The notes under the pieces were generated by a model. It worked only from the letters and a program-made list of their open reading frames with translations. It made no database searches and was not told the origin of the DNA. From contig JAPPOV010000018.1 of assembly GCA_028873595.1 (NCBI GenBank), forward strand, positions 62,001-126,000: DNA of 64,000 bases, given 5' to 3'. This document shows positions 1 through 64,000 of the stretch, piece after piece. Numbering within the stretch: position 1 is the stretch's first letter; each line of letters starts with the position of its first letter. Source of the stretch: Gemmatimonadota bacterium (GTDB taxonomy: Bacteria > Gemmatimonadota > Gemmatimonadetes > Longimicrobiales > Gaopeijiaceae). The position numbers were made by a program, and so were the translations under genes.

Positions 1-1
1 C

Positions 2-163
2 TTCGGCATGCGCGCCGGCGGTGAACGCTGGATCATCATCCCGCCGGAACTCGGGTACGGTGACGCAGAGCAGGCGAGCATACCGGCTGGCTCCGTTCTG
101 GTCTTCAACGTGGAGCTGTGCAGGCTCGATGGCGTAGGCCCGAATCCGGATTGCGGCAACTGA
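2..163 (+). CDS. FKBP-type peptidyl-prolyl isomerase, C-terminal end (partial)
   Basis: The first 53 codons of the window are the 3' end of a gene that starts outside it. They read GMRAGGERWIIIPPELGYG, then a short loop, then IPAGSVLVFNVELCRL. This is the closing part of an FKBP fold: the M-x-x-G-x-x-x-x-x-I-P-P-x-L-x-Y-G segment and the final F-x-V-E-L strand. FKBPs catalyse cis-trans isomerisation of prolyl bonds and often act as folding helpers. The stop codon TGA (161-163) shares its last base with the ATG of the next gene, which is also an FKBP, so the two are probably co-transcribed. The N-terminus, and so the location of the protein, cannot be seen. Confidence 0.85.
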   Translation, partial: FGMRAGGERWIIIPPELGYGDAEQASIPAGSVLVFNVELCRLDGVGPNPDCGN

Positions 164-660
164 TGACTCGAGGGGTCGCCTTGCTGCTGACCAGCCTGGC
201 GCTCGGAGCCTGCGCTGAAGGCAGCACGCAGCCCGAGGTCGAATTCGAGGTCATCGAAGAGACGGTGTTCGCCGCGAGCCTTGGGGTCGACCTGAGTGCG
301 ATGACCAGACTAGAGAGTGGCGTGTACGTGCAGGATCTCGTTGTCGGGACCGGCCCTCCCGCGGTCCTGGGGAACTTCGTGGACTTGAACTTGACCGGCT
401 GGCTGGCCAACGGCACGCAGTGGACTCAGACGACCGAACGGCTCTCTCTGGGAAATTCTCCGACCATATCCGGACTGGAGGATGCCGTGTTCCTCATGCC
501 TGAGGGCGGGGTCCGACGCGCTGTCATTCCTCCCGGAAGAGGCTACGGGGCCGTCGACTTCTACGACGGGGCCGGAAACTTGCTGGTGCCGGCCGGATCG
601 ATTCTGGTGTTTGAGATCGAGCTGGTGCTGGTGGCAGAGCCGGCCGGAAACCACGAGTAG
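163..660 (+). CDS. FKBP-type peptidyl-prolyl isomerase-like lipoprotein
   Basis: 165 residues. The ATG at 163 overlaps the stop of the preceding FKBP gene (TGATG), and it gives a clean lipoprotein signal: MTRGV, a hydrophobic run, then the lipobox LGAC with the lipidated Cys near residue 17. An in-frame GTG further upstream (118) would bury the signal inside a longer N-terminus, so I reject it. Residues about 60-160 follow the FKBP fold (G-x-L-x-x-G-T, L-x-L-G, I-x-G-L-E-D-A, the G-Y-G turn after IPPGR, final F-E-I-E-L strand). The usual Tyr of the first active-site strand and the F-D pair after the G-T turn are replaced (LTGWLANGTQWT), so isomerase activity is uncertain. Likely anchored to a membrane and facing the periplasm. 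Confidence 0.8.
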   Translation: MTRGVALLLTSLALGACAEGSTQPEVEFEVIEETVFAASLGVDLSAMTRLESGVYVQDLVVGTGPPAVLGNFVDLNLTGWLANGTQWTQTTERLSLGNSPTISGLEDAVFLMPEGGVRRAVIPPGRGYGAVDFYDGAGNLLVPAGSILVFEIELVLVAEPAGNHE

Positions 661-1225
661 GATCCGTCGAAAGATCCTCGACCTTGAAGGGTGCATCCCC
701 AAGCAGGGTCGAAGCCTCTGTAGCAGCGGACACGGTGTCGTGAGGAGCGCGGTGTGCCCGGGACACTGGAATGCCGTACCTTCGCCGATTCGCCGACGCT
801 GAAGGATGTCGAAACTCCTTGGGCTTACCATTGCCGTTTTCCACGCTAATCGGAAGATCGAGATAATTCGACTGAATACCACCAGCCAGGCTTTGGTTCC
901 GACTCTATCGTCCACGATTTCAATTCTAGCCGCCTGACCTTACGATAGATCAACCTGCGTTGGGCTAGCTTCCAGGTTGTTTAGGACGAGGATCTAGTGC
1001 ACCCGTTGGAGTAAGGCCAGCCTTTCCGTTCTTTCCGTGCTCCTCGATGGAGAAGCTCGCGGACCGTATCGTGTCATTCGGTTCGTGTGAAGCACGTGCG
1101 CAGTCCGACCGCTGCTGTCGTGAGCACGTGCGCACGAGATTCAACTGAGAGAGATTGTTCGTCGGACCCCGCTGTGTCCATGAGAGCAGCCACCTGAGTG
1201 GGCAGATGAACCAAGGAGACGGAGC
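661..1225. other. Intergenic region without a supported gene
   Basis: 565 bases between the FKBP lipoprotein and the 2-epimerase. The stretch around 800-960 looks more AT-rich than its neighbours. Reading frames here are short and resemble no family I know; one open frame from ATG 805 is only about 44 codons. Just after the FKBP stop is a small inverted repeat, AGGATC at 659-664 against GATCCT at 673-678, with no T-tract. Two copies of the palindrome GCACGTGC lie at 1092-1099 and 1124-1131 and are listed separately. No tRNA cloverleaf was recognised. Confidence 0.5.
1091..1134. promoter_or_regulatory. Pair of direct repeats AGCACGTGCGCA
   Basis: AGCACGTGCGCA occurs at 1091-1102 and again at 1123-1134. 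Each copy contains the self-complementary octamer GCACGTGC, and the copies are 32 bases apart, about three helical turns. They sit about 90-135 bases upstream of the TTG start of the 2-epimerase gene. The spacing suits binding of two protein dimers to one face of the DNA, so an operator is plausible. I recognise no known regulator motif. Confidence 0.3.
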
Positions 1226-2374
1226 TTGAAGCGCCCTGTGGAAGTCATGATCGTCTTCGGGACACGCCCCGAGGCCATCAAGTTGTGTCCGCTCGTACTC
1301 GCGCTGAGTGAAAGGCCGGAAGACTTCCGCACTACGGTATGCGTGACCGGGCAGCACCGTGAGATGCTCGATCAGGTTCTGGACGTCTTCGACGTGGAGC
1401 CGGAAGAGGATCTTGACGTCATGACAGAGGGACAATCACTCGACGGGTTGACGGCGAGGGCGCTGGCCCGGACCTCGGAAGCCCTGGATCGGCATCAGCC
1501 GGATTGGGTCATCGTTCAGGGAGACACGACCACCAGTTTTGTCGCAGCCTTGGCCGCCTTCTATAAGAAGATCCCCGTGGCTCACGTAGAAGCCGGATTA
1601 CGGACGCATCAACGTTATTCGCCTTTCCCGGAGGAGATGAACAGACGACTGATCAGCTCGATCGCTCATCTGCATTTCGCCGCCACGCCGCGGGCACGAG
1701 ACAACTTGGTGGCCGAAGGGATTCGAGATTCGGATGTCTTTACTACGGGAAACACGGTGATCGACGCACTCCTATGGGTCAGAGCCCGGATACGCGAGGA
1801 GAATCGGAGGTTCCCCGAGCTGGAGGGAATCGACTTCACGAAACGGATCGTGCTTGTGACGGGACACCGGCGCGAGAATTTCGGGGGTGGGATCACGGGT
1901 ATCTGTGAAGCGTTGAAGAGGGTTGCGGACAGAAATCCGTCCGTTGAAATCGTCTATCCGGTTCACCGAAACCCCAACGTGGTCGCCCCGGTTCATCGAG
2001 TCCTCGGCGATGTGCCCAACGTCAAACTCCTGCCCCCCCTCCCGTATCAGGCGTTCATTCAACTGATGGATCGATCCTACTGTATCGTGACCGATTCGGG
2101 TGGCATTCAGGAGGAGGCCCCATCCTTGAACAAGCCCCTTCTGGTTACTCGTGAGTCGACGGAACGTCAGGAAGGGGTCGATGCCGGGACGGCGGTCCTG
2201 GTCGGGACTGATGCGAGCCGCATCGAAGCCGAGTTGGACAGCCTTCTCGATGACGATGACCGGTACGCGAGCTTCGCATCCGCATCGAACCCCTATGGGG
2301 ACGGTAACGCCAGCCGGCGGATTGTTGACGCATTGCTCGATTCCTCCAGCGGGAAGGCCGAGAGGCCCGAGTGA
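1226..2374 (+). CDS. wecB: UDP-N-acetylglucosamine 2-epimerase (non-hydrolysing)
   Basis: 382 residues, the normal length for the family. The enzyme interconverts UDP-GlcNAc and UDP-ManNAc in the cytoplasm, supplying ManNAc-type sugars for surface polysaccharide. Visible family motifs are GTRPEAIKLCPL near the N-terminus, VQGDTTTS, HVEAGLRT, FPEEMNRR, TGHRRENFG, YPVHRNPNV and DSGGIQEEAPSLNKP followed by RESTERQE. The start is a TTG at 1226 preceded by AAGGAG at 1213-1218, a good ribosome-binding site; the next in-frame Met would cut into the first beta strand. The gene is directly followed by a fragment of a polysaccharide-export gene, which suggests this was the edge of an exopolysaccharide locus. 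Confidence 0.93.
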   Translation: MKRPVEVMIVFGTRPEAIKLCPLVLALSERPEDFRTTVCVTGQHREMLDQVLDVFDVEPEEDLDVMTEGQSLDGLTARALARTSEALDRHQPDWVIVQGDTTTSFVAALAAFYKKIPVAHVEAGLRTHQRYSPFPEEMNRRLISSIAHLHFAATPRARDNLVAEGIRDSDVFTTGNTVIDALLWVRARIREENRRFPELEGIDFTKRIVLVTGHRRENFGGGITGICEALKRVADRNPSVEIVYPVHRNPNVVAPVHRVLGDVPNVKLLPPLPYQAFIQLMDRSYCIVTDSGGIQEEAPSLNKPLLVTRESTERQEGVDAGTAVLVGTDASRIEAELDSLLDDDDRYASFASASNPYGDGNASRRIVDALLDSSSGKAERPE

Positions 2375-2407
2375 GTGCATGACGAGTAGCTATCACGGCC
2401 TGAACCT

Positions 2408-2692
2408 CCGTGGCTCGAGGCCCTCATGTTTGTTGGTGGGCCCGCTCAAAACGCTGCCCTGGACGAGCTTCGTATCGAACGGGGTACAGAGGTGTTGCTT
2501 GAGGGGCCGGAGTCGCAAGAGGAACTGCGTCGAGGAACGACGCTAGACCAGCTACATCTTCAAGCGGGAGATCAGCTGGTCCTGCCGGTCGAGGACACCC
2601 TCGGCGGCGGCTGGTTCCATAACGTGGGTGTGGTCCTTGGGCTAGCCGGGTCGATCACGCTGATCATCTCTCACCTTGGTGGAGGCCGCTAG
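2408..2692 (+). pseudogene. Relic of an SLBB-domain polysaccharide export protein (C-terminal end)
   Basis: The open frame from about 2408 encodes WLEALMFVGGPAQNAALDEL, an RIERG strand, TTLDQLHLQAGDQLVLP and a closing hydrophobic segment. This is the pattern of the last SLBB repeat and tail of Wza/periplasmic polysaccharide-export proteins (AGG-x-x-x-x-A, R-x-G, L-x-x-G-D-x-I-x-V-P). The rest of such a protein, at least 150 residues with its signal peptide, is missing: an in-frame TAG lies at 2387-2389, just downstream of the epimerase gene. The first in-frame ATG (2426) falls inside the conserved repeat and has no good ribosome-binding site. I read this as the 3' remnant of a deleted gene. 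An expressed 88-residue protein is possible but less likely. Confidence 0.55.
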
Positions 2693-2699
2693 GCTCCAT

Positions 2700-3482
2700 C
2701 TAGCCGACGTGGAGAAATTCGAGGAGCGTATCATGCAGGCCGGAGCATGAGCTCAACCCGCTTCCTCCATGCACCGTAGCCTCACCACCTAAGGTGGTGA
2801 ACGTCCCCCCGGCTTCGGTGACGATCGTCAAGAACGGTCCGGCATCCCACGGTGCCATCACTGGGTCCACCTGAGCCTCGATTCGCCCGGTGGCGACGAG
2901 TGCGTGCCCGTAGCAATCCCCCCACGTCCGGGAAAAGGCACACTGCTGTTGCAGGTTTCGCCATCCTGTGCCCTGCGGTCTCGAAAGAATTCGCTCGACG
3001 TCGGTCGTGCAGATGACCGCGTCCTCTATCCGGTCGACCTCCGAAACGCGACACGGTCGCTCGTTCCACGTGCACCCCAGCCCGCGACCGGCAGCTACCG
3101 TCTCCTGGAGAGGCGGAAAGTGTGCCACCCCGACCGTACTTTCATCCTCGATCTCGATGCCGATCAGCACTCCGTAGAGCGGCACCCCGCGCATGAAGGA
3201 TCGCGTGGCATCGATCGGGTCCAGAATCCAACGAACCCGCGCTCCAGGATTCGATTCCCCATACTCCTCGCCGAGGATCGAGTGTTCAGGAAACCTTCTC
3301 TCGATCCGGGATCGAATCAGCTGCTCGGCTTCTCGATCGGCGATGGTCACCGGTGTACCATCACCCTTGGCGTCCGAAGCGACCACGCCGCCGAAATACT
3401 TCAGCGTGATATCACCTGCCTCGTGGGCCAGTGTCGTCGCGTAGTCCAGCAGGTCGCGGATTTCCGTCTCGGAAGCGCTCAT
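2700..3482 (-). CDS. Inositol-monophosphatase family phosphatase (histidinol-phosphatase type)
   Basis: 260 residues, matching the family. These magnesium-dependent phosphatases cleave small sugar or polyol phosphates; the branch with this spacing includes histidinol-phosphate phosphatase (HisN). Visible motifs are the metal-site GEEYG, WILDPIDATRSF (the D-P-I-D-G/A-T motif) and, near the C-terminus, PWDAGPFLTIVTEAGG. No signal peptide, so cytoplasmic. Start is the ATG at 3482. The gene lies downstream of trmJ and the GGDEF relic on the same strand, with a 73-base gap. No other histidine genes are in the window, so the substrate (histidinol phosphate, inositol phosphate or another) is not decided by context. 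Confidence 0.85.
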   Translation of the reverse strand: MSASETEIRDLLDYATTLAHEAGDITLKYFGGVVASDAKGDGTPVTIADREAEQLIRSRIERRFPEHSILGEEYGESNPGARVRWILDPIDATRSFMRGVPLYGVLIGIEIEDESTVGVAHFPPLQETVAAGRGLGCTWNERPCRVSEVDRIEDAVICTTDVERILSRPQGTGWRNLQQQCAFSRTWGDCYGHALVATGRIEAQVDPVMAPWDAGPFLTIVTEAGGTFTTLGGEATVHGGSGLSSCSGLHDTLLEFLHVG

Positions 3483-3555
3483 GGTCTGGGATCAGGAATC
3501 AGAGTCGATGCGTGACTCCAAACGGTAGCGGCTGTCATTTCGGGGTCTACCCCTG

Positions 3556-3882
3556 TCAGCCTGACTTGGTCTCCGTGTGACGAGCGGCCTTTACCTCGCA
3601 CATATCGGTGTCTGCTGCACGGAAGACGTCGCTCGCGCTGGACATCGTGCTGGCATCGAACTCCGCGCACCCCACCGAGAACGAGATCCCGAACTTCGCG
3701 AGGGTCTCATTTGTCGCGATCGCATCCTGTACCCGCGCGACGAAGTGTCTGGCCCCTTCGATCCCGGCCTCGGACAACACCGAGATGAACTCGTCGCCAC
3801 CGTAGCGTGCGACGACGTTCATGGCACGATTCTCGACGTGAAAGACGCTGCCGACCGCCTTCAAGATCTCGTCACGTCTGAC
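3556..3882 (-). pseudogene. C-terminal GGDEF-domain fragment
   Basis: The frame shows RYGGDEFISVLSE, the diguanylate-cyclase signature, followed by GISFSVGCAEF and a closing AADTDMCEVKAAR helix. These are the second half of a GGDEF domain, which makes cyclic di-GMP. Homology begins just upstream of the only start candidate: RRDEILKAVG, matching the usual GDEILK helix, is read in a frame overlapping the end of trmJ. The first half of the domain, with the first metal-binding Asp and the D-x-D-x-F-K motif, is absent. A TTG at 3862-3864 overlaps the trmJ stop (TTGA) and could allow coupled translation of about 102 residues, but such a product could not be an active cyclase. Most likely a deletion remnant fused to the end of trmJ. 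Confidence 0.6.
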
Positions 3883-4643
3883 GAAGGGCTGTCGGCACGC
3901 TCGATCCCGTGCCGCTGGAGGTAGTTGCCGATCTCGAACCCCACGGCCGCGAGAAGTCTGGCCTCTCGCAGGTCTGGTTCTGCCCGAGCGATAAGGGTAC
4001 GCAGTGTCCGCATCACCGCCTCCGGCTTCCGCGCCTTGTAGAAGTCGATTGCGGCGAGGCCTTGTGCGAGTGCGCCGAAGGTCTCTTCCAATTCCTCCGA
4101 CGTCGGCGGCCGGGTGGCTCGTCTCCCTCGTGGCATCTCCATCTCACCGCCGTCGATCGCGAGGAAGATCTCATATGCCATCACCAGTGCGGCCTGAGCG
4201 AGGTTCAAGCTGGAGTACCCTGGATCGGTCGGGATGATCGAGACCGCATGGCATCGATCCAGGTCCTCGTTGGTCAGCCCCCGATCTTCGCGCCCGAACA
4301 GGATGGCTACCGGCCCGTCGCCAGTCCGATCGGCGATGATGGGTGCGACGTCGCCAGCTGTCGAATAGGGGCGCCCCGCCGTGCGAGTTCGGGCTGTCGT
4401 GCCGACCACGAACGTCGCGTCTGCGATCGCGTCGTCGAGCGATTCGAATGTGGTGGCCGCGTCGATGAGGTCTCGGGTCCGGTGCGCGATACCTTCGAGA
4501 CGATAGGCATCGAACTCGTCCGGGTTCACGAGTCGGAGGTCGGAGAGCCCGAAGTTTTTCATGACCCGGATCACACCGCCGATGTTGACGACGTCTTTCG
4601 GGTGGTCGAGGACGATGGCGACCCTCGAGAGATGTCCCGTCAC
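3861..4643 (-). CDS. TrmJ-like tRNA/rRNA 2'-O-methyltransferase (SPOUT family)
   Basis: 260 residues from a GTG at 4643, five bases past the tatA stop; a longer upstream frame overlaps tatA and has no homology. The protein opens with VAIVLDHPKDVVNIGGVIRV, the SPOUT methyltransferase start (N-I-G-x-x-x-R). The knot-forming motifs FGREDRGLTNEDLD and IPTDPGYSSLNLAQA are in the right order. The family transfers a methyl group from S-adenosylmethionine to a ribose 2'-OH; TrmJ modifies position 32 of tRNAs. About 90 C-terminal residues are helical, as in TrmJ. The last few codons overlap, in another frame, the start of GGDEF homology, so the extreme C-terminus may be altered by the rearrangement that left that relic. 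Confidence 0.85.
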   Translation of the reverse strand: MTGHLSRVAIVLDHPKDVVNIGGVIRVMKNFGLSDLRLVNPDEFDAYRLEGIAHRTRDLIDAATTFESLDDAIADATFVVGTTARTRTAGRPYSTAGDVAPIIADRTGDGPVAILFGREDRGLTNEDLDRCHAVSIIPTDPGYSSLNLAQAALVMAYEIFLAIDGGEMEMPRGRRATRPPTSEELEETFGALAQGLAAIDFYKARKPEAVMRTLRTLIARAEPDLREARLLAAVGFEIGNYLQRHGIERADSPSSDVTRS

Positions 4644-4647
4644 GGGG

Positions 4648-4848
4648 TCAGGCGTCGTGCGACTCGTCGTCGCGATCGTCTGGCGGAGCCTCGAGCTCGC
4701 CCTTGAAATTTCGGATTCCGCTTCCGAGACCTCGCGCCAGGGCCGGGAGCTTCTTGGCCCCGAAGAGGAGCATGAGAATGCCGAACACGAAGATCGCTTC
4801 GGCGACTCCGAACGTGATGAGGCCGAGACCCAGCAGCGCACCGCTCAT
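4648..4848 (-). CDS. tatA: Twin-arginine translocase subunit TatA/TatE
   Basis: 66 residues. One N-terminal transmembrane helix (about residues 8-24, rich in Gly, Leu, Ile and Phe) is followed by the [20 protein letters not shown] amphipathic helix and an acidic, charged tail. This is the TatA pattern, including the F-G-x-x-K-L-P hinge. TatA oligomers form the channel that exports folded proteins. The ATG at 4848 overlaps the acyl-CoA dehydrogenase stop (ATGA), so translation is probably coupled. No tatB or tatC is in the window. At least one client is here: the amidohydrolase at 36723 has a twin-arginine leader. Confidence 0.9.
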
Positions 4849-6011
4849 CGCATCAGCGCCTTGGCGATCGTCTGCTTTTGCATGTTCGACGTCCCCTCGT
4901 AGATGGTCCCGATCTTGGCGTCTCGATAGAGCTTTTCGACCGGGTACTCCTTGGTGAATCCGTACCCACCATGAAGGTCGATGCACATTGACGCCACCCT
5001 TTGGGCCATCTCTGAGGAGTATAGCTTGGCCATGGCAGCAGGCGTCACAAATGGCTTGCCCGCGTCCTTGAGGCGCGCGGCGTTGTACACCATCAGACGC
5101 GCAGCCTCGATCTCCGTTGCCATTTCGGCGAGCTGGAACTGGACACCCTGGAAGGAGCCAACCGCGCGCCCGAACTGCTCACGCTCCTGCACGTACCGAA
5201 CGGTGTGGTCGAGTGCGCCCTGGGCCAGGCCGATCATCTGAGCCCCGATACCGATCCTGCCCTCGTTCAGCGTCTCGATCGCTGTCTTGTACCCCATCCC
5301 GACCTCTCCGAGGACGTTCGATCCGGGGACACGTACGTTGTCGAAGAGCAGCTCGGTCGTGGATGAGGCACGGATCCCGAGCTTGTCTTCCTTCTTTCCG
5401 ACCGAGAAGCCTTCGAAGCCCTTCTCGACGAGGAACGCAGTGATCCCCTTGTATCCTGCGTCAGGGTCTACGGTGGCGAAGACGATAAAGAGTTCGGCTT
5501 CGTTTCCATTCGTGATCCAGAGCTTGTGCCCCTCCAGAACCCAATCGTCGCCGTCCGGCGTCGCCCGGCACGAGAGCGCAAAGGCGTCGGACCCGCTGCC
5601 GGCTTCTGACAGGGCGTACGCTCCCACGGTATCGGACGCGAGTCTCGGCAGGTATCGAGCGTTCTGTTCGTCGCTGGCCCACCGCAGGAGAGCGTTGATG
5701 ACGAGCGTGTTTTGTACGTCGACCAGGACGGCGACGGATGGATCCACGCGGGACAACTCCTCGACGATCAGGATCGATGTGAAGAAGTCCGCTCCGGTTC
5801 CGCCGAACTCCTCGGGGATCTCGATACCCATGAGGCCCATCTCGAAGAGCTGAGGGAGGAGTGCCGGGTCTATCTGCGCGGCTTCGTCCATCTGCATGAT
5901 CTTCGGGGCGATCTCAGCGGTGGCGAAGTCGCGCGCCGCCTCCTGAAACATGCGCTCCTGTTCGGTAAGGTCCGACAGGGCGGGACGCGAGGTGGTCAGC
6001 AGCGTGCTCAT
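4845..6011 (-). CDS. Acyl-CoA dehydrogenase (short-chain/butyryl type)
   Basis: 388 residues, typical of the family. The enzyme oxidises acyl-CoA to trans-2-enoyl-CoA with FAD and passes electrons to electron-transfer flavoprotein. Visible features are [15 protein letters not shown] (FAD and substrate contact), [15 protein letters not shown], the middle beta domain, and near the C-terminus [12 protein letters not shown], whose Glu is the catalytic base position of short-chain enzymes. [20 protein letters not shown] precedes it, also conserved. Start ATG at 6011. First gene of a tight minus-strand group with tatA (4-base overlap) and trmJ. The substrate chain length cannot be fixed from sequence alone. 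Confidence 0.92.
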
Positions 6012-6106
6012 GATCTATGTCCAGCGTGTGTTTCAGACGGTCGCTTGAGGCTTCGGAATCTACAAAGGGGGGTGAGACGAGTGGAGGGTGGAATGAGTCC
6101 GTGTGA

Positions 6107-7036
6107 CTAGATGCGTCCGGTGGCCCAGGTTCGGAGTCCAGCTGGAAGCGTCAGGTCGCCCCTCTTCTGGAGGGTCTCTGCAGGTGTCAGGACGCCGGTC
6201 TCGGTGACGACTCCCGTAATCGATCGCATACCGGTAATCTCGAAGTATCGGTTCCAGACATCCACGCCGGACGGTGCGTCCCAGACTTCCGCGCGGGATC
6301 GGTCGTCGTCCAGGATCTGCGGGAAGCCTACGGGCAGCATCTTTGTCTCATCCGCGAGAACGTACACGGGGATTCCAGCGCGATGGGCTGCGTGAGCCAG
6401 TGCCGTGGTTCCGATCTTGTTCACCACACCGTCATCCCCGACGCTGTCCGCTCCGACGACGACCGCATCGCACCGCGGGACGAGCGCGGCTGTAGCCGCA
6501 TCAACTGCGAAGCGGACTTCAACTCCGGCCTTCGCGAGCGCAGTCGCAAAGAGCCGACCCTCGTTCATGGGCCGGCTCTCGAAGCAGAGCACCGTGACTC
6601 CGCGAGGCCCAGCCTCTTCGATCAAGAGCGCCTGCACCGTGGCGGACGAGGATATGGTCGCGACCGTCCCGCCCGATGGGAGAACCGTCGCTCCTGCGGC
6701 TGCCACGGCTCGGATCCTTCCCTCTGCACCCTGCCGGAACTCGTCGGCGGCATGGGCGGCGGCCAGGCGCCCAGCCTCGAGCGAGTCAACTCGCTCCAGC
6801 GCATTCATCACGAGGCGAATGAGGGTCACGAGTGGTGCCATCGCGGGCTGCGCATCGAGAATGCTGCGGCACACCTCACCCAAGCCCCACTGTAGCTCCT
6901 CGAGAGATCCTGCCTGGAGGCGCACTGCGGCTCGGCGCAAGACATCCGCTGCCGTGCGACTCAGTACAGACGCCCCGGACAGCCTGTCGGCCCGTAAGGG
7001 CGCGACGAGTTCCTCGACGGCGGATTCGGGGTCCAT
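6107..7036 (-). CDS. eIF2B alpha/beta/delta-like protein (sugar-phosphate isomerase fold)
   Basis: 309 residues from the ATG at 7036. An upstream in-frame ATG at 7165 would run across the start of gcvH on the other strand and adds no conserved sequence, so I reject it. The C-terminal half shows VVVGADSVGDDGVVNKIGT and PVYVLADETKMLP, the signature of the family that includes eIF2B regulatory subunits, methylthioribose-1-phosphate isomerase and archaeal ribose-1,5-bisphosphate isomerase. The Asp of GAD is the proposed catalytic residue in the isomerases. The N-terminal half is helical. In a bacterium the most likely role is isomerisation of a ribose-phosphate-like compound, but the substrate is unknown. 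It is divergent from gcvH and probably shares its promoter region. Confidence 0.75.
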   Translation of the reverse strand: MDPESAVEELVAPLRADRLSGASVLSRTAADVLRRAAVRLQAGSLEELQWGLGEVCRSILDAQPAMAPLVTLIRLVMNALERVDSLEAGRLAAAHAADEFRQGAEGRIRAVAAAGATVLPSGGTVATISSSATVQALLIEEAGPRGVTVLCFESRPMNEGRLFATALAKAGVEVRFAVDAATAALVPRCDAVVVGADSVGDDGVVNKIGTTALAHAAHRAGIPVYVLADETKMLPVGFPQILDDDRSRAEVWDAPSGVDVWNRYFEITGMRSITGVVTETGVLTPAETLQKRGDLTLPAGLRTWATGRI

Positions 7037-7090
7037 GTCAGCGCCCAAACTCTTGAGTTTCGAGGCCTTGAAGTGGCCAAAATACGGATC

Positions 7091-7118
7091 TTGACCTGCT
7101 GTCAAAACCCCGTATCCT
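7091..7118 (+). promoter_or_regulatory. Putative sigma-70-type promoter for gcvH
   Basis: TTGACC at 7091-7096 and TATCCT at 7113-7118 are separated by 16 bases. The site lies in the gap between the divergent eIF2B-like gene and gcvH, 37 bases before the gcvH ATG. A ribosome-binding GGAG at 7145-7148 follows. Assigned by consensus only. Confidence 0.5.
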
Positions 7119-7154
7119 GAGGACCGATCGTCCAGACACCCTGCGGAGACCACG

Positions 7155-7541
7155 ATGTCCGACATCCCGGCAGACCTCTACTACACTGAAGAGCACGAAT
7201 ACCTCAAGTCGACCGGCGAGGACGGTGTGTACGCGGTGGGTATCACGGACTACGCGCAGGGCGAGCTCGGAGATGTCGTCTTTGTCGAGCTACCCGACGG
7301 CGGAGCCCAATTCGGCCAGATGGATGTGTTCGGCACGATCGAGGCGGTGAAGGCTGTTTCCGACCTCTACTGTCCCCTCGAGGGAGAGATCGTCGCGGTC
7401 AATGACGAGCTCGACGATGACCCTTCGATCGTGAACTCCGATCCTTACGGAGCAGGGTGGATGATCAAGCTGAAACTCGCTGACCCGAGCGAGGTATCCT
7501 CCCTTCTCAGCGCTGATAGCTACGCAGAGCACATCGGCTGA
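7155..7541 (+). CDS. gcvH: Glycine cleavage system H protein
   Basis: 128 residues, the family's usual size. GcvH carries a lipoyl arm that shuttles the aminomethyl group between the P, T and L proteins of the glycine cleavage system. The lipoylation site is in FGTIEAVKAVSDLYCP, with the modified Lys at about residue 66; the preceding ITDYAQGELGDVVFVELP is also conserved. ATG at 7155 with GGAG six bases upstream. gcvP follows after a 79-base gap containing a strong hairpin. No gcvT is present in the window. A LipM-like enzyme that could load this protein lies about 4 kb downstream. Confidence 0.96.
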   Translation: MSDIPADLYYTEEHEYLKSTGEDGVYAVGITDYAQGELGDVVFVELPDGGAQFGQMDVFGTIEAVKAVSDLYCPLEGEIVAVNDELDDDPSIVNSDPYGAGWMIKLKLADPSEVSSLLSADSYAEHIG

Positions 7542-7570
7542 CCCGACGCCGCGCTCCGCTTTTCGAGTTC

Positions 7571-7603
7571 GGGCCGCGATCGTCCCCGGGGCGATCGCGG
7601 CCC
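7571..7603 (+). other. Perfect 12-bp stem-loop between gcvH and gcvP
   Basis: GGGCCGCGATCG at 7571-7582 pairs perfectly with CGATCGCGGCCC at 7592-7603 around a 9-base loop. No run of T follows, so it is not a classic intrinsic terminator. It could lower gcvP expression relative to gcvH, or protect the gcvH message 3' end. Confidence 0.55.
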
Positions 7604-7620
7604 TCTGACGTAAAGAGATT

Positions 7621-10494
7621 ATGACCCGTATCGACGCACAGCCCGATTTTGAGGCTCGACACCTCGGTCCCGGCCCAGCCTCGGTCGAGGAGATGCTTCA
7701 TTCCCTCGACTACGACTCTGTCGACGCACTGGTAAACGACGTCGTTCCCACGTCGATCCATTACCGCGAATCGCTGGATCTTCCGGATGCGTTGACGGAG
7801 GCCGAGCTCCTGTCCCGACTCCGCGACGTGATGTCTGGAAATCAGTTGAACCGTTCGTTTCTGGGTATGGGGTACGCCGACACGCACACTCCCGGGGTGA
7901 TCCTTCGCAACATCATGGAGAACCCTGGCTGGTACACGCAGTACACGCCGTATCAGGCGGAAATCGCTCAGGGTCGTCTGGAGGCGTTGCTCAATTTCCA
8001 GACGATGGTGATCGACCTCACAGGCCTGGAGATTGCCAACGCTTCTCTGCTTGACGAGGGAACGGCTGCGGCTGAAGCGATGCATCTGGCTCAGGGCGCC
8101 TCAAAGGGCGCGGCCAACACTTTCTTCGTCTCCGAGTTGTGTCACCCGCAGACGATCGATGTCGTGAAGACACGCGCATGGCCGCTTGGCATCGATGTTG
8201 TTGTCGGTGATCACTCGTCCTTCGAGTTGTCGGAGGACGTGTTCGGGGTGTTGCTCCAATATCCTGCGACGAACGGTGAGGTTCTCGACTATCGCGACTT
8301 CAGCGCGCAGGCGCACGAAGTTGGCGCGACGGTCGTCGTAGCGTCCGATCTTCTGGCTCTGACGCTTCTCACGCCTCCAGGTGAGTGGGGCGCAGATATC
8401 GTGGTCGGCAACTCTCAGCGCTTCGGTGTTCCGATGGGCTACGGCGGGCCACATGCGGCGTTCATGTCCGCGAAGGATGCGTTTAAGCGGAAGCTTCCCG
8501 GGCGGATCATCGGGGTCTCGGTAGATGCAGACGGAAACCCGGCGCTCCGCATGGCTCTTCAGACGCGTGAGCAGCATATCCGGCGCGATAAGGCGACGTC
8601 GAACATCTGCACCGCTCAGGTACTGCTCGCCATCATGGCGGGTGCGTATGCGGTGTACCACGGTCCGGACGGATTGAAGAAGATTGCGGAGCGGGTCCGT
8701 GACCAGGCGGGTGTGCTCGCCGTGGGCCTCGGACGTCTCGGTCACACGGTTCTGACCGAACATTTCTTCGACACGATCCGAGTCCGCCCGGCCGGTGATG
8801 CGGGGGAGATCCTCGCCCTGGGGCTCGGGGAGGGGATCAACCTCAGGGACTTCGCGGACGGCACGCTCGGGATCGCACTCGACGAGGTCACGTGCGCGGA
8901 GGATCTCGACGACCTGTTCGCAATCTTCAACAAAGGTGCCGCGGCGGACTTCACCGCTCGTACGCTTGCCAGTGACGGCGCTGCCCCCGAGTTGCCGGAG
9001 TGGGCCGATCGGGCATCACCGTACCTCGAGCATGAAGTGTTCAACCGCTATCACTCCGAGACGGAGATGCTGCGTTACCTGCACAAGCTCGAGTCCAGGG
9101 ATCTCTCCCTCAACACGAGCATGATCCCGTTGGGGTCATGCACGATGAAGCTGAACGCGACTACGCAAATGGCTGGAGTGACCTGGCCTGAAGCCGGAAA
9201 GCTGCACCCCTTTGCTCCGGCCGATCAGGCTGAGGGGTATGGGGTCATTTTTCGCGAACTCGAGCGTTGGCTGGCCGAGATCACCGGCTTCACCGCAACG
9301 TCGCTGCAGCCGAACTCGGGCGCTCAAGGAGAGTATGCGGGTCTCCTCGTCATCCGCGCGTATCACGAGGACCGCGAGGATCATCATCGCAATATTTGCC
9401 TGATTCCGGCTTCCGCGCATGGCACGAATCCAGCCAGCGCCGTCATGGCCGGAATGAAGGTCGTAGTCGTGAAGAGCACGGAGGATGGCCAGATCGATCT
9501 GGATGACCTGCGTGCGAAGGCTGAGGAACACACGGACAACCTTGCTGCCTTCATGGTCACGTATCCGTCGACGCACGGCGTCTTCGAAGAGGGCATCGTC
9601 GACGCGTGCTCGATCATCCATGAGCACGGGGGTCTCGTATACCTGGATGGAGCGAACCTGAACGCTCAGGTCGGGCTCGCGCGCCCGGGCGACTACGGGG
9701 CCGATGTATGTCATATCAACCTGCACAAGACATTCGCCATCCCGCATGGCGGAGGCGGTCCCGGAATGGGGCCGATCTGCGTGAATGACAAGCTCGCGCC
9801 GTTCCTGCCGGGTCATGTGATGAGTAGTACCGGTGGTGACAAACCGATCACAGCGGTGTCGGCGGCGCCCTGGGGCAGTGCGAGCATTCTCATCATTTCG
9901 TGGGCGTACATCGCGATGTTGGGCCGGTCGGGTGTCCAGCGTGCATCAGAAATCGCGATCCTCAACGCGAACTACATGGCGAAGCGCATCGAGAAGCACT
10001 ACGACGTGCTGTATCGCGGTGACCGCGGCCTCGTGGCGCACGAGTTCATCATCGATGTACGCCCGCTCAAGAAGACAACCGGGATCACGGAGGAAGATGT
10101 CGCGAAACGACTCATCGACTACGGATTCCATGCCCCCACGGTGTCGTTCCCGGTGGCCGGAACGCTCATGATCGAGCCGACCGAATCGGAGTCGAAAGCT
10201 GAACTGGATCGACTGTGCGATGCGCTGATTTCGATTCGTGCCGAGATCGAACAGGTCGAACTCGGGATCGCCGACCCGCTGGACAACGCCTTGAAGAACG
10301 CACCGCACACGGCTGCGATGGTGACGGCGGATGAGTGGTCGCACAGCTATTCCCGGGGGCAGGCTGCGTACCCTGCACCCTGGACTCGCGACATGAAGTT
10401 CTGGCCTGTCGTGCGTCGGGTGGATAATGCGTATGGGGACAGAAATCTGGTCTGTGCGTGCCCACCGATAGAGATGTATGCGGAGGTTGGCTGA
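7621..10494 (+). CDS. gcvP: Glycine dehydrogenase (decarboxylating), P protein, full-length form
   Basis: 957 residues. This is the fused single-chain form as in E. coli, not the split GcvPA/GcvPB pair. The PLP enzyme decarboxylates glycine and transfers the aminomethyl group to the lipoyl arm of GcvH. The N-terminal half starts with [14 protein letters not shown], the usual opening. The C-terminal half has [18 protein letters not shown], then [22 protein letters not shown] and the PLP-lysine motif [20 protein letters not shown] (Lys about 703). The ATG at 7621 immediately precedes the conserved N-terminus. Probably co-transcribed with gcvH. A small inverted repeat, CCCTCT 10501-10506 with AGAGGG 10513-10518, lies just after the stop. 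Confidence 0.96.
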
Positions 10495-10753
10495 GCGGCT
10501 CCCTCTGCCGAAAGAGGGTCGAGGGCCCGTCTTGGGTTTCCTCTAGTGCGAGTTGGCAGAAAATGAATCATTCTCTGCTCACCCCCTGCGCGCCTATCTT
10601 GTGTGTGTCGTACAACCAAGCTCACCGAGAGGGCTGCATTGCGCCGACCGAATGAGAGACGGCTCAGGCTACGAGCAGGACTTCGGAACATCAGCGCTGT
10701 CCTGGCCCGACAGTTCTGATTGGAATTCGGGACTCGAACCACGACTCCAAGCC

Positions 10754-11437
10754 ATGCCGAAACTCACCTTCCACGGCCACGCGACATTCTCGATCGAGAC
10801 AGATGACGGTGTGAAACTCGTCATCGACCCGTTCTTCCATGACAACCCGGCCTTCTCGGGGTCGGTTGATGACATCGAGGCGGACTACATCCTGATCACC
10901 CATGGTCACTACGACCACGTTGCCGATCTGATAGAGCTGGCAGAGCGAACCGGAGCGACCTGCATCGCGACGTTCGAGATCGCATCGTTTCTCGAGAGCA
11001 AGGGCCTGAACGCAAGCCCGCAGCATATCGGGGGCGGTGTGCAATATCCGTTTGGGTACGTGAAGCTGACACCGGCCCTGCACGGTGGCATGGTCGCGCT
11101 GCCGGGTGCAGAGTCGTTTTCCACGTTTCCCGCTGGCCTGCTGATCAATTTCACGAGCGGTGAGCGCTTCCATCACGCAGGTGACACGGGACTCATCACC
11201 GACATGCAGCTCCTCAATGGCAAGGTCGATGTCGCCGTTCTCCCGATCGGGGATCGGTTCACGATGGGGCCGAACGATGCTCTGACGGCAGTCGATTTCA
11301 TTGGGCCTGAGGTCGTGATCCCCTGCCACTACGATACGTGGCCCCCGATCGAGCAGGACGCTCACGCGTTCGCGGAGATGGTCGGTGACCGCGCCCAGGT
11401 GCAGGTGATGGCACCGGGCGACGTGTACGACTTCTGA
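10754..11437 (+). CDS. UPF0173 metal-dependent hydrolase (metallo-beta-lactamase fold)
   Basis: 227 residues from the ATG at 10754, chosen because homology begins at MPKLTFHGHATFSIET; upstream in-frame sequence has none. The metal site LITHGHYDHVADL (H-x-H-x-D-H) is followed by FHHAGDTGL and, at the C-terminus, CHYDTWPPIEQD, the layout of the UPF0173 family. The fold binds one or two metal ions and hydrolyses an ester or amide, but the natural substrate of UPF0173 proteins is not established. The stop codon overlaps the reading frame of the lipoate-related gene downstream, so the two are likely co-expressed. A 259-base gap separates it from gcvP. Confidence 0.85.
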   Translation: MPKLTFHGHATFSIETDDGVKLVIDPFFHDNPAFSGSVDDIEADYILITHGHYDHVADLIELAERTGATCIATFEIASFLESKGLNASPQHIGGGVQYPFGYVKLTPALHGGMVALPGAESFSTFPAGLLINFTSGERFHHAGDTGLITDMQLLNGKVDVAVLPIGDRFTMGPNDALTAVDFIGPEVVIPCHYDTWPPIEQDAHAFAEMVGDRAQVQVMAPGDVYDF

Positions 11438-11496
11438 GCGAGCACACGCTGCCCGACCTCAAATGGCGTGTCTTCCGCGACCCGGCTCGGTCCGGA

Positions 11497-12270
11497 GTGG
11501 AGAACATGGCAACGGATCACGCTCTGGCGGTTGGAGCTTGGAGTAGACAGGGCGAGCATGCAGGAGGAGCTGCCGCGGACGGCGAGGACGCGCCTTGTGC
11601 AGCCCTCCGCCTCTATACGTGGTCTCGACCTACGGTCTCCTTCGGCCGCAATGAGCCGACGAAGGGCGTATACAGGGCGGACGCCGCGGCGGCCCGCGGC
11701 GTGGACATTGTCCGTCGTCCCACAGGTGGCCGCGCCGTTCTGCACGATTCGGAGCTGACGTACGCGGCCATTGTCCCTGCCCGCGCGCTCGGTGGTGCCC
11801 GCGCCACCTACTACGCCATCAATGAAGCCCTGGTTCGGGCCGTCCAATCCCTTGGTGCCGAGGCGATTCTTTCAGACGCCGCCGGTGATGGGACCCCGCC
11901 ACTCGACGCAGGTCCGTGCTTTCAAAGTCCGGCCCCAGGCGAGGTCGTTCTGCGGGGCCGCAAGCTCATCGGGAGCGCTCAGGCGCGTATCGACGGAGCG
12001 TTTCTCCAGCACGGCTCGATCATGATCTCCGGGGACCAGATGTTGCTCGCGACTCTGGGTCCGAGCGCCGAGCACGAGCAGCCCGCGACATTAGCTGAGC
12101 AGATCGGCCCGGTTTGCGTCGATGACGTTGCCGAAGCCGTCGTCGTTGCGATGAAGAAAGTCTTTGGAGGAACGTGGGTGGAGGGCGAATACTCTGGTGA
12201 GGAAAGACGGATGATCACGGAACTCGTGGAGACCCGGTACGGTCTGGACGAGTGGACGTGGCGTCGCTGA
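11497..12270 (+). CDS. LipM-like octanoyl-[ACP]:protein N-octanoyltransferase
   Basis: About 257 residues from the GTG at 11497. The biotin/lipoate transferase fold is evident from SFGRNEP, VRRPTGGRAVLHDSELTYA and RGRKLIGSAQARIDGAFLQH. The Cys of AGPCFQSPAPGE matches the acyl-carrying Cys of LipM. LipM moves octanoate from acyl carrier protein to GcvH, the first step of lipoyl assembly, which fits the nearby gcvH. The annotated start is doubtful. The frame is open upstream to 11389 and encodes LKWRVFRDPARSGVENMATD; the W-R strand before N-M-A is conserved in this family but has no ATG, GTG or TTG start. CTG codons at 11434 (overlapping the UPF0173 stop as CTGA) or 11449 would include it. Confidence 0.8.
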   Translation: MENMATDHALAVGAWSRQGEHAGGAAADGEDAPCAALRLYTWSRPTVSFGRNEPTKGVYRADAAAARGVDIVRRPTGGRAVLHDSELTYAAIVPARALGGARATYYAINEALVRAVQSLGAEAILSDAAGDGTPPLDAGPCFQSPAPGEVVLRGRKLIGSAQARIDGAFLQHGSIMISGDQMLLATLGPSAEHEQPATLAEQIGPVCVDDVAEAVVVAMKKVFGGTWVEGEYSGEERRMITELVETRYGLDEWTWRR

Positions 12271-12313
12271 TATCGAATCATCTGGGGGGCCTCCGGGCTC
12301 GCCCCACCCGAGG

Positions 12314-12613
12314 ATGTATCTCGGTCGAATGATCGAGGTTGCGGAGGCCGAAGATCTTTATCGGGATCCGCGACATCCGTATACCCGGGCTTTGCTCTCT
12401 GCCGTACCGAGACCGAATCCAAACGGACGCGAGAAGCGCGAGCGGATCGTACTGACGGGGGATGTTCCGAGCTCCAGCGAACCGCCCACAGGGTGTCACT
12501 TTCACCCCCGCTGTACTCATCCGCTGAAAGACGAGCGGTGCGCTGATGCATACCCCACCCCGGGACGCTTGTCAGGTGGCCGTTTGGTGGCGTGCTACCA
12601 CGCGGATTCGTGA
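12314..12613 (+). pseudogene. C-terminal relic of an oligopeptide/dipeptide ABC transporter ATPase (OppF/DppF type)
   Basis: The frame starts MYLGRMIEVAEAEDLYRDP and continues HPYTRALLSAVP, then GCHFHPRCTHP and a final VACYH. This is the last part of an Opp/Dpp ATP-binding subunit: the V-M-Y-L-G-R-x-V-E strand after the H loop, followed by the oligopeptide-transporter C-terminal region with its H-P-Y and F-H-P-R-C motifs. The Walker A, signature and Walker B motifs, some 220 residues, are missing. Only 43 bases separate the frame from the upstream gene, and those bases do not continue the homology. The remnant cannot hydrolyse ATP and is most simply the leftover of a deletion. No permease or binding-protein genes are nearby. 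Confidence 0.7.
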
Positions 12614-12626
12614 CGAAGAAATGGGG

Positions 12627-12655
12627 TTGACACCTTTTTGGCCCCCTGCCATGTT
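12627..12655 (+). promoter_or_regulatory. Putative promoter of the exbB/tolQ-like gene
   Basis: A perfect TTGACA at 12627-12632 is followed after 17 bases by CATGTT (12650-12655), a weak -10 element. It lies between the oppF relic and the TTG start at 12744. The -35 box is convincing and the -10 box is not. Confidence 0.4.
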
Positions 12656-12672
12656 GCGAGCCTCTTGACCCC

Positions 12673-12702
12673 GCCCTTCCATGCTCTGTGGTGTGGAAGG
12701 GC
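12673..12702 (+). other. Stem-loop in the leader of the exbB/tolQ-like gene
   Basis: GCCCTTCCA at 12673-12681 pairs with TGGAAGGGC at 12694-12702 around a 12-base loop. It falls between the putative promoter and the ribosome-binding site GGAGG (12734-12738). No T-tract follows. It may shape the leader RNA. Confidence 0.4.
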
Positions 12703-12743
12703 TGTCTAACGATCAGTAACAAGAACATCGGCCGGAGGTTCCG

Positions 12744-13436
12744 TTGGTCCAACTGTACGCCGCCCTACTTCAGATTCCGGGCATGGATGCACCTACGCTC
12801 ACGTGGCAAGAGCAGGTTGCCGTCAACTGGGAAGGGATGGGCTTTATGCGGTGGCCTCTCGCCGTCTGTCTCGGTTTGGGCATCATCGTCATCATCATCA
12901 AGTTCGTGACGCTCACGGCGAAAGCCTCGACGACCAAGCGCATTCTGAAGGATGTCGATGAGCTTCTCGTGCAGCAGCGCATCCGCGAAGCTCTCGAGCT
13001 CACGCGTGACACCGATTCGCCTGCCGCGAACATCCTCTATGCCGGACTCGAGCGCCATGAGGAGGGAACCGATCGTGTCATGAAGGCGATCGAGAACCAG
13101 GGCCTTATCGAGATGAGCAAGCTCGAGAAGGGGCTCGTCATTCTCGCGACGCTCACGAACGTTGCGCCGCTCCTCGGCTTCCTGGGTACCGTGATCGGCA
13201 TGATCATCGCGTTCCAGTCGATCGAAGCGGCGGGTGAGGTTGAGGCGACACTGGTTGCCGGTGGTATTAAGGTCGCGCTTCTGACCACCGCTGCTGGGCT
13301 CGTCATCGCGATTCCTGTGTCGGTCGGCCACAACTACTTCGTGGCCAAGATCGACGGTCTCGTCATCGACATGGAAGAGTCGGCGCAGAAGATGGTCGAC
13401 ACGCTTCACGCCATTGAGACGGGTCGCGCCGGCTGA
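12744..13436 (+). CDS. MotA/TolQ/ExbB family proton channel protein
   Basis: 230 residues. The start is a TTG at 12744 with an excellent ribosome-binding site (GGAGG at 12734-12738). Three membrane segments are visible: about residues 35-58 (LGIIVIIIKFVTL), about 130-158 (ATLTNVAPLLGFLGTVIGMI, the conserved TolQ/ExbB core) and about 175-198 (LLTTAAGLVIAIPVSVGHNY). Such proteins pair with TolR/ExbD to turn the proton gradient into mechanical work, driving TonB transport or Tol-Pal envelope constriction. No exbD, tolR, tonB, tolA or pal follows; the gene ends in its own strong terminator. The partner must be elsewhere, so TolQ and ExbB cannot be told apart here. Confidence 0.88.
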   Translation: MVQLYAALLQIPGMDAPTLTWQEQVAVNWEGMGFMRWPLAVCLGLGIIVIIIKFVTLTAKASTTKRILKDVDELLVQQRIREALELTRDTDSPAANILYAGLERHEEGTDRVMKAIENQGLIEMSKLEKGLVILATLTNVAPLLGFLGTVIGMIIAFQSIEAAGEVEATLVAGGIKVALLTTAAGLVIAIPVSVGHNYFVAKIDGLVIDMEESAQKMVDTLHAIETGRAG

Positions 13437-13460
13437 CGTCGGACACGACAGAAGGTTTCG

Positions 13461-13496
13461 GAGAGGCCGCCCTGCGGGGCGGCCTCTCTTTTTTTT
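13461..13496 (+). terminator. Rho-independent terminator after the exbB/tolQ-like gene
   Basis: GAGAGGCCGCCC (13461-13472), loop TGCG, then GGGCGGCCTCTC (13477-13488) form a perfect 12-bp stem, followed by eight T (13489-13496). A textbook intrinsic terminator 24 bases after the stop codon. Confidence 0.95.
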
Positions 13497-13578
13497 AGAA
13501 CAACCCGACGTCAAACGTTTATAGTAAGCAGGCGCTCGTGGAGAAGCGCCTCAGGTTGCACCAGCTCCCACGGCCTTG

Positions 13579-15888
13579 ATGACTCTTCGTATCTCTCTTG
13601 CCTCGCTCTGCGTTCTTCTCCTGGCCGGGGCCGTGTTTCGTGCAGAACCCGAACCATGGACGAGTGAGCGGACGGTCTCGGATTCAGCCCTCGACGAACT
13701 GTCAGCCGGACGATTCTGGCATGCGGCGCGGGTGCTTCGCGCGGAAGGTGCGGCCGAAGGAACCCCGGCCGATGTCCTGACGCTCGCGCAGGCCGAGGCT
13801 GGTTGGGAGAATTGGCCCGCCGTGCTCGATCTCCTGAGGAACGCCAGCTGGCTACGGCATGAGGGTGACGGCGAGGGGTACGGGCTTCTCGGTCGGTCCC
13901 TGGAACACGCCGGCGAATGGGGTGCAGCTGCGTCCACGTATCTCGTCTATCTGGAGTTCGTATCCGAGGGGTCACTGGAGGCGATCGCCACGCGGGTACG
14001 TCTGACACGGACGGCGTGGTGGGCGGGTGATCAGGGCGTTGCCATGGATGCGATTGCATACCTGCGAGGCGCTCCGCACGCACGGAGCTGGATTGCGGCG
14101 GAGCTCGCACTTGCTGCGGCGGACTCGGGTGACGTGGCTGGCGTTCGACGGATGATCGACCATGCCGTCGAGCCTGGGGCCGCGGGTGTGCTTTGGCGTG
14201 CCGAAGCCGATGCGCTCCTTACGGCGGGTGACTCTGTTGAAGCGGCGGAGTCGTTTGCGACGCTAGTGAGAGGCGAGAGCGGGAATCGTAGAGCCAGCGC
14301 AATGGTCGAACTCGGTCGGCTCCGAGTGGCGGCCGGGGATACCACGGCTGGTCGACAGTTGCTTCTTGAGGGGTTCCACGCTGGAGCGAGTCTCACGAAG
14401 ACTCGGGCGGCGGAAACGTTGACGGAACTTGGAGATCACGACTTCGCGAGAACGCTGGAACTCGCTCGTATCCTCGACCGGGCCGGCGACGGGCGGCGGG
14501 CCCTGATCGGATACGATCGCGCGGTATCACTCGCAGACGCTGAGGCAGAGGTCTTCCCCGAGTCGAGCCGGCTCGAGCGGGCCCGCATCATGTCTACGGT
14601 GGCGCATCGGCAGGCGGAGGCGCTTGCGGAGTTTCGGGAGATCCGAGAGACGACGGAGAGCGAACGTGTAGGAGCCCGCAATCTGGAAGTGTGGGCCCAG
14701 ATGCGAAGGCGTCAGGGGTTGTCGGCTCAAGTCAACACGCTGCGGCGCTGGCTCCTCGACGAGTATCCGTCCAGCGCGGAAGCTGCCGAGGTCGCGTGGA
14801 GTCAGGGAAGCAATGCGGAGGCTCGCGGTGACCTTGATCGCGCTCTGGACCGGTATGCGTTCCTGGCGGAGAATGTTCGGACACACGCGCGCGCAGGGCA
14901 GGCCCGGATGCGTTCGGGACAGATCCACCTGCGCAGAGCGAACCTCCAGGCGGCGGCGGGCGTTTTTGAAGCGTATCTCGCCGACTTCCCTGACGGGCGT
15001 CGATGGCAGGAGGCTGCATACTGGGCTGGGCGCACGCGACTTCAGCTCGGTGACACCACAGTGGCGCAAGCGCATCTGAACCACGTGCTTACCCAGCCGA
15101 TCGAATACTACGCAGTGATGGCTGCGGACCTCCTGGAGATTCCGTTCACGGTGAATCTGCCGGAAGGTTCCAGCTCCATCGAGCCTGGCTGGCTGATGGA
15201 GGGCTTGGCTCGACTCGACCTCTTGACGAGCGCAGGGCTCCACCGAGGTGCGTCAGCAGAAATCACCCGGCTTCGTGAGCGTGCCGGAGACGAGCGCGGG
15301 CCTCGACTTCGTCTTGCCGAGGCCTTGATCGAGCGCGGGCGAACGATCGAGGGGATCAATCTCGGGTGGGCGCTGTTTCGGGACGAAGGGGCTTGGGATC
15401 AGCGGATTCTCCGTGTGACGTACCCGTTTCCGTATCGCGAGCTCGTGCGGCGTGAAGCAGAGGAGTGGGGAGTCGATCCGTTCATGTTGGCCGCCATCAT
15501 CCGCCAGGAATCGGCGTTCAAGGCGGACATTGTGAGTCATGCCGGCGCGATCGGGTTGATGCAGGTGATGCCTCCGACCGGGGCTGAACTGGCGCGTGCG
15601 CATGGACCGGCCGGTTTCACCCAGGAGTCCCTGACACGCCCGGAGGTGAACCTTCATCTGGGTGCGGCGTTCTTCGTAGACATGAGTCGCCGATACGACG
15701 ACGAGCTTCCGCTCGTACTCTCGGCCTACAATGCGGGCCCCACCCGGGCGACGCGCTGGCGTCGGTATCCTGAGGCCTCCGATCCGCTCCGGTTCACCGA
15801 GCGGATCCCGTTCACTGAAACCCGAGGCTATGTGAAGAGTGTGCGCAGAAATCTGGGACTTTATCGGGCGCTGTACGGCCAGGATTGA
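13579..15888 (+). CDS. Soluble-type lytic murein transglycosylase with N-terminal helical repeats
   Basis: 769 residues from the ATG at 13579 (a TTG lies one codon upstream). An N-terminal hydrophobic segment (about residues 3-20) looks like a signal peptide. Roughly residues 40-560 are alpha-helical repeats of TPR type, rich in Ala, Glu and Arg. The C-terminal catalytic domain shows IIRQESAFKADIVSHAGAIG with catalytic Glu at about residue 644, then LMQVMPPTGAEL, LHLGAAFF and LSAYNAGPTRATRW. These are the family 1 (Slt70-like) motifs. The enzyme cleaves peptidoglycan glycan strands to 1,6-anhydro-muropeptides in the periplasm. It is flanked by a terminator upstream and a separately transcribed cold-shock gene downstream, so it is probably monocistronic. 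Confidence 0.92.
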   Translation: MTLRISLASLCVLLLAGAVFRAEPEPWTSERTVSDSALDELSAGRFWHAARVLRAEGAAEGTPADVLTLAQAEAGWENWPAVLDLLRNASWLRHEGDGEGYGLLGRSLEHAGEWGAAASTYLVYLEFVSEGSLEAIATRVRLTRTAWWAGDQGVAMDAIAYLRGAPHARSWIAAELALAAADSGDVAGVRRMIDHAVEPGAAGVLWRAEADALLTAGDSVEAAESFATLVRGESGNRRASAMVELGRLRVAAGDTTAGRQLLLEGFHAGASLTKTRAAETLTELGDHDFARTLELARILDRAGDGRRALIGYDRAVSLADAEAEVFPESSRLERARIMSTVAHRQAEALAEFREIRETTESERVGARNLEVWAQMRRRQGLSAQVNTLRRWLLDEYPSSAEAAEVAWSQGSNAEARGDLDRALDRYAFLAENVRTHARAGQARMRSGQIHLRRANLQAAAGVFEAYLADFPDGRRWQEAAYWAGRTRLQLGDTTVAQAHLNHVLTQPIEYYAVMAADLLEIPFTVNLPEGSSSIEPGWLMEGLARLDLLTSAGLHRGASAEITRLRERAGDERGPRLRLAEALIERGRTIEGINLGWALFRDEGAWDQRILRVTYPFPYRELVRREAEEWGVDPFMLAAIIRQESAFKADIVSHAGAIGLMQVMPPTGAELARAHGPAGFTQESLTRPEVNLHLGAAFFVDMSRRYDDELPLVLSAYNAGPTRATRWRRYPEASDPLRFTERIPFTETRGYVKSVRRNLGLYRALYGQD

Positions 15889-16043
15889 CCGCGGCCGGAG
15901 AATCCACTGACGGCGGTCACATGACGACGTCCGCATAGCTGCGTGGCTTGTGCTGGACGAACTTGCGCGGCCCGAAGTCACTCCTCCAATTGATTTCATG
16001 CCATGTGATGCATGGTCGAGTGTACTCCGTCGGAGGTAGGGGC

Positions 16044-16241
16044 ATGAAGGGGACCGTCAAATGGTTCAACGACTCGAAGGGGTACGGCTTCATCGAACGG
16101 CCTGAAGGTGAAGACGTATTCGTCCATTTCTCCGCGATCGAAGCCGAAGGGTTCCGAACGTTGAACGAAGGCGAAGTCGTGGAGTTCGAGATCCTCGAAT
16201 CCGAGAAGGGGAAACAGGCTGCTCACGTAATGCGCACCTGA
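16044..16241 (+). CDS. Cold-shock domain protein
   Basis: 65 residues, a complete single cold-shock domain. [18 protein letters not shown] carries the RNP1 motif (K-G-Y-G-F-I) and [10 protein letters not shown] the RNP2 motif. These proteins bind single-stranded RNA and DNA and act as RNA chaperones. The ATG at 16044 has a strong GGAGG at 16032-16036. The leader is at least 150 bases with no other gene in it, which would suit the structured 5' leader common in this family. A strong terminator follows directly. Confidence 0.95.
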
Positions 16242-16264
16242 TAGGCCTCTCCGCAGGTCCCGCT

Positions 16265-16300
16265 GGGCTCCGCGACCGTCGGTCGCGGAGCCCTTTTGTT
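16265..16300 (+). terminator. Rho-independent terminator after the cold-shock gene
   Basis: GGGCTCCGCGACC (16265-16277) pairs perfectly with GGTCGCGGAGCCC (16281-16293) around a 3-base loop, followed by TTTTGTTTG. A 13-bp stem with a U-rich tail. Confidence 0.93.
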
Positions 16301-16374
16301 TGTGCGTCGCCCACGCTCCGACGTGACGGTAGATTGCAGCGCCGCTCGCCCCAGACTCGACTCGAATCGTTCCG

Positions 16375-19170
16375 GTGCAGATTCCTCCGAAGACCCGCCC
16401 TCGCATCTTCCTGATCGATGCGTACGCGCTGATCTACCGCTCGTACTTCGCATTCATAAGCCGGCCACTCACCAACTCGGCAGGGGAGAACACGTCGGCG
16501 CCGTTCGGTTTTACCCGATTCTTGCTCGACATCCGGGAACAGTTCGAGCCCGACTATCTCGCGGTTGTTTTCGACGCCGGGAACTCTTTTCGAGACGAGG
16601 AATATCCGGAGTACAAGGCGACCCGGGAGAAGATGCCGGACGACCTGAGGGACAGCCTCAGCCGAATTCGCCAGATCGTCGAGGGCTTCAATGATCCGAT
16701 AGTGGAGTTGGACGGTTACGAAGCTGACGACGTCATTGGAACCCTGGCCAAGCAAGCGTCGGAGCAGGGACTGGAGGCCGTGATTGTCTCCGGGGACAAG
16801 GACTTCTATCAGCTCGTGGGGCCGCACGTCCATCTGATGAACCCGGGCCGCGGCGGCTCGTCCGGGGTCGCTGCGGACTGGGTTACGGAGGAGAATGCGG
16901 ACGAGAAGTTCGGCATCCCACCGTCCCAGATCGCGGACTACCTCGCGCTTGTGGGGGACTCCTCGGATAACGTCCCTGGCGCCGCGGGAGTCGGGCCCAA
17001 GACAGCGGTGAAGTTGCTAGAGCAATATCCTGACATAGAGCAGCTCATTGAGCATGCAGAGTCTCTAAAGCCGCCCCGCGCGTCGAAGTCGCTGACGGAG
17101 AACGCAGAGAAAGTGCGCCTTTCAAAGCGGCTGGTCACGATCATGACGGATCTCGACGTCCAACTCGATCTCGAGGCTTGGAAGGTCCACGATCCGGACA
17201 ACGAAGCGCTCCGTGACCTTTTCGTCGAACTCGAGTTTCGACGGCTTGCAGATCAGTTTGCGAGTGCGGCCCAGGCCGCGGGCGGGGGGACACATGGGGA
17301 GGCGTCCGTCGACGCTCAGGAAGACGATGTAGACTATGCCATCGTCGATACCCTCGACGAGCTCGAGGCTCTGGTGGCCGATATGCGCGCCGCTGGAACT
17401 GTAGCGATCGCCGTCGAGTCTTCGAGCGAAGACGCGCTTCGAGGCCAGCTCGTGGGCGTTGCGATTTCGGTTGAGAGTGGGAGTGCCCGATATCTCCCGT
17501 TTGGGCATGCTCAGCCGTTCGAGCTGACGTTCGAGGGGGAGGACTCGAGTGAAGTTCGGAATCTTCCTGGCCTCGAAACTCCAGGGCTGGCCGGGTTGAA
17601 GGCCGTGCTCGAGGACCCGGCTGTGGGCAAGTCCGGGCACGACCTCAAACATGTGGCCCTCGCGCTGTCCACGGCCGGCGTCACGCTCGCCGGTCACGAG
17701 ATCGACGTGATGGTCGCGAGCTATGTGCTTGATCCGGGTCGCCGTGGGCACGAGCTGAAGACACTCAGCATGGAAGTCTTTTCGCACAAACCCCTGGAGC
17801 GAGGTGACGTAACTGGCTCGGGACGAAGCAAGGTGTCGTTTGCCGACGTCCCGGTGGAGCGTGCCAGCGCGTACCTGTGCGGTGCCGTCGATTTGGCCGG
17901 CCAGCTCGCAGGGCATCTCGCTGAGCAGCTCCAGGAATCGGGCCTCAGGGATCTACTCCATGACCTCGAGATGCCGCTCGTGCCCATGCTGACCCGCATG
18001 GAACTCGCCGGGATCAAGATCGACGACGACTTCTTTCGGGCGATGCGTTCAAGGCTGAAGGGCGAGCTCGATCTGATCCAGGAGGAGATCTTCAAGCTGG
18101 CCGGTGCCGACTTCAACCTGAACTCGACACCTCAGCTTCGTCAGGTGCTTTTCGAGAAGCTGGAGCTGCCTATCCTCAAAAAGACGAAGACCGGCCCGTC
18201 TACGGACGCGTCGGTCCTCGAGGAACTGGCGGCTATGGGGCACGAGGTCCCGCGGTTGATGATGGAGTACCGGGAGCTCGAGAAGCTCCGGTCCACCTAC
18301 GTCGATGCGCTACCGCAGCTGGTCAACCCTCGGACAGGGCGGATTCACACCAGCTTCAACCAGACCGTCGCCGCGACTGGCCGACTTTCGTCGAGTGACC
18401 CGAACCTGCAGAACATCCCGATCCGGACCGACCTGGGGCGTGAGATCCGGAAGGGCTTCGTTCCTTCGCCCGGGATGGTCTTTCTCGCGGTCGACTACTC
18501 CCAGATCGAGCTGCGAGTGATGGCGCATTTTTCCGGGGATGATGCCTTCGTGACGGCTTTCACCGAAGGCATCGACGTCCACCGCCAGACCGCGTCGGTG
18601 ATTTTCGATGTTCCGATCGACGACGTCACGGGCGACATGCGTGGGCAGGCGAAGACCGTGAACTTCGCCACGCTCTATGGACAGGGATCGTTCTCTCTCG
18701 CCCGCCAGCTCGGGATTTCACGGGAAGAGGCGAAGCAGTTCATCGCCATGTATTTCGAACGGTTCTCGGGCGTGCGGAACTTCCTCGACGCACAGGTTCA
18801 GATGGCGAAAGACGATGGCTACGTCGAGACGCTCATGGGTCGTCGACGGTACGTGCCCGAACTCCGTGCCGGAAACTGGAACGTTCGCCAGTTCGGGGAG
18901 CGTGTTGCGCAGAATACGCCGATCCAGGGTACGGCCGCCGACATGATGAAAAAGGCGATGATCGACGTACAGGCCGGTCTCGACGCGATGGAAACCGGCG
19001 CCGTCATCCTGCTCCAGGTCCACGACGAGCTCTTGCTCGAGGTGCCGGACGACGAGGTCGACGTCGTGCGCGACCTCGTTGTAGACAGGATGGAGAGCGC
19101 CGTCGAACTAAAGGTGCCGGTCGTGGCGGAGTGGGGGGTGGGCAAGAGCTGGTACGACTGTAAGGGGTAG
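16375..19170 (+). CDS. polA: DNA polymerase I
   Basis: 931 residues from a GTG at 16375. Residues about 8-300 are the 5'-3' exonuclease (LIDAYALIYRSYFAF; DGYEADDVIGTLA; SGDKDFYQL; helix-hairpin GAAGVGPKTAVKLL). The polymerase domain has motif A DYSQIELRVMAHFSGD (Asp 707), motif B with Lys 760 and Phe 764 (KTVNFATLYGQG) and motif C LLQVHDELLLE (Asp 884). It fills gaps and removes RNA primers. The central 3'-5' exonuclease region (about 330-510) keeps its fold, but its metal ligands look lost: the D-x-E of motif I is A346-V-E, the Asp of motif II is V427, and the Asp of motif III is A504. Proofreading is therefore probably absent. ssb lies directly downstream. Confidence 0.95.
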   Translation: MQIPPKTRPRIFLIDAYALIYRSYFAFISRPLTNSAGENTSAPFGFTRFLLDIREQFEPDYLAVVFDAGNSFRDEEYPEYKATREKMPDDLRDSLSRIRQIVEGFNDPIVELDGYEADDVIGTLAKQASEQGLEAVIVSGDKDFYQLVGPHVHLMNPGRGGSSGVAADWVTEENADEKFGIPPSQIADYLALVGDSSDNVPGAAGVGPKTAVKLLEQYPDIEQLIEHAESLKPPRASKSLTENAEKVRLSKRLVTIMTDLDVQLDLEAWKVHDPDNEALRDLFVELEFRRLADQFASAAQAAGGGTHGEASVDAQEDDVDYAIVDTLDELEALVADMRAAGTVAIAVESSSEDALRGQLVGVAISVESGSARYLPFGHAQPFELTFEGEDSSEVRNLPGLETPGLAGLKAVLEDPAVGKSGHDLKHVALALSTAGVTLAGHEIDVMVASYVLDPGRRGHELKTLSMEVFSHKPLERGDVTGSGRSKVSFADVPVERASAYLCGAVDLAGQLAGHLAEQLQESGLRDLLHDLEMPLVPMLTRMELAGIKIDDDFFRAMRSRLKGELDLIQEEIFKLAGADFNLNSTPQLRQVLFEKLELPILKKTKTGPSTDASVLEELAAMGHEVPRLMMEYRELEKLRSTYVDALPQLVNPRTGRIHTSFNQTVAATGRLSSSDPNLQNIPIRTDLGREIRKGFVPSPGMVFLAVDYSQIELRVMAHFSGDDAFVTAFTEGIDVHRQTASVIFDVPIDDVTGDMRGQAKTVNFATLYGQGSFSLARQLGISREEAKQFIAMYFERFSGVRNFLDAQVQMAKDDGYVETLMGRRRYVPELRAGNWNVRQFGERVAQNTPIQGTAADMMKKAMIDVQAGLDAMETGAVILLQVHDELLLEVPDDEVDVVRDLVVDRMESAVELKVPVVAEWGVGKSWYDCKG

Positions 19171-19278
19171 GGAAGGAAGTCGTCGCAACCCACCATCCGG
19201 TCGCCCCACGCCATCCTCCATCCTCCCCACCCGAGCTCGCGTGGGGACGCGGGCCAGCACCAAACAATGGAGGAGCTC

Positions 19279-19644
19279 ATGGCTCGATCCGTGAACCGGA
19301 TCACCCTGATCGGCAACGTCGGGCGAGATCCAGACATCCAGCAGACGAAGAACGGCACGAAGGTCGCCCACTTCTCGGTCGCAACGAACAGACGCGTGCA
19401 GGCCGGGAGTGACGGAGAAGAGCGGACCGACTGGCACCGACTGACACTCTGGAACAAGTAGGCGCAGTTCGCCGAGGATTACATTCGCACGGGCGACCGG
19501 ATCTATATCGACGGTCGACTGGAGTACGATTCCTACGAGCGCGACGGGGTCGTGATCCCGACGACGGAGATCATCGTTCGCGAGGTGGTCATGCTCAACT
19601 CCAAGGGCACGATGGAGGACGATCCGCTGGACGCGGCAGCGTGA
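19279..19644 (+). pseudogene. ssb: Single-stranded DNA-binding protein gene interrupted by one in-frame TAG
   Basis: The ATG at 19279, with GGAGG at 19269-19273, starts MARSVNRITLIGNVGRDPDI, the SSB fold, and reads on through FSVATNR and DWHRLTLWNK. At 19459-19461 a TAG replaces the codon normally encoding Leu or a similar residue in the WNKLAQFA region. The same frame then resumes without any shift: AQFAEDYIRTGDRIYIDGRL, then a second strand region, to a TGA at 19642-19644. Full reading would give about 121 residues. TTG-to-TAG is a single base change. A fresh nonsense mutation, amber read-through or a sequencing error would all give this picture. The product also lacks the acidic D-D-x-I-P-F tail of the main SSB, so it may be a second copy. 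Confidence 0.75.
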
Positions 19645-19722
19645 TGGTCGCGGAGGTCCGGGTGTATTGCCCGGGCCTTCGCGCCGCGCGGGAACAACCC
19701 GTCCATCCAACCAGAGCCCTCG

Positions 19723-21783
19723 CTACAGCCAGCTCCGGAAGTGGGGTGCCATGGAGAACATCACCTCCCACCCCGAACCCCAGACGGCACGACCCACGTC
19801 GAGGTACGCCGAGTCCCATCCGATGGAGAGACCGAGGCCGACGGCGCCGCGCAGACCGTTCGAGTCCTGAGCAGCCCAATCGTCCGGTAGTCGGGCATCA
19901 TCGGACAGGTAGGTCGAGCCGACCGCTGCAAATGCACGTATGCCGAGGAACGGTGGCCGAACGGGGACGGTGCCTTCGATACGGCCGAGCCAGTACGCGT
20001 TCCCGACGAAGGCACGATAGTCGTGTCCGAGCAGGGTCTGACGGCCGCCGAGCAGGTACATGGTTTGGGCAGGGGCATCCGCGTTGGTCACACCACCTAC
20101 GATCGATGCTCGGGCACGCCAGCGCGCGCCCAAGTCGGTGACTGTCCACTCGAGTTGGCCGTCCCAGGAGGCGAAGCTCTGACCTTCGAGCCGCCCGGCC
20201 GAGAGAGTCATGGCTGCGGTCGCAGAGCTGGTAAGGACGAGCCGGGTCGAAAGACTCAGCGATACCATCGTCCCTTCGTCGATCGAGCGCACCGGCCGGA
20301 ATCCTGAATCGGATCTGGATACGACGTCACGGGCTTCGATATGCTTCTCTACACTCGCCGTGACCGAGGTCTGCCCTTTCGGTTCGTGCTGGAGTGTGAT
20401 TGCCGCGCCTCTCAGAAAGAACGGGTCCAGGTAGTCCTTCTCTCCCGACATTGCAGAGATGCTGTTCTCGAGCGGCGTGGCGCCCGGAGACCCTCCGATG
20501 TCGCCCATCCGGTTCCAGTAGGCATCGATGCGCGGACGGATCTGCACCCCGCCCGTCTTGATGCTCACCCCGCCGGACCCACCCTCCCGGCCGAACGCAT
20601 ATCCTCCGGTTGCGCGGACCGACACGTCATCCGATGGTCTCCACGACAGCCCCACCCCGCCGAAGACTCCTTCTGCTCGGTTGTACCGTGCGAAGTCGGA
20701 GATGCGCGCGAGGTACGGTCTCAGTGGTGACAGACCACTCAGGGCCTCGTCTACGACCACCTCCCTCACCTGGCCTTTGACGTCTTCGAGAGCGGGGGAG
20801 TCGCTCAGGTCTCCCTGGTCATCAAGATCGGCGAACAGGCCACGCTCGAACGGGAATGCCCGTCTCTGCGCAGGCGGCACGGTTCCGACCGGTGGCCCAC
20901 GGAGCACGCGATCCGGCACATCGCCATTGAAGTCGTACGCGCGCACATCGAAGATCGTGCGGATCGTGGTTCCGCTCATGAAGTCAAAGAACGGCGTTTC
21001 CCGCCGGATCTCGATTTCCTGCCGATACGGGAGCCACCACTGACCCATCCAGAGCGAGTTGTTTGTCGCGATCCGGATGTAGTCGAGATAGGAATCGTCG
21101 TAGGATGCGGGTGTGAACGAGAAGTTCATACGAACGATTGCTGCCCGATCTCGGTCGAGGAACACAGTGCCGATGAAGCCCGGCTCCTCCATCTCTTTCG
21201 GTCGCACTTGAACCTCGTACACTCGAACCTCTTCCTGACCGCCTGCGTAGCTGATTCGTAACGAGTCCGAGAGAAGGAAGTCGTAGACCTCCTCACCGAG
21301 TGGGCCGATCGGGTGGGCCACGGCTTCGACTTCGTCTCCATCGCCGAGGCGAATGAAGTCACCGAAATCGTCCTGGACCACGGTCAGATGGTCGAGATGG
21401 TACCGAACATTCGTCGGAAGCACGCGCTCATCACGGTGTCCGACGATGCGCTGCCGGGTGGTATTCGGCGCGACGAAGAAGAGGTCGAGTGCGACCTGAT
21501 CGACTTTCACCAGCACGTTGTTGGCTTCGTCGGGTCGGTCCACGAAGAAATACACGTACCCGCGAGCTTCACTGGTGTAGCTGTGAAACCGGGGGTCGAC
21601 TGAGGCTGAGGTTCGCAGTGCACGTGCTCTTCGCACGACCTCGAGCACATCAGGCGCGTTCCAGGTCTCGTTCCGAGCCTGATCCGGAGCCGGTGTCTGT
21701 GCAGAGGCTGACGGCGGAGCGCTGAGTCCCCCCAGCAGGGCGGTGACTCCGAGGGTCAGGGCCACAGAGCGAAGACAGAACAT
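19723..21783 (-). CDS. Outer-membrane beta-barrel protein with N-terminal periplasmic domain
   Basis: 686 residues from the ATG at 21783, chosen because MFCLRSVALTLGVTALLGGL and the following ASAQ form a signal peptide; longer in-frame starts precede it without one. Residues about 50-330 are a soluble domain with YVYFFVDRPDEANNVLVK and RDRAAIVRMNFSF. From about residue 400 the sequence alternates as short beta strands and ends ...APHFRSWL. YLLGGRQTLLGHDYRAFVGN resembles the L-x-G-G-x-x-x-L-R-G-Y signature near the end of BamA/ShlB-type barrels. Overall it is like DUF5686-type outer-membrane proteins. A role in outer-membrane transport or assembly is possible, but I cannot assign one. It is convergent with the broken ssb gene. 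Confidence 0.7.
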   Translation of the reverse strand: MFCLRSVALTLGVTALLGGLSAPPSASAQTPAPDQARNETWNAPDVLEVVRRARALRTSASVDPRFHSYTSEARGYVYFFVDRPDEANNVLVKVDQVALDLFFVAPNTTRQRIVGHRDERVLPTNVRYHLDHLTVVQDDFGDFIRLGDGDEVEAVAHPIGPLGEEVYDFLLSDSLRISYAGGQEEVRVYEVQVRPKEMEEPGFIGTVFLDRDRAAIVRMNFSFTPASYDDSYLDYIRIATNNSLWMGQWWLPYRQEIEIRRETPFFDFMSGTTIRTIFDVRAYDFNGDVPDRVLRGPPVGTVPPAQRRAFPFERGLFADLDDQGDLSDSPALEDVKGQVREVVVDEALSGLSPLRPYLARISDFARYNRAEGVFGGVGLSWRPSDDVSVRATGGYAFGREGGSGGVSIKTGGVQIRPRIDAYWNRMGDIGGSPGATPLENSISAMSGEKDYLDPFFLRGAAITLQHEPKGQTSVTASVEKHIEARDVVSRSDSGFRPVRSIDEGTMVSLSLSTRLVLTSSATAAMTLSAGRLEGQSFASWDGQLEWTVTDLGARWRARASIVGGVTNADAPAQTMYLLGGRQTLLGHDYRAFVGNAYWLGRIEGTVPVRPPFLGIRAFAAVGSTYLSDDARLPDDWAAQDSNGLRGAVGLGLSIGWDSAYLDVGRAVWGSGWEVMFSMAPHFRSWL

Positions 21784-21829
21784 GGTTACGGGCTTCAGGT
21801 ACGCTGGCGTACATGGACCAGTTCCCGTG

Positions 21830-21860
21830 AAAAAGGGCTCCGTCCTTGCGGACGGAGCCC
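21830..21860 (-). terminator. Rho-independent terminator of the sigma factor gene (minus strand)
   Basis: GGGCTCCGTCC (21835-21845) pairs with GGACGGAGCCC (21850-21860) around a 4-base loop. On the minus strand the stem is followed by TTTTT (plus-strand AAAAA at 21830-21834). It lies 45 bases past the sigma factor stop and upstream of the outer-membrane protein gene, separating the two units. Confidence 0.9.
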
Positions 21861-21904
21861 TTCGATCGACGAACCGGCCGCAGACTCTGCGACGCAGAGT
21901 TCGG

Positions 21905-22765
21905 TCAGTTCTGGCTCCAGAACCCGGACAGTGAATCCCCATGTGGGCTCTCGCGCAGTTTCTCGAATGCGCGGTTCCGGATCTGGCGAATCCGCTCACG
22001 AGTCACGCCAAGCAGAGACCCGATTTCCTCCAGCGTCCGCTCTTCGCCGTCGTCGAGACCGTAGTAGAGGTAGAGAATCTTCCGCTCACGTTCTGTCAGA
22101 TAGCTCTCGAACATCGTTTCCAGGAACTCACGGCGCGCGATCGCCTCGACGTCCTCTTCGATGTCTGCAGCAGCTGCACCAGCGAAGCGCTCACCGAAGC
22201 TGGCGCTGTCGCGGTCACCGCGATCGATGGGAGCGTCGAGACTGAGCTCCGAGGCGGCGACACGGCGAAGCGCGCGGATCGTATCCACGGGCTCGTCCAT
22301 CTCGCGCGCGATTTCGACGTCGGTGGGCTGACGTCCGAGCATCTGAGTCAACGCAGTGTTCGTCCGAGCGAGCTTGGCCAGGTTCGAGTTCTGGTTGAGT
22401 GGGATTCGGACGGAACGTGTCTGTTCAGCCAGCGCCTGGAGCACGGTCTGTCGAATCCACCAGACGGCGTAGGAGATGAATTTCACACCCTTGTCAGGGT
22501 CGAATTTCTTCACTGCCTTGAGAAGTCCCTCGTTGCCGATGCACACGAGCTCGGCAAGCCCCAGGCCACGACCCTGATACTTCTTCACGTAGGAAATGAC
22601 GAAGCGAAGGTTGGCCGTCACCAGTCGTTCGGCCGCCTCCTTGTCACCTTCTCGTGCCCGCCGAGCGAGTTCTCGCTCTTCACGGGGGTCTTGGATAAGG
22701 GGGTACTTTTCAACGTCCTGCAGGTACTGGTCGAAGGACTCCAGGCCACGAGAGGAAGAAAACAT
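21905..22765 (-). CDS. RNA polymerase sigma-70 family factor (short RpoD/RpoS-like)
   Basis: 286 residues without region 1.1. It begins SFDQYLQDVEKYPLI (region 1.2), then region 2 with ANLRFVISYVKKYQGRG and GVKFISYAVWWIRQTVLQAL (2.3-2.4), region 3, and region 4 ending EERTLEEIGSLLGVTRERIR. Sigma factors direct core RNA polymerase to promoters. Region 2.2 is unusual: ELVCIGNEGL (residues 72-81) where most sigma-70 proteins have DLIQEGNIGL, so the Q-E pair that contacts core polymerase is C-I here. The start ATG at 22765 follows a leader with a strong hairpin. A second group-2-like sigma factor with the normal motif is at 44569, so the two probably serve different programmes. Confidence 0.92.
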   Translation of the reverse strand: MFSSSRGLESFDQYLQDVEKYPLIQDPREERELARRAREGDKEAAERLVTANLRFVISYVKKYQGRGLGLAELVCIGNEGLLKAVKKFDPDKGVKFISYAVWWIRQTVLQALAEQTRSVRIPLNQNSNLAKLARTNTALTQMLGRQPTDVEIAREMDEPVDTIRALRRVAASELSLDAPIDRGDRDSASFGERFAGAAAADIEEDVEAIARREFLETMFESYLTERERKILYLYYGLDDGEERTLEEIGSLLGVTRERIRQIRNRAFEKLRESPHGDSLSGFWSQN

Positions 22766-22819
22766 TCGTTTCTACCGTTCCTCGATCTGCGGGTCGGAGG
22801 GGACTGACCCGGGTGAGAA

Positions 22820-22862
22820 GACCCCCCTGCCATTCCGCATGGAATCGGCTGCTCGGGGGGTC
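22820..22862 (-). promoter_or_regulatory. Two-tier stem-loop in the leader of the sigma factor gene
   Basis: On the minus strand the leader can fold an outer stem GACCCCCC/GGGGGGTC (22820-22827 with 22855-22862) enclosing an inner stem ATTCC/GGAAT (22832-22836 with 22841-22845). It lies 55-97 bases before the start codon. A TTGACC (plus-strand GGTCAA 22924-22929) further upstream could be the -35 box. The structure could act as a translational or temperature-responsive control, but no known riboswitch class is recognised. Confidence 0.4.
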
Positions 22863-23033
22863 CATCAGGGGTCAGAGCTAAATGTTTCAGGGTGAAAACG
22901 AATGTGTAAATGTGTGTTTACCGGGTCAAGGATTTTTTTTTCAGTCTCTCAATCCTGTACCAGGCAACAGATTGGATGCTCAGGTGCCCTGGGTGGCCGC
23001 GTGTGCACCGCAGGTAGACCTGCAGCCCGGGCC

Positions 23034-24023
23034 CTACGCTGGGAATTCAGCCCGCAAACTCCCTGTGCTCGGACCCTGTGACCCGAGCAGAAGGAAGGGG
23101 GCGGATCCTGCGCTGATCAGATCGATGCGGCGGTAGAGCCCTTCGTCCAGCAGAGCATCGACACGAAACATTCCGAGGTCGATGCATATGTTCGAGCCGC
23201 GTCGACGAGAGACGAAGACGGGCGATCCTCCGCAGACGACAACCCAGCCAATCTGAAAGTTTCGGCGCCCCTGGAGCATCCATCCGGCTGCCCGGGTTCC
23301 GCGAGGGGCGTCCTCAGGAGCGAGGAGATCTTGGTCCTCCAATATCTGGACGACCCATGCAGGTATTTCGTCGCCTCCAACCCATCCGCGAGGCCGAAGG
23401 GGTCGGGTCAGGTATACGACGGCGAGCCACACGGCGAAGCCGAAGGCGCGCACCAGGGAGGGCATAGTGCGAATCAGCAGCAAGCCCGCAACAGCGGTAA
23501 CCCCCAGTGCTACGGGTGGAAGATCCAGAGCCAGGGAGACCAGTCCTGCCACCAGTACGTCCTCCGCCAGTGACACGAGCAGGATAGATGGGGCCACGCC
23601 GGTGCCCAGCCATCGCAGAACGGACGCTCCACTTCGCATCCCGTGGGCGGCAGAGGTCAGGACGCCGCCGATGGCCGCACCAGTGAGGACGACAAGGAGT
23701 GGCTGGCCATCCAGGATCAGCAGGGCCAGGAGTGCTCCGGATACCGGCCGGATGATGGCGTGAAACGCATTCCACGCGAGCGCAACGGTCGGGAACCGCT
23801 CCGCTGTGAACTCCAGCAGGTAGAACACGCCGACCGTGATCAGCACGCTCGGTGAGTCGAGATCCCCTAGAGCGCCCGGTAGCTCCGGCCAGAGACCAAG
23901 TGTAGGTGCCGCACCGATCAGGAGGAGCGTCAGATAGAGATCTATTCCCGCAGCGATCGCCAAAGGCGGCAGGATGAGGATTTCAGGCGCGATCGGGAGC
24001 ACCGGCACAGCCTCCTTTGACAC
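23034..24023 (-). CDS. DUF4126 family membrane protein
   Basis: 329 residues. The first 200 are strongly hydrophobic with about five or six membrane segments, opening ILPPLAIAAGIDLYLTLLLI and containing TAERFPTVALAWNAFHAIIR, SGALLALLIL and TGAAIGGVLTSAAHG. The T-A-E-(K/R)-x-P-x-x-D/A-x-x-W-D/N pattern and the glycine-rich repeats match DUF4126. The last 100 residues are soluble. The function of DUF4126 is unknown. Start ATG at 24023; the gene is divergent from maeB with a 93-base gap that must hold both promoters. It ends 268 bases from the sigma factor start. Confidence 0.7.
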   Translation of the reverse strand: MSKEAVPVLPIAPEILILPPLAIAAGIDLYLTLLLIGAAPTLGLWPELPGALGDLDSPSVLITVGVFYLLEFTAERFPTVALAWNAFHAIIRPVSGALLALLILDGQPLLVVLTGAAIGGVLTSAAHGMRSGASVLRWLGTGVAPSILLVSLAEDVLVAGLVSLALDLPPVALGVTAVAGLLLIRTMPSLVRAFGFAVWLAVVYLTRPLRPRGWVGGDEIPAWVVQILEDQDLLAPEDAPRGTRAAGWMLQGRRNFQIGWVVVCGGSPVFVSRRRGSNICIDLGMFRVDALLDEGLYRRIDLISAGSAPFLLLGSQGPSTGSLRAEFPA

Positions 24024-24116
24024 CGTCAGGTCGCTTCGTCAGGATCACTGGTCTTCTCAGCTCGGTCACGGTGGCCGGGTCTCTGACGTCCGACGATCAA
24101 CAGGCTTGTAGATATC

Positions 24117-26387
24117 ATGTCCGACCGCCGCCAGGAAGCGCTCGACTACCACGAGGAAGGACGTCCCGGAAAGATCGCAATCGTTCCGACGAAGTCGGTC
24201 GTGACGGCGAGGGACCTCACGCTCGCCTACTCACCTGGCGTCGCCGCGCCGTGTCTGGAGATCGCGGAGCATCCTGACGACGTCTTCCGTTATACGGCTC
24301 GTGGGAATCTCGTGGCGGTCGTGTCCAACGGAACCGCTGTTCTGGGACTCGGCAACATCGGCCCGATGGCATCGAAGCCCGTCATGGAGGGCAAGGGCGT
24401 CCTCTTCAAGAGCTTCGCCGACATCGACGTCTTTGATCTCGAGGTCGGTTCGGAGAAGGCAGAGGACATGATCCGCTTCTGTGAGCTGCTCGAACCCACG
24501 GTGGGCGGGATCAACCTTGAAGACATTTCGGCGCCAGACTGCTTCGTGATCGAGCGAACGCTCAAAGAGCGCCTCGATATACCGGTCTTTCACGACGATC
24601 AGCACGGAACGGCGATTATCGCAGCCGCGGCGCTCATCAACGCGCTTCGGATCACCCACCGGACGATCGAAGACGTACAAGTGGTCTTCAGTGGCGCGGG
24701 CGCCTCGGCCCTGTCCACCGCCGAGCACTTTCGGCGTCTGGGCGTTCCGAAGGAGAACATCCTCATCGTGGACTCGAAAGGTGTCATCTACGAGGGCCGC
24801 GACGAGGGGATGAACCAGTACAAGGCGCCGTTCGCGGTCAGAACGGACCGGCGCACGCTGGCCGAGGCGTTCGAGGGTGCCGACGTCTTCGTGGGCCTGT
24901 CGGTGAAGGGGCTTGTGTCGAAGGAGATGGTGAAATCGATGGCCCCGAATCCGATCATCTTCGCACTCGCCAATCCCGATCCGGAAATTCTTCCTGAAGA
25001 CGTAGCATCCGTTCGGGATGACGCGATCATGGCGACGGGCCGGTCGGATTATCCCAACCAGGTGAACAATGTCCTTGGTTTCCCCTTCATCTTCCGAGGC
25101 GCACTCGATGTTCGGGCCAAGAGTATCAACGAGGACATGATGCTCGCCGCGACCGACGCACTGGCTGACCTCGCACGCAAACAGGTGCCAGAGTCGGTCA
25201 AAGGTGCTTACGAAGGGACGGACATCACCTTCGGGCGTGAGTATTTGATCCCCAAGCCTTTTGATCGTCGTGTCCTGTATCACGTCGCTCCGGCCGTAGC
25301 TGAGGCCGCGATGAAGTCCGGGGTCGCCCGTATCGATGTTGACCTCGGTGAATACCGGGACCGTCTGCGTGCGAAACTCGGGCCGGGATACGAGGTCATG
25401 CGGGACATGCGTGATCGCGCACGCACGCGTAAGGCTCGTGTGGTGTTTCCGGAGGGGCACAACGACACGATCATCCGAGCTGCCGGCCAGTTGGTTGCGG
25501 ATGGGATCTGTCACCCGGTTCTGCTCGGTCGCGCCCCGAGAATTGCCGAGAAGGCCGAAGGACTCGGTGTGGATCTGAAGGGTGTGGAGATCATCTATGC
25601 CGCTGAGCTCGACGCGGACCGGGATCGGTACGCCGGTCAGCTCTTCGAGAAGCGTGCTCGAAAAGGCATGACGCTCTCCGAGGCGGAGTGGAACCTCTTC
25701 AAGCCGATCTACTTCGGGGCCAGCATGGTCGAGAACGGAGAGGTCGACGCACTGGTGGCGGGTATCGAAGCGAACTATGGGGAAGCTCTGCGGCCGTGTC
25801 TGCACGTGATTGGGCCGCGGCCGGGCGGTACGGGGCGCGTGGCCGGTCTATACATGCTCGCGTTCCCGAATCGAGAGCTGCTCTTCTTTTCGGACACAAC
25901 GGTGAACATCGAGCCCGACGCCCGGGGGCTGGCCGAAATCGCGCTACAGGCCGCGGACTTTGTTCGTGATCTCGGCATCACGCCTCGGGTGGCGATGGTC
26001 ACGTTTTCCAATTTTGGCTCGGCCGTCCACGATGAATCGGTGCGGGTTGCCGCCGCGGTAGACATGGTGCGGACGATGGACCCGAGTCTGGAAGTCGATG
26101 GAGAGATGCACGCCGACAACGCTGTCGACTTCACGAAGTTGCAGAAGAACTACCCCTTCGCCCGTCTCACCGGACCGGCCAACATTCTCGTCTTCTCCCG
26201 ACTTTCGGCCGCGAATGCCGCCTTCAAGCTCCTGGACGAGCTGGGTGGAGCGGATGTAATCGGCCCGGTCCTGCTCGGGATGGCCAAGCCCGTCCACCTT
26301 CTCCAGCGCGCCTCGAGCCTCGGCAACGTCATCGACCTCGCGACGGTGGCATCCGTGGACTGGCAGGCCCGAAGCCAGCAGCTCTGA
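24117..26387 (+). CDS. maeB: NADP-dependent malic enzyme with C-terminal phosphotransacetylase-like domain
   Basis: 756 residues, the MaeB size. Residues about 1-420 are the malic enzyme, which decarboxylates malate to pyruvate: LTLAYSPGVAAPCLEIA, GLGNIGPMASKPVMEGKGVL, the metal-site DCFVIERTLKERLDIPVFHD, HDDQHGTAIIAAAAL, FSGAGASALS and IFALANPDPEI. Residues about 430-756 follow the phosphate acetyl/butyryltransferase fold (RARKARVVFPEGH; VEGEMH-like LEVDGEMHADNAV; PANILVFSRLSAANAAFKLL), which in MaeB is regulatory. Start ATG at 24117. The stop overlaps the ATG of a 56-codon open frame. Confidence 0.95.
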   Translation: MSDRRQEALDYHEEGRPGKIAIVPTKSVVTARDLTLAYSPGVAAPCLEIAEHPDDVFRYTARGNLVAVVSNGTAVLGLGNIGPMASKPVMEGKGVLFKSFADIDVFDLEVGSEKAEDMIRFCELLEPTVGGINLEDISAPDCFVIERTLKERLDIPVFHDDQHGTAIIAAAALINALRITHRTIEDVQVVFSGAGASALSTAEHFRRLGVPKENILIVDSKGVIYEGRDEGMNQYKAPFAVRTDRRTLAEAFEGADVFVGLSVKGLVSKEMVKSMAPNPIIFALANPDPEILPEDVASVRDDAIMATGRSDYPNQVNNVLGFPFIFRGALDVRAKSINEDMMLAATDALADLARKQVPESVKGAYEGTDITFGREYLIPKPFDRRVLYHVAPAVAEAAMKSGVARIDVDLGEYRDRLRAKLGPGYEVMRDMRDRARTRKARVVFPEGHNDTIIRAAGQLVADGICHPVLLGRAPRIAEKAEGLGVDLKGVEIIYAAELDADRDRYAGQLFEKRARKGMTLSEAEWNLFKPIYFGASMVENGEVDALVAGIEANYGEALRPCLHVIGPRPGGTGRVAGLYMLAFPNRELLFFSDTTVNIEPDARGLAEIALQAADFVRDLGITPRVAMVTFSNFGSAVHDESVRVAAAVDMVRTMDPSLEVDGEMHADNAVDFTKLQKNYPFARLTGPANILVFSRLSAANAAFKLLDELGGADVIGPVLLGMAKPVHLLQRASSLGNVIDLATVASVDWQARSQQL

Positions 26388-26557
26388 TGAGTGGGTCCGG
26401 AGGTGTCGATGCCCAGACGGCGTCGGCACCTTCGTTGTTGGAGCAGGGCCGCATCGTCACGGCCGTCTCGCTGCTCGACTTCGGCGGGCCGAATGCGGCC
26501 CTCGCACGGATGCTCGACGAGTTCGTAGAACGCCGGAGATCCCCGAGCGTGGGCTAA
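26387..26557 (+). CDS. Small hypothetical protein translationally coupled to maeB
   Basis: 56 residues, starting with an ATG that shares one base with the maeB stop (TGATG) and ending with TAA at 26555-26557. The sequence has a central segment SLLEQGRIVTAVSLLDFGG and a charged C-terminus (DEFVERRRSPSVG), with no signal peptide or membrane helix. Codons favour G or C in the third position, as in neighbouring genes. I know no family for it. The overlap argues for coupled translation, but an out-of-frame artefact or a decayed gene remains possible. Confidence 0.4.
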   Translation: MSGSGGVDAQTASAPSLLEQGRIVTAVSLLDFGGPNAALARMLDEFVERRRSPSVG

Positions 26558-26638
26558 CCGTTCACCGCTACGGATGCGTGCTGGCACGCCCAGCGCGTGC
26601 TCCGGGATCCGGCTCGGGTAGAGTGCAACGATCTCACG

Positions 26639-27013
26639 CTACCGAGGGTGGCTCTTCTGTCCACGGAGAACCCAGAAGAAGGTACCGGCCACGCAGAAGA
26701 GCACGGTCGAGACCAGCATGAGTGTTGCGACGAGTCCGAGTTCCAATCCTCCGTTGGTGAGGTCTCCAAGGGCGACCTCCCATGCGAGCAATCCGGCCAC
26801 GACGACCGCCGCGCTGAAGTTGCCGGTTGCGCGGTCTCGAAAGGATCCGTCATGTCGGAATGGAACGGCGATGGAAGCCACGAGGGGAACCACTACCCAG
26901 GGGGAGGCATTCCGCCAATCCACCGCATGGGCCATGAGTCCCCATCCTGCGACGGCTTGGCCCAGGGCTTGTGCAGCGATGGCTCCCACCAGTACTCCGT
27001 TCCGAACAGCCAT
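26639..27013 (-). CDS. Small hypothetical integral membrane protein
   Basis: 124 residues with four predicted membrane helices: about 5-27 (GVLVGAIAAQALGQAVAGWG), 36-52 (SPWVVVPLVASIAVPF), 65-84 (SAAVVVAGLLAWEVAL) and 90-115 (GLELGLVATLMLVSTVLFCV). A GGAGAA lies about seven bases before the ATG at 27013. The loops are short and the C-terminus is basic (RGQKSHPR). No motif identifies a transport or enzyme role. It diverges from the M24 peptidase gene; the 297-base gap between them holds an inverted repeat AGTCAG/CTGACT at 27039-27058 and no other gene that I can support. Confidence 0.55.
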   Translation of the reverse strand: MAVRNGVLVGAIAAQALGQAVAGWGLMAHAVDWRNASPWVVVPLVASIAVPFRHDGSFRDRATGNFSAAVVVAGLLAWEVALGDLTNGGLELGLVATLMLVSTVLFCVAGTFFWVLRGQKSHPR

Positions 27014-27310
27014 TCACGTTTCTCCGGCGTGTCGGGTGAGTCAGTCTGTCCGCTGACTGGCCCAGTAGGGCGATTCGGTCGTGATGCGCAAGGTTGATGT
27101 CTCACGACGTGAAGCCCTGATGTGCCCCGGTCGAACGGATTCGACTCCGCCACTGGCTCGGTCGACCAGAGCGAGGGGCACGTGGCAGGCTTCGGGATTG
27201 CTGCCTTGATCACGGCGGACTCGTTCTGCCAAGGGCGCGCCACCCCACATGAGCCGTTAGTTTCGGGCGCGCCATGTCTACTGACGTCACCCTTTTCTGT
27301 GCCTTCCAAC

Positions 27311-28699
27311 ATGCGAATCTACGCTTCGCGCACCGCCGCGCTCCTTCTCGCGCTTTCCGCCCTGCTCGTGTCCGTGCCCGCCGCTGCCCAGGCACCGGCC
27401 AACGTTCCGGAGGACGCGGCTGCCCGGTATCACCCGTTGCCGACGCTCCGGGATCAGGCTGATGAGCAGCAGGAATGGCTGCGGCTCAGACTGACACGGG
27501 TGCTTCCCGAGCTCATGGCCGAGTACGATGTCGACATGTGGATCCTCTCGATGCGGGAATACGGTGAGGATCCCGTATTTCGCGCGATTGCTGCACCGAC
27601 CACATTCGCTGCGCGACGCCGGTCGATCTACGTCTTCACCCGCCAGGATGATGGGTCGGTCGAGCGGCTCGCCCTCGGGGGTACGAGTCAGGGTGGGATG
27701 TTCGAGGCGTTCCGCTCGACACGCCCAGCCCCGACTCAGCCAACTGCCGAGCTCGTGGGGAACGAGCAGTGGAACCTGCTGCGCGAAATGGTCGAGGACC
27801 GTGATCCGGGCAACATCGTGCTGAACATCGATCCCGTCTGGGCTTTCTCGGACGGCCTCGGCGCCGGTGAGGCGGAAGCACTGCTGGAGGCGCTCGGTGA
27901 CGAGTACGCCGGTCGCGTGAAGCGCGAGCCACGCCTCGCAATGAACTACATCTCGCTGCGGCTTCCGGAGATGATGCCCCGGTACAGGAAGATCGAAGAA
28001 AGCGTGCACGCGCTGATCTCCGAGGCCTTCTCGAACTCCGTGATCACGCCTGGTGTCACGACGACAGAGGATGTGGTCTGGTGGATGCGCCAGAAGCTGC
28101 GGGACCTCGGCTATACCACGTGGTTCCAGACGTCCGTGGACGTTCAGCGTGCGGGAGATGTCCCGGAGGTCGGCCCGGTCGTGATCCAGCCTGGTGATCT
28201 GCTCTGGACAGATTTCGGCGTAGTCGCGATGAACCTGCACACCGATACGCAGCATCTTGGGTACGTCATGCGCGACGGGGAGACGGACGCGCCAGATGGT
28301 CTCAAGCAGTGCCTGGCGAACTCGAACCGTCTTCAGGACATCTTGCTCGAGCACATGGAGCCGGGGCTGACGGGCAACGAAGTCCTCGCGAACACGCTGG
28401 CTCAGATGCATGCCGAAGGGATCAACGGAACGGTCTACACGCACCCGATCGGCGACCACGGACACGGCGCCGGGCCGCTGATCGGTCGCTGGGATGCGCA
28501 GGAAGGGGTTCCGGTGCGAGGCGATGCGGTGATGCTACCGAACGTATGGCACTCCATCGAGTTGCAGGCGACGACACCGATTCCCGAGTGGAATGGCAAG
28601 CCTGCGTCGTGTCGACAGGAGGAGGAGGCGTACCTCGATGAGGACGGCGATCGGCATTGGGTCTATCGTCGTCAAAGCCGTCTCCATCTCGTCTGGTGA
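27311..28699 (+). CDS. Exported M24-family metallopeptidase (Xaa-Pro aminopeptidase-like)
   Basis: 462 residues from the ATG at 27311, which opens a signal peptide (MRIYASRTAALLLALSALLV, then PAAAQ). An upstream in-frame ATG at 27122 adds no homology. The C-terminal pita-bread domain has LLWTDFGVVAMNLHTDTQH (two metal-binding Asp), THPIGDHGHGAGPLIGRWD (His ligand), and VWHSIELQATTPIPEW with the metal-binding Glu residues. The N-terminal part is a creatinase-like domain. Such enzymes release N-terminal residues ahead of proline with two Mn or Co ions. Here it would act in the periplasm or outside, one of several exported peptidases in the window. Confidence 0.85.
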   Translation: MRIYASRTAALLLALSALLVSVPAAAQAPANVPEDAAARYHPLPTLRDQADEQQEWLRLRLTRVLPELMAEYDVDMWILSMREYGEDPVFRAIAAPTTFAARRRSIYVFTRQDDGSVERLALGGTSQGGMFEAFRSTRPAPTQPTAELVGNEQWNLLREMVEDRDPGNIVLNIDPVWAFSDGLGAGEAEALLEALGDEYAGRVKREPRLAMNYISLRLPEMMPRYRKIEESVHALISEAFSNSVITPGVTTTEDVVWWMRQKLRDLGYTTWFQTSVDVQRAGDVPEVGPVVIQPGDLLWTDFGVVAMNLHTDTQHLGYVMRDGETDAPDGLKQCLANSNRLQDILLEHMEPGLTGNEVLANTLAQMHAEGINGTVYTHPIGDHGHGAGPLIGRWDAQEGVPVRGDAVMLPNVWHSIELQATTPIPEWNGKPASCRQEEEAYLDEDGDRHWVYRRQSRLHLVW

Positions 28700-28744
28700 C
28701 CGGGTACTGATCTTGCCAGCCCTGTCGTGGACGTGGAGGACGAG

Positions 28745-30202
28745 ATGAGCGACGAGGGTGAGTCCGAGGACAACCGGGTAGAGGCGACCAGGAGCAGGCC
28801 GACGTCGAAGTCATTCGATCGATCGATCGTCGAAGGACCGATTCGTGGAGCTGTATGGAAGCTCGCGTGGCCTACGATGCTGCAGAACATCATCGGGGGG
28901 CTCCAGGGCCTCGTCGATCATGCCATGGTCGGGAACTACGTCGGATACGTGGGAAACGCCGCGATCGGCGTGTCGTGGCAGATCTTTCTCGTCGTCATCG
29001 TCTTCATTTCGTCGCTCTTTACAGGCATGGGGGTGCTTGTCGCGCGCTTCACCGGTGCCGACGAGCCCGACAAGGTCAATCGGACGGTCTATCAGGCCTT
29101 TCTGACGGCCTTGATGATGGTCGCGTTCGTGCTTGCCCCGCTTGGGTGGTTCCTGTCGCCGATGTTGCTCGACCTGGTGAATGCGACCGCTGAGGTACAG
29201 GCTGAGGCGCTGCCGTATCTACGCACGATGTTCGTATTCTCCTTCGGGATGCTCCTCTTCTTCATGTTTTCAGGGGCGCTCCGATCGGCAGGGGATGCTC
29301 AGACCCCGATGCGCCTGGGTATTGCGATGACGCTGCTGAACATCGCGCTGAACGTGGTCCTCATCCGCGGACTCGGCCCGATCCCCGCGTTCGGCACGCT
29401 CGGAGCGGCCATGGGCACCGTGATCGCGGGTGCAGTCGTCTCGGTCTACGCGCTTGTGAACCTGTTCGCGGGTCGCTGGGTCGTGGCCTTCCATTGGGGC
29501 ATGCAGTGGCGTCCGGACTGGGCGATCATCCGCGAGTTATTCCGCTTCGGCCTTCCCACGGGAATCCAGGGCGTGGCGATGAACGTGGGTGGTGTGCTAC
29601 TCCTTGCCTTCATTGGATCGCTTGCGGCCAGCGCGCAGGCCCAGGCCGCGTATGTGGTGAGCTATACGCAACTCTTTTCGTTCATCACGTGGACTTCGGT
29701 GGGCATCATGGGCGCAACCGCTGCGGTGGCCGGGCAGAACCTCGGAGCGGGCAATCCGGACCGAACGGCCAAGTCCGTCAACGTGGCGGCCGGTTTCGGA
29801 CTGATGCTGGCAGCCGGGATCGGTGTGTCGTTTCTCGTGATCCCGAACCAGCTTCTCACGATCTTTGGAATGGACGACCTGGTCGTGTCCGGCCTGGCCG
29901 TAGAGCTGCTCCAGTATCTGGCGTTGTCTGGCCTATTCATCACCGTCGCGTTGGCATACACAGGTGGCCTGCAGGGGACGGGAGACACGAAGAGCCCCAT
30001 GTACATCTCGATCGTGTCCCAGATCATCATCCCACTCGGGATGTGCTGGACGATCCAGACGTTCTCGACCCTCGATCCGCACGAGATCTGGCTTGCGATC
30101 GTCCTCGGCCACTTCGCACGCGCGTCGCTGAGCGTCATGGTCTTCCGGCGTGGTCACTGGCGCGACATCCGTGTCGATATCGGGGACTCGAGTCCAGCCT
30201 GA
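28745..30202 (+). CDS. MATE family efflux transporter
   Basis: 485 residues from the ATG at 28745, which has GGAGG at 28735-28739; a GTG at 28727 is possible but overlaps that site. About 30 acidic N-terminal residues are followed by twelve hydrophobic helices in two similar halves, each opening with a motif of MATE type (VWKLAWPTMLQNIIGGLQGL in the first, FRFGLPTGIQGVAMNVGGVL in the second). LMMVAFVLAPLGWFL and GALRSAGDAQTPM are also typical. MATE proteins expel drugs or metabolites using a sodium or proton gradient. The substrate cannot be told. Same strand as the M24 peptidase, 45 bases downstream. Confidence 0.9.
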   Translation: MSDEGESEDNRVEATRSRPTSKSFDRSIVEGPIRGAVWKLAWPTMLQNIIGGLQGLVDHAMVGNYVGYVGNAAIGVSWQIFLVVIVFISSLFTGMGVLVARFTGADEPDKVNRTVYQAFLTALMMVAFVLAPLGWFLSPMLLDLVNATAEVQAEALPYLRTMFVFSFGMLLFFMFSGALRSAGDAQTPMRLGIAMTLLNIALNVVLIRGLGPIPAFGTLGAAMGTVIAGAVVSVYALVNLFAGRWVVAFHWGMQWRPDWAIIRELFRFGLPTGIQGVAMNVGGVLLLAFIGSLAASAQAQAAYVVSYTQLFSFITWTSVGIMGATAAVAGQNLGAGNPDRTAKSVNVAAGFGLMLAAGIGVSFLVIPNQLLTIFGMDDLVVSGLAVELLQYLALSGLFITVALAYTGGLQGTGDTKSPMYISIVSQIIIPLGMCWTIQTFSTLDPHEIWLAIVLGHFARASLSVMVFRRGHWRDIRVDIGDSSPA

Positions 30203-30292
30203 TCGCTTACTCCCGCCGCATCTCGCGGCAGCGCGCTTCGCCCCCCATTATGCCCGTCTCCCCTCACCGTGAACGGGACGCTGAACGCACCG

Positions 30293-30760
30293 ATGGCGAA
30301 GCAATACTGGCTGATGAAGTCTGAGCCGTACGTCTACTCGATCGAGGACCTCGAACGAGACGGGTCAACGTGCTGGGAAGGCGTGCGGAACTACCAGGCC
30401 CGCAACAATATGCAGGCGATGAAGGTCGGGGACGAAGTCCTCTACTACCACTCGAACGCGAAGCCCCCGGGAGTGGTGGGGATTGCACGTGTGTGCAAGG
30501 AGGCCTACCCGGACCACTACGCCTTCGACAAGAAGCACAAGTACTTCGACGCCAAGTCGGACCCGGACAACCCGCGCTGGTACATGGTGGATGTCGAATT
30601 CGTCTCGAAGATTGACGATGTGGAGGTGCCGCTCTCCCTGCACGACATCAAGGCGGACCCGAAGCTCGCCGACATGGAGCTCGTGCGGTACGGACGCCTA
30701 TCGGTGCAGTCGGTGAAGAGGGTCGAGTTCGACCGCGTGAAGAAGCTGGCCGGCCTTTGA
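30293..30760 (+). CDS. EVE-domain protein
   Basis: 155 residues from the ATG at 30293 (a GTG 24 bases upstream is an alternative). It is a single EVE domain: QYWLMKSEPYVYSIEDLERD, WEGVRNYQARNNMQAM and VGDEVLYYHSNAKPPGVVGI, then VEFVSKIDDVEVPLSLHDIK. EVE domains are related to PUA and YTH folds and bind modified bases in DNA or RNA. Stand-alone bacterial EVE proteins are widespread, and their targets are mostly unknown. The stop overlaps the TTG start of the P1 peptidase (TTGA). No restriction or modification genes are adjacent. Confidence 0.9.
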   Translation: MAKQYWLMKSEPYVYSIEDLERDGSTCWEGVRNYQARNNMQAMKVGDEVLYYHSNAKPPGVVGIARVCKEAYPDHYAFDKKHKYFDAKSDPDNPRWYMVDVEFVSKIDDVEVPLSLHDIKADPKLADMELVRYGRLSVQSVKRVEFDRVKKLAGL

Positions 30761-32082
30761 TTCGCGGGTCTCGCAAGCGTGAAGGCCGAGACCTGGCCGG
30801 CGTGCGCGACCGCCTGATCCGGCAAGGCGCGGCGCGCTGGATCGTGGTCGCCGTCCTCCTTGGCATTATGCTGACGGCGTTTGTTGGTCTTGCGGCCGGG
30901 CAGAACGTGCCCGACGCGAGGGCGCTAGGGGTCCGACTGGCGGGTGAACCCGGCCCGAACAACGCCATCACGGACGTCGCCGGAGTCGAGGTCGGACACA
31001 CCACCCTCATCGAAGGCGACGGTCAGCTGGTCGTAGGTGAAGGTCCGGTACGAACGGGAGTCACCGCCATTCTGCCACGCGGACGCGAGGCTGGAGATTC
31101 CGTCTTCGCTGCCTGGTTCAGTCTGAACGGCAATGGGGAGATGACCGGCACAACGTGGATCGAGCACTCGGGGATCCTCGAAGGCCCGATCATGATCACG
31201 AATACGCACAGTGTGGGGGTCGTTCGGGATGCGGTGATCGCCTGGCAGCGAGACCGTGACCCGACCTTCCTCTGGGCACTGCCCGTCGTGGCGGAGACGT
31301 ACGACGGGAGCCTGAACGACATCAACGGCTTTCACGTGACGGCTGAACACGCTTTCGACGCGCTGAACAGCGCCCGGGGTGGGTTGGTCCAGCAGGGGGC
31401 GGTTGGTGGCGGAACCGGGATGCGCTGCCACGGCTTCAAGGGCGGGATCGGATCTGCGTCACGCCGGGTGGGACCGTACACGGTCGGGATTCTGGTACAG
31501 TGCAATCAGGGAGCACGTGGCGACCTGAGGGTCGCGGGGGCTCCCGTCGGGGACATGATGCCGGAGCCGACGGCCTGCTACGCGGACCGTTCGATACCGG
31601 CAGAAGCGCGGCGAAGTGGAGTGCCGTGGTGTCAGGGCGTGCAAGATGACGCAGGTGGCATCCTCGACTCCATTCCGGAAGGCGCCGGCTCCATCATCAC
31701 CGTACTCGCTACGGATGCGCCGCTCCTCCCGAACCAGATCAAGCGCCTCGTGACGCGGACGACCATGGGGCTCGCTCGTATCGGGGGCATGGGCTACAAC
31801 GGTTCGGGCGACATCTTCATTGGCTTCTCAACGGCCAATCGCAGGGCTGCAGCCGAGCGCGCCGAGCCGGCTGACCTGCAGATGCTGCCCAATGACCGGA
31901 TCAACGGACTCATCGCCGCCTCGGTGCACGCGACCGAGGAGGCGATCCTCAACGCGATGCTCGCTGCGGAGACGTTGACCGGCATCAACGGTTACACCGT
32001 TCCTGCGCTACCACAGGATCGGCTTCGAGAGATCATGACGCGCTTGAACGAGGCGATTGAAGGCAACGGCGTGGAGAACTGA
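30757..32082 (+). CDS. Exported P1-family (DmpA/BapA-like) aminopeptidase
   Basis: 441 residues. A TTG at 30757 overlaps the EVE stop; an ATG at 30868 lies inside the hydrophobic segment IVVAVLLGIMLTAFVGLAAG, so the upstream start is preferred because it gives a complete signal sequence with basic residues before it. Family motifs are NAITDVAGVEVGHTT, HGFKGGIGSASR and EGAGSIITVLATDAPLLPNQ. In DmpA the chain cuts itself between G and S of this last motif, and the Ser (about 312 here) becomes the N-terminal nucleophile. P1 enzymes include L-aminopeptidase/D-esterases and beta-aminopeptidases that remove N-terminal beta-alanine. The downstream beta-amino-acid genes favour the latter activity, by inference. 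Confidence 0.85.
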   Translation: MIRGSRKREGRDLAGVRDRLIRQGAARWIVVAVLLGIMLTAFVGLAAGQNVPDARALGVRLAGEPGPNNAITDVAGVEVGHTTLIEGDGQLVVGEGPVRTGVTAILPRGREAGDSVFAAWFSLNGNGEMTGTTWIEHSGILEGPIMITNTHSVGVVRDAVIAWQRDRDPTFLWALPVVAETYDGSLNDINGFHVTAEHAFDALNSARGGLVQQGAVGGGTGMRCHGFKGGIGSASRRVGPYTVGILVQCNQGARGDLRVAGAPVGDMMPEPTACYADRSIPAEARRSGVPWCQGVQDDAGGILDSIPEGAGSIITVLATDAPLLPNQIKRLVTRTTMGLARIGGMGYNGSGDIFIGFSTANRRAAAERAEPADLQMLPNDRINGLIAASVHATEEAILNAMLAAETLTGINGYTVPALPQDRLREIMTRLNEAIEGNGVEN

Positions 32083-32099
32083 CAACATGGCCGTGCCCC

Positions 32100-32126
32100 G
32101 TGCCTCGTATGGGGAATACGAGACAC
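32100..32126 (+). other. Stem-loop between the P1 peptidase and mmsA
   Basis: CTCGTAT (32104-32110) pairs perfectly with ATACGAG (32116-32122) around a 5-base loop; three more pairs (GTG/CAC) extend it past one mismatch. No T-tract follows. It occupies part of the 132-base gap and may be a processing or weak termination signal. Confidence 0.4.
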
Positions 32127-32214
32127 GACTAGGAATGATGAAGCCAACGGCAGTGCTCCTTCAGCCTACGCATGCAGTAAGATCACACCTACATCTCACT
32201 CAACCGCAGCAACC

Positions 32215-33705
32215 ATGAGTTCAGTCGTCCAGAATTACGTCGGTGGAGATTGGCGTACCGCGTCGTCGACCGAGACGCTTTCGATCAGGAACCCGGCGTC
32301 CGGCTCCGAGATTGGCCAGGTCCCGCTCTCCAATGCCCGGGACGTCGACGCAGCGGTACAGGCCGCGAAGGCTGCCTTCCCTTCGTGGAGGTCGACACCT
32401 TCACCGGTGCGGGCGCGGATCCTCTTCCGTCTCAAGGCGCTGCTCGAAGAGCACAAGGAAGAACTCGCCGTTCAGCTCACGAAGGAGCACGGGAAGATCC
32501 TTGCGGAGACACGGGGAGAAGTGCAGCGAGGCATCGAGAACGTCGAGCACGCGTGCGGCATCCCCACGCTCATGATGGGGGATACGGTCGAGGAGATCTC
32601 CGCGGGAATCGACTCGGCATCCTGGCGTCAACCGCTCGGTGTCTTCGGGATCATCACTCCCTACAACTTTCCCGTGATGATCCCCCTCTGGTTCTGGCCC
32701 TATGCGGTCGCGACCGGAAACACGGTGGTGCTCAAGCCGAGCGAGCAGGATCCGCTTACACACCAGAAAATCGTCGATCTCGCGCGTGAGGCCGGCCTTC
32801 CTGATGGTGTGCTCAACGTGGTTCACGGTGGAAAGGAGGTTGTGGAAACCATCTGTGATCACCCCGATATCGTCGGGGTTTCGTTTGTCGGTTCGAGTGA
32901 TGTCGCAAAGATCGTGTACACTCGCGCGTCGGCCGCAGGAAAGCGCGTCCAGACGCTGGGTGGGGCGAAGAACTTCCTCATCGTGCTGCCGGATGCGGAC
33001 ATGGATGCCACGCTGGACGCCTGCGCGGGCTCGATCTTCGGCTCCAGCGGACAGCGTTGTCTCGCGGGTAGCGTCGTCGTGGGCGTCGGAGATGCGCACC
33101 ATCAGATCCGAGACCGCATACTCGACTACGCTTCGTCTATCCGGATCGGCGACGGTCTGGATACGGCGACTCAGATGGGGCCGGTCATTTCGGGAGCGCA
33201 CAGGGACAAGGTGAAGTCGTTCATCGACCAGGGTGTGGCCGACGGAGCGACGCTCTCACTGGATGGCCGTGCGGCCACGGTGGAGGGCCTTGAAGATGGG
33301 TACTGGGTCGGTCCCACGGTCTTCGAGGACGTGACGCCTGACATGTCGATCGGGAGAGAGGAGATCTTCGGGCCGGTCGCGAGCATCAACCGCGCGGACA
33401 GCGTCGAGGATGCGATCGCGATGATGCACCGGAACCGTTACGGCAACGCATGTTCACTTTTCACCACCAGCGGCCACGCGGCGCGTGAATTCCGCTACCG
33501 GGCCGGCATCAGCATGATCGGTATCAATATCGGAGTCGCTGCGCCCATGGCGTTCTTCCCCTTCGGTGGATCGAGGCAGTCCTTCTTCGGCGACCTGAAG
33601 GCTGCAGGCAAGGACGGGATCTCGTTCTTCACCGATCAGCGAGTCGTGATCTCACGCTGGTCTGCCGTGAAGGCCGATCCGCATAACCTGCCGAAGTCCG
33701 GCTGA
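32215..33705 (+). CDS. mmsA: Methylmalonate-semialdehyde dehydrogenase (CoA-acylating)
   Basis: 496 residues. The enzyme converts methylmalonate semialdehyde to propionyl-CoA, or malonate semialdehyde to acetyl-CoA, with loss of CO2 and using NAD and CoA. It is an aldehyde dehydrogenase in which the active Cys lies in GSSGQRCLAGSVVVGVG (Cys about 282). The N-terminal opening (NYVGGDWRTA), the ITPYNFPVMIPLWFWPYAVA strand and NIGVAAPMAFFPFGGSRQSF are typical of MmsA rather than other aldehyde dehydrogenases. ATG at 32215. It is followed by an aminotransferase and a symporter on the same strand, which suggests breakdown of valine, thymine or beta-alanine-type compounds. Confidence 0.93.
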   Translation: MSSVVQNYVGGDWRTASSTETLSIRNPASGSEIGQVPLSNARDVDAAVQAAKAAFPSWRSTPSPVRARILFRLKALLEEHKEELAVQLTKEHGKILAETRGEVQRGIENVEHACGIPTLMMGDTVEEISAGIDSASWRQPLGVFGIITPYNFPVMIPLWFWPYAVATGNTVVLKPSEQDPLTHQKIVDLAREAGLPDGVLNVVHGGKEVVETICDHPDIVGVSFVGSSDVAKIVYTRASAAGKRVQTLGGAKNFLIVLPDADMDATLDACAGSIFGSSGQRCLAGSVVVGVGDAHHQIRDRILDYASSIRIGDGLDTATQMGPVISGAHRDKVKSFIDQGVADGATLSLDGRAATVEGLEDGYWVGPTVFEDVTPDMSIGREEIFGPVASINRADSVEDAIAMMHRNRYGNACSLFTTSGHAAREFRYRAGISMIGINIGVAAPMAFFPFGGSRQSFFGDLKAAGKDGISFFTDQRVVISRWSAVKADPHNLPKSG

Positions 33706-33748
33706 CGAAACAGAAGACAACACCGACGAACTCAACCGCATACGTACG

Positions 33749-35068
33749 ATGACCGCACTATCCCTGGCACAGGGCGTGACCAGCGCCGAGACCATTCACG
33801 GGCGAGACGAGTTCCTGCTCCCTGGAATGCTTCACCTTTACGAGAAGCCACTCGTCCTCGTCGAAGGCGATGGGGTACGGGTGAAAGATCCGGAGGGTCA
33901 CGAGTACCTCGATCTGTTCGCCGGGATTCTGACGACGTCGGTGGGGCACTGTAACCCGCGTGTCGTCGATGCGACGATCGCCCAGATGAAGCAGATCGGG
34001 CACATCTCGACACTGTATGAGAACGAAATTCACATCGAGGCGGCGAGAAAGATCGCGGACATCGCGCCTGACGCACTGAAGCGCACCTTCTTCAGTAACT
34101 CGGGCACGGAGGCGATCGAGACGGCGCTCATGATGGCGTGTCTGGCCACCGGCCGGAGCGAGATCATCGCGCTTCGAGTTGGCTACCACGGCCGCTCGTT
34201 CATGGCGACGAGCGTGACAGCACATTCGGGGTGGCGGCCGCTCGCGACGCCGGTAGCTGGGATCAAGCACGCGAAGTCCCCGAATCTGTATCGGTGTCCT
34301 TTCAAGACGCCGTGCGACGACTCGTGCGTCGACAAGTTCGTCGACGACCTCGAAGAGGTGATTGTCACGACCACGAACGGGCGTCCCGCGGCGTTCATCG
34401 CCGAAACCATCATGGGTGTGGCTGGCTACGTCGTGCCGCCCATGGGCTACTTCGAGAAGGCTGCCGAAGTCATCCGCCATTACGGCGGTCTTCTCATCAT
34501 CGACGAAGTGCAGGCCGGCTTCGGTCGCTGTGGAGATCACTGGTTCGGTATCCAACATCATGGGGTCGAGCCCGACATCATGGTCATGGCGAAGGGCATC
34601 GCGAACGGCGCGCCTGTCGGTGCAACGATCACGACGGACGAGGTCGCGCACCGGTGGGAAGGCAAGCACATCTCGACGTTCGGCGGCAATCCGGTCTCGA
34701 TGGCTGCTCTCTGTGCGACCCAGGACGAGCTCCGCGATCACGATGCTCCGCATAACGCTAGTGCACGAGGGGCTCAGCTGCGCACGGCGCTCGAGGAGAT
34801 GCAGACGCGTCACCCGTGGATGGGTGATGTTCGAGGCATGGGCCTCATGCAGGCGATCGAGATCGTGAAGGACCCGCACAGCAAGGAGCCCGACCTCGAG
34901 CGCACCAGGAAATTGATGGAGGCGTCCCGGGAAGAGGGTTTGCTGATCGGGCTCGGCGGCTTGCACGGCACAGTCGTGCGGATCGGCCCCTCGCTGCTGA
35001 TCACGGAAGAGGAGATGGCAGAGGGGATCCAGAAGTTGGGGAGGGCGATCGACCGGGTGGGCGACTGA
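33749..35068 (+). CDS. Class III aminotransferase (AGXT2/beta-amino-acid transaminase-like)
   Basis: 439 residues. PLP fold-type I features are visible: FFSNSGTEAIETALMMA, the HGRS-containing VGYHGRSFMATS, LLIIDEVQAGFGRCGDHWFG and the PLP-lysine segment MVMAKGIANGAPVGA (Lys about 282). Class III members use amino donors such as beta-alanine, 3-aminoisobutyrate, 4-aminobutyrate or alanine. The pattern is closest to alanine-glyoxylate aminotransferase 2, which also accepts 3-aminoisobutyrate. Placement 43 bases after mmsA fits an enzyme making the semialdehyde that MmsA oxidises; this role is inferred. Its stop overlaps the next small gene (TGATG). Confidence 0.9.
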   Translation: MTALSLAQGVTSAETIHGRDEFLLPGMLHLYEKPLVLVEGDGVRVKDPEGHEYLDLFAGILTTSVGHCNPRVVDATIAQMKQIGHISTLYENEIHIEAARKIADIAPDALKRTFFSNSGTEAIETALMMACLATGRSEIIALRVGYHGRSFMATSVTAHSGWRPLATPVAGIKHAKSPNLYRCPFKTPCDDSCVDKFVDDLEEVIVTTTNGRPAAFIAETIMGVAGYVVPPMGYFEKAAEVIRHYGGLLIIDEVQAGFGRCGDHWFGIQHHGVEPDIMVMAKGIANGAPVGATITTDEVAHRWEGKHISTFGGNPVSMAALCATQDELRDHDAPHNASARGAQLRTALEEMQTRHPWMGDVRGMGLMQAIEIVKDPHSKEPDLERTRKLMEASREEGLLIGLGGLHGTVVRIGPSLLITEEEMAEGIQKLGRAIDRVGD

Positions 35069-35163
35069 TGCCCATCGGCGCCTGGATCCTCCTCATCGTC
35101 TCCATCGGCCTCGGTCTCGGGCTCGAAATCGCCTTCATCCGCGCGCGGAGGCGTGACCGATGA
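35068..35163 (+). CDS. 31-residue symporter-associated membrane peptide
   Basis: A very short gene: ATG at 35068 overlaps the aminotransferase stop by one base, and its TGA overlaps the ATG of the sodium symporter by four bases (ATGA). The product is MPIGAWILLIVSIGLGLGLE plus a basic tail (IAFIRARRRDR): one membrane helix with a strongly positive cytoplasmic end. The double overlap argues that it is translated together with the symporter. Tiny one-helix companions of sodium symporters are known from other bacteria, so I read it as an accessory subunit. Direct proof of expression is lacking. Confidence 0.7.
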   Translation: MPIGAWILLIVSIGLGLGLEIAFIRARRRDR

Positions 35164-36638
35164 CGTCAGCTACGATTCTCGGTGTCGTGATCGGCTATCT
35201 GCTGATCCTGCTCGCGATCGGCTTCTGGGGTGGTCGCGAATCGGGTGATCTGAAGGGGTACTACGTCGCGGGCAAGAAGCTCCCGGCCTGGGTGATCGCG
35301 TTCAGCTCGAACGCGACCGGCGAGAGCGCCTGGCTTCTGCTGGGGCTCACCGGCATGGGGTACGCAATCGGTGTCCACGCGTTCTGGATCATCATGGGTG
35401 AGGTACTGGGCGTCGCCTGTGCGTGGATCTGGGTGGCTCGTCCGTTCAAGGAATACACGGATCGCTACGATGCCATCACGGTGCCCGACTATCTGACGGA
35501 GCGCTTCCGCGACACGTCGAACGCGTTCCGATGGGTCTCGGCCATCATCATCCTGAGCATGGTGATGGCGTATACGGCGGCGCAGCTGACCGCGTCGGGA
35601 AAGGCCTTCGATTCGTTTCTCGGCACCGGTTATACGGAGGGTGTCTGGATCGGGCTGGGAATCGTCCTCTTCTACACGACGGTCGGCGGCTTCAAGGCGG
35701 TCGCCTACTCTGATTTTCTGCAGGGCGTCCTGATGCTTGGCTGCCTGGTCACGCTCCCGTTGGTTGGGATTGCCAACGCGGGTGGCTGGAGTGAAATGAT
35801 CGCCAATCTTCAGGCGCAGGATCCGGCGCTACTGAATCCGATGGGGTCCTACGGTCTGACACTCGCCGGGGTGATCAGCGCCGCGGGATCGGTAGCGATC
35901 GGGTTGGCGTTTCTCGGCTCCCCGCAGCTCCTCACGCGATTCATGGCTGCGCGAGACCAGAAGCAGATCGTCGATGGTGGATTCTGGGCGGTCCTCTGCG
36001 TGATCGGCTTCGACGTCGGCGCGGTCTTCGGTGGGATGGCGGGTCGTACGCTCTTTCCAGGCCTGGCAGACCCCGAGACGATCCTCCCTCAAATGAGTGC
36101 CGAGTTCTTCCCGGCCTTCTTCACGGGAATCTTTCTGGTCGTCGTACTCGCGGCGATCATGTCGACGGTCGATTCGCTGCTGATCCTGGCGTCGTCGGTT
36201 GTGGTTCGAGACGTCGTTCAGAAGTCGCTCGGCTCGACGGCTTCGGAGCGTGCGCTTTCGGTGATGGGGAAGGGTGTCACGGTCGTGATCGGCGGAGTCG
36301 GACTTGTCGTGGCGCTCCTGGAGGTGCGCGTGATCTTCGACTTCGTGCTCTTTGCGTGGTCGGGAATCGCCTGCGCGTTCACCCCGGTCGTCCTGTGTTC
36401 ACTCTTCTGGAAGGGCACGACACGCGAAGGTGCGATTGCCGGTATGGTCGCCGGGTTCGCGACGACGGTGATCTGGGTTCGGGTCTTCAAGGCCGACTTC
36501 TACGACCTCTACGAGATGATCCCGGGCTTCTTCTTCGGGCTGATCGTCTGCATCGCTGTCAGTCTGGTTACCGAGCCGAATGACGACGCGGTTGCGGAAC
36601 TCGAGTCCGTTCGGAAGTCCATCGGCCCGGTGTTCTAG
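35160..36638 (+). CDS. Sodium:solute symporter (SSS/PutP-like)
   Basis: 492 residues with about thirteen membrane helices, the layout of the solute:sodium symporter family. Typical segments are GYYVAGKKLPAWVIAFSSNA near the N-terminus, SGKAFDSFLGTGYTEGVWIG, YTTVGGFKAVAYSDFLQGVL (the family signature) and VVLAAIMSTVDSLLILASSV, which holds the Ser/Thr residues of the second sodium site. PutP-type members import proline, pantothenate or related amino acids with sodium. The operon with mmsA and the aminotransferase suggests import of an amino or beta-amino acid. Its start overlaps the 31-residue accessory gene. Confidence 0.92.
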   Translation: MTSATILGVVIGYLLILLAIGFWGGRESGDLKGYYVAGKKLPAWVIAFSSNATGESAWLLLGLTGMGYAIGVHAFWIIMGEVLGVACAWIWVARPFKEYTDRYDAITVPDYLTERFRDTSNAFRWVSAIIILSMVMAYTAAQLTASGKAFDSFLGTGYTEGVWIGLGIVLFYTTVGGFKAVAYSDFLQGVLMLGCLVTLPLVGIANAGGWSEMIANLQAQDPALLNPMGSYGLTLAGVISAAGSVAIGLAFLGSPQLLTRFMAARDQKQIVDGGFWAVLCVIGFDVGAVFGGMAGRTLFPGLADPETILPQMSAEFFPAFFTGIFLVVVLAAIMSTVDSLLILASSVVVRDVVQKSLGSTASERALSVMGKGVTVVIGGVGLVVALLEVRVIFDFVLFAWSGIACAFTPVVLCSLFWKGTTREGAIAGMVAGFATTVIWVRVFKADFYDLYEMIPGFFFGLIVCIAVSLVTEPNDDAVAELESVRKSIGPVF

Positions 36639-36722
36639 CTCGTGGACTAGTCATAGATCTGATACGGGAGCGCCGCGGCTGGATGCACTCGGCCCGGCAG
36701 TGGTGACAACGCAGGAGGCACG

Positions 36723-38393
36723 ATGACGACTTTTGATCGCAGGCAGTTTCTCGGACTCGGCGCGGCTGCGGCTGCGGCGGGTGTCACCACAGGATGCGCG
36801 GCGGTCGGAGGAACGGATCTCGCTCCCGACCTGATTGTCGTGAACGGGAATGTCCTCACACAGGACGATGCGCAGCCCAATGCCGAAGCGTTCGGGATCC
36901 ATGGTGAGCGCTTCGTTGCGGTGGGGTCGAACTCCGATGTACGGAATCTCGCTGGACCGAATACGACCGTGCTCGATGCCGAGGGGATGACGGTGCTGCC
37001 GGGCTTCATCGATGCGCACTCTCATCCGTCCGGTGCCGGACTCAACGAGCTGCGGAACGTGAACACGAACCTCGGCTCCGTTGCACGCATTCAGGAGGCG
37101 CTTCGCGAGCGTGCCCAATCCACGCCACCGGGCGAATGGATCATCGGGTTCATGTATGACGACACGAAGCAGGAGGAGGGACGCCCCCTAAACCGTATCG
37201 ATCTGGACGAGGTGAGCACGGATCACCCAATCATGGTTGGACACCGTGGAGGGCACACGGGCGTCTACAACTCCAAGGCGTTCGAACTCTCCGGCATTAC
37301 GGCTGACACGCGCGACCCGTTCGGTGGCCACTTCTACCGGGAAGATGGCGAACTGACCGGTAAGGTCGCGGAGCGTGCGCGGGCGATGTTCGACATACCG
37401 AGTGGCTCGACACCTGAGGAACGTGCGCGTGGCGTGGGTGTCATCTGTCGAAAGATGAACGCGTCCGGACTGACGTCTGTCCATCAGGCCGGAACCTCCC
37501 GAAGCGACTTCGTCGCCTATCAGGACGCGCGGGCGAATGGCGACCTGTCACTTCGGATGAATCTGATGGCGCGTGGAGGCACGTTTCCGGCGCTCCTGCA
37601 GTCGGGTGTTCGTACCGGAATGGGTGACGAGTGGCTGCGCATCGGACCTGTGAAGTTCTCCGCCGACGGGTCGGCTTCGGAGCGCACGATGGCGATGAGC
37701 ACACCATATGCCGGGCGTCCGGACGACTTCGGCATCCTGACGATGACCCAGGAAGAGATCCACGACGTGGTGGAGCAGGCTCATCGGGCGGGGTGGCAGA
37801 TCGCGATCCACGCGAATGGTGACGTCACGATCGACATGGTGTTGAATGCGTACGAGCGAATGGCGCAGGAGTATCCGCGGGACGATACCCGCCACCGACT
37901 CGAGCACTGCTCTCTCGTGAACCCGGATCTCCTGCGCCGGATTGCGGAGGGGGGCTATATCCCTGCGCCGTTCTACACCTACGCCCACTACCATGGCGAG
38001 AAGTGGATCGAGTACGGTGAAGAAAAGATGGAATGGATGTTCGCCCACAAGTCGTTCATGGACTACGGCATTCCGGTCGCTCCGGCGTCCGACCACAGTC
38101 CGGGTCCGTACGAGCCGCTCATGGCCCTTCAGTCGATGGTGACGAGGAAGGACTTCTCCGGACGTGTATGGGGGCCCAGTCAGCGGATCACACTGGATCA
38201 GGCGATGAAGATCTGCACAATGCACGGTGCCTACGCGTCGCACGAAGAACATGTGAAGGGATCGATCACCGCCGGGAAGTTGGGGGATTTCGTGTTCCTC
38301 GGGGAAAGTCCGTACGACGTCGATCCGGACGGGATCAAGGAGATCCAGTTGATCCGGACGGTGGTGGGAGGCAGGACGGTCTACGAGGCGTAG
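36723..38393 (+). CDS. Tat-exported amidohydrolase (YtcJ-like), putative lipoprotein
   Basis: 556 residues. The N-terminus TTFDRRQFLGLGAAAAAAGV holds a twin-arginine motif (D-R-R-Q-F-L-G), and TTGC shortly after is a lipobox, so the protein is probably exported folded by Tat and then lipidated. The amidohydrolase domain shows GFIDAHSHPSGAGLNELRNV (first metal His pair), WQIAIHANGDVTIDMVLNAY (later His/Asn), HRLEHCSLVNPD and PVAPASDHSPGPYEPLM (metal-binding Asp). YtcJ-type enzymes hydrolyse amide or related bonds; substrates are mostly unknown. 84 bases after the symporter, 75 before the penicillin-acylase gene, so possibly one long transcript. Confidence 0.88.
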   Translation: MTTFDRRQFLGLGAAAAAAGVTTGCAAVGGTDLAPDLIVVNGNVLTQDDAQPNAEAFGIHGERFVAVGSNSDVRNLAGPNTTVLDAEGMTVLPGFIDAHSHPSGAGLNELRNVNTNLGSVARIQEALRERAQSTPPGEWIIGFMYDDTKQEEGRPLNRIDLDEVSTDHPIMVGHRGGHTGVYNSKAFELSGITADTRDPFGGHFYREDGELTGKVAERARAMFDIPSGSTPEERARGVGVICRKMNASGLTSVHQAGTSRSDFVAYQDARANGDLSLRMNLMARGGTFPALLQSGVRTGMGDEWLRIGPVKFSADGSASERTMAMSTPYAGRPDDFGILTMTQEEIHDVVEQAHRAGWQIAIHANGDVTIDMVLNAYERMAQEYPRDDTRHRLEHCSLVNPDLLRRIAEGGYIPAPFYTYAHYHGEKWIEYGEEKMEWMFAHKSFMDYGIPVAPASDHSPGPYEPLMALQSMVTRKDFSGRVWGPSQRITLDQAMKICTMHGAYASHEEHVKGSITAGKLGDFVFLGESPYDVDPDGIKEIQLIRTVVGGRTVYEA

Positions 38394-38468
38394 ATCGAGG
38401 CCGGTCCGGCGTGGGTCGGACCGACGGGGGTGTGTGGGAGGCCTGACAAGAAGCTCAAGGAAGAGACG

Positions 38469-40907
38469 ATGTTCGAGACGTTGATCCGCCCCTGTGTGCG
38501 GTACCTGGTCGTGGCGCTGGCCTTCGTAGCACCCGCAGTTGCCGCGCCGGCCTCGGCCCAGGAATCCACCACCCTCGACGTGCCCGGCCTCCAGCAGCCG
38601 GTGGAGATTCTCGTCGACCGATGGGGCATCAGTCACATCTACGCGGAGACGGAATACGATCTGTTCTTCGCGCAGGGGTGGAATGCAGCCCGAGATCGGC
38701 TGTTCCAGCTCGAACTGTGGCGTCGTCAGGCGACCGGTACCGTAGCGGAGATTCTCGGCGAGCGTGAACTCGAGCGGGATATCGGTACCCGGCTCTTCAA
38801 GTTCCGCCGAGATCTCGAGCAGGAGCTCAACCACTATCACGACCGGGGCTCGCTCATCATCAACGCCTACACCGACGGCATCAACGCGTACATCGCTCAG
38901 ACCGAACGTGATCCGAGCCTTCTCACGATCGAGTTCGATCTGCTGGGCATCACCCCCGGATACTGGACGCCCGATGTCGTGATCTCGCGACACCAGGGGC
39001 TTCTGGGCAACATCGGGGCGGAGCTTGCGACCGGTCGCCGGGTCGCAGAACTCGGTGCCGATGTAGTGAAAGACCTGTCCACGTATGGCCCGGGTGATCC
39101 GCTCCTCGAGATGGACCCGGCGATCGACGGAGACGCGCTCTCCGAGGACATCCTCGGGATCTACAATGCTTTCCGCAGGGGTGTTCGCTTCCAGCCGGAG
39201 GACATCGTCGATTCCTCACGGCGTGGAGACGCCGACGCCTTCGCGATGCTCGAGGCCGCCGCGGCCGAGGCGTCCAGTGTGATCGCATACGACGTGGAGC
39301 AGGACATCGGATCGAACAACTGGGTCATCGACGGGACGCGTTCGGCTAGCGGTTTTCCGATGATGGCCAACGATCCGCATCGTGCGCAGGGCTCGCCCTC
39401 CCTTCGCTACTGGGTGCACCTCATCGGGCCGGGCTGGAATGTGATCGGCGGGGGCGAGCCGTCGCTCCCAGGTGTGTCAATCGGACACAACGAATACGGT
39501 GCGTGGGGGCTCACCGTCTTTTCGACGGACGCGGAAGACCTCTATGTCTATGAAACCAATCCGTCGAATCCGAACCAGTATCGGTATCGGGGGCAGTGGG
39601 AAACGATGACGGTGATCTCGGAAGAGATCGCCGTGAAGGGTCGCTCGGCGCATACGGCAGAGCTCAAGTACACGCGTCACGGGCCTGTCGTCTTCGAGGA
39701 CGAAGACCGCAACCTGGCCTACGCGGTTCGGGCGGGGTGGATGGAGATTGGCGGCGCCCCTTATCTGTCCTCGCTCCGGATGGATCAGGCGAAGACCTGG
39801 GAGGAGTTCCGTGCGGCGAACGCCTACTCGAACATTCCGGGTGAGAACATGATTTGGGCCGATCGCGAAGGCACGATCGGCTGGCAATCCGTCGGGATCG
39901 CACCGGTCCGCCGTAATTGGAGTGGCCTCGTGCCCGTCCCCGGTGACGGGCGGTATGAGTGGGACGGGTACCTGCCGATCATTGCCAAGCCCCACGTGGT
40001 AAACCCGCCGGAGGGGTACTTCGCCACCGCGAACAACGATCTCATTCCGCGCGATTACGAGCACATGGATGCGGTGGGCTTTTCGTGGTCGGACCCGTAT
40101 CGCTGGCTGCGCATCGTCGAGGTGCTCGGGGGTGGCACACGGCTATCTGTCGCGGATAACATGCGCTTGCAGACGGATGAACTTTCACTCCCGGCTCGTG
40201 AACTCGTGCCGATGCTCGAAGATGTCGATGTCACCGGCCGAACGGAGCAGGCTCGGCAACGCCTGCTGCAGTGGGACTATGTGATGGGCAAGAACTCCAT
40301 AGCGGCCGGCATCTACGCGGCGTGGGAGGCGCAGCTGCGGCGTACGGTGCGCGACGAGATCGTCCCGGTGGGTGCCGACATGAACCTGTCTCTCTCCAAG
40401 GTGATCGAGACGATCATGGTGCCTCCTGGCACGCTGGGGGCCGATCCGATGCGCGCTCGGGATGCGCTCCTCGTGTCGGCGCTCGAAGACGCCGTCGAGG
40501 GTCTGGACGAGAAGTTGGGCTCAGACATGTCCGGGTGGCAGTATGGACAGGCCGCGTACCACCATGCCTATCTGCGTCACCCCATGGGGACGGCGGTGGA
40601 TGCGGCGACGCGCTCGATGCTCGAGGCGGGTCCGCTCCCCCGCGGAGGCTACGGTTCGACTGTGAACCAGACCGGGAACGGCGATAACCAGACGTCCGGT
40701 GCGTCGTTCCGGATCATCGTCGATACCGGAGACTGGGATCGCGCGGTCGGGATGAATACGCCGGGTCAGAGCGGCGATACGCGGTCACCGTTCTACGACA
40801 ACCTTTTCGAGTTCTGGGCGAACGATCAGTTCCACCCGGTCTTCTATTCACGGGAGCGCATCGAAGAGGTCACGGCGCAGCGGATCGAGTTGAAGCCTGC
40901 CGGATGA
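38469..40907 (+). CDS. Penicillin acylase family amidase, exported
   Basis: 812 residues from the ATG at 38469, preceded by AAGGAAGAG; an in-frame start upstream at 38430 adds unrelated residues. A signal peptide is visible (LVVALAFVAPAVAAPASAQ). The alpha chain opens VEILVDRWGISHIYAETEYD and FFAQGWNAARDRLFQLE. The processing site is IGSNNWVIDG: the chain would be cut before Ser 282, which becomes the N-terminal nucleophile. The beta chain has MMANDPHRAQGSPSLRYWVH and GVSIGHNEYGAWGLTVF. The family cleaves amide bonds in beta-lactams, acyl-homoserine lactones or N-acyl amino acids. It acts in the periplasm next to the exported amidohydrolase; the natural substrate is unknown. Confidence 0.93.
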   Translation: MFETLIRPCVRYLVVALAFVAPAVAAPASAQESTTLDVPGLQQPVEILVDRWGISHIYAETEYDLFFAQGWNAARDRLFQLELWRRQATGTVAEILGERELERDIGTRLFKFRRDLEQELNHYHDRGSLIINAYTDGINAYIAQTERDPSLLTIEFDLLGITPGYWTPDVVISRHQGLLGNIGAELATGRRVAELGADVVKDLSTYGPGDPLLEMDPAIDGDALSEDILGIYNAFRRGVRFQPEDIVDSSRRGDADAFAMLEAAAAEASSVIAYDVEQDIGSNNWVIDGTRSASGFPMMANDPHRAQGSPSLRYWVHLIGPGWNVIGGGEPSLPGVSIGHNEYGAWGLTVFSTDAEDLYVYETNPSNPNQYRYRGQWETMTVISEEIAVKGRSAHTAELKYTRHGPVVFEDEDRNLAYAVRAGWMEIGGAPYLSSLRMDQAKTWEEFRAANAYSNIPGENMIWADREGTIGWQSVGIAPVRRNWSGLVPVPGDGRYEWDGYLPIIAKPHVVNPPEGYFATANNDLIPRDYEHMDAVGFSWSDPYRWLRIVEVLGGGTRLSVADNMRLQTDELSLPARELVPMLEDVDVTGRTEQARQRLLQWDYVMGKNSIAAGIYAAWEAQLRRTVRDEIVPVGADMNLSLSKVIETIMVPPGTLGADPMRARDALLVSALEDAVEGLDEKLGSDMSGWQYGQAAYHHAYLRHPMGTAVDAATRSMLEAGPLPRGGYGSTVNQTGNGDNQTSGASFRIIVDTGDWDRAVGMNTPGQSGDTRSPFYDNLFEFWANDQFHPVFYSRERIEEVTAQRIELKPAG

Positions 40908-40943
40908 TGTCGTCTCGAGGTGCCGCCTCCGTGCCCGAAGCGT

Positions 40944-41681
40944 ATGTCGATGAATGAATCCCACGGGAAGTCGACAAGGAGGCTAATGCTCGAAGGTCTC
41001 GCAATCGTGCTTTCGATCCTGACCGCATTTGGGATCGACGCAGCATGGGAGGAGCGGGGAGAGCGGGTTCGCGAACACCAGGCCATCGAGCAGCTGGCCG
41101 CGGAATTCGAAGTGATCCGGGAGCGCCTGGTTGCGCTCGACTCGATATACGAATTCGGACGATTCCGAGGAAGCGCGCCACTACGCGAGTTGCTCGGCGT
41201 CATGGGGAGCGAAGCCGGTTCCTTCAGCGATGCAAGACTCGATTCGCTTTTGGCGTCATCGCTGGGGGGGATCGCTCCGGATCTGCCGGATGGGGTCTTC
41301 GCGGCACTGGTAGGTTCGGGCCAGTTGGGCTTGATCCAGTCCGACAGTCTCAGGATTTCACTGGCTGAGTGGGCACCGCAACGGGAGACGGTCGAAGGCG
41401 ACGCGCGAAATCTGGGTGACTTCACGTCCGAACACCTGCTCCCTTTTCTCTGGGAAAACGCTTCAGTACGGGCTGTGGATGTAAACACACGGTATCATGT
41501 CGAACTCGGCTTTGGACCGTTCGATCGTGACCATTGGGCTCTCTTGCAGAGCCGGACGTTCGAGAACTTGATCAACGAGCGACTCACACTGCTCGAGGCA
41601 TCCGCAGGTCGGCTTCGAATCGCTTTGGCACATGTAGACCGAATTCAGCGACTTCTGAATACGGAGCTCGCAGACGAGTAG
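40944..41681 (+). CDS. DUF6090-like membrane-anchored hypothetical protein
   Basis: About 245 residues. An N-terminal basic stretch is followed by one membrane helix, MLEGLAIVLSILTAFGIDAA, and immediately by WEERGERVREHQAIEQLAAE, a charged helix. A single helix ending in a small-residue-plus-W-x-x-E/R motif followed by R-x-x-E-x-x-x-L-x-x-L-x-x-E matches DUF6090-type proteins common in Bacteroidota and relatives, whose function is unknown. The rest is helical and probably periplasmic. The exact start is uncertain: ATGs at 40920, 40944 and 40950 are in frame, and none has a strong ribosome-binding site. Confidence 0.6.
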   Translation: MSMNESHGKSTRRLMLEGLAIVLSILTAFGIDAAWEERGERVREHQAIEQLAAEFEVIRERLVALDSIYEFGRFRGSAPLRELLGVMGSEAGSFSDARLDSLLASSLGGIAPDLPDGVFAALVGSGQLGLIQSDSLRISLAEWAPQRETVEGDARNLGDFTSEHLLPFLWENASVRAVDVNTRYHVELGFGPFDRDHWALLQSRTFENLINERLTLLEASAGRLRIALAHVDRIQRLLNTELADE

Positions 41682-41709
41682 CAGCAAGAGGCGATCGGAT
41701 CGAGGGTGA

Positions 41710-42885
41710 TCAGGTACGTCCAGTCATGCCACGTGGGTCCTTCTCGGCCAGCCACACCTCGGGCTTCACTGTACGCTTTCGTTCTTTCGGGTTGAGCCTG
41801 AACCACCGGGCCACCATCAGAATCTCAGCGGCCTCTTCAGCCGAGAGCGCAGCAGGACCTGACTCGGCTTCGCCGTAGATCTCCTCGATCGCGCGGGCGA
41901 CGTGGGCTCGGGCGCGCTTCGTCTTCGGCAGACTCATCTGCCGCCGAATCCGTCCTCGCCGGATGAGGTAGAGACGATCGTCTCCGGCGAAGCCGGGCAC
42001 GCGATAGAGGAAGCTGAGGTCTTCCACCTTGCCCCGAAACGCGACGAGCTGATTGCGAAAGCTGGTCAATCGGTCGATTCGGTCGCGGAGCGTCGCGGCG
42101 TATTCGAAGTCCATCCGGGCTGCGGCTGCCGCCATCTGCTCGCGCAGCTCCGCGAGTGGTCGCTCAGCTTTGCCTTCGAGGAAGCGACGGGCGATCCCTG
42201 CGGCCTTCACGTACTCGGCGCTGGATGGTCGACCGACGCACGGGGCAAGGCACGTGCGCAGTTCGGCGCGAATACACCGCGGCACGTGTCCACCTCCGAA
42301 CATCTCGAGCTGATCGCTGAAGAAGACGGGTGTTCTGGCCGGGCAGTCACGGAGACCCAGGATCTGCGAGAGTTCGCGCGCGATCTGTGCGATCGTGTTC
42401 ACGCGCGGGAACGGGCCGTAGTACGTGGATCCGTCCTGGATCACTCGCGTGACCGGGAGCAAGCGCGGTGCCGTTTCGGCCGTCACCTTCACGAACGAGT
42501 ACATCCGCTTCCGCTTGTGCCGGACGTTGAAGCGAGGCTGCAGATCCTGGATGAGCTTCATTTCCTGGATCAGAGAGAAGAATTCGTTTGGGATGTATTC
42601 CCAGTCGATCCGTGCGGTCTCGTGGATGAGCTCCCAAGCCTTTTCACCCTTGTCTGCCCGGAAGTACGACAGCACCCGGGTCCGGACGTGCACAGATTTT
42701 CCCACGTACAGAAGCTCGTTTCCAGGCCCGAACATCCGGTACACACCTGGCCTGTTCTCAGCGCGGGCGCGCACATGCTCTCGAAGGGTCGGATTGGGCT
42801 GCACGGACTGGGAACGAGGCAAACGGAGGGCTGGCGCTTTCGTGATTTGTTCGGGAAGATAGAGAGGCCGATCCGACGATAGCAA
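41710..42885 (-). CDS. UvrC N-terminal-like (Cho-type) GIY-YIG nuclease
   Basis: 391 residues. Residues about 47-125 are the GIY-YIG domain (RPGVYRMFGPGNELLYVGKS, then EFFSLIQEMKLIQDLQPRFN with the catalytic Glu). Four cysteines at about 181, 204, 212 and 216 follow, like the iron-sulfur ligands found in UvrC. Residues about 235-272 form a UVR motif (FLEGKAERPLAELREQM and MDFEYAATLRDRI) that would contact UvrB. The C-terminal RNase H-like nuclease and helix-hairpin-helix of full UvrC are missing. E. coli Cho has a similar partial layout and makes the 3' cut in nucleotide excision repair. This protein is longer, with about 100 extra C-terminal residues. Divergent from the HD gene. Confidence 0.85.
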   Translation of the reverse strand: MLSSDRPLYLPEQITKAPALRLPRSQSVQPNPTLREHVRARAENRPGVYRMFGPGNELLYVGKSVHVRTRVLSYFRADKGEKAWELIHETARIDWEYIPNEFFSLIQEMKLIQDLQPRFNVRHKRKRMYSFVKVTAETAPRLLPVTRVIQDGSTYYGPFPRVNTIAQIARELSQILGLRDCPARTPVFFSDQLEMFGGGHVPRCIRAELRTCLAPCVGRPSSAEYVKAAGIARRFLEGKAERPLAELREQMAAAAARMDFEYAATLRDRIDRLTSFRNQLVAFRGKVEDLSFLYRVPGFAGDDRLYLIRRGRIRRQMSLPKTKRARAHVARAIEEIYGEAESGPAALSAEEAAEILMVARWFRLNPKERKRTVKPEVWLAEKDPRGMTGRT

Positions 42886-42938
42886 AGGTGTCGTGTTCGG
42901 CTATGGGGGTGCTGTCCCGTGAGGGATATACTGCGAGG

Positions 42939-44237
42939 ATGACGATGACCGGCTCCGAAAAACTGATCCGCGACCCGCTCTGGGAAACGATCCGCCTGGA
43001 TCCGACGGCGGTGCGTATCGTCGACACGGCGGAGTTCCAGAGGCTGCGCTATATCCGTCAACTCGGCCTGGCCCATCTCGTCTATCCCGGGGCGACGCAC
43101 ACGCGGTTCGATCATGCGCTCGGGGTCTACCACCTCACTCGCACTGCGCTCAATCATCTGCGTGCGCGTGGAGGTGTGCCTCCGGAAGCCTGGGAAGACG
43201 AGGAACTCATTCCCTATGCGGCCCTGCTGCACGATATCGGGCACTACGCGTACTCTCATGCGCTTGAAGAACTCGAGACCGAGCATTTGCCGGCACATCA
43301 CGAAGAGGTCAGTCAGCGCTTCTTCGCGTCGCCGTCCCTGCGCGATGCGCTCGCACCACTCGGTCTCAGCGCGCCGGAGCGTCTTGCAGAGCTGATCCGT
43401 GGCGACAGCGAGAGTCCGCTTCGTGGTCTGATCAGCGGCAGTCTGGATCTGGACAAGATGGAGTATCTGCGTCGGGACGCCCGATTTAGCGGTGTCCCCT
43501 ACGGTGAAGTCGATGTATCACGCCTGCTCGAGGGTCTGATGCTCTTGCCCGACCCGGAAAGTGGTCGCTATGAGGTCGGCGTACACGAGAAGGCGATTGC
43601 GGCGCTCGAGTCGCTGCTCTTCGCCAAGTACCAGATGTTCCGAAACGTCTACTGGCATCACGCCGTTCGTGCGGCGACCGGGTTGTACAAGCGCATCGTC
43701 GAGGAGGCGGTGCGCGGAGGACTGCTGGATTCTGAAGAGCTCATCGGGCCGACGGATGAGGAACTACTCTACGAGATCGGTCGCCGTGGTCGTGATTCGG
43801 ACGACGTGATCGGCGAACGCATCGCGAACCGCTGGATTCCGGCGCTGCGGCATCGAAAGCTCCCGAAGCGAGCGCTCGAGTTGACCGCGGCCGATCTCGC
43901 CGGCCGACAGGTCGAAGACTGGGCCGTCGGTGATTCGCCCTGGAAGCGGGCGGTCGAGGATGATCTCGCCGAAGAGCTCGGGCTCGAGTCGGGCGAAGTC
44001 ATCATCGACTTCCCGGTGAAACCGGCGATGTTCCAGCTTGATCTGCTGATCGAGCGGCGGGATGGTCGGGTACAACGCCTCGGGCTCGAAGGGGTCAAAG
44101 GGGTCCTCGACCTGCCGAAGGTCACCCGCGAACTCTACACCACCGCCCGTGTCCTGCGCGTGTTCACGTTCGACCGGCGAGAAGTGTCTGCGGAGCAGGT
44201 GCTTGATCGAATTACGAGACCGATCGGCGCGACGTGA
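42939..44237 (+). CDS. HD-superfamily phosphohydrolase (dGTPase/SAMHD1-like)
   Basis: 432 residues from the ATG at 42939; an in-frame ATG at 42888 would leave only two bases to the divergent gene, so the inner start is preferred. The opening LIRDPLWETIRLDPTAVRIV and EFQRLRYIRQLGLAHLVYPG lead to the metal site: THTRFDHALGVYHL and YAALLHDIGHYAYSHALEEL (H...HD). A further Asp lies in ISGSLDLDKMEYLRRDA. These are the motifs of dNTP triphosphohydrolase-related HD enzymes. Such proteins cut dNTPs or nucleotide messengers; the exact substrate is not evident. The C-terminal 150 residues are helical. Confidence 0.87.
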   Translation: MTMTGSEKLIRDPLWETIRLDPTAVRIVDTAEFQRLRYIRQLGLAHLVYPGATHTRFDHALGVYHLTRTALNHLRARGGVPPEAWEDEELIPYAALLHDIGHYAYSHALEELETEHLPAHHEEVSQRFFASPSLRDALAPLGLSAPERLAELIRGDSESPLRGLISGSLDLDKMEYLRRDARFSGVPYGEVDVSRLLEGLMLLPDPESGRYEVGVHEKAIAALESLLFAKYQMFRNVYWHHAVRAATGLYKRIVEEAVRGGLLDSEELIGPTDEELLYEIGRRGRDSDDVIGERIANRWIPALRHRKLPKRALELTAADLAGRQVEDWAVGDSPWKRAVEDDLAEELGLESGEVIIDFPVKPAMFQLDLLIERRDGRVQRLGLEGVKGVLDLPKVTRELYTTARVLRVFTFDRREVSAEQVLDRITRPIGAT

Positions 44238-44332
44238 CCGGGCACGACGGCCAACGAACGATTTCTCGGCTTCTGCACTGGGGAAACGAGGAACTGACCT
44301 CCCTGTGGGGGTTAGGAGGGGGCGCTGGAACC

Positions 44333-44348
44333 GTGACAGCCGTGTCAC
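44333..44348. promoter_or_regulatory. Palindrome GTGACA-N4-TGTCAC
   Basis: A perfect inverted repeat of two six-base half-sites 4 bases apart, about 90 bases upstream of the -35 box of the sigma factor promoter. The geometry suits a dimeric regulator, broadly like FNR/CRP-family sites, but the sequence is not their consensus. Confidence 0.35.
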
Positions 44349-44437
44349 AATGGAGATGCGAACGGTCGAAAGGCCGACTGATTCGGCCAGATGTGACCGC
44401 CCATGTGAAACAATTCGGCACCTGAGTCGTCCAGTCA

Positions 44438-44466
44438 TTGACACTATGGTGGAAGAGTTTCATCAT
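44438..44466 (+). promoter_or_regulatory. Putative promoter of the second sigma-70 factor
   Basis: TTGACA at 44438-44443, a 17-base spacer, and CATCAT at 44461-44466 (four of six matches to TATAAT). It leaves a leader of about 95 bases before the ATG at 44569. Consensus-based only. Confidence 0.5.
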
Positions 44467-44568
44467 AAACGGCTTAGGATTTTACGCCTTTGTGAAGCAT
44501 GAAAGTGCTCTCCCGATCGACAGGATCGACCCGTCGTACGGAGCGTCTTCGAAGGAGAACAGGACAGG

Positions 44569-45474
44569 ATGGCCGCTGCCACCACGACGAAGCGCCGTAA
44601 GCGCCGGGGGAAGGGAAATCTTCTCGCGGGCTTCGACGCGAGTGTCGAGGAACAGAGCGCTCTCGATCAGTACCTCCGCGACGTGAGCCGTCACGAGCTC
44701 ATCACGCCCGAGCGTGAGAAGGAGCTGGGAGCTCTCGCTCAGCTGGGGGATCAGGATGCGATTCAGGAACTCGCTCGTGCGAACCTGCGCTTCGTGATCA
44801 GTGTTGCGAAGAAATATCAAAACCGCGGTGTCTCCCTCACGGATCTCATCCAGGAGGGCAACGTCGGCCTTGTCACGGCTGCTCGAAAATTCGATCCCGA
44901 GCAGGGTGTGAAGTTCATCAGCTATGCGGTTTGGTGGATCCGACAGGCGATTCTCGCCTCGCTGGCGAACCATGGCCGCGCGGTCCGCGTTCCGCTCAAT
45001 CGTGCGAGCGATTTGGCGCGCATCTTCCGAGAGAAGGAGCGTCTCAAGCAGGAGAAGGGTCGCGAACCGACGACGGACGAACTCGCCGAGGCGACGCACC
45101 TTACGCCTGAGCTCGTGGAATCACTGCAGACGCTCAATGCAGCGGAGATTCGACTCGACGCACCGATAGGTGACTCCGAGGATTCACAGCTGGTCGAACG
45201 CTTCATTACCGAAGAGGCTGCAGAACCTGAGGTCGAGGTCGAAGGTCGTCTCCTGACCGAGACGATCACCGAGGCTCTGGCCACGCTTGAGCCTCGCGAC
45301 GCGAAGGTTCTGCGTCTGTATTTCGGTCTCGAGGGTGAGCGTGAACACACCCTTGAAGAAATTGGCAACATGCTCGGTGTGACGCGCGAGCGGATCCGTC
45401 AGCTGCGGGACCGTGCTCTTCGGCGCCTGCGTGAGGGCGGGAAGGGCGGCGCGCTGGAGTCCTTCGCCGCGTGA
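44569..45474 (+). CDS. RNA polymerase sigma-70 family factor (RpoD-like, group 1/2)
   Basis: 301 residues. After a basic N-terminus (TTTKRRKRRGKG) come region 1.2 (SALDQYLRDVSRHELITPE), region 2 with NLRFVISVAKKYQNRGVSL, the normal DLIQEGNVGL core-contact motif and KFISYAVWWIRQAILASL, then region 3 and region 4 (EHTLEEIGNMLGVTRERIRQ). It directs core polymerase to -10/-35 promoters. Region 1.1 of classical housekeeping sigma is absent, as in the short primary sigma factors of some phyla. It differs from the factor at 21905 in region 2.2. The gene has its own promoter-like sequence and a likely terminator, so it is probably monocistronic. Confidence 0.93.
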   Translation: MAAATTTKRRKRRGKGNLLAGFDASVEEQSALDQYLRDVSRHELITPEREKELGALAQLGDQDAIQELARANLRFVISVAKKYQNRGVSLTDLIQEGNVGLVTAARKFDPEQGVKFISYAVWWIRQAILASLANHGRAVRVPLNRASDLARIFREKERLKQEKGREPTTDELAEATHLTPELVESLQTLNAAEIRLDAPIGDSEDSQLVERFITEEAAEPEVEVEGRLLTETITEALATLEPRDAKVLRLYFGLEGEREHTLEEIGNMLGVTRERIRQLRDRALRRLREGGKGGALESFAA

Positions 45475-45509
45475 TGCGAGGGGCCGTTGCCCCGGTCCAC
45501 GGATGATCA

Positions 45510-45546
45510 GCCCTCGTCGGAGCCGCGTGCTTCGTCGAGGGCTTTT
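45510..45546 (+). terminator. Likely intrinsic terminator after the second sigma factor
   Basis: GCCCTCG (45510-45516) pairs with CGAGGGC (45536-45542), followed by TTTT. The loop is long (19 bases). It ends 12 bases before the rsgA start, so rsgA may depend on partial read-through or on a promoter inside this gap. Confidence 0.5.
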
Positions 45547-45557
45547 CGTGTGCGTTC

Positions 45558-46481
45558 ATGACTGATCCTCGGCGCAGCTCCGGTGTGGTTCACGAGACCG
45601 GCGGGGGCGTCTACACCGTGTTCCTCGAGGACGGTCGACGTGTCGAGGCTTCGATCCGTGGTCGGCTGAAACGTGAACAGCGGACCGGAAACCGGGTCGT
45701 GATCGGCGATGAGGTCGAGGTGCATATGGATGGCGAGGTGGCCACCATAGAGTCCGTGCTTGAACGCCGAACCGAGCTGGTCCGTCGGGGCCGGGGGCGG
45801 GCTGCGAAAATCCTTGCAGCGAACCTCGATCGGGTCTACGTCGTGATCGCGCTCAGGGAGCCACGCGGTTCTACGCAGATCATCGATCGAATGCTCGTGC
45901 TCGTCGAGTCGAGCGGAATGCATCCAGTTCTGGTGCTCAACAAGATCGACCTCGACGAGACCGAGGATGCCGCTGAAGCATGGTCGGATCTGTACCGATC
46001 GGTGGGTTACCGGGTCCTCCTGACGAGCGCGGAGTCGGGGCGCGGCGTTCCGGAACTCCACGCTGAAATGTGCACCGGAATCTCGGCGCTCATCGGTCCG
46101 TCCGGTGTCGGGAAGTCGACGCTCCTCAATGCGGTCGATCCGGGCCTTGAACTGCGCACCGGAGCGTTGTCACGCAAGACGGGGACCGGGCGACACACGA
46201 CGGTCGGTTCCCGGCTGATCACGTTGACGTGTGGAGGTCTGGTTGCCGACACGCCGGGCTTCGGCGATGTCGGATTGTGGTCCGTGGACGGCGAGGTGAT
46301 CGGAGCATGTTTCCCCGAGTTCGATGAGCTGGCCGAGGGATGTCGGTTCCGAGGGTGCACCCATCTGCACGAGCCTGGTTGTGCGGTACGCGAGGCACTC
46401 GAGGATGGCCAGCTCGCGCGGTCACGATACGAGAGTTACTCCCTGCTTCGAAGGGAAGCCGAAGAGCACAGAGAGTACTAG
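45558..46481 (+). CDS. rsgA: Ribosome small-subunit-dependent GTPase A
   Basis: 307 residues. RsgA checks and matures the 30S ribosomal subunit in the cytoplasm. The N-terminal OB fold (GGGVYTVFLEDGRRVEASIR) precedes a circularly permuted GTPase, whose motifs appear in the order G4 (LVLNKIDL), G5, G1 (IGPSGVGKSTLLNA), G2 (GRHTTVGSRLI), G3 (VADTPGFGDVG). This order is the family hallmark. The C-terminus has the zinc-binding cluster CRFRGCTHLHEPGC. ATG at 45558. The gene is 84 bases downstream of the sigma factor and is convergent with the lipoprotein gene at 46510. Confidence 0.95.
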   Translation: MTDPRRSSGVVHETGGGVYTVFLEDGRRVEASIRGRLKREQRTGNRVVIGDEVEVHMDGEVATIESVLERRTELVRRGRGRAAKILAANLDRVYVVIALREPRGSTQIIDRMLVLVESSGMHPVLVLNKIDLDETEDAAEAWSDLYRSVGYRVLLTSAESGRGVPELHAEMCTGISALIGPSGVGKSTLLNAVDPGLELRTGALSRKTGTGRHTTVGSRLITLTCGGLVADTPGFGDVGLWSVDGEVIGACFPEFDELAEGCRFRGCTHLHEPGCAVREALEDGQLARSRYESYSLLRREAEEHREY

Positions 46482-46509
46482 ACTGCCTCGAGGGATTGGG
46501 GCGTTTCAG

Positions 46510-47478
46510 TCAGGAACTCGGGCAGCTGTCCTGGTAGCTTCGGACCCACTCGTCGCCGTCCCGGCTGAGTGCAGCGAACCAGCGCCGGTCACTGCCGAAC
46601 ACATCCAGCAGGATTTCGTCGGCGCCGTCACCATCCCAGTCGAAATGGTCGAAGTAGCGCGCTGCAGCCTTCCCATCCGTAGCTGCGTCGTGGTACCACG
46701 TGTAGGCCTCGGTGTACCCTGCGCCGCTCTGGTGGCCCAGGACGAAGAGGGAGTACGCGCCCTGACCAGGGCTTCCGACTTCCAGTTCGTCGTCGATCAT
46801 GAAGGTGGCGGCGATCGACTGGCCCGGTGTGTTTCGAAGCTGGAACGCCTGGATGTGGTCTCGGGCGTCGAGTGTCCCGAGTTCCGGCCAGCGCGCGCCG
46901 TATCGCGGGATCGCGTCTCCGGCGATCGCCAGGGTCGCGACCCGCTGATCGTATACGTGCGAAATCTGGTGGTACTCCTCGTACGGTCGATCGATTTCGG
47001 TAGCCGGCATCGCAAGGAGTCGCTCGGCCTCGGACGCTGTTGCGACGAGTTCGACGATGCCGTTGATCTGGGTGCGGGGACCGCAGTATCCGATCGCGTC
47101 GCGTGCCGACTCGACGATCAACCGTCCGACCCGAACGCCTTCGGAGAACACTGCCCATTCCGTACCGGGTACGGTCAATTCCGCGATACGCTCAGCGTCG
47201 TCGTTGAAGCGTGGGTCGGGGAAGGGGCGAAGCGCGTCGGGATGCACCTCCCCGACGACGAAGAAACGGCCGCGATTACCGTCGCGTACCCCGGCCAGTA
47301 GAAGTGGCTCGTGCACGTTCACCGGGCCCGTCGTCTCGGTCGGCGCGACGTCGACCACAGCCGGGCGGTTGGCGGGTTCGGGCGGCCGGAGGGCGACCTG
47401 AATGCCGCCGAACTCCACGTTGTCGCAGCCGGTACCCGCGGTTAAGATCACCGCCACCATTAGTAAGTGCTTTCGCAT
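46510..47478 (-). CDS. Hypothetical lipoprotein with FG-GAP-like motif
   Basis: 322 residues from the ATG at 47478, chosen because MRKHLLMVAVILTAGTGC gives a signal peptide with the lipidated Cys at residue 18. An ATG ten codons upstream (47508) has a comparable ribosome-binding site and is also possible. The mature protein is mixed alpha/beta. Near the C-terminus FDWDGDGADEILLDVFG is a calcium-binding FG-GAP/VCBS-type motif as found in surface repeat proteins. I cannot name a family. Convergent with rsgA and divergent from the flavin reductase gene; the 91-base gap carries the promoters. Confidence 0.6.
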   Translation of the reverse strand: MRKHLLMVAVILTAGTGCDNVEFGGIQVALRPPEPANRPAVVDVAPTETTGPVNVHEPLLLAGVRDGNRGRFFVVGEVHPDALRPFPDPRFNDDAERIAELTVPGTEWAVFSEGVRVGRLIVESARDAIGYCGPRTQINGIVELVATASEAERLLAMPATEIDRPYEEYHQISHVYDQRVATLAIAGDAIPRYGARWPELGTLDARDHIQAFQLRNTPGQSIAATFMIDDELEVGSPGQGAYSLFVLGHQSGAGYTEAYTWYHDAATDGKAAARYFDHFDWDGDGADEILLDVFGSDRRWFAALSRDGDEWVRSYQDSCPSS

Positions 47479-47568
47479 CAATCCCTTGGCGTCACTGCGC
47501 GTCTTCATGCCCTCACGGGGGTATGAAAAGCACAAGCTAGTGTGGACCTTCCGGTGAGCAAGCTGAGC

Positions 47569-48057
47569 ATGGACCAGCAATCGGACCGAAACGCCTCGCT
47601 CCGCGAGGTCATGAGCTCCTACCCGACGGGCGTCACGATCGTTGCCGCGCGGGAGGGGGACGGTGAGCCATTCGGCCTCACTGTGAACTCCTTCACATCT
47701 CTGTCGCTCGATCCTCCTCTGGTGCTCGTGTGTATCGCCCTCTGCGCCACGTCACATGATCGGCTGATCTCCTCGGATGCGTTCTCGGTCAACATGCTTG
47801 CGGGAGACCAGGCACCCATCGCGAAGCGATTCGCGACTGACCCTTCGGAGGGTCGTTTCGAGGGTGTCGGATGGAGGCCTGGAGAACTCGGAACTCCACT
47901 CATCGACGGGTCGATGGCCACCCTCGAGTGCTGTCGTTACGAGGTGCTTCACGGTGGGGATCATTCGATCTTGATCGGTCGGGTCGAGCATTTGGCGATG
48001 ACCGAACGTGATGCGCTCGTTTATCACCGAGGCCTCCTCAGCACGTCGGGCGGATGA
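47569..48057 (+). CDS. Flavin reductase-like domain protein
   Basis: 162 residues from the ATG at 47569; an in-frame GTG at 47542 would add nine residues. The fold is the FMN-binding split barrel of flavin reductases: REVMSSYPTGVTIVAAREGD, FGLTVNSFTSLSLDPPLVLV (the G-x-T-x-x-S-x-x-S-x-x-P-P-L signature), FSVNMLAGDQ and, near the end, ILIGRVEHL. Members reduce FMN or FAD with NAD(P)H and often feed a monooxygenase. No monooxygenase is nearby. The stop overlaps the next ATG by four bases (ATGA), the first link of a three-gene overlapping operon. Confidence 0.88.
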   Translation: MDQQSDRNASLREVMSSYPTGVTIVAAREGDGEPFGLTVNSFTSLSLDPPLVLVCIALCATSHDRLISSDAFSVNMLAGDQAPIAKRFATDPSEGRFEGVGWRPGELGTPLIDGSMATLECCRYEVLHGGDHSILIGRVEHLAMTERDALVYHRGLLSTSGG

Positions 48058-49322
48058 CTCGCCGACTCCCGCGGATGGAGTGGATCCCCCCGCTCTTCGT
48101 GGGTGCGTCGGCTGCGATCGCAGCCGAGGTGGCGCTGTCCCTGCTTCTGTACGATGGCCCCGGTCTCGTCCGTTCGCTTACCACGATCCTGGGTGTTGAG
48201 GGGTTCGCATTCGCCGCAGGGCTCTGGAGTGCTCCTGGACCGGGGCGTGATCTGATCGATCGAGTCCGCCGACGTTGGAGCCTTGGGCTGATCGCCTTTC
48301 TCGTGGCCGCGGCGTACGGCTCGGCCTGGACGTTCGTATCACCACTGGGAGAAGGGCGCCTGGGGCAGGCGTTGGGTCTCGTGGTGATGGGTGCCGTGCC
48401 TCTGTACGCTATGGGATCCGTGCTCGGGGGCATGAGCTCGGCGGCCGTCACCGATGAGGGCGGCCGGCTCTCGGGGCCGGGTGCGGCGGCGGCTGCAGGG
48501 GCGGCCCTGGGCTTCGTGCTCACGGGCCTTCTGCTCCCTCGAGTGCCGATGCCTGGCACGATGCTGGTCGGCTGCCTGCTCCTCCTCTCCGTTGGGGGCC
48601 TGATCTATGGCTCGGTGCTCGGATCACGCACGGAGATCTTTGTCGAAGCGCGCCGTCGGTCGGCAAACGGCGAGGTTCGGGTGCAAGAGCGTCACCTGGA
48701 ATCGGAAGATGTCTCGCACCTGGAGTTGTTCGAGGGTGAGTTCCTGCGCAGGTCTCTGGACACAGGCCCTGGCGAGCCGAAGACACCATGGGACGTGACG
48801 GCGATACGTACCTTGATGCCGCCGTCCGAATCCCCCTGGCGTCTGCTCTACGTCGGAGGTGGGGCGTCGTCCGCACCCCGCAATCTGATCCGCGAGCATC
48901 CCGCTGCCGAAGTCGACGTAGCGGAACGCACGGCTGCGGTAGTGGAGCTCGGGCGGGAGTATTTCGACACGGAGCTCTCGGTCGACTCGAGCGAACGCAG
49001 GGCGGTTGCCGTGGGGAATCTCGATGATCTGATCGCGTCGGTGCGAACGACGTACGATGCAATCGTCATTGATCTCGCTGCGCTTGCCTCGATCGGGGGG
49101 ATCCGGGGTCTCTCGCGTGCCACCGTGTGGCGTATCGTCGATGCGCTCAATCCGGGTGGGGTTCTTCTGCTCGGTCCCGACCCCATCGAGTTCACGTCCA
49201 CCGAATTCGAGCAGTTGAACCGAGTACCCATCGATGTCGATGGAGCCGCATTGACCTTGTTCTGCAGAGATCCGCTTCATGATGCGGTGGTGGGCCGGTT
49301 CAAGGGAACGATGTCGCCGTGA
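48054..49322 (+). CDS. Membrane protein with C-terminal spermidine-synthase-like domain
   Basis: 422 residues. Residues about 10-190 contain six to seven hydrophobic helices with many Gly and Ala (EVALSLLLY; LGLIAFLVAAAYGSAW; LGLVVMGAVPLYAMGSVLGG; AAAAAGAALGFVLTGLLLP; LVGCLLLLSVGGLIYGSVLG). Residues about 215-420 look like a Rossmann methyltransferase-type fold: LLYVGGGASSAPRNLIREHP, DVAERTAAVVELGREYF and YDAIVIDLAALASI. The order of membrane part then SpeE-like domain is known in fused spermidine-synthase-like proteins. The polyamine-binding residues of true SpeE are not evident, so activity is uncertain. It overlaps its neighbours by four bases on both sides. Confidence 0.7.
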   Translation: MTRRLPRMEWIPPLFVGASAAIAAEVALSLLLYDGPGLVRSLTTILGVEGFAFAAGLWSAPGPGRDLIDRVRRRWSLGLIAFLVAAAYGSAWTFVSPLGEGRLGQALGLVVMGAVPLYAMGSVLGGMSSAAVTDEGGRLSGPGAAAAAGAALGFVLTGLLLPRVPMPGTMLVGCLLLLSVGGLIYGSVLGSRTEIFVEARRRSANGEVRVQERHLESEDVSHLELFEGEFLRRSLDTGPGEPKTPWDVTAIRTLMPPSESPWRLLYVGGGASSAPRNLIREHPAAEVDVAERTAAVVELGREYFDTELSVDSSERRAVAVGNLDDLIASVRTTYDAIVIDLAALASIGGIRGLSRATVWRIVDALNPGGVLLLGPDPIEFTSTEFEQLNRVPIDVDGAALTLFCRDPLHDAVVGRFKGTMSP

Positions 49323-51826
49323 TCATCGCGCATCTCTCCGATCTGCATCTCGGCTTTCGCGCCTACGGACGCGTGGAGCGCGGTACGGACATGCGGGAGC
49401 GTGACGTTGCCGCCGCGTTCGAGCGAGCCGTTCAGCAGCTGATCAAGCTTCGTCCGGACGTCATTGTCGTGGCGGGTGATGTGTTTGATCGACCAGACCC
49501 GCCGGCGAGTGCAGTCGTCGCGCTCGCCAGGGGTCTCGAGGCCATGAATACTGCACTCCCTGAGACGCGTGTGCTCATGGTCGCCGGGCCGAGGGATACC
49601 CCGCGCCGCTCGGGCGACCCGGGAGCGCTGGCTGTACTCGACACCTTTGCCAACGTCGACGCCGTAACCGCGCGAACGCACACAATCAAGATCGAGCGAC
49701 TCGGGCTGCATGCGTGTCTGGTTCCGTACCGCGCCGTCGTTCGGAATGCTCCCCCGCTCCCAGATCCTGACCCGCGCATGCGGTGGAATCTTCTGGTCAT
49801 GCATGCTGAAGCAGCGCGCGGAGGGGACGAGGGAATCCTCATCGATCCCGCCGAATGGGACTACGTCGCGCTCGGTGGCGAGCACCGAAGAAGAACACTT
49901 TCGGACCGGGTCAGGTATCCCGGCTCACTCGAACGCGTAGCGCTCGACCCCTGGGGGGAGGCGGCGGACGAAAAGGGCTTCCTCACGGTCGACCTCGAGT
50001 CCGGTCACGTCTCCTTTCACTCGATCCCCGGTCGACCGGTCGTCGCGCTCGCACCTGTGAAGGTCGGGCCCGGTGATCCCGATCGGCTGCGCCGCCGCGT
50101 CAGCGAAGTTCTCAGGGAGGTTCCGGGTGGAATCACGGACAAGATCGTCCGGCTACGCCTTCAGGGGGCAAGGCCGCACGACCTGCTCGCACTCCAGGGT
50201 GAGCCGCTTCGAGCCCTGAGGGGAGAGGCCCTTCATCTGGCCGTGGAAGCCGGCAAGGATATCGAGGTGCCAGCGGAGGCGTGGCTTCCTGTCGATGCGG
50301 CCCCCCAGGTCCGGGAGGCGGTACTCGCCGAGCTCGTCCGTGACGGCCAGGAAAGCCAAGAAGTCAGGGCGCTCGTGCATGAGCTTCTGCCGAACGACGC
50401 ACCGACTGCGCTGGACACTCCGATAGGCCAGGGGGAGGCGCTCGACGGTGCAGTGCAGGGTGTCGGACGAGTCAGTACATCCATCCCGCGAGGACTCACT
50501 GCCGTCCTCGGAGGAGGAGGTCGCGCGCGCCGAGCCGTGGCGGACCTCTTCACTCGAGAGGGTCGCGCCAGCGCTGACTCGGCGATTGCGCGATGGTGGG
50601 CGGGTGCAAAGGCCGAGACGTTGGACGGTGCGCTGCGTCGAGCGGTCGATGCCGTCGCGGAGAGTCGTGGCATGGGTTTGGTGGACACGGCCCTCGAATC
50701 CATGGGGGCCAGGATGCCCTCGGCACCGACACGTGGCCCGCGAGAGCGACCTCTGCGCGGAGCGGTGCGGATCGACCCCGAGCAGGTAGCCGCCGAATTC
50801 CGCACAGCGCAGCGTGAGCTGCTCGAAAGTCGGGCAGATGTCACTGAGGTGGACGGGGACCTCGAGGTCGCCACGATGGACTGGCTGCGGGAACGGCAGG
50901 ACGCGGAAACGACGCTCTTTGCGTACCGGGACCGGGCTCGCGAGCTGCGCAGTCGTATCCGGAGCATGGAGTCGGCCGGTCCGGAGGCTCCGTGCCCCAC
51001 GTGCGGCCGGGTTCTGGAGAGCCACTACGAGGAGGTGCTGGCTGAGCTTCGTGACGACTGGGAGTCGGTCGTCCAGGATGGGAGCTGGTGGAAGAGTCGA
51101 TGGGAGCAGCTCGAGTTGAAGCCACAGCACCTGCAGGATCTCGAGCGCACCTCGCTGAGACTTCACGCGGCGGTGGAGGCCGGGTCCGAGCGGGTCGAGG
51201 TCCTGCGCGCCCGTCTCGAGGAGCTCGAGGGGGGAGTCATCGTGCCACCGCCAGAGCTCGATGACGTGCAGGCGGCGGTGGTCGCGGCGCTGACCCGGGT
51301 ACGCGCGGCTCGGATCGCTCGCGCAACAGACTTACTGCTGGATCGAGGTTCGCGATTCGTTTCTCGCATCTCGGGTGGACGGGTCCTTGCCCTGTCCTTC
51401 GAGGACGGGGCTGTACGGCTACAGGGTAGTGAGGGACCGCTGACGCCGTTGTCCGAGGAAGATCTGGCGGTCGGGCGCATCGCGATCCGGCTTGCGGCTG
51501 CGTCCCTGATTGCCGCGAGGGGTAGAATCGTGGCAAGTCTCGCCATCGAGCAGCCGTTCGACCTGCTCGACGCAGAGGCGCGGATTCGGACTCTCGTGCT
51601 GACGAAGCAACTACTTCGTGAGGTGCCCCGGATCGTGCTCTTCAGTCGTGGAGACGCGGTTGACGTCAGGCCGGAGCTCTTTGATTACGTGCTGGAGGTA
51701 CGGGACGACGGTGCCGTGACAGGACCGGTCCTGCGCCCGGCTTCTGCGGGTCCGGGTCGTCTGGCGATCCGACCGGCACCGGAGGCGGCCCGGACGGAAG
51801 CCGGCCCGAATCTCAGCGGGATCTGA
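49319..51826 (+). CDS. Single-chain SbcD-SbcC (Mre11-Rad50)-like protein with degenerate active sites
   Basis: 835 residues. Residues 1-250 follow SbcD/Mre11: HLSDLHLG (D8, H10), AGDVFDRP (53-58) and MHAEA (H162). The GNHD motif is GPRD (90-93), and the final G-H-x-H motif is GGEH (186-189). Residues about 385-830 resemble a shortened SbcC/Rad50. PRGLTAVLGGGGRARRAVAD sits where the Walker A segment belongs but lacks G-K-S/T. A helical region follows with a zinc-hook-like CPTC (559-562), then TPLSEEDLAVGRIAIRLAAA like the signature motif. ASLAIEQPFDLLDAEARI resembles Walker B with D-E-P changed to E-Q-P. Reading the halves as a fusion is my inference; the altered residues are directly visible. 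Last gene of the overlapping operon. Confidence 0.7.
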   Translation: MIIAHLSDLHLGFRAYGRVERGTDMRERDVAAAFERAVQQLIKLRPDVIVVAGDVFDRPDPPASAVVALARGLEAMNTALPETRVLMVAGPRDTPRRSGDPGALAVLDTFANVDAVTARTHTIKIERLGLHACLVPYRAVVRNAPPLPDPDPRMRWNLLVMHAEAARGGDEGILIDPAEWDYVALGGEHRRRTLSDRVRYPGSLERVALDPWGEAADEKGFLTVDLESGHVSFHSIPGRPVVALAPVKVGPGDPDRLRRRVSEVLREVPGGITDKIVRLRLQGARPHDLLALQGEPLRALRGEALHLAVEAGKDIEVPAEAWLPVDAAPQVREAVLAELVRDGQESQEVRALVHELLPNDAPTALDTPIGQGEALDGAVQGVGRVSTSIPRGLTAVLGGGGRARRAVADLFTREGRASADSAIARWWAGAKAETLDGALRRAVDAVAESRGMGLVDTALESMGARMPSAPTRGPRERPLRGAVRIDPEQVAAEFRTAQRELLESRADVTEVDGDLEVATMDWLRERQDAETTLFAYRDRARELRSRIRSMESAGPEAPCPTCGRVLESHYEEVLAELRDDWESVVQDGSWWKSRWEQLELKPQHLQDLERTSLRLHAAVEAGSERVEVLRARLEELEGGVIVPPPELDDVQAAVVAALTRVRAARIARATDLLLDRGSRFVSRISGGRVLALSFEDGAVRLQGSEGPLTPLSEEDLAVGRIAIRLAAASLIAARGRIVASLAIEQPFDLLDAEARIRTLVLTKQLLREVPRIVLFSRGDAVDVRPELFDYVLEVRDDGAVTGPVLRPASAGPGRLAIRPAPEAARTEAGPNLSGI

Positions 51827-51899
51827 AGAGGGTAATCCCTCCCCCGTGATCAGTTGTTCCTCGACACCATGACGGTGCCGAGACTCAATCCCTGAGATG

Positions 51900-52280
51900 T
51901 CAGCCGCCGAGCGCAGCTGTAGCGACGATCTCGACCACGTAGGGGTCGACGAACTTCTTCACCGGCACGATCGCGCGCGCGGGTTTGTGGTCACCCATGA
52001 CTTCGGCATAGGCCTCGTTGACTGCGCCCCAATGCTCGATGCCGGAGACGTAGATCGTCATGCGGACGACATGATGAAGGTCGGAGCCCGCTTCCTCGAG
52101 CACCGCGGCGAGGTTGGCCAGTGCCACTCGTGTCTGCTGGGCTGCATCCCCCGGATCTGCATCCGGGTTGCTCGGATCCTTGCCCAGCACGCCGGCTGCG
52201 TAGACGACCCCACCGTACACGACGGCCTGGCTGTAGTGGCCGGCTGGATCGACGGCTTTGTCGGTGTGGATGAACTTCAT
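51900..52280 (-). CDS. RidA family enamine/imine deaminase
   Basis: 126 residues, a complete YjgF/YER057c/UK114 domain. Conserved parts are YSQAVVYGGVVYAAGVLGKD, TRVALANLAAVLEEAGSDLH, VVRMTIYVSGIEHWGAVNEA and PARAIVPVKKFVDPYVVEI, whose Arg (A-R-x-x-V-x-V) is the catalytic arginine of RidA. These proteins hydrolyse reactive enamines and imines released by PLP or flavin enzymes. It is 22 bases downstream of an FAD amine-oxidase-like gene on the same strand, a logical partner. Convergent with the SbcDC-like gene, and between them is a small GAGGG-N4-CCCTC hairpin at 51828-51841. Confidence 0.9.
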   Translation of the reverse strand: MKFIHTDKAVDPAGHYSQAVVYGGVVYAAGVLGKDPSNPDADPGDAAQQTRVALANLAAVLEEAGSDLHHVVRMTIYVSGIEHWGAVNEAYAEVMGDHKPARAIVPVKKFVDPYVVEIVATAALGG

Positions 52281-52301
52281 CAGAGTCCTCCTTCGGTGGT
52301 T

Positions 52302-53486
52302 TCAGTGCTGAACTCGGGCTGCTTCGCGTCGTGCCTGGCCCAGCGCTCGCCAGGCGAACCGATGGAGCCACGGGTTGTCCCGTCGCTCGACCGTGTCGGC
52401 GACGAGTCTACCGATGATCGGTGTGAACTTGAAGCCGTGACCGCTTCCGCCGGCTGCGACAACTAGGCCGGATCGCTCCGGATCCTCACCGATCCAGAGG
52501 TCTCCGTCGAAGCTGTCACAATACAGGCAGACCCGCGTACCGACGACGGGTGCATCCGCCAGCTCGGGAAGGGAGTCACGGAGGAAGGTTCGAGCGAGCT
52601 CCAGGTGCTCCGCCGTGACCTCGCCTCGGGCATCGGGGTCCACGGCTCGACCGTCGGCGTGGTGACCGAGCTTGAGTCGGCCGTCATCGAGTGAAGGAAA
52701 CCCATACCACCCCGAGCCAGCGGTATCCGCCGCGAACGGCGGGAAGGTCGGGTGCTGCCATTGGATGACGTTGTCGACGCCGTAATGCACGATCGGCTGA
52801 GCGACGGGGGTGAGAACGTCGTCGAGCCAGGGAAGGAGGACTGGAGTCCATGCGCCGGCTGCGACCACCACGCGGTCTGCGCTCAACGTATGGGTCGAAC
52901 CTCCAGGGCTGCGAAAGCGGACTCCCGAAACGCGAGAACCGTCCTCAACGAATCCACTGAACGAGCCTCGCACGAAGTGTACGCCTTCATCCCGCCCGAG
53001 CTCGAGGAGTCGAGCCACCACGGCGCCGCTCTCGGCCCAACCACCACGCGGGCTGACGTATCCTTCCGGGTAGCGGTCCGCGTTCCAGGCCGGCCATGTC
53101 GCACGAAGGGCGTCCGCGTCGAATCGCCGGGGCTCGTACCCGCGCTCGCGTAGTACGCGCTCACTCTCATACTCGAACCCACCCGGCTCGAAGCTCGAGG
53201 CCGAGAGCACCAGGAACCCTTCCGGGTGGTAGAGAGGACGAGGCCACGACGCGTTCCACTGATCCCAGATGTCGAGCGACGCTTCGGCCAGTTCGTGGTA
53301 GAAGACGTCCGATCCGTAGTCCATGCGGATCATCTTGCTGATGTCCGTCGACGATGCGTCGGGGTGTGGTTCGGGGGTCCGATCGAGGATCGTGACGTGA
53401 TGGCCTCGGGACGTGAGCTCCAGCGCTGAGATCGCGCCGAACGCGCCGCCACCGACCACGACGATGTCACACGGTTCCGCTCGCAT
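52302..53486 (-). CDS. FAD-dependent oxidoreductase of the monomeric sarcosine oxidase type
   Basis: 394 residues. The N-terminal dinucleotide motif is CDIVVVGGGAFGAISALEL (G-x-G-x-x-G). SSTDISKMIRMDYGSDVFYH follows, a pattern seen in sarcosine and N-methyl amino-acid oxidases. RVVVAAGAWTPVLLPWL and, near the C-terminus, VVAAGGSGHGFKFTPIIGR complete the DAO fold. VCLYCDSFDGDLWIG places a Cys where monomeric sarcosine oxidase links FAD covalently. Members oxidise secondary or primary amines to imines with release of hydrogen peroxide. The RidA gene directly downstream would clear imine products. Divergent from the ornithine-cyclodeaminase homologue. Confidence 0.87.
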   Translation of the reverse strand: MRAEPCDIVVVGGGAFGAISALELTSRGHHVTILDRTPEPHPDASSTDISKMIRMDYGSDVFYHELAEASLDIWDQWNASWPRPLYHPEGFLVLSASSFEPGGFEYESERVLRERGYEPRRFDADALRATWPAWNADRYPEGYVSPRGGWAESGAVVARLLELGRDEGVHFVRGSFSGFVEDGSRVSGVRFRSPGGSTHTLSADRVVVAAGAWTPVLLPWLDDVLTPVAQPIVHYGVDNVIQWQHPTFPPFAADTAGSGWYGFPSLDDGRLKLGHHADGRAVDPDARGEVTAEHLELARTFLRDSLPELADAPVVGTRVCLYCDSFDGDLWIGEDPERSGLVVAAGGSGHGFKFTPIIGRLVADTVERRDNPWLHRFAWRALGQARREAARVQH

Positions 53487-53547
53487 CAGTGTCTCCTTCG
53501 GCTCGGGTCAGTAGAATTCAGCGCACTCTGCAACCGACACCCCCACC

Positions 53548-54522
53548 ATGCAAATGCGAATCCTTTCGGAAGCTGATGTTCGAGCTGCGGTCGACATGCC
53601 TGCGGCAATCGAAGCGATGCGCGAGGCCTTCTCCACACTCTCGGCGGGCGAGGCGATCGTGCCCGTCCGTCTCGGCCTCGAGACGGAGTTCGGTGTCTCT
53701 CTGTTCATGCCAGCGTACATGAAGCCATCGGGTCACGCCGGTGCGAAGGTGGTTTCGGTGAACCCCGGTAACGCGGAGGCCGGTCTGCCCGCCATTCACG
53801 CTGTCGTGTTGGTCCTGGATCCGGTAACGGGCTGCCCTCTGGCGCTCATGGACGGGACGTGGCTCACCGCGCTTCGGACCGGAGCGATCGGCGGACTCGC
53901 AGCTGATCTCCTGGCGCGCGAATGCGCGGAGGTCGTTGCCTTGTTCGGCGCGGGTGTTCAGGCACGGACCCAGCTCGCGGCCGTCCGGTGTGTGCGGGAT
54001 ATTCGTGAGGTACGAATCGTCTCGCCGAGTGGGTCGAGCGCGGACGAACTGGCGGCCGAGCTCGAGGGTGTCGAGGCACGCCGAGTCGACGACTCGGCGG
54101 AGGCGATTGCCGGAGCGGATATCGTCATCGCTGCCACCAACAGCTCGACACCCGTTTTCGAGGGAGCACGTATCGAGGCCGGTACGCACGTCACCGGTGT
54201 CGGGTCGTTCACGACGGACATGAGGGAGGTCGACACGGATTTGATCCTGCGTGCCCGGGTCATCGTCGACCAGCGGGACGCGATCATGGAGGAGGCCGGG
54301 GATATCGTTGGACCGATCCGCGACGGAGCCGTGAGCGAATCGGTCATGGCCGCCGAGATCGGCGAAATCCTGCTCGGTCAGGCCGAGGGCCGTCGGGACG
54401 CTGCGGAGATCACCTTCTTCAAGTCGGTGGGCAATGCGGTTCAGGATCTCGCGGTTGCGGCCCGTGTGCTCGAGGTCGCCGAACGCGACGGTCTCGGTGT
54501 AGTGGTCGACCTCAGTCGCTGA
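53548..54522 (+). CDS. Ornithine cyclodeaminase/mu-crystallin family protein
   Basis: 324 residues. The conserved opening ADVRAAVDMPAAIEAMREAF, the PAYMKPSGHAGAKVVSVNPG segment, LMDGTWLTALRTGAIGGLAA (T-x-x-R-T-(G/A)) and the Rossmann motif VALFGAGVQARTQLAAVRCV are all present, as is VDQRDAIMEEAGDI. The family includes ornithine cyclodeaminase, alanine dehydrogenase of archaeal type and ketimine reductases; all act on amino acids or their imines with NAD(P). Its divergent placement next to an FAD amine oxidase and RidA suggests imine or amino-acid turnover. Which reaction it performs is not decided by the sequence. Confidence 0.9.
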   Translation: MQMRILSEADVRAAVDMPAAIEAMREAFSTLSAGEAIVPVRLGLETEFGVSLFMPAYMKPSGHAGAKVVSVNPGNAEAGLPAIHAVVLVLDPVTGCPLALMDGTWLTALRTGAIGGLAADLLARECAEVVALFGAGVQARTQLAAVRCVRDIREVRIVSPSGSSADELAAELEGVEARRVDDSAEAIAGADIVIAATNSSTPVFEGARIEAGTHVTGVGSFTTDMREVDTDLILRARVIVDQRDAIMEEAGDIVGPIRDGAVSESVMAAEIGEILLGQAEGRRDAAEITFFKSVGNAVQDLAVAARVLEVAERDGLGVVVDLSR

Positions 54523-54570
54523 TCGGCCCACGCGACAGGTCTGCGTCGAGAGCGTGGCTCTGTCCCGCTC

Positions 54571-56937
54571 CTAGAGGCCGGCCTGGTCCGGCGTCCCGAG
54601 AGACTGCCACATCTGAGCCTGCACCTCGTAGCGGTCACGGGCTACCACATCGTCGGTGGCTCTCGCTGCCTCGATCAGCGCCAGATAGACCCAGGAGTAG
54701 TAGTTCGGGATTCCGATGGTCGCGATGTCTGGCCAGTGGTCCCAATCGGGGATGCCGCCCCGGTGGATGAAGACCTCGTCCGCGAGGAGTGCCGTTCGTC
54801 CGGCGTCGACGAACTCTCCGGTGACAGGCAGATACGGTGACTGACCCAGGGGAGTAAAATGAGGGTTGTCCGCAGGCGGGCCGTTACTCAGTCGAAAGGC
54901 GAGCCCCTGCCGAACCAGGTACGGCTGAACGCCTAGAGACGCGGCGGCGTTGCCACTCGAAGCGAAGTAGATCGGTCGGTCTTCGATCGACTCGACGAGG
55001 AGCGTGAGTGCGAATCTTTGCCAGGGTTGGAGGAGCATCCCTCCAGGCAGACGCGCCTCGATGTTGCCGATCTGAATGGCGACGCCCTGATCGAGACGGG
55101 TGTACGAGAGGGCCGCCTCTTCGATTTGCTCGTCGGAGAGCGGGAGCAGGCTCCTCGTGGGCGCGACGATCGACTCGAGTACGATCGGGGTTCGACCATT
55201 CGCCTGACCGGGGTCGGTGACGTAAGCGGCAGGCGTCTTCGAGGGGTCGTACGGTCGCTGGCACTGGATGACGCTCCAGTCGGAAGACGGGTCGGTGTCT
55301 CCGCAGGGAGTCGTCAGGTCCTTCAGCTGCTTCGTGTACCAGTCCGTGTTGAGGTACGACGTGACGATGACCGTGACGTCTCTCCGAATCCCCTCGACTT
55401 CCTGGAGATACCAGAGCGGGAAGGTGTCGTTGTCGCCGTTGGTGAAGAGAACCGAATAGGGCTCGACACTCTGGAGCAGGTTGTACGCCCAGTCGCGGGC
55501 GGCGTAGTCGTACGTCCGAGTCGCCCAACTCCAGTTGAGCGCGAGTGGGATAAGTGCAAGCGCCAGGATTGGACTGGTCTTCTTGAGTCCTCCACTCACC
55601 TCCTGTGCCGCTTCTTTCCAGAGGGTGGCGATCCCCATCCCGGCCCAAAGCCCCCAGACGGAGAAGCTGACGACGAAGAAGTAGTCCCGTTCGCGGACCT
55701 CGTGCAGGGAGCGATCGGCGACGGGCGCCAGAAGGGAGTACCCGTACTTGAAGTTCAGGTAGTAGACCAGGGCGACGGACAGCGTCGCGAAGAGGGTCGC
55801 AACGTAGATGAAGCTCGCCTTGTCGCGGCGGTAGTGTTCCACCGCGCCCCAGATCCCCAGACCGCTGAACAGCATGGTGAACGGAAGGCGGATGCGCGCG
55901 AACACACCCTGTTCACCTCCGAGCGACCGTGACCATTGCCAGTCGAAGTACTGGAGGTAGTTCGCGAACTGATCTGCCAGCGGTGCCTGTCGCGGTACAA
56001 GTGGCGGCTTCGAGTACTGCGAACGGTTCAGGGCCTCGGCGAGTGCGACGCACCCGGCCTTCCCGTAGCTGACGACTGCGTAGATGGCCGAGCCGATGTC
56101 CGGGCACGTAGGGGCCGCTTCGTTGATGACCGGACTCAGGCCTGCGCGGATTGGCAAAAAGAGGTGAATCGTGAGCCCGACGATCGCGGCGACGAGGCCC
56201 GCGATGTAGAGGCGCCAATTCAGAAGCGTCTTCGGGTGAACCCACAGGATGAAGAGTCCGATCGCGGGCGCTGCCAGAAACGCCATGAGGTGGTTCCCGA
56301 CACTCAGAGCCAGAACGAAGGCCATCAGGACGAGCAGGTTGTCGTCCTTGCCTCTGCCCAGGTTCTCCTGCCAACGCACTGCGAGCCATGACAGCAGCGC
56401 GATGGTGAGGAGCGAGACCGTATAGACCTTTTCGTTGACGTTCGACTGGTTCCAGACGGTGAAGGCGGTCGCGCTTACGAGGACCGCCGCGCCTGCGCCT
56501 GCCAGGCGGAAGACCCGGTCTTCCGAGAAGTGGCGAAGGATGTGGTGCACGACGAGGAACCAGAGACCGTGCGCGGTGGCGCTCATCAGCGAACTGAACA
56601 GGTTGATCTTCACCGCGACCGACAGGCCCAGCGGCGCGAGAAGGATCGACCATGCTCGTGCGAGCACCACGAAGAGCGGGTTCCCCGGAGGATGGGGTAT
56701 CCCCATGATCTCCCCTGTCGCGATGTATTCGCTGGTGTCCCAGAAGGCGGTCGTGGGCGCCAGTGTGACCGCATAGAGGACGAACACCGCCAGTCCCGCC
56801 ATCAGCGCTGCGATGTAAGGAGGCTTCAGATCGTCGATCTTCCCTTCGTCGCGTGCAGGATCCGAGCCGGACGAATGGCGGGTGGAAACGCCATCGGCGG
56901 ACTGGGACCGGGAGGGTTTGGTGGCGTCTCGGCTCAT
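54571..56937 (-). CDS. DUF2723 family membrane protein (protein O-mannosyltransferase-like)
   Basis: 788 residues from the ATG at 56937; a 45-codon in-frame extension upstream has no homology. After a charged N-terminus, about ten membrane helices follow. The diagnostic DUF2723 motif is APTTAFWDTSEYIATGEIMG followed by IPHPPGNPLFVVLARAW: an acidic D-(T/S)-x-E in the first loop and the H-P-P-G turn, as in GT-C glycosyltransferases. The second half is soluble, with NGDNDTFPLWYLQEVEGIRR, also typical. The family is common in Bacteroidota and Gemmatimonadota and is thought to move sugars from lipid carriers to exported proteins. Donor and target are unknown. Confidence 0.88.
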   Translation of the reverse strand: MSRDATKPSRSQSADGVSTRHSSGSDPARDEGKIDDLKPPYIAALMAGLAVFVLYAVTLAPTTAFWDTSEYIATGEIMGIPHPPGNPLFVVLARAWSILLAPLGLSVAVKINLFSSLMSATAHGLWFLVVHHILRHFSEDRVFRLAGAGAAVLVSATAFTVWNQSNVNEKVYTVSLLTIALLSWLAVRWQENLGRGKDDNLLVLMAFVLALSVGNHLMAFLAAPAIGLFILWVHPKTLLNWRLYIAGLVAAIVGLTIHLFLPIRAGLSPVINEAAPTCPDIGSAIYAVVSYGKAGCVALAEALNRSQYSKPPLVPRQAPLADQFANYLQYFDWQWSRSLGGEQGVFARIRLPFTMLFSGLGIWGAVEHYRRDKASFIYVATLFATLSVALVYYLNFKYGYSLLAPVADRSLHEVRERDYFFVVSFSVWGLWAGMGIATLWKEAAQEVSGGLKKTSPILALALIPLALNWSWATRTYDYAARDWAYNLLQSVEPYSVLFTNGDNDTFPLWYLQEVEGIRRDVTVIVTSYLNTDWYTKQLKDLTTPCGDTDPSSDWSVIQCQRPYDPSKTPAAYVTDPGQANGRTPIVLESIVAPTRSLLPLSDEQIEEAALSYTRLDQGVAIQIGNIEARLPGGMLLQPWQRFALTLLVESIEDRPIYFASSGNAAASLGVQPYLVRQGLAFRLSNGPPADNPHFTPLGQSPYLPVTGEFVDAGRTALLADEVFIHRGGIPDWDHWPDIATIGIPNYYSWVYLALIEAARATDDVVARDRYEVQAQMWQSLGTPDQAGL

Positions 56938-57005
56938 GGTGGTTCGGATGCGTGCGGAGGTTCGCGTCTTTGCACGAAGCCTGAAAGATAGGCTGTGTGG
57001 GTCCC

Positions 57006-59021
57006 TCAGTCTGCGGTCAGATGCAACGTGCCCCAGGCATCCACGGTCATCGTCCATCCGGGTGGGACCCACGCCGTGCCGCTGTATTCCTGGACCACGA
57101 TCGGTCCTGGCAGCGTGACGCCGGGTCCGAGGTCGCGCCGCCAGACACTGATGGCTTCGTGCGGTTGTCCGGCGTACACGACGGAAATCGGGCGCGGCTC
57201 GACGGCGGAGCCCGACGCATCCATCTGCGAGGTGCCGAGTTCGCTGGGAGGTGCGGAGGCGATGACACGAAGGGTCACGGCCTCGACGGTTGTCTCGTCC
57301 CTCCGGTATCCGTACCGCTCGTCATGCGCGGCGTGGAAGGCCTCGACCCAGCCGTCGGCAGGGACGCTCAACTCGAAACTCTGCCCCTGATAACGAGCGT
57401 CGATCCAGCGCTCGGCGGTGAGGACGTCCGGATCTACTCCCTCCTCAACCATGGATGCACGGGCCTCACGCTCCAGTGTGTCGAGGCTTCGCTCGAGCTG
57501 AGCTTCGATGTCTGAGGTGCCGCTGCTCAGCAGAACCGTGCGCGACACTTCCTGGGTGACCGGGGACGCGAGCATGCCGTACGCTGACAACAGGCCGGGA
57601 TCCGGTGGGACCAGTGCCGTGCGCGCTCCGAGTCGGCCGGTGAGTTCCGCGACATGCAGAGCACCAGCCCCTCCGAATGCGACCACCGCGAAGTCCACCG
57701 GGTCGTACCCACGCTCGACGGAGATCACACGCAGGGCGCGCTCCATCGCGGTGTCCGCGACGGCCAGCACGCCTTCTGCAGCCTCGTCGAGACTCATGCC
57801 GAGTGCGTTCGCGACCCCCGCTAGTGGTGTCTCGATTGCGGCTCGATCCAACGTGCGGGTGCCGCCCAGAAAGGCGTCAGCGGGCAGCCGACCCAGCCAG
57901 ACATGCGCGTCGGTGACGGTAACTTCGGTGCCGCCATGACCGTAGCAGATCGGCCCGGGTTGGGCGCCGGCGCTCCGTGGGCCCACCCTCAACGCGCCAC
58001 CAGCGTCGACGCGGGCGATCGACCCGCCACCCGCGCCAACGGTGTGGATGTCGATGACGGGAATGGCCGCGGGCTGTCCGCCGATGGAGAATTCGCGGGT
58101 GCGGAGCGGACGGCCCGGGCAGAGGGACACGTCGGTCGATGTTCCTCCCATGTCGAACGACAGTACCGACTCGAAGCCCGCCCGCCGCGCCCATGCGAGC
58201 GCGCCGACCACGCCTCCGGCCGGTCCGGACAGTACGGTGTGTACGGGCTCTCGGCGCGCGCGTTCAATCGGGAGCGCTCCACCGTTGGAGCCCATGATCG
58301 ACACCCTCGTCGCGCCAGCCTCTCGGGCCAGCCGACCGAGATAGCGATCCATGACCGGGGCGACGTACGCGTTCAGCACCGTGGTCGAGGTCCGTTCGAA
58401 CTCTCGAAACTCGGGCACGATGTCACTGGAAACGGAAACCGGAAGTGGATCCGACTTGAGCCCGTCGGCGATTGCATCCGCGACGGCACGTTCGTGATCG
58501 GCGTTCGCGTACGAATGCAGGAGGGAGACCGCGACGGCCTGGGCATCCAGCTCGCGAATCTCATCGGCCAGGTTCGCCAGCCGAGCTTCGTCGAGGGGAG
58601 CGATCTCTTCTCCCTGAGGCCCGAGGCGTCCGGGTATCCCGATTCGATCGTCTCGGTCTACGAGCGGGGGTGGTCGATGCCCGACCAGCGCGTACAGCTG
58701 AGGTCGGTCCTGACGGCCAATCTCGATAACGTCCTCGAATCCTTCGTTCGTCACGAGGATCACCCGAGCGCCGCGTCGTTCGAGCAGTGCGTTGGTGGCG
58801 ACGGTAGATCCGTGCAGGAGGGCGAATTCCTCTGACTCGCCGAGGATCTCCCGAATGCCGTCGATCACCGCCTGCGATGGGTCGTGCGGAGTCGAGGGCA
58901 CTTTCAGGGTGCGGATCGTTCCGTCGACAAGAAGCACGAGATCGGTGAACGTTCCGCCCGTATCGACCGCCAGGAGCGGCGTTGATGCCCGTTCGGGGCC
59001 CGCGGACATTGAGGTGCTCAT
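57006..59021 (-). CDS. Hydantoinase/5-oxoprolinase family protein, HyuA type
   Basis: 671 residues. The ATP-dependent amidohydrolase shows the actin-like phosphate motifs LLAVDTGGTFTDLVLLVDG at the N-terminus and SVLSFDMGGTSTDVSLCPGR in the middle. VGAGGGSIARVDAGGALRVG and FAVVAFGGAGALHVAELTGR follow, and the C-terminal domain ends with LPGPIVVQEYSGTAWVPPGW. HyuA proteins open hydantoin or oxoproline rings with ATP and normally need HyuB as partner. No hyuB is adjacent here: the neighbour is a DUF2723 gene downstream and a trpE relic upstream. The start ATG at 59021 or one four codons in (59009) is possible. Confidence 0.9.
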   Translation of the reverse strand: MSTSMSAGPERASTPLLAVDTGGTFTDLVLLVDGTIRTLKVPSTPHDPSQAVIDGIREILGESEEFALLHGSTVATNALLERRGARVILVTNEGFEDVIEIGRQDRPQLYALVGHRPPPLVDRDDRIGIPGRLGPQGEEIAPLDEARLANLADEIRELDAQAVAVSLLHSYANADHERAVADAIADGLKSDPLPVSVSSDIVPEFREFERTSTTVLNAYVAPVMDRYLGRLAREAGATRVSIMGSNGGALPIERARREPVHTVLSGPAGGVVGALAWARRAGFESVLSFDMGGTSTDVSLCPGRPLRTREFSIGGQPAAIPVIDIHTVGAGGGSIARVDAGGALRVGPRSAGAQPGPICYGHGGTEVTVTDAHVWLGRLPADAFLGGTRTLDRAAIETPLAGVANALGMSLDEAAEGVLAVADTAMERALRVISVERGYDPVDFAVVAFGGAGALHVAELTGRLGARTALVPPDPGLLSAYGMLASPVTQEVSRTVLLSSGTSDIEAQLERSLDTLEREARASMVEEGVDPDVLTAERWIDARYQGQSFELSVPADGWVEAFHAAHDERYGYRRDETTVEAVTLRVIASAPPSELGTSQMDASGSAVEPRPISVVYAGQPHEAISVWRRDLGPGVTLPGPIVVQEYSGTAWVPPGWTMTVDAWGTLHLTAD

Positions 59022-59045
59022 CGCCCCGCTCTGTTTGTGGTCCTC

Positions 59046-59200
59046 ATGCAGCTCTTTCCGTCATTCGAGCGCTTTGGCGAACTCGCTGCCGACTCCGGCG
59101 TGGTTCCGGTCTACGGAGAGTTCCTCTTCGGTGTAGAGAACGCGGTTCCGCGTATGCGAAGCTAGCGGAACCGCCCTTCGGATTCCTCCTCGAGTCGGTC
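59046..59200 (+). pseudogene. 5' relic of an anthranilate synthase component I gene (trpE)
   Basis: From ATG 59046 the frame reads MQLFPSFERFGELAADSG, VVPVYGEFLFGVENAV, then stops at 59163-59165 (PRMRS*). One base out of phase, the sequence continues AYAKLAEPPFGFLLESV (about 59150-59200). TrpE proteins begin with F-x-x-L-A-x-x-x-x-V-V-P-V-Y-R-E-x-x-x-D-x-E-T-P-V-S-A-x-x-K-L and then P-F-x-F-L-L-E-S-V, so the two pieces join with a single-base deletion near 59148. After LLESV all similarity ends, although TrpE should run for over 400 more residues. The next 224 bases (59201-59424) hold nothing I can support. This is a truncated and frameshifted remnant. Confidence 0.6.
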
Positions 59201-59424
59201 GCTAGGGCGAACAATGGGCTCGTTACTCCCTTCTCGAAACATGATCCCGTCCCGGACGGGCTTCCTTGTGTTCACGGATATCGTGCTGGCCTCGACAAGG
59301 CGTGGACGTTGCTCTGAGTGGCGTCGATGGTGGAGGATTGGGACAGCTGACACGGCCACGCCGAAGTGTCGCCTCGGCGCGCGGCTACATCATGCCGCTG
59401 GCATCCATGTAGCAGTCGTCGGAG

Positions 59425-60804
59425 TTACGTGCCCGCTTGGACCCTTCCCAATTTGTCGTACAGTCGAGCGAGGGCCCCAATCCCCTTTTCGTAATTCTCG
59501 AGCGAAAACCACTCGTTGGGGGCGTGCAGATTGCAGCCCGGCAGAGAGAAGCCGACGAGGAGTGCCGTTGCATTCAGCTTCTCCTCGAACTCGACGACGA
59601 TTGGGATCGAACCTCCACCACCCATGGGTACAGGCTTTGTGCCGAACGCTTCTTCCAGGGCCTCGGAGGCGGCCTCGAAGGCGGGGCCTTCCACGCTCGC
59701 CCGCCACGGCCGCCCGCCATGCAGCTCGTGGATCTCGACGGAGACGCCCGGTAGATCGAGCCTGGCGACGTGGGCGTCGAGCAGCTCTTTGATCCTGTCC
59801 GGGTTCTGATCGGGCACGAGGCGGAAGCTTACCTTCGCCATCGCATGGTTCGGCAAAACGGTCTTGGCACCCTCGCCGGTGTAGCCGCTAAGGATCCCGC
59901 ACACGTCGCATGTCGGACGGATCCAGAGCCGTTCCAGCGTACCGTACCCGGCTTCACCACTGAGTTCATGGAGTGCGAGGTCCGCCGCGAATTCGTCGTC
60001 CGAGTGAGGGAGAGAAGCGATCTGGCTTCGGGTCGCCTGGTCCCACTCGAGGACGTCGTCATAGAACCCGTCGATGGCGATCGAGCCGTCGGCTGCGTGC
60101 AGGGACGCAATGATTTTCGAGAGCGTGTTCGCGGGGTTGGCGACCGAGCCGCCGAACTCTCCGGAATGCAGGTCGCTGTTCGCGCCACGTACGTGGATCT
60201 CGAAGTAGGCCAGGCCACGTAGCGAGAACCCCACGGACGGAAGGCCTTCGGCATACATGCCCGTGTCCGAGATCAGTACGATGTCACAAGCGAGGCGCTC
60301 GGCGTGTTCGACTACGAAGGGCACGAGATTCGGCGAACCGATCTCCTCCTCGCCCTCGGCGATCATCACGACGTTGATCGGAAGGGGTGTACCCGTGGCG
60401 TAGTGTGCCTCGAGCGCCTTCACGTGCATGTACAGCTGCCCCTTGTCGTCTGCCGACCCCCGGGCGTACACGCGACCATTTCGCTCCGTAGGCTCGAATG
60501 GCGGCGAGGTCCACAAGTCGAGAGGCTCTGGCGGCTGGACGTCATAGTGTCCGTAGATCAGGACTGTCGGCGCGTCCGGGCCTGCCGCACGGGATTCCCC
60601 AAGGACGATCGGGTGTCCCGCCGTGTCGATAATCTCGGCCTCGAGGCCGGCCCCGCCCAGCTTTTCGGCCAACCACTCGGCCGCCGCGCGGGTGTTCTCG
60701 TCGTACTCGGACTTCGCGCTGATCGATGGAATGCGCAGGAAGTCGTACATCTCGGAGCGGAAGCGTCCGAGGCTCCCATCGATGAAGCTCTGTACATCCG
60801 ACAT
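59425..60804 (-). CDS. M20-family dipeptidase/metallopeptidase
   Basis: 459 residues. The metal-binding motifs of M20 peptidases are in order: VLIYGHYDVQPPEPLDLW (His, Asp), YARGSADDKGQLYMHVKAL (bridging Asp), IAEGEEEIGSPNLVPFV (catalytic Glu and metal Glu) and the dimerisation-domain FEIHVRGANSDLHSGEFGG. The C-terminal PNEWFSLENYEKGIGALARL carries the last metal-ligand region (N-E rather than the usual H-E at that point). No signal peptide, so cytoplasmic. Enzymes of this branch split dipeptides, including carnosine-like ones, or N-acyl amino acids. Start ATG at 60804; a small membrane protein gene lies 31 bases upstream. Confidence 0.9.
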   Translation of the reverse strand: MSDVQSFIDGSLGRFRSEMYDFLRIPSISAKSEYDENTRAAAEWLAEKLGGAGLEAEIIDTAGHPIVLGESRAAGPDAPTVLIYGHYDVQPPEPLDLWTSPPFEPTERNGRVYARGSADDKGQLYMHVKALEAHYATGTPLPINVVMIAEGEEEIGSPNLVPFVVEHAERLACDIVLISDTGMYAEGLPSVGFSLRGLAYFEIHVRGANSDLHSGEFGGSVANPANTLSKIIASLHAADGSIAIDGFYDDVLEWDQATRSQIASLPHSDDEFAADLALHELSGEAGYGTLERLWIRPTCDVCGILSGYTGEGAKTVLPNHAMAKVSFRLVPDQNPDRIKELLDAHVARLDLPGVSVEIHELHGGRPWRASVEGPAFEAASEALEEAFGTKPVPMGGGGSIPIVVEFEEKLNATALLVGFSLPGCNLHAPNEWFSLENYEKGIGALARLYDKLGRVQAGT

Positions 60805-60835
60805 GGAACAGTCCTTTCCACCGGATCCCGGAGCT

Positions 60836-61114
60836 CTAGATGAGCGTGCGCAGGCCCCAGCGGTAGATGAACGTCATCATGGCCGCGAAGACGGCGGCCC
60901 CGGCCATACCACCCGCGCTGAGGGCGAGGGGATCGAACAGGTGAGAAATCCCGACGCCTAGCATGCCCCCGATCACGGCCGCGAACGCACCCAGGGCCAT
61001 GATGACCTGAGCGTGACCGGGCTGCTCTTCCGGGCGGTCGATAGCGGCTCGCATCACGAGGCCAATGGCGGCGCCCATGATGATCCAGATGGCGATGCCG
61101 ATCCAGTTCTGCAT
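60836..61114 (-). CDS. Small three-helix membrane protein (GlsB/YeaQ/YmgE-like)
   Basis: 92 residues with three hydrophobic segments: about 4-22 (WIGIAIWIIMGAAIGLVMRA), 38-58 (IMALGAFAAVIGGMLGVGIS) and 66-86 (SAGGMAGAAVFAAMMTFIYR). The G-x-x-x-G-rich second segment and overall size resemble the transglycosylase-associated protein family (GlsB/YeaQ/YmgE), often stress-induced. The match is by pattern only. ATG at 61114, same strand as the M20 peptidase. It diverges from the gene at 61244. Confidence 0.6.
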   Translation of the reverse strand: MQNWIGIAIWIIMGAAIGLVMRAAIDRPEEQPGHAQVIMALGAFAAVIGGMLGVGISHLFDPLALSAGGMAGAAVFAAMMTFIYRWGLRTLI

Positions 61115-61243
61115 AGCTGATTCGGAGGTCTTGGGTCGTTCGTGCGGCTAAATCCCGCGCCCGAAAAGGTATCGGAACGACATGGCAGGAGCCAGTCCGT
61201 GCCGACGGTTTGACTCGATCACTCGGCCCTGATCCATTCCGGG

Positions 61244-61741
61244 ATGGCGGACGAGATCATCGATATCAGTGGGTACCTCAGGCGGAAGCCAGTGCGTGAC
61301 CTGCCTCTCGGATCGATGGCACTCTGGGGAGCCCACGGCGAGCGCTCCCGTTTTGCTCTTCCTCTGTGGCGGATCATCCATCTCGCACGGGCCGAACGAG
61401 GGATGATCGTCTCGTGTGAGCTGGGACGTCATCACGTTCCTGAGCCGTTTGTCGTGCTCGATCTCGGGGCGGACCCGGCGCGGACAGAGATCGGATCGAA
61501 GACGATGCCTCGCTACGGTGCGGACGAGGCGCCGTCTCTTCTGGACCGCAAGCGAGACGGTCTTGCAATCTTCCTGGGCGCAGGAAGCGGTCGGATCTGG
61601 GCGCTCCTGGTCGACGGAGGCGACGAACGGGTGGAGCCGCTATCGGTCACGCTGCGCGAAGACATTCTCTTCCTCGCCGGTGAGTGTGCAGGACTCCTCT
61701 TCCTGCGTGAGCTGTCGGTAGAGCGCGACTCGATCGAGTGA
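61244..61741 (+). CDS. Hypothetical protein
   Basis: 165 residues, no signal peptide and no clear membrane helix. The pattern suggests alternating beta strands (RFALPLWRIIHLARAERGMI, PEPFVVLDLGADPARTEIGS, GLAIFLGAGSGRIWALLVDG) with a final helix (DILFLAGECAGLLFLREL). The N-terminus MADEIIDISGYLRRKP is acidic then basic. I do not recognise a family. It lies between a divergent small membrane protein gene and the convergent pspA-like gene, only 28 bases from the end of the latter. Codon use matches its neighbours, so it is probably a real gene. Confidence 0.55.
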   Translation: MADEIIDISGYLRRKPVRDLPLGSMALWGAHGERSRFALPLWRIIHLARAERGMIVSCELGRHHVPEPFVVLDLGADPARTEIGSKTMPRYGADEAPSLLDRKRDGLAIFLGAGSGRIWALLVDGGDERVEPLSVTLREDILFLAGECAGLLFLRELSVERDSIE

Positions 61742-61769
61742 GAAGACGAACAAGGTCGGTGACTCTGCG

Positions 61770-62441
61770 TCAGCCTTTACCCATCCTGCGCTTGAGTTCT
61801 TCGAGTGCCGCATCGACATCCAGGTCACGGCTCGATGCAGGCTCGTCGAGGTCGACGCGGAATTCCGAGCCCTCTGCGTCCAGGTCCATTTCGTCGAACG
61901 CCTGAGCCGCCTGCGCGGCAGCGTCAGTACCTTCGATCTTTTCTGCCATCCGGTCCAGCTGGTCGAATAGATCGTCAGCGGCAGAGATCGACTCGCGAGC
62001 GTCCGAGCGGCCGGTGGTCGAGGTCAGGGCTTCGCGCTTGCTCCGCGCCTCGTGGAAACGACTGTACATCTCTTCGACCGTCCGGGAGCGGAAGTCGAAC
62101 TCTTCCTTCAGTGCCGACGCCTTCTTGATAAGGATGGCTCGTTGCCCTTCGGCCTTCGTCGTCCATTCGGCGGCGAGCTTCACGGTTTCCTGGTCATCGA
62201 TCTCTCGGGCCATCGCTTCACGGCGTCGGGCGGTCTCGATGTCTTTTTCCAGCCGGTCGATCTGCTGCAGCGTCTTCGTGAGCTGTTGCTCCAGCCCAGC
62301 CACTTGCGCCTTCTCGTCGGCGATCTCGTTCTTCATACCGATCAAGAGTTTGTCGGCCGTTTCGGAAACCTGATCTCGACTCAACTCCTTGTTGAAGTTG
62401 TCGAGCGCCTCCTTGAAGGCTTCACGCAGGTCGTCGAACAT
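61770..62441 (-). CDS. PspA/IM30 family membrane-stress protein
   Basis: 223 residues, almost entirely helical. Residues about 1-20 are amphipathic (MFDDLREAFKEALDNFNKEL). A long coiled coil from about 25 to 150 follows, with the heptad-rich KAQVAGLEQQLTKTLQQIDR and DFRSRTVEEMYSRFHEARSK. Then comes an acidic linker (EMDLDAEGSEFRVDLDE) and a short C-terminal helix (VDAALEELKRRMGKG), the place where many PspA proteins have their last helix. PspA proteins form ESCRT-III-like rods on the inner membrane and protect it under stress. It sits downstream of an ECF sigma factor on the same strand, 96 bases away. Confidence 0.8.
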   Translation of the reverse strand: MFDDLREAFKEALDNFNKELSRDQVSETADKLLIGMKNEIADEKAQVAGLEQQLTKTLQQIDRLEKDIETARRREAMAREIDDQETVKLAAEWTTKAEGQRAILIKKASALKEEFDFRSRTVEEMYSRFHEARSKREALTSTTGRSDARESISAADDLFDQLDRMAEKIEGTDAAAQAAQAFDEMDLDAEGSEFRVDLDEPASSRDLDVDAALEELKRRMGKG

Positions 62442-62537
62442 CCGGCACTCCTCCAGGCACTGACGGACGGGCCCGCACGCGGACCCGCCCGTTCATGGTG
62501 TCCAGCCACTCACGGTGAGGAGAGTGGCCTCGAAGCT

Positions 62538-63167
62538 TCAGTTCAGAAAGGGCTCGATGCGCTGAGCGAAGGAGTTTCTCGCTCGGTGCAAGCGGCTCTT
62601 CACGGTACCGAGGTTCACTCCCGTGATCTCGGAGATCTCCTCATAGCTCTTGCCTTCCAGTTCGCGGAGCCGGAAGACGAGCTGATGGTGTTCTGGGAGC
62701 GTTTGAACCGTGTCTTCGACAAGCCGACGCAGGTACCGCTTCCGGTACAGATCGTCGGGCTTCATCGAGTAATCTTCGAACTGGATGGGACGGTGATCAT
62801 CGTCCCAGTTGTTGGTGAGGCGCTGGAACAGCACCAGAGGGCTGCGCGACCGATTCCTCAGTTCATTCTTCGACAAGTTGCCCGCAATGGTGTACACCCA
62901 GGTCGAAAACTTCTTCGACGTATCGAAGCGGTGCAGATGCCGAGTCACGCGTATGAACGCTTCCTGAACCAGGTCCTGCGCACGGTCCGGGTCGCCGGTC
63001 TTTCGCGTGATGAAATGGATGAGACGGTCGCGATATCTGTTGTAGAGCCGCTGAAACGCACCGGGGCGTCCCTCGAGATGCGCCGAGACGAGCTCTTCGT
63101 CCGACAGGTCTTTCAAGGGGCGATCGAACAGATTTTGGCTCACAACATCAGGATTCGTGTTGACCAT
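62538..63167 (-). CDS. ECF-type RNA polymerase sigma factor
   Basis: 209 residues from the ATG at 63167; an in-frame ATG at 63206 would add 13 residues with no homology. Region 2 is visible as AFQRLYNRYRDRLIHFITRK, DRAQDLVQEAFIRVTRHLHR and KFSTWVYTIAGNLSKNELRN. Region 4 is LPEHHQLVFRLRELEGKSYE followed by EISEITGVNLGTVKSRLHRA, the helix-turn-helix that reads the -35 element. There is no region 3. ECF factors answer signals, often from the envelope, and are usually held by an anti-sigma factor. No zinc-type anti-sigma gene is adjacent. The PspA homologue downstream may be a target or partner. Confidence 0.92.
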   Translation of the reverse strand: MVNTNPDVVSQNLFDRPLKDLSDEELVSAHLEGRPGAFQRLYNRYRDRLIHFITRKTGDPDRAQDLVQEAFIRVTRHLHRFDTSKKFSTWVYTIAGNLSKNELRNRSRSPLVLFQRLTNNWDDDHRPIQFEDYSMKPDDLYRKRYLRRLVEDTVQTLPEHHQLVFRLRELEGKSYEEISEITGVNLGTVKSRLHRARNSFAQRIEPFLN

Positions 63168-63272
63168 TGGTCTAAGTCCTAGTTGGAGCCAAGCGAACAG
63201 ATCCATTGCTTGTGCCGAAAGATATCGGGAAGCTTTGTTCCCTCAAGGGGACCAGGCACAGCGCGCGCGGAG

Positions 63273-64000
63273 TCAAATCGGTCGGCCTTCCAGTCCGATG
63301 AGGGTCCCACCTTCGGAAAAGCCGTCGTAGAGGGCTTGCTCGGGTGGTGGAACGCGATCTCTGGACGCCAACGCGTCGTCGGCTGCACGGTCCATCTCTG
63401 CCGTTACCTCGGCCTCGATCCTATTGAGGTCCGACGTCGCGACTCCCTTCCTGGACAACCAGGATTCGAAGAGCCCGATTGGATCCCTTCGGCCCCATTG
63501 GGCGAAGAGCTCGGGAGCGAAGGTGTCGCGCGCCTCTCGTTCGTCGTGTGTGGCGTGTCCTCCCATGCGGAATGTGTCGGCGACGATCGCGGCGGGGCCG
63601 CGGCCGTCCCGGCACTGGTCCGCAGCGAGTCGTGTTGCGGCGTAGACGTCCAGGACGTTGTTCCCGTCGCAGCTCCACGAATCGATGCCGTACATCGCCG
63701 GCCAGTGGTGCAGGTCGCCAACACCATGGGCAGCGGACGGCGTCCCGAGAGCGACCTGATTGTTTTGAATGACGAAGATCGCGGGGAGGTTCTGTACCGC
63801 AGCCAGGTTCAATCCCTCGTGGCAGGCGGCACACTTCGTTGCGCCGTCCCCGACCCACGTCATGGCTACGCGGTCCTCGCCGCGATTGCGGAAGGAGAGG
63901 GCGACACCGGCTACGACCGTGACGCTCGTGCCCATATGGCTGATCGGCTGGATGATCCCTGATCCCATATCTCCGATGTGCAGATCACGCCCCTCGCTGG
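63273..64000 (-). CDS. Thiamine-diphosphate-dependent 2-oxoacid dehydrogenase E1 component, alpha subunit (partial)
   Basis: The gene enters from the right edge; 241 codons of the 3' part are here, beginning RDLHIGDMGSGIIQPISHMG. The thiamine-diphosphate motif is VGDGATKCAACHEGLNLAAV (G-D-G then the N-containing turn) followed by LPAIFVIQNNQVALGTPSAA. DTFRMGGHATHDE holds the conserved phosphorylation-loop region of E1 alpha. The C-terminal helix ends RDRVPPPEQALYDGF. E1 decarboxylates pyruvate or branched-chain 2-oxoacids and passes the acyl group to lipoyl-E2, so lipoyl supply matters here too. The substrate (pyruvate or branched-chain) is not clear from this part. Confidence 0.88.
   Translation of the reverse strand, partial: SEGRDLHIGDMGSGIIQPISHMGTSVTVVAGVALSFRNRGEDRVAMTWVGDGATKCAACHEGLNLAAVQNLPAIFVIQNNQVALGTPSAAHGVGDLHHWPAMYGIDSWSCDGNNVLDVYAATRLAADQCRDGRGPAAIVADTFRMGGHATHDEREARDTFAPELFAQWGRRDPIGLFESWLSRKGVATSDLNRIEAEVTAEMDRAADDALASRDRVPPPEQALYDGFSEGGTLIGLEGRPI

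Follow-up and report, generated by a model that had tools for sequence, protein, structure and literature searches.

What remains of an Mre11-Rad50 (SbcD-SbcC) machine when the catalytic motifs of both its halves are altered? This complex is nearly universal, and ATP-driven engagement of its heads is described as gating the nuclease, so the question is raised in a direct form by a gene in the window, i.e., the whole stretch of 64,000 nucleotides of Gemmatimonadota DNA that was analysed:

49319..51826, + strand: whole gene, encoding a single-chain SbcD-SbcC (Mre11-Rad50) protein of 835 aa with altered catalytic motifs

The frame is open across all 835 codons, begins with a GTG start codon and has a 4-base overlap with the stop of the preceding gene (48054-49322). 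The Mre11 half comes first and the Rad50 half second. The reading that we favour, at a probability of about 0.5, is that a vertically inherited sbcD-sbcC locus of the window's family, which belongs to the Gemmatimonadota and is called f1 here, has given rise to a probable pseudoenzyme, fused in this lineage, that would serve as an ATP-independent, nuclease-dead scaffold dimerised by its zinc hook. The residue counts given below cover 88 f1 rows, compared with 13 outgroup genomes, 12 of which have a Rad50 half.

The N-terminal half can be recognised by sequence, since phmmer matches it to Mre11/SbcD (3auz, 3.9e-12), and the NCBIfam model sbcd (TIGR00619) does so at 1.1e-13 and 51.6 bits, a score below the curated cut-off of 77.65. 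The Mre11 phosphodiesterase fold is present together with its cap, and structural alignment to Mre11 (3av0_A) reaches residue 363. The features of this half are:

49319..50038, + strand: Mre11/SbcD phosphodiesterase fold, residues 1-240
49340..49348, + strand: metal site 1 ligands D8 and H10, retained (87/88 and 86/88 f1 rows)
49475..49489, + strand: GDVFD 53-57, with metal ligand D54 retained (85/88 f1 rows)
49586..49597, + strand: GPRD 90-93 replacing GNHD, so that the metal-2 ligand N and the catalytic H are lost and R is conserved
49874..49885, + strand: GGEH 186-189 replacing GHxH, with the first H lost and the second H (metal 1) retained
50039..50386, + strand: Mre11-type cap and helix-loop-helix, residues 241-356, from AF2 secondary structure

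The translation bears out the positions that the initial annotation had given for these motifs and for H162, at whose column E. coli SbcD is misaligned. The last D of GDVFD was considered as a further lost residue and rejected, since GDVFD is found in E. coli SbcD too. Across f1, the GNHD column contains neither N nor H (0/88 each) and has R for H in 85/88 rows, while the outgroup has H in 13/13 and N in 12/13, with E in the remaining one. The first H of GHxH is found in 6/88 rows by alignment column (8/88 as a loose, alignment-free pattern) and the second in 83/88. All four ligands of metal site 1 (D8, H10, D54 and H189) are present in the window protein and in 83/88 f1 rows; G036, whose frame is broken at a masked stretch, is one of the five rows lacking a ligand. 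Codons vary synonymously at the conserved R92 and C559, and at R92 the 82 rows scored make use of all six Arg codons, which means that selection, not DNA identity, preserves this residue.

The persistence of one metal site in so many rows leaves room for an altered chemistry, and it counts against a pure scaffold, which need not keep these ligands. Such a chemistry could be that of a one-metal phosphodiesterase in which site 1 works, R92 replaces the catalytic His or the second metal, and an unusual phosphodiester is hydrolysed without ATP. The four ligands, the frequency of R92 and the selection visible in its codons agree with this, as does a structure of Mre11 in which each active site has one manganese (4fbk, going by its title, which is silent on activity). 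Nevertheless, we consider such an enzyme unlikely, given that Asn and His of GNHD occur in none of the 88 rows and the first H of GHxH in six, and that G029, G099 and G115 have lost site-1 residues too, though their frames are open. In the scaffold reading, the remaining metal site would play a structural part or form a one-metal centre. The mean charge of the cap goes from +5.0 to 0.0 per 100 residues in f1; this disappearance of positive charge argues against DNA binding having simply been retained, so that a role as DNA tether has no advantage over one as protein scaffold.

The Rad50-like half has diverged at its heads, whose features are:

50420..50701, + strand: remnant Rad50 N-lobe, residues 368-461 (AF2 strands 374-397, helix 402-415)
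50510-50533, + strand: GGGGRARR 398-405 at the Walker A place, departing from the pattern GxxxxGK[ST]
51263..51769, + strand: Rad50-like C-lobe, residues 649-817, lacking the canonical signature, Walker B and H-loop
51449..51466, + strand: LSEEDL 711-716 replacing the SGGEED signature
51548..51556, + strand: EQP 744-746 replacing Walker B DE (Walker B D in 0/88 f1 rows, 4 gaps)
51647..51649, + strand: R777 replacing the H-loop histidine (H in 0/88 f1 rows, 5 gaps)

The full single chain was modelled by AF2 with high confidence, and the model finds matches among Mre11 and Rad50 structures, although in that structural comparison the parts outside residues 1-316 are barely tested, the list being filled by one domain, and Rad50 is one row, at rank 46, among the 50 matches listed. 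From the model and the structural alignment an ABC-type head split by a coiled coil is predicted, and residues 380-830 would form the two head halves around it, in agreement with what had been proposed at the outset. The C-lobe is also found by sequence, with a phmmer match of residues 695-781 to the Rad50 C-lobe (1f2t_B, 7.9e-5), a profile match to 3qkr_B (1.8e-7) and an hhalign match to canonical SbcC (8.8e-46). For the N-lobe alone, a separate hhalign profile comparison lands on the P-loop with a weak probability of 5-10%, and this counts against the scaffold explanation. When 29 f1 Rad50-like halves were scanned with Pfam, one member hit the zinc-hook model (E 0.01) and four unrelated models had a single hit each; the window member had none.

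The motifs GGGGRARR, LSEEDL and EQP, as well as CPTC at 559-562, lie where the initial annotation had placed them, and the losses that they reveal extend to the whole family. Neither the Walker A lysine nor the P-loop pattern occurs in f1 (0/88 each), the lysine being absent in 82/82 rows that have a letter at this column; the pattern is present in 12/12 canonical rows and in G049b, and the 12 outgroup genomes with a Rad50 half keep their P-loop. In the window protein SEED stands where the signature SGGE is expected. Loose matches to SGG[EQ] occur in four f1 rows (G032, G101, G044 and G148), none at the signature place, and a loose hydrophobic-DE match in one (G015), not at the Walker B place. 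The Walker B E is found in 28/88 rows, and the D-loop Asp, present in the window protein as D751, in 42/88; both of these retentions count against the scaffold.

It is highly improbable that a non-standard loop, GGGGRxRR, still binds ATP and lets the heads close without hydrolysis. The prediction retains the P-loop strand-loop-helix (strand 392-397, helix 402-415) and the D-loop Asp is there, but the lysine is missing throughout, the loop sequence is not conserved (GGGGRAR, GERPED, ADGAPEW and GSPDEA all occur across f1), and neither the Walker B D nor the H-loop H is left. Thus, the window protein has retained Mre11 and Rad50 folds and a zinc hook, and is without the second metal site, the Mre11 catalytic His, the Walker A K, the Walker B D and the H-loop H. 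The motifs, the structure match and the homologues support the earlier proposal that the chain is a fused and much shortened Mre11-Rad50 whose two halves have suffered matching losses.

The part between the heads presents the opposite picture:

50777..51226, + strand: short coiled coil flanking the hook, residues 487-636 (helices 487-556, 567-597 and 603-636)
50993..51004, + strand: zinc hook CPTC 559-562 (CxxC in 88/88 f1 rows)

With a mean identity of 56.2% in f1, against 43.5% in the canonical proteins, residues 495-600 are the best conserved Rad50-like stretch of the family. The Walker A region reaches 28.9% in f1 versus 79.0% in canonical rows, and the signature with Walker B 32.3% versus 85.0%, so that the conservation pattern of f1 is inverted relative to its canonical relatives, its head regions having drifted to about 25-33% identity. 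In median values, 165 residues separate the Walker A place from the hook in f1 and 375 in canonical proteins, and 150 and 296, respectively, separate the hook from the signature place; partial rows (7/105 architecture entries) are omitted from these distances and from the identities. The shortened distances reflect N-lobe loss as well as shorter arms.

The f1 gene evolves under purifying selection, with dN/dS per pair of 0.051 (dS 0.49), 0.084 (dS 0.54) and 0.19-0.20 (dS 0.24-0.28). The value of the hook segment, 0.20 and 0.31 for two close pairs, is not always the lowest, and the Mre11 core (residues 1-110, 55.2% identity) almost equals the hook in conservation; both points count against the scaffold. 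In its favour are the inverted conservation, the low dN/dS and the family-wide loss in open frames.

The hook is the sole examined motif kept in every row, and this would also suit a zinc- or redox-responsive regulator with the hook as its sensor. The zinc-responsive tRNase RloC, in which the zinc response is the role of the hook, retains its ATPase, and this difference counts against such a reading, as does the window protein, in which no effector domain is recognised. An excerpt of PMC2610378 gives RloC as a precedent for a zinc response in a hook-bearing ABC protein; for f1 we regard this role as very doubtful. The scaffold reading is favoured by the Rad50 hook being a constitutive dimerisation module that an SMC hinge can replace, as described in an excerpt of PMC6969161.

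Homologues with the architecture of the window gene were found, and they lack the canonical residues as well, which confirms that the altered motifs are common to the family. Decay of this single copy is rejected by the family-wide loss, the low dN/dS and the invariant hook. Among f1 rows, 56 fused and 29 split ones have open frames, and the 29 that are still two frames carry the same losses. Therefore, the coupling of fusion to loss that had been suggested does not hold, fusion is rejected as the cause of the loss, and the loss appears to be older than fusion. G036 is counted among the split rows, probably through an artefact of its masked stretch, its congeners G103, G116, G125 and G130 being fused. 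The fused/split label changes 7 times on the tree, at least 3 of these changes being forced by starred branches, and the number of fusions is uncertain, the tree being a quick search with long-branch warnings, above all for G049b and G014. The tree and the identity counts exclude G021b (a second, partial copy), G036, G154 and EcSbcD, and f1 genomes with a match that were not fetched include G104, G127, G151, G153 and G156-G160.

Within the window genome, which is 94.6% complete, profiles and canonical queries found no separate SbcC or SbcD. The five PF13476 frames are SMC, RecN, RecF, UvrA and an ABC-transporter-like protein (NCBIfam), TIGR00619 matches solely this gene, and the canonical SbcD query has this gene as its one match; the canonical SbcC query gave 3 matches, the two listed being this gene and the SMC frame. 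On these results a canonical SbcCD elsewhere in the genome was rejected, and its absence among the PF13476 frames and TIGR00619 matches favours the scaffold; the incompleteness of the genome, which leaves room for a missed SbcCD, counts against it.

Other f1 genomes differ: G034, G038 and G117 carry separate SbcCD with intact motifs (L144, L142 and L146), and G049 one with nearly intact motifs (L141). Furthermore, the hook region of this gene has no match in 11 g11 genomes. Together with the drifted heads, these facts fit a relic in slow decay, whose earlier tasks other enzymes have taken over and whose hook is the last part to go. We find this quite improbable in view of the low dN/dS, the open frames of fused and split rows alike, the CxxC motif in 88/88, the synonymous variation at R92 and C559, and the fact that no second SbcC or SbcD was found in the window genome. 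A mobile or phage origin was rejected too, as there are just two weak phage matches and the gene neighbourhood is shared with canonical sbcDC, being common to 8 of the 11 canonical loci of the same order that were fetched widely. This canonical-like neighbourhood and the Mre11 and Rad50 folds seen in the high-confidence model favour the scaffold.

Compared with canonical SbcCD/Mre11-Rad50 (families f2/f3 of the same order and E. coli SbcCD), f1 is alike in both folds, in part order, in the zinc hook with its flanking coiled-coil sequence, and in neighbourhood; it differs by the five losses listed above and by the shorter hook distances. A metallophosphoesterase fold used as a scaffold has a counterpart in the retromer subunit VPS29, which is not known to be related to Mre11 function or to have a hook. 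The fusion itself, at first taken for a new architecture, is not one: as excerpted, Yoshida et al. 2011 (PMC3175470) report Mre11/Rad50 (SbcD/SbcC) fusions in Mimivirus (R555), a Clostridium kluyveri plasmid, a Deferribacter megaplasmid and others, likewise as one chain with the Mre11-like half first and the Rad50-like half second. According to the same excerpt, one of the P-loop NTPase segments went unobserved in two of them (Anaerostipes and a Bacillus phage), and R555 has Walker A, Walker B and D-loop motifs, whereas the window protein lacks the ATP-binding motifs. The 2011 fusions are described there as sporadic and often plasmid- or virus-borne, while the window fusion sits at a conserved chromosomal locus with family-wide losses. 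Fungal pseudonucleases of the Dis3 family, in an excerpt of PMC8097288, are similar in that a nuclease lineage lost activity and was kept as a non-catalytic protein; Dis3 is an RNA exonuclease family, whereas in f1 two enzymes of one complex were lost together. No description of a catalytically dead bacterial SbcCD/Mre11-Rad50 clade, or of this family-wide double loss, was found in open-licence PubMed Central among the matches listed.

In the scaffold that we propose, the hook would clamp two chains through zinc, and the conserved coiled-coil tip with the Mre11-like folds may hold partner proteins or DNA, neither cutting DNA nor switching with ATP. For the family as a whole, we consider it slightly better than an even bet that an ancestral chromosomal SbcCD became ATP-free and nuclease-free, that its selected function came to lie in the hook and coiled coil, and that several lineages later fused both dead subunits. 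If true, this would be a case in which nature has uncoupled the hook of Mre11-Rad50 from its engine, and natural evidence that hook and fold serve a purpose by themselves, the key residues of both engines being gone. The compact single chain would allow hook-mediated dimerisation or tethering to be studied without an ATPase or nuclease background, and the graded series from canonical, to split and dead, to fused and dead would make it possible to ask how an enzyme complex becomes a scaffold. That one family has kept the hook while losing key residues of both engines points to the clasp, rather than the engine, as the part that its cells need.

The gene discussed here is real as an open frame:

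49319-51826 (+): Mre11-Rad50-like gene of 835 codons with a GTG start, which overlaps the stop of the preceding gene by 4 bases

The initial annotation had proposed that it encodes a fused SbcD-SbcC protein with altered catalytic motifs in both halves, and all the residues cited in support are found at the positions given. The N-terminal half is Mre11/SbcD-like in Pfam, NCBIfam and PDB sequence searches, and residues 695-781 resemble the Rad50 C-lobe in a sequence search. A profile of the family matches Mre11 at 1.1e-20 and Rad50 at 2.6e-8, and a profile of the C-terminal half alone matches Rad50 at 1.8e-7.

Matches to this gene occur in 76 of the 98 genomes searched. Loci fetched from the family of the window, the Gaopeijiaceae, supplied 88 Mre11-like halves (87 genomes) and 88 Rad50-like halves, and 13 genomes of families f2, f3, f6 and f7, from the order or class of the window's genome, served as the outgroup. 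The Mre11-like rows divide into 56 fused, 29 split and 3 partial, one of the split rows (genome G036) being probably so through masking, and the fused chains have 689-934 residues, counted from the conserved start.

At the place of the GNHD motif, neither N nor H is found in any of the 88 family rows, and 85 have R; all 13 outgroup rows have H at the catalytic place, preceded by N in 12 and by E in one. The first H of GHxH is retained in 6/88 rows and H162 in 50/88; metal site 1 has all four of its ligands in 83/88. The two sites, their ligand names and the catalytic His are assigned according to the biochemistry of Mre11. These counts bear on the main rival to the scaffold reading given below, namely that the protein would be a one-metal phosphodiesterase in which R92 replaces the His or the second metal. 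None of the 88 Rad50-like halves has the Walker A lysine (6 gaps), the Walker B D (4 gaps) or the H-loop H (5 gaps). The Walker B E survives in 28 of them and the D-loop D, which the window protein has, in 42; the CxxC of the hook is present in all 88. An alignment-free search for the P-loop pattern found it in 0/88 family rows versus 12/12 canonical rows and a separate SbcD-SbcC pair in genome G049. Given the residue counts and this search, the refuting condition set by the initial annotation, that homologues keep the canonical residues, fails, and the altered motifs are not limited to the window copy.

The gene is also constrained, with open frames and a low dN/dS ratio. The ratio is 0.051 at dS 0.49 for the pair G011/G012, 0.084 at dS 0.54 for G032/G101, and 0.19-0.20 at dS 0.24-0.28 for G004 against G013 and G002, the ratio being less reliable for pairs with dS above 1; the linker and N-lobe are the least constrained segments in most pairs, not all. 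The pattern of mean pairwise identity is inverted with respect to canonical families: 56.2% versus 43.5% for the hook region (495-600), 28.9% versus 79.0% for the Walker A region, and 32.3% versus 85.0% for the signature and Walker B. Identity in the family is high in the Mre11 core too (residues 1-110, 55.2%), so we do not claim that the hook alone matters. The distance from the Walker A place to the hook falls from a canonical median of 375 (373-375, 11 rows) to 165 (119-232, 81 rows), which is partly loss within the N-lobe itself.

We queried 116 Gaopeijiaceae genomes with the canonical SbcC and SbcD proteins from family f3. In the window's own genome (estimated completeness 94.6%), TIGR00619 and the canonical SbcD queries match nothing beyond this gene, and two of the three matches to canonical SbcC, those listed, are this gene and SMC. 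The five PF13476 frames are SMC, RecN, RecF, UvrA and an ABC-transporter-like protein; the genome also has a PDDEXK frame of 1043 residues and another of 1227, part of the longer matching AddA below the cut-off. Elsewhere, G049 (loci L032 and L141) has the fused gene and, on another contig, the separate pair, possibly regained, which has GNHD, the P-loop and DE, with GDYH for GHxH, and is 31-40% identical to the f3 proteins. Genomes G034, G038 and G117 have the gene as well as an E. coli-type SbcCD pair, and G124, with no match to the hook of the gene, has an SbcC with canonical motifs adjoining an SbcD-like frame. The hook region is likewise absent from the 11 g11 genomes listed without a match. 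Four family loci (L142, L143, L144 and L146) encode E. coli-type SbcC proteins, 946-1076 residues long and canonical in their motifs, next to an SbcD-like frame.

The surroundings of the gene in the window include the following:

24117-26387 (+): malic enzyme domains and a phosphate acetyl/butyryl transferase domain in one frame, an ordinary architecture
42888-44237 (+): HD-domain protein with HD_assoc_2, similar to dGTP triphosphohydrolases only below threshold; 83-93% identity in six same-genus loci where seen
46324-47301 (+): frame unmatched in Pfam and NCBIfam, with 26-49% identity to its counterparts in relatives; overlaps the RsgA end, and the true start may be later
48054-49322 (+): directly upstream of the Mre11-Rad50-like gene and translationally overlapping it; weak sub-threshold spermidine-synthase-like domain, N-terminal half hydrophobic-looking by eye; a common neighbour throughout the family

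Between RsgA and matches to 46324-47301, loci L047, L150, L151, L154 and L159, from other genera and one same-genus genome (L154), carry a stretch of about 2.5-2.8 kb that is absent from the window, L043-L045 and L155-L157.

Many family loci have a flavin reductase and a spermidine-synthase-like gene before the Mre11-Rad50-like gene, a TMEM260-like gene downstream, and RsgA and a sigma factor farther upstream. Among 11 widely fetched canonical outgroup loci, G059 reads sigma-RsgA-flavin reductase-sbcD-sbcC; G067, G088, G071 and G079 read flavin reductase-spermidine-synthase-like-sbcD-sbcC; G060 and G077 read flavin reductase-sbcD-sbcC-TMEM260; G058 shares TMEM260 only; and G084, G093 and G096 have none of these neighbours. 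The outgroup table covers the motifs of seven of the 11. The other four were checked by pattern: all have the canonical SbcC motifs, and three also have GNHD and GHxH, the SbcD frame of G077 having been filtered out. Because 8 of these 11 canonical loci share neighbours with the family, the gene is most likely a canonical sbcDC locus inactivated in place.

In a tree of the Mre11 halves, the 85 family rows included lie on one side of a branch with SH-aLRT 99; seven changes of the fused/split label are required, at least three of them on starred branches. Fused and split members alike have lost the catalytic residues, so this loss most simply predates the fusions. Canonical G063, G064 and G069 and the family member G014 have sbcD and sbcC in one frame with a single stop between them, which suggests an easy path to fusion; at these loci (L080, L079, L085 and L072), one stop loss would fuse the genes.

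Fusions of Mre11 and Rad50 were already published in 2011 (PMC3175470); that paper describes ATP-binding motifs for the R555 fusion and the lack of one P-loop segment in two others. The fusion as such is already known; in the open-licence papers searched, we found no description of a whole family in which both halves have lost their catalytic residues.

By computation, then, the folds and the hook are kept, the catalytic residues are lost, and the gene is under purifying selection. Two chains would dimerise through zinc at the hook, a region of Rad50 described as a constitutive dimerisation module (PMC6969161). Compared with canonical proteins, the mean charge of the cap per 100 residues goes from +5.0 to 0.0 and that of the C-lobe from a strongly negative -10.8 to -1.1; with these positive and negative charges lost, a DNA tether is no more favoured than a protein scaffold. 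The dimer may serve these bacteria as a scaffold or tether that acts independently of ATP.
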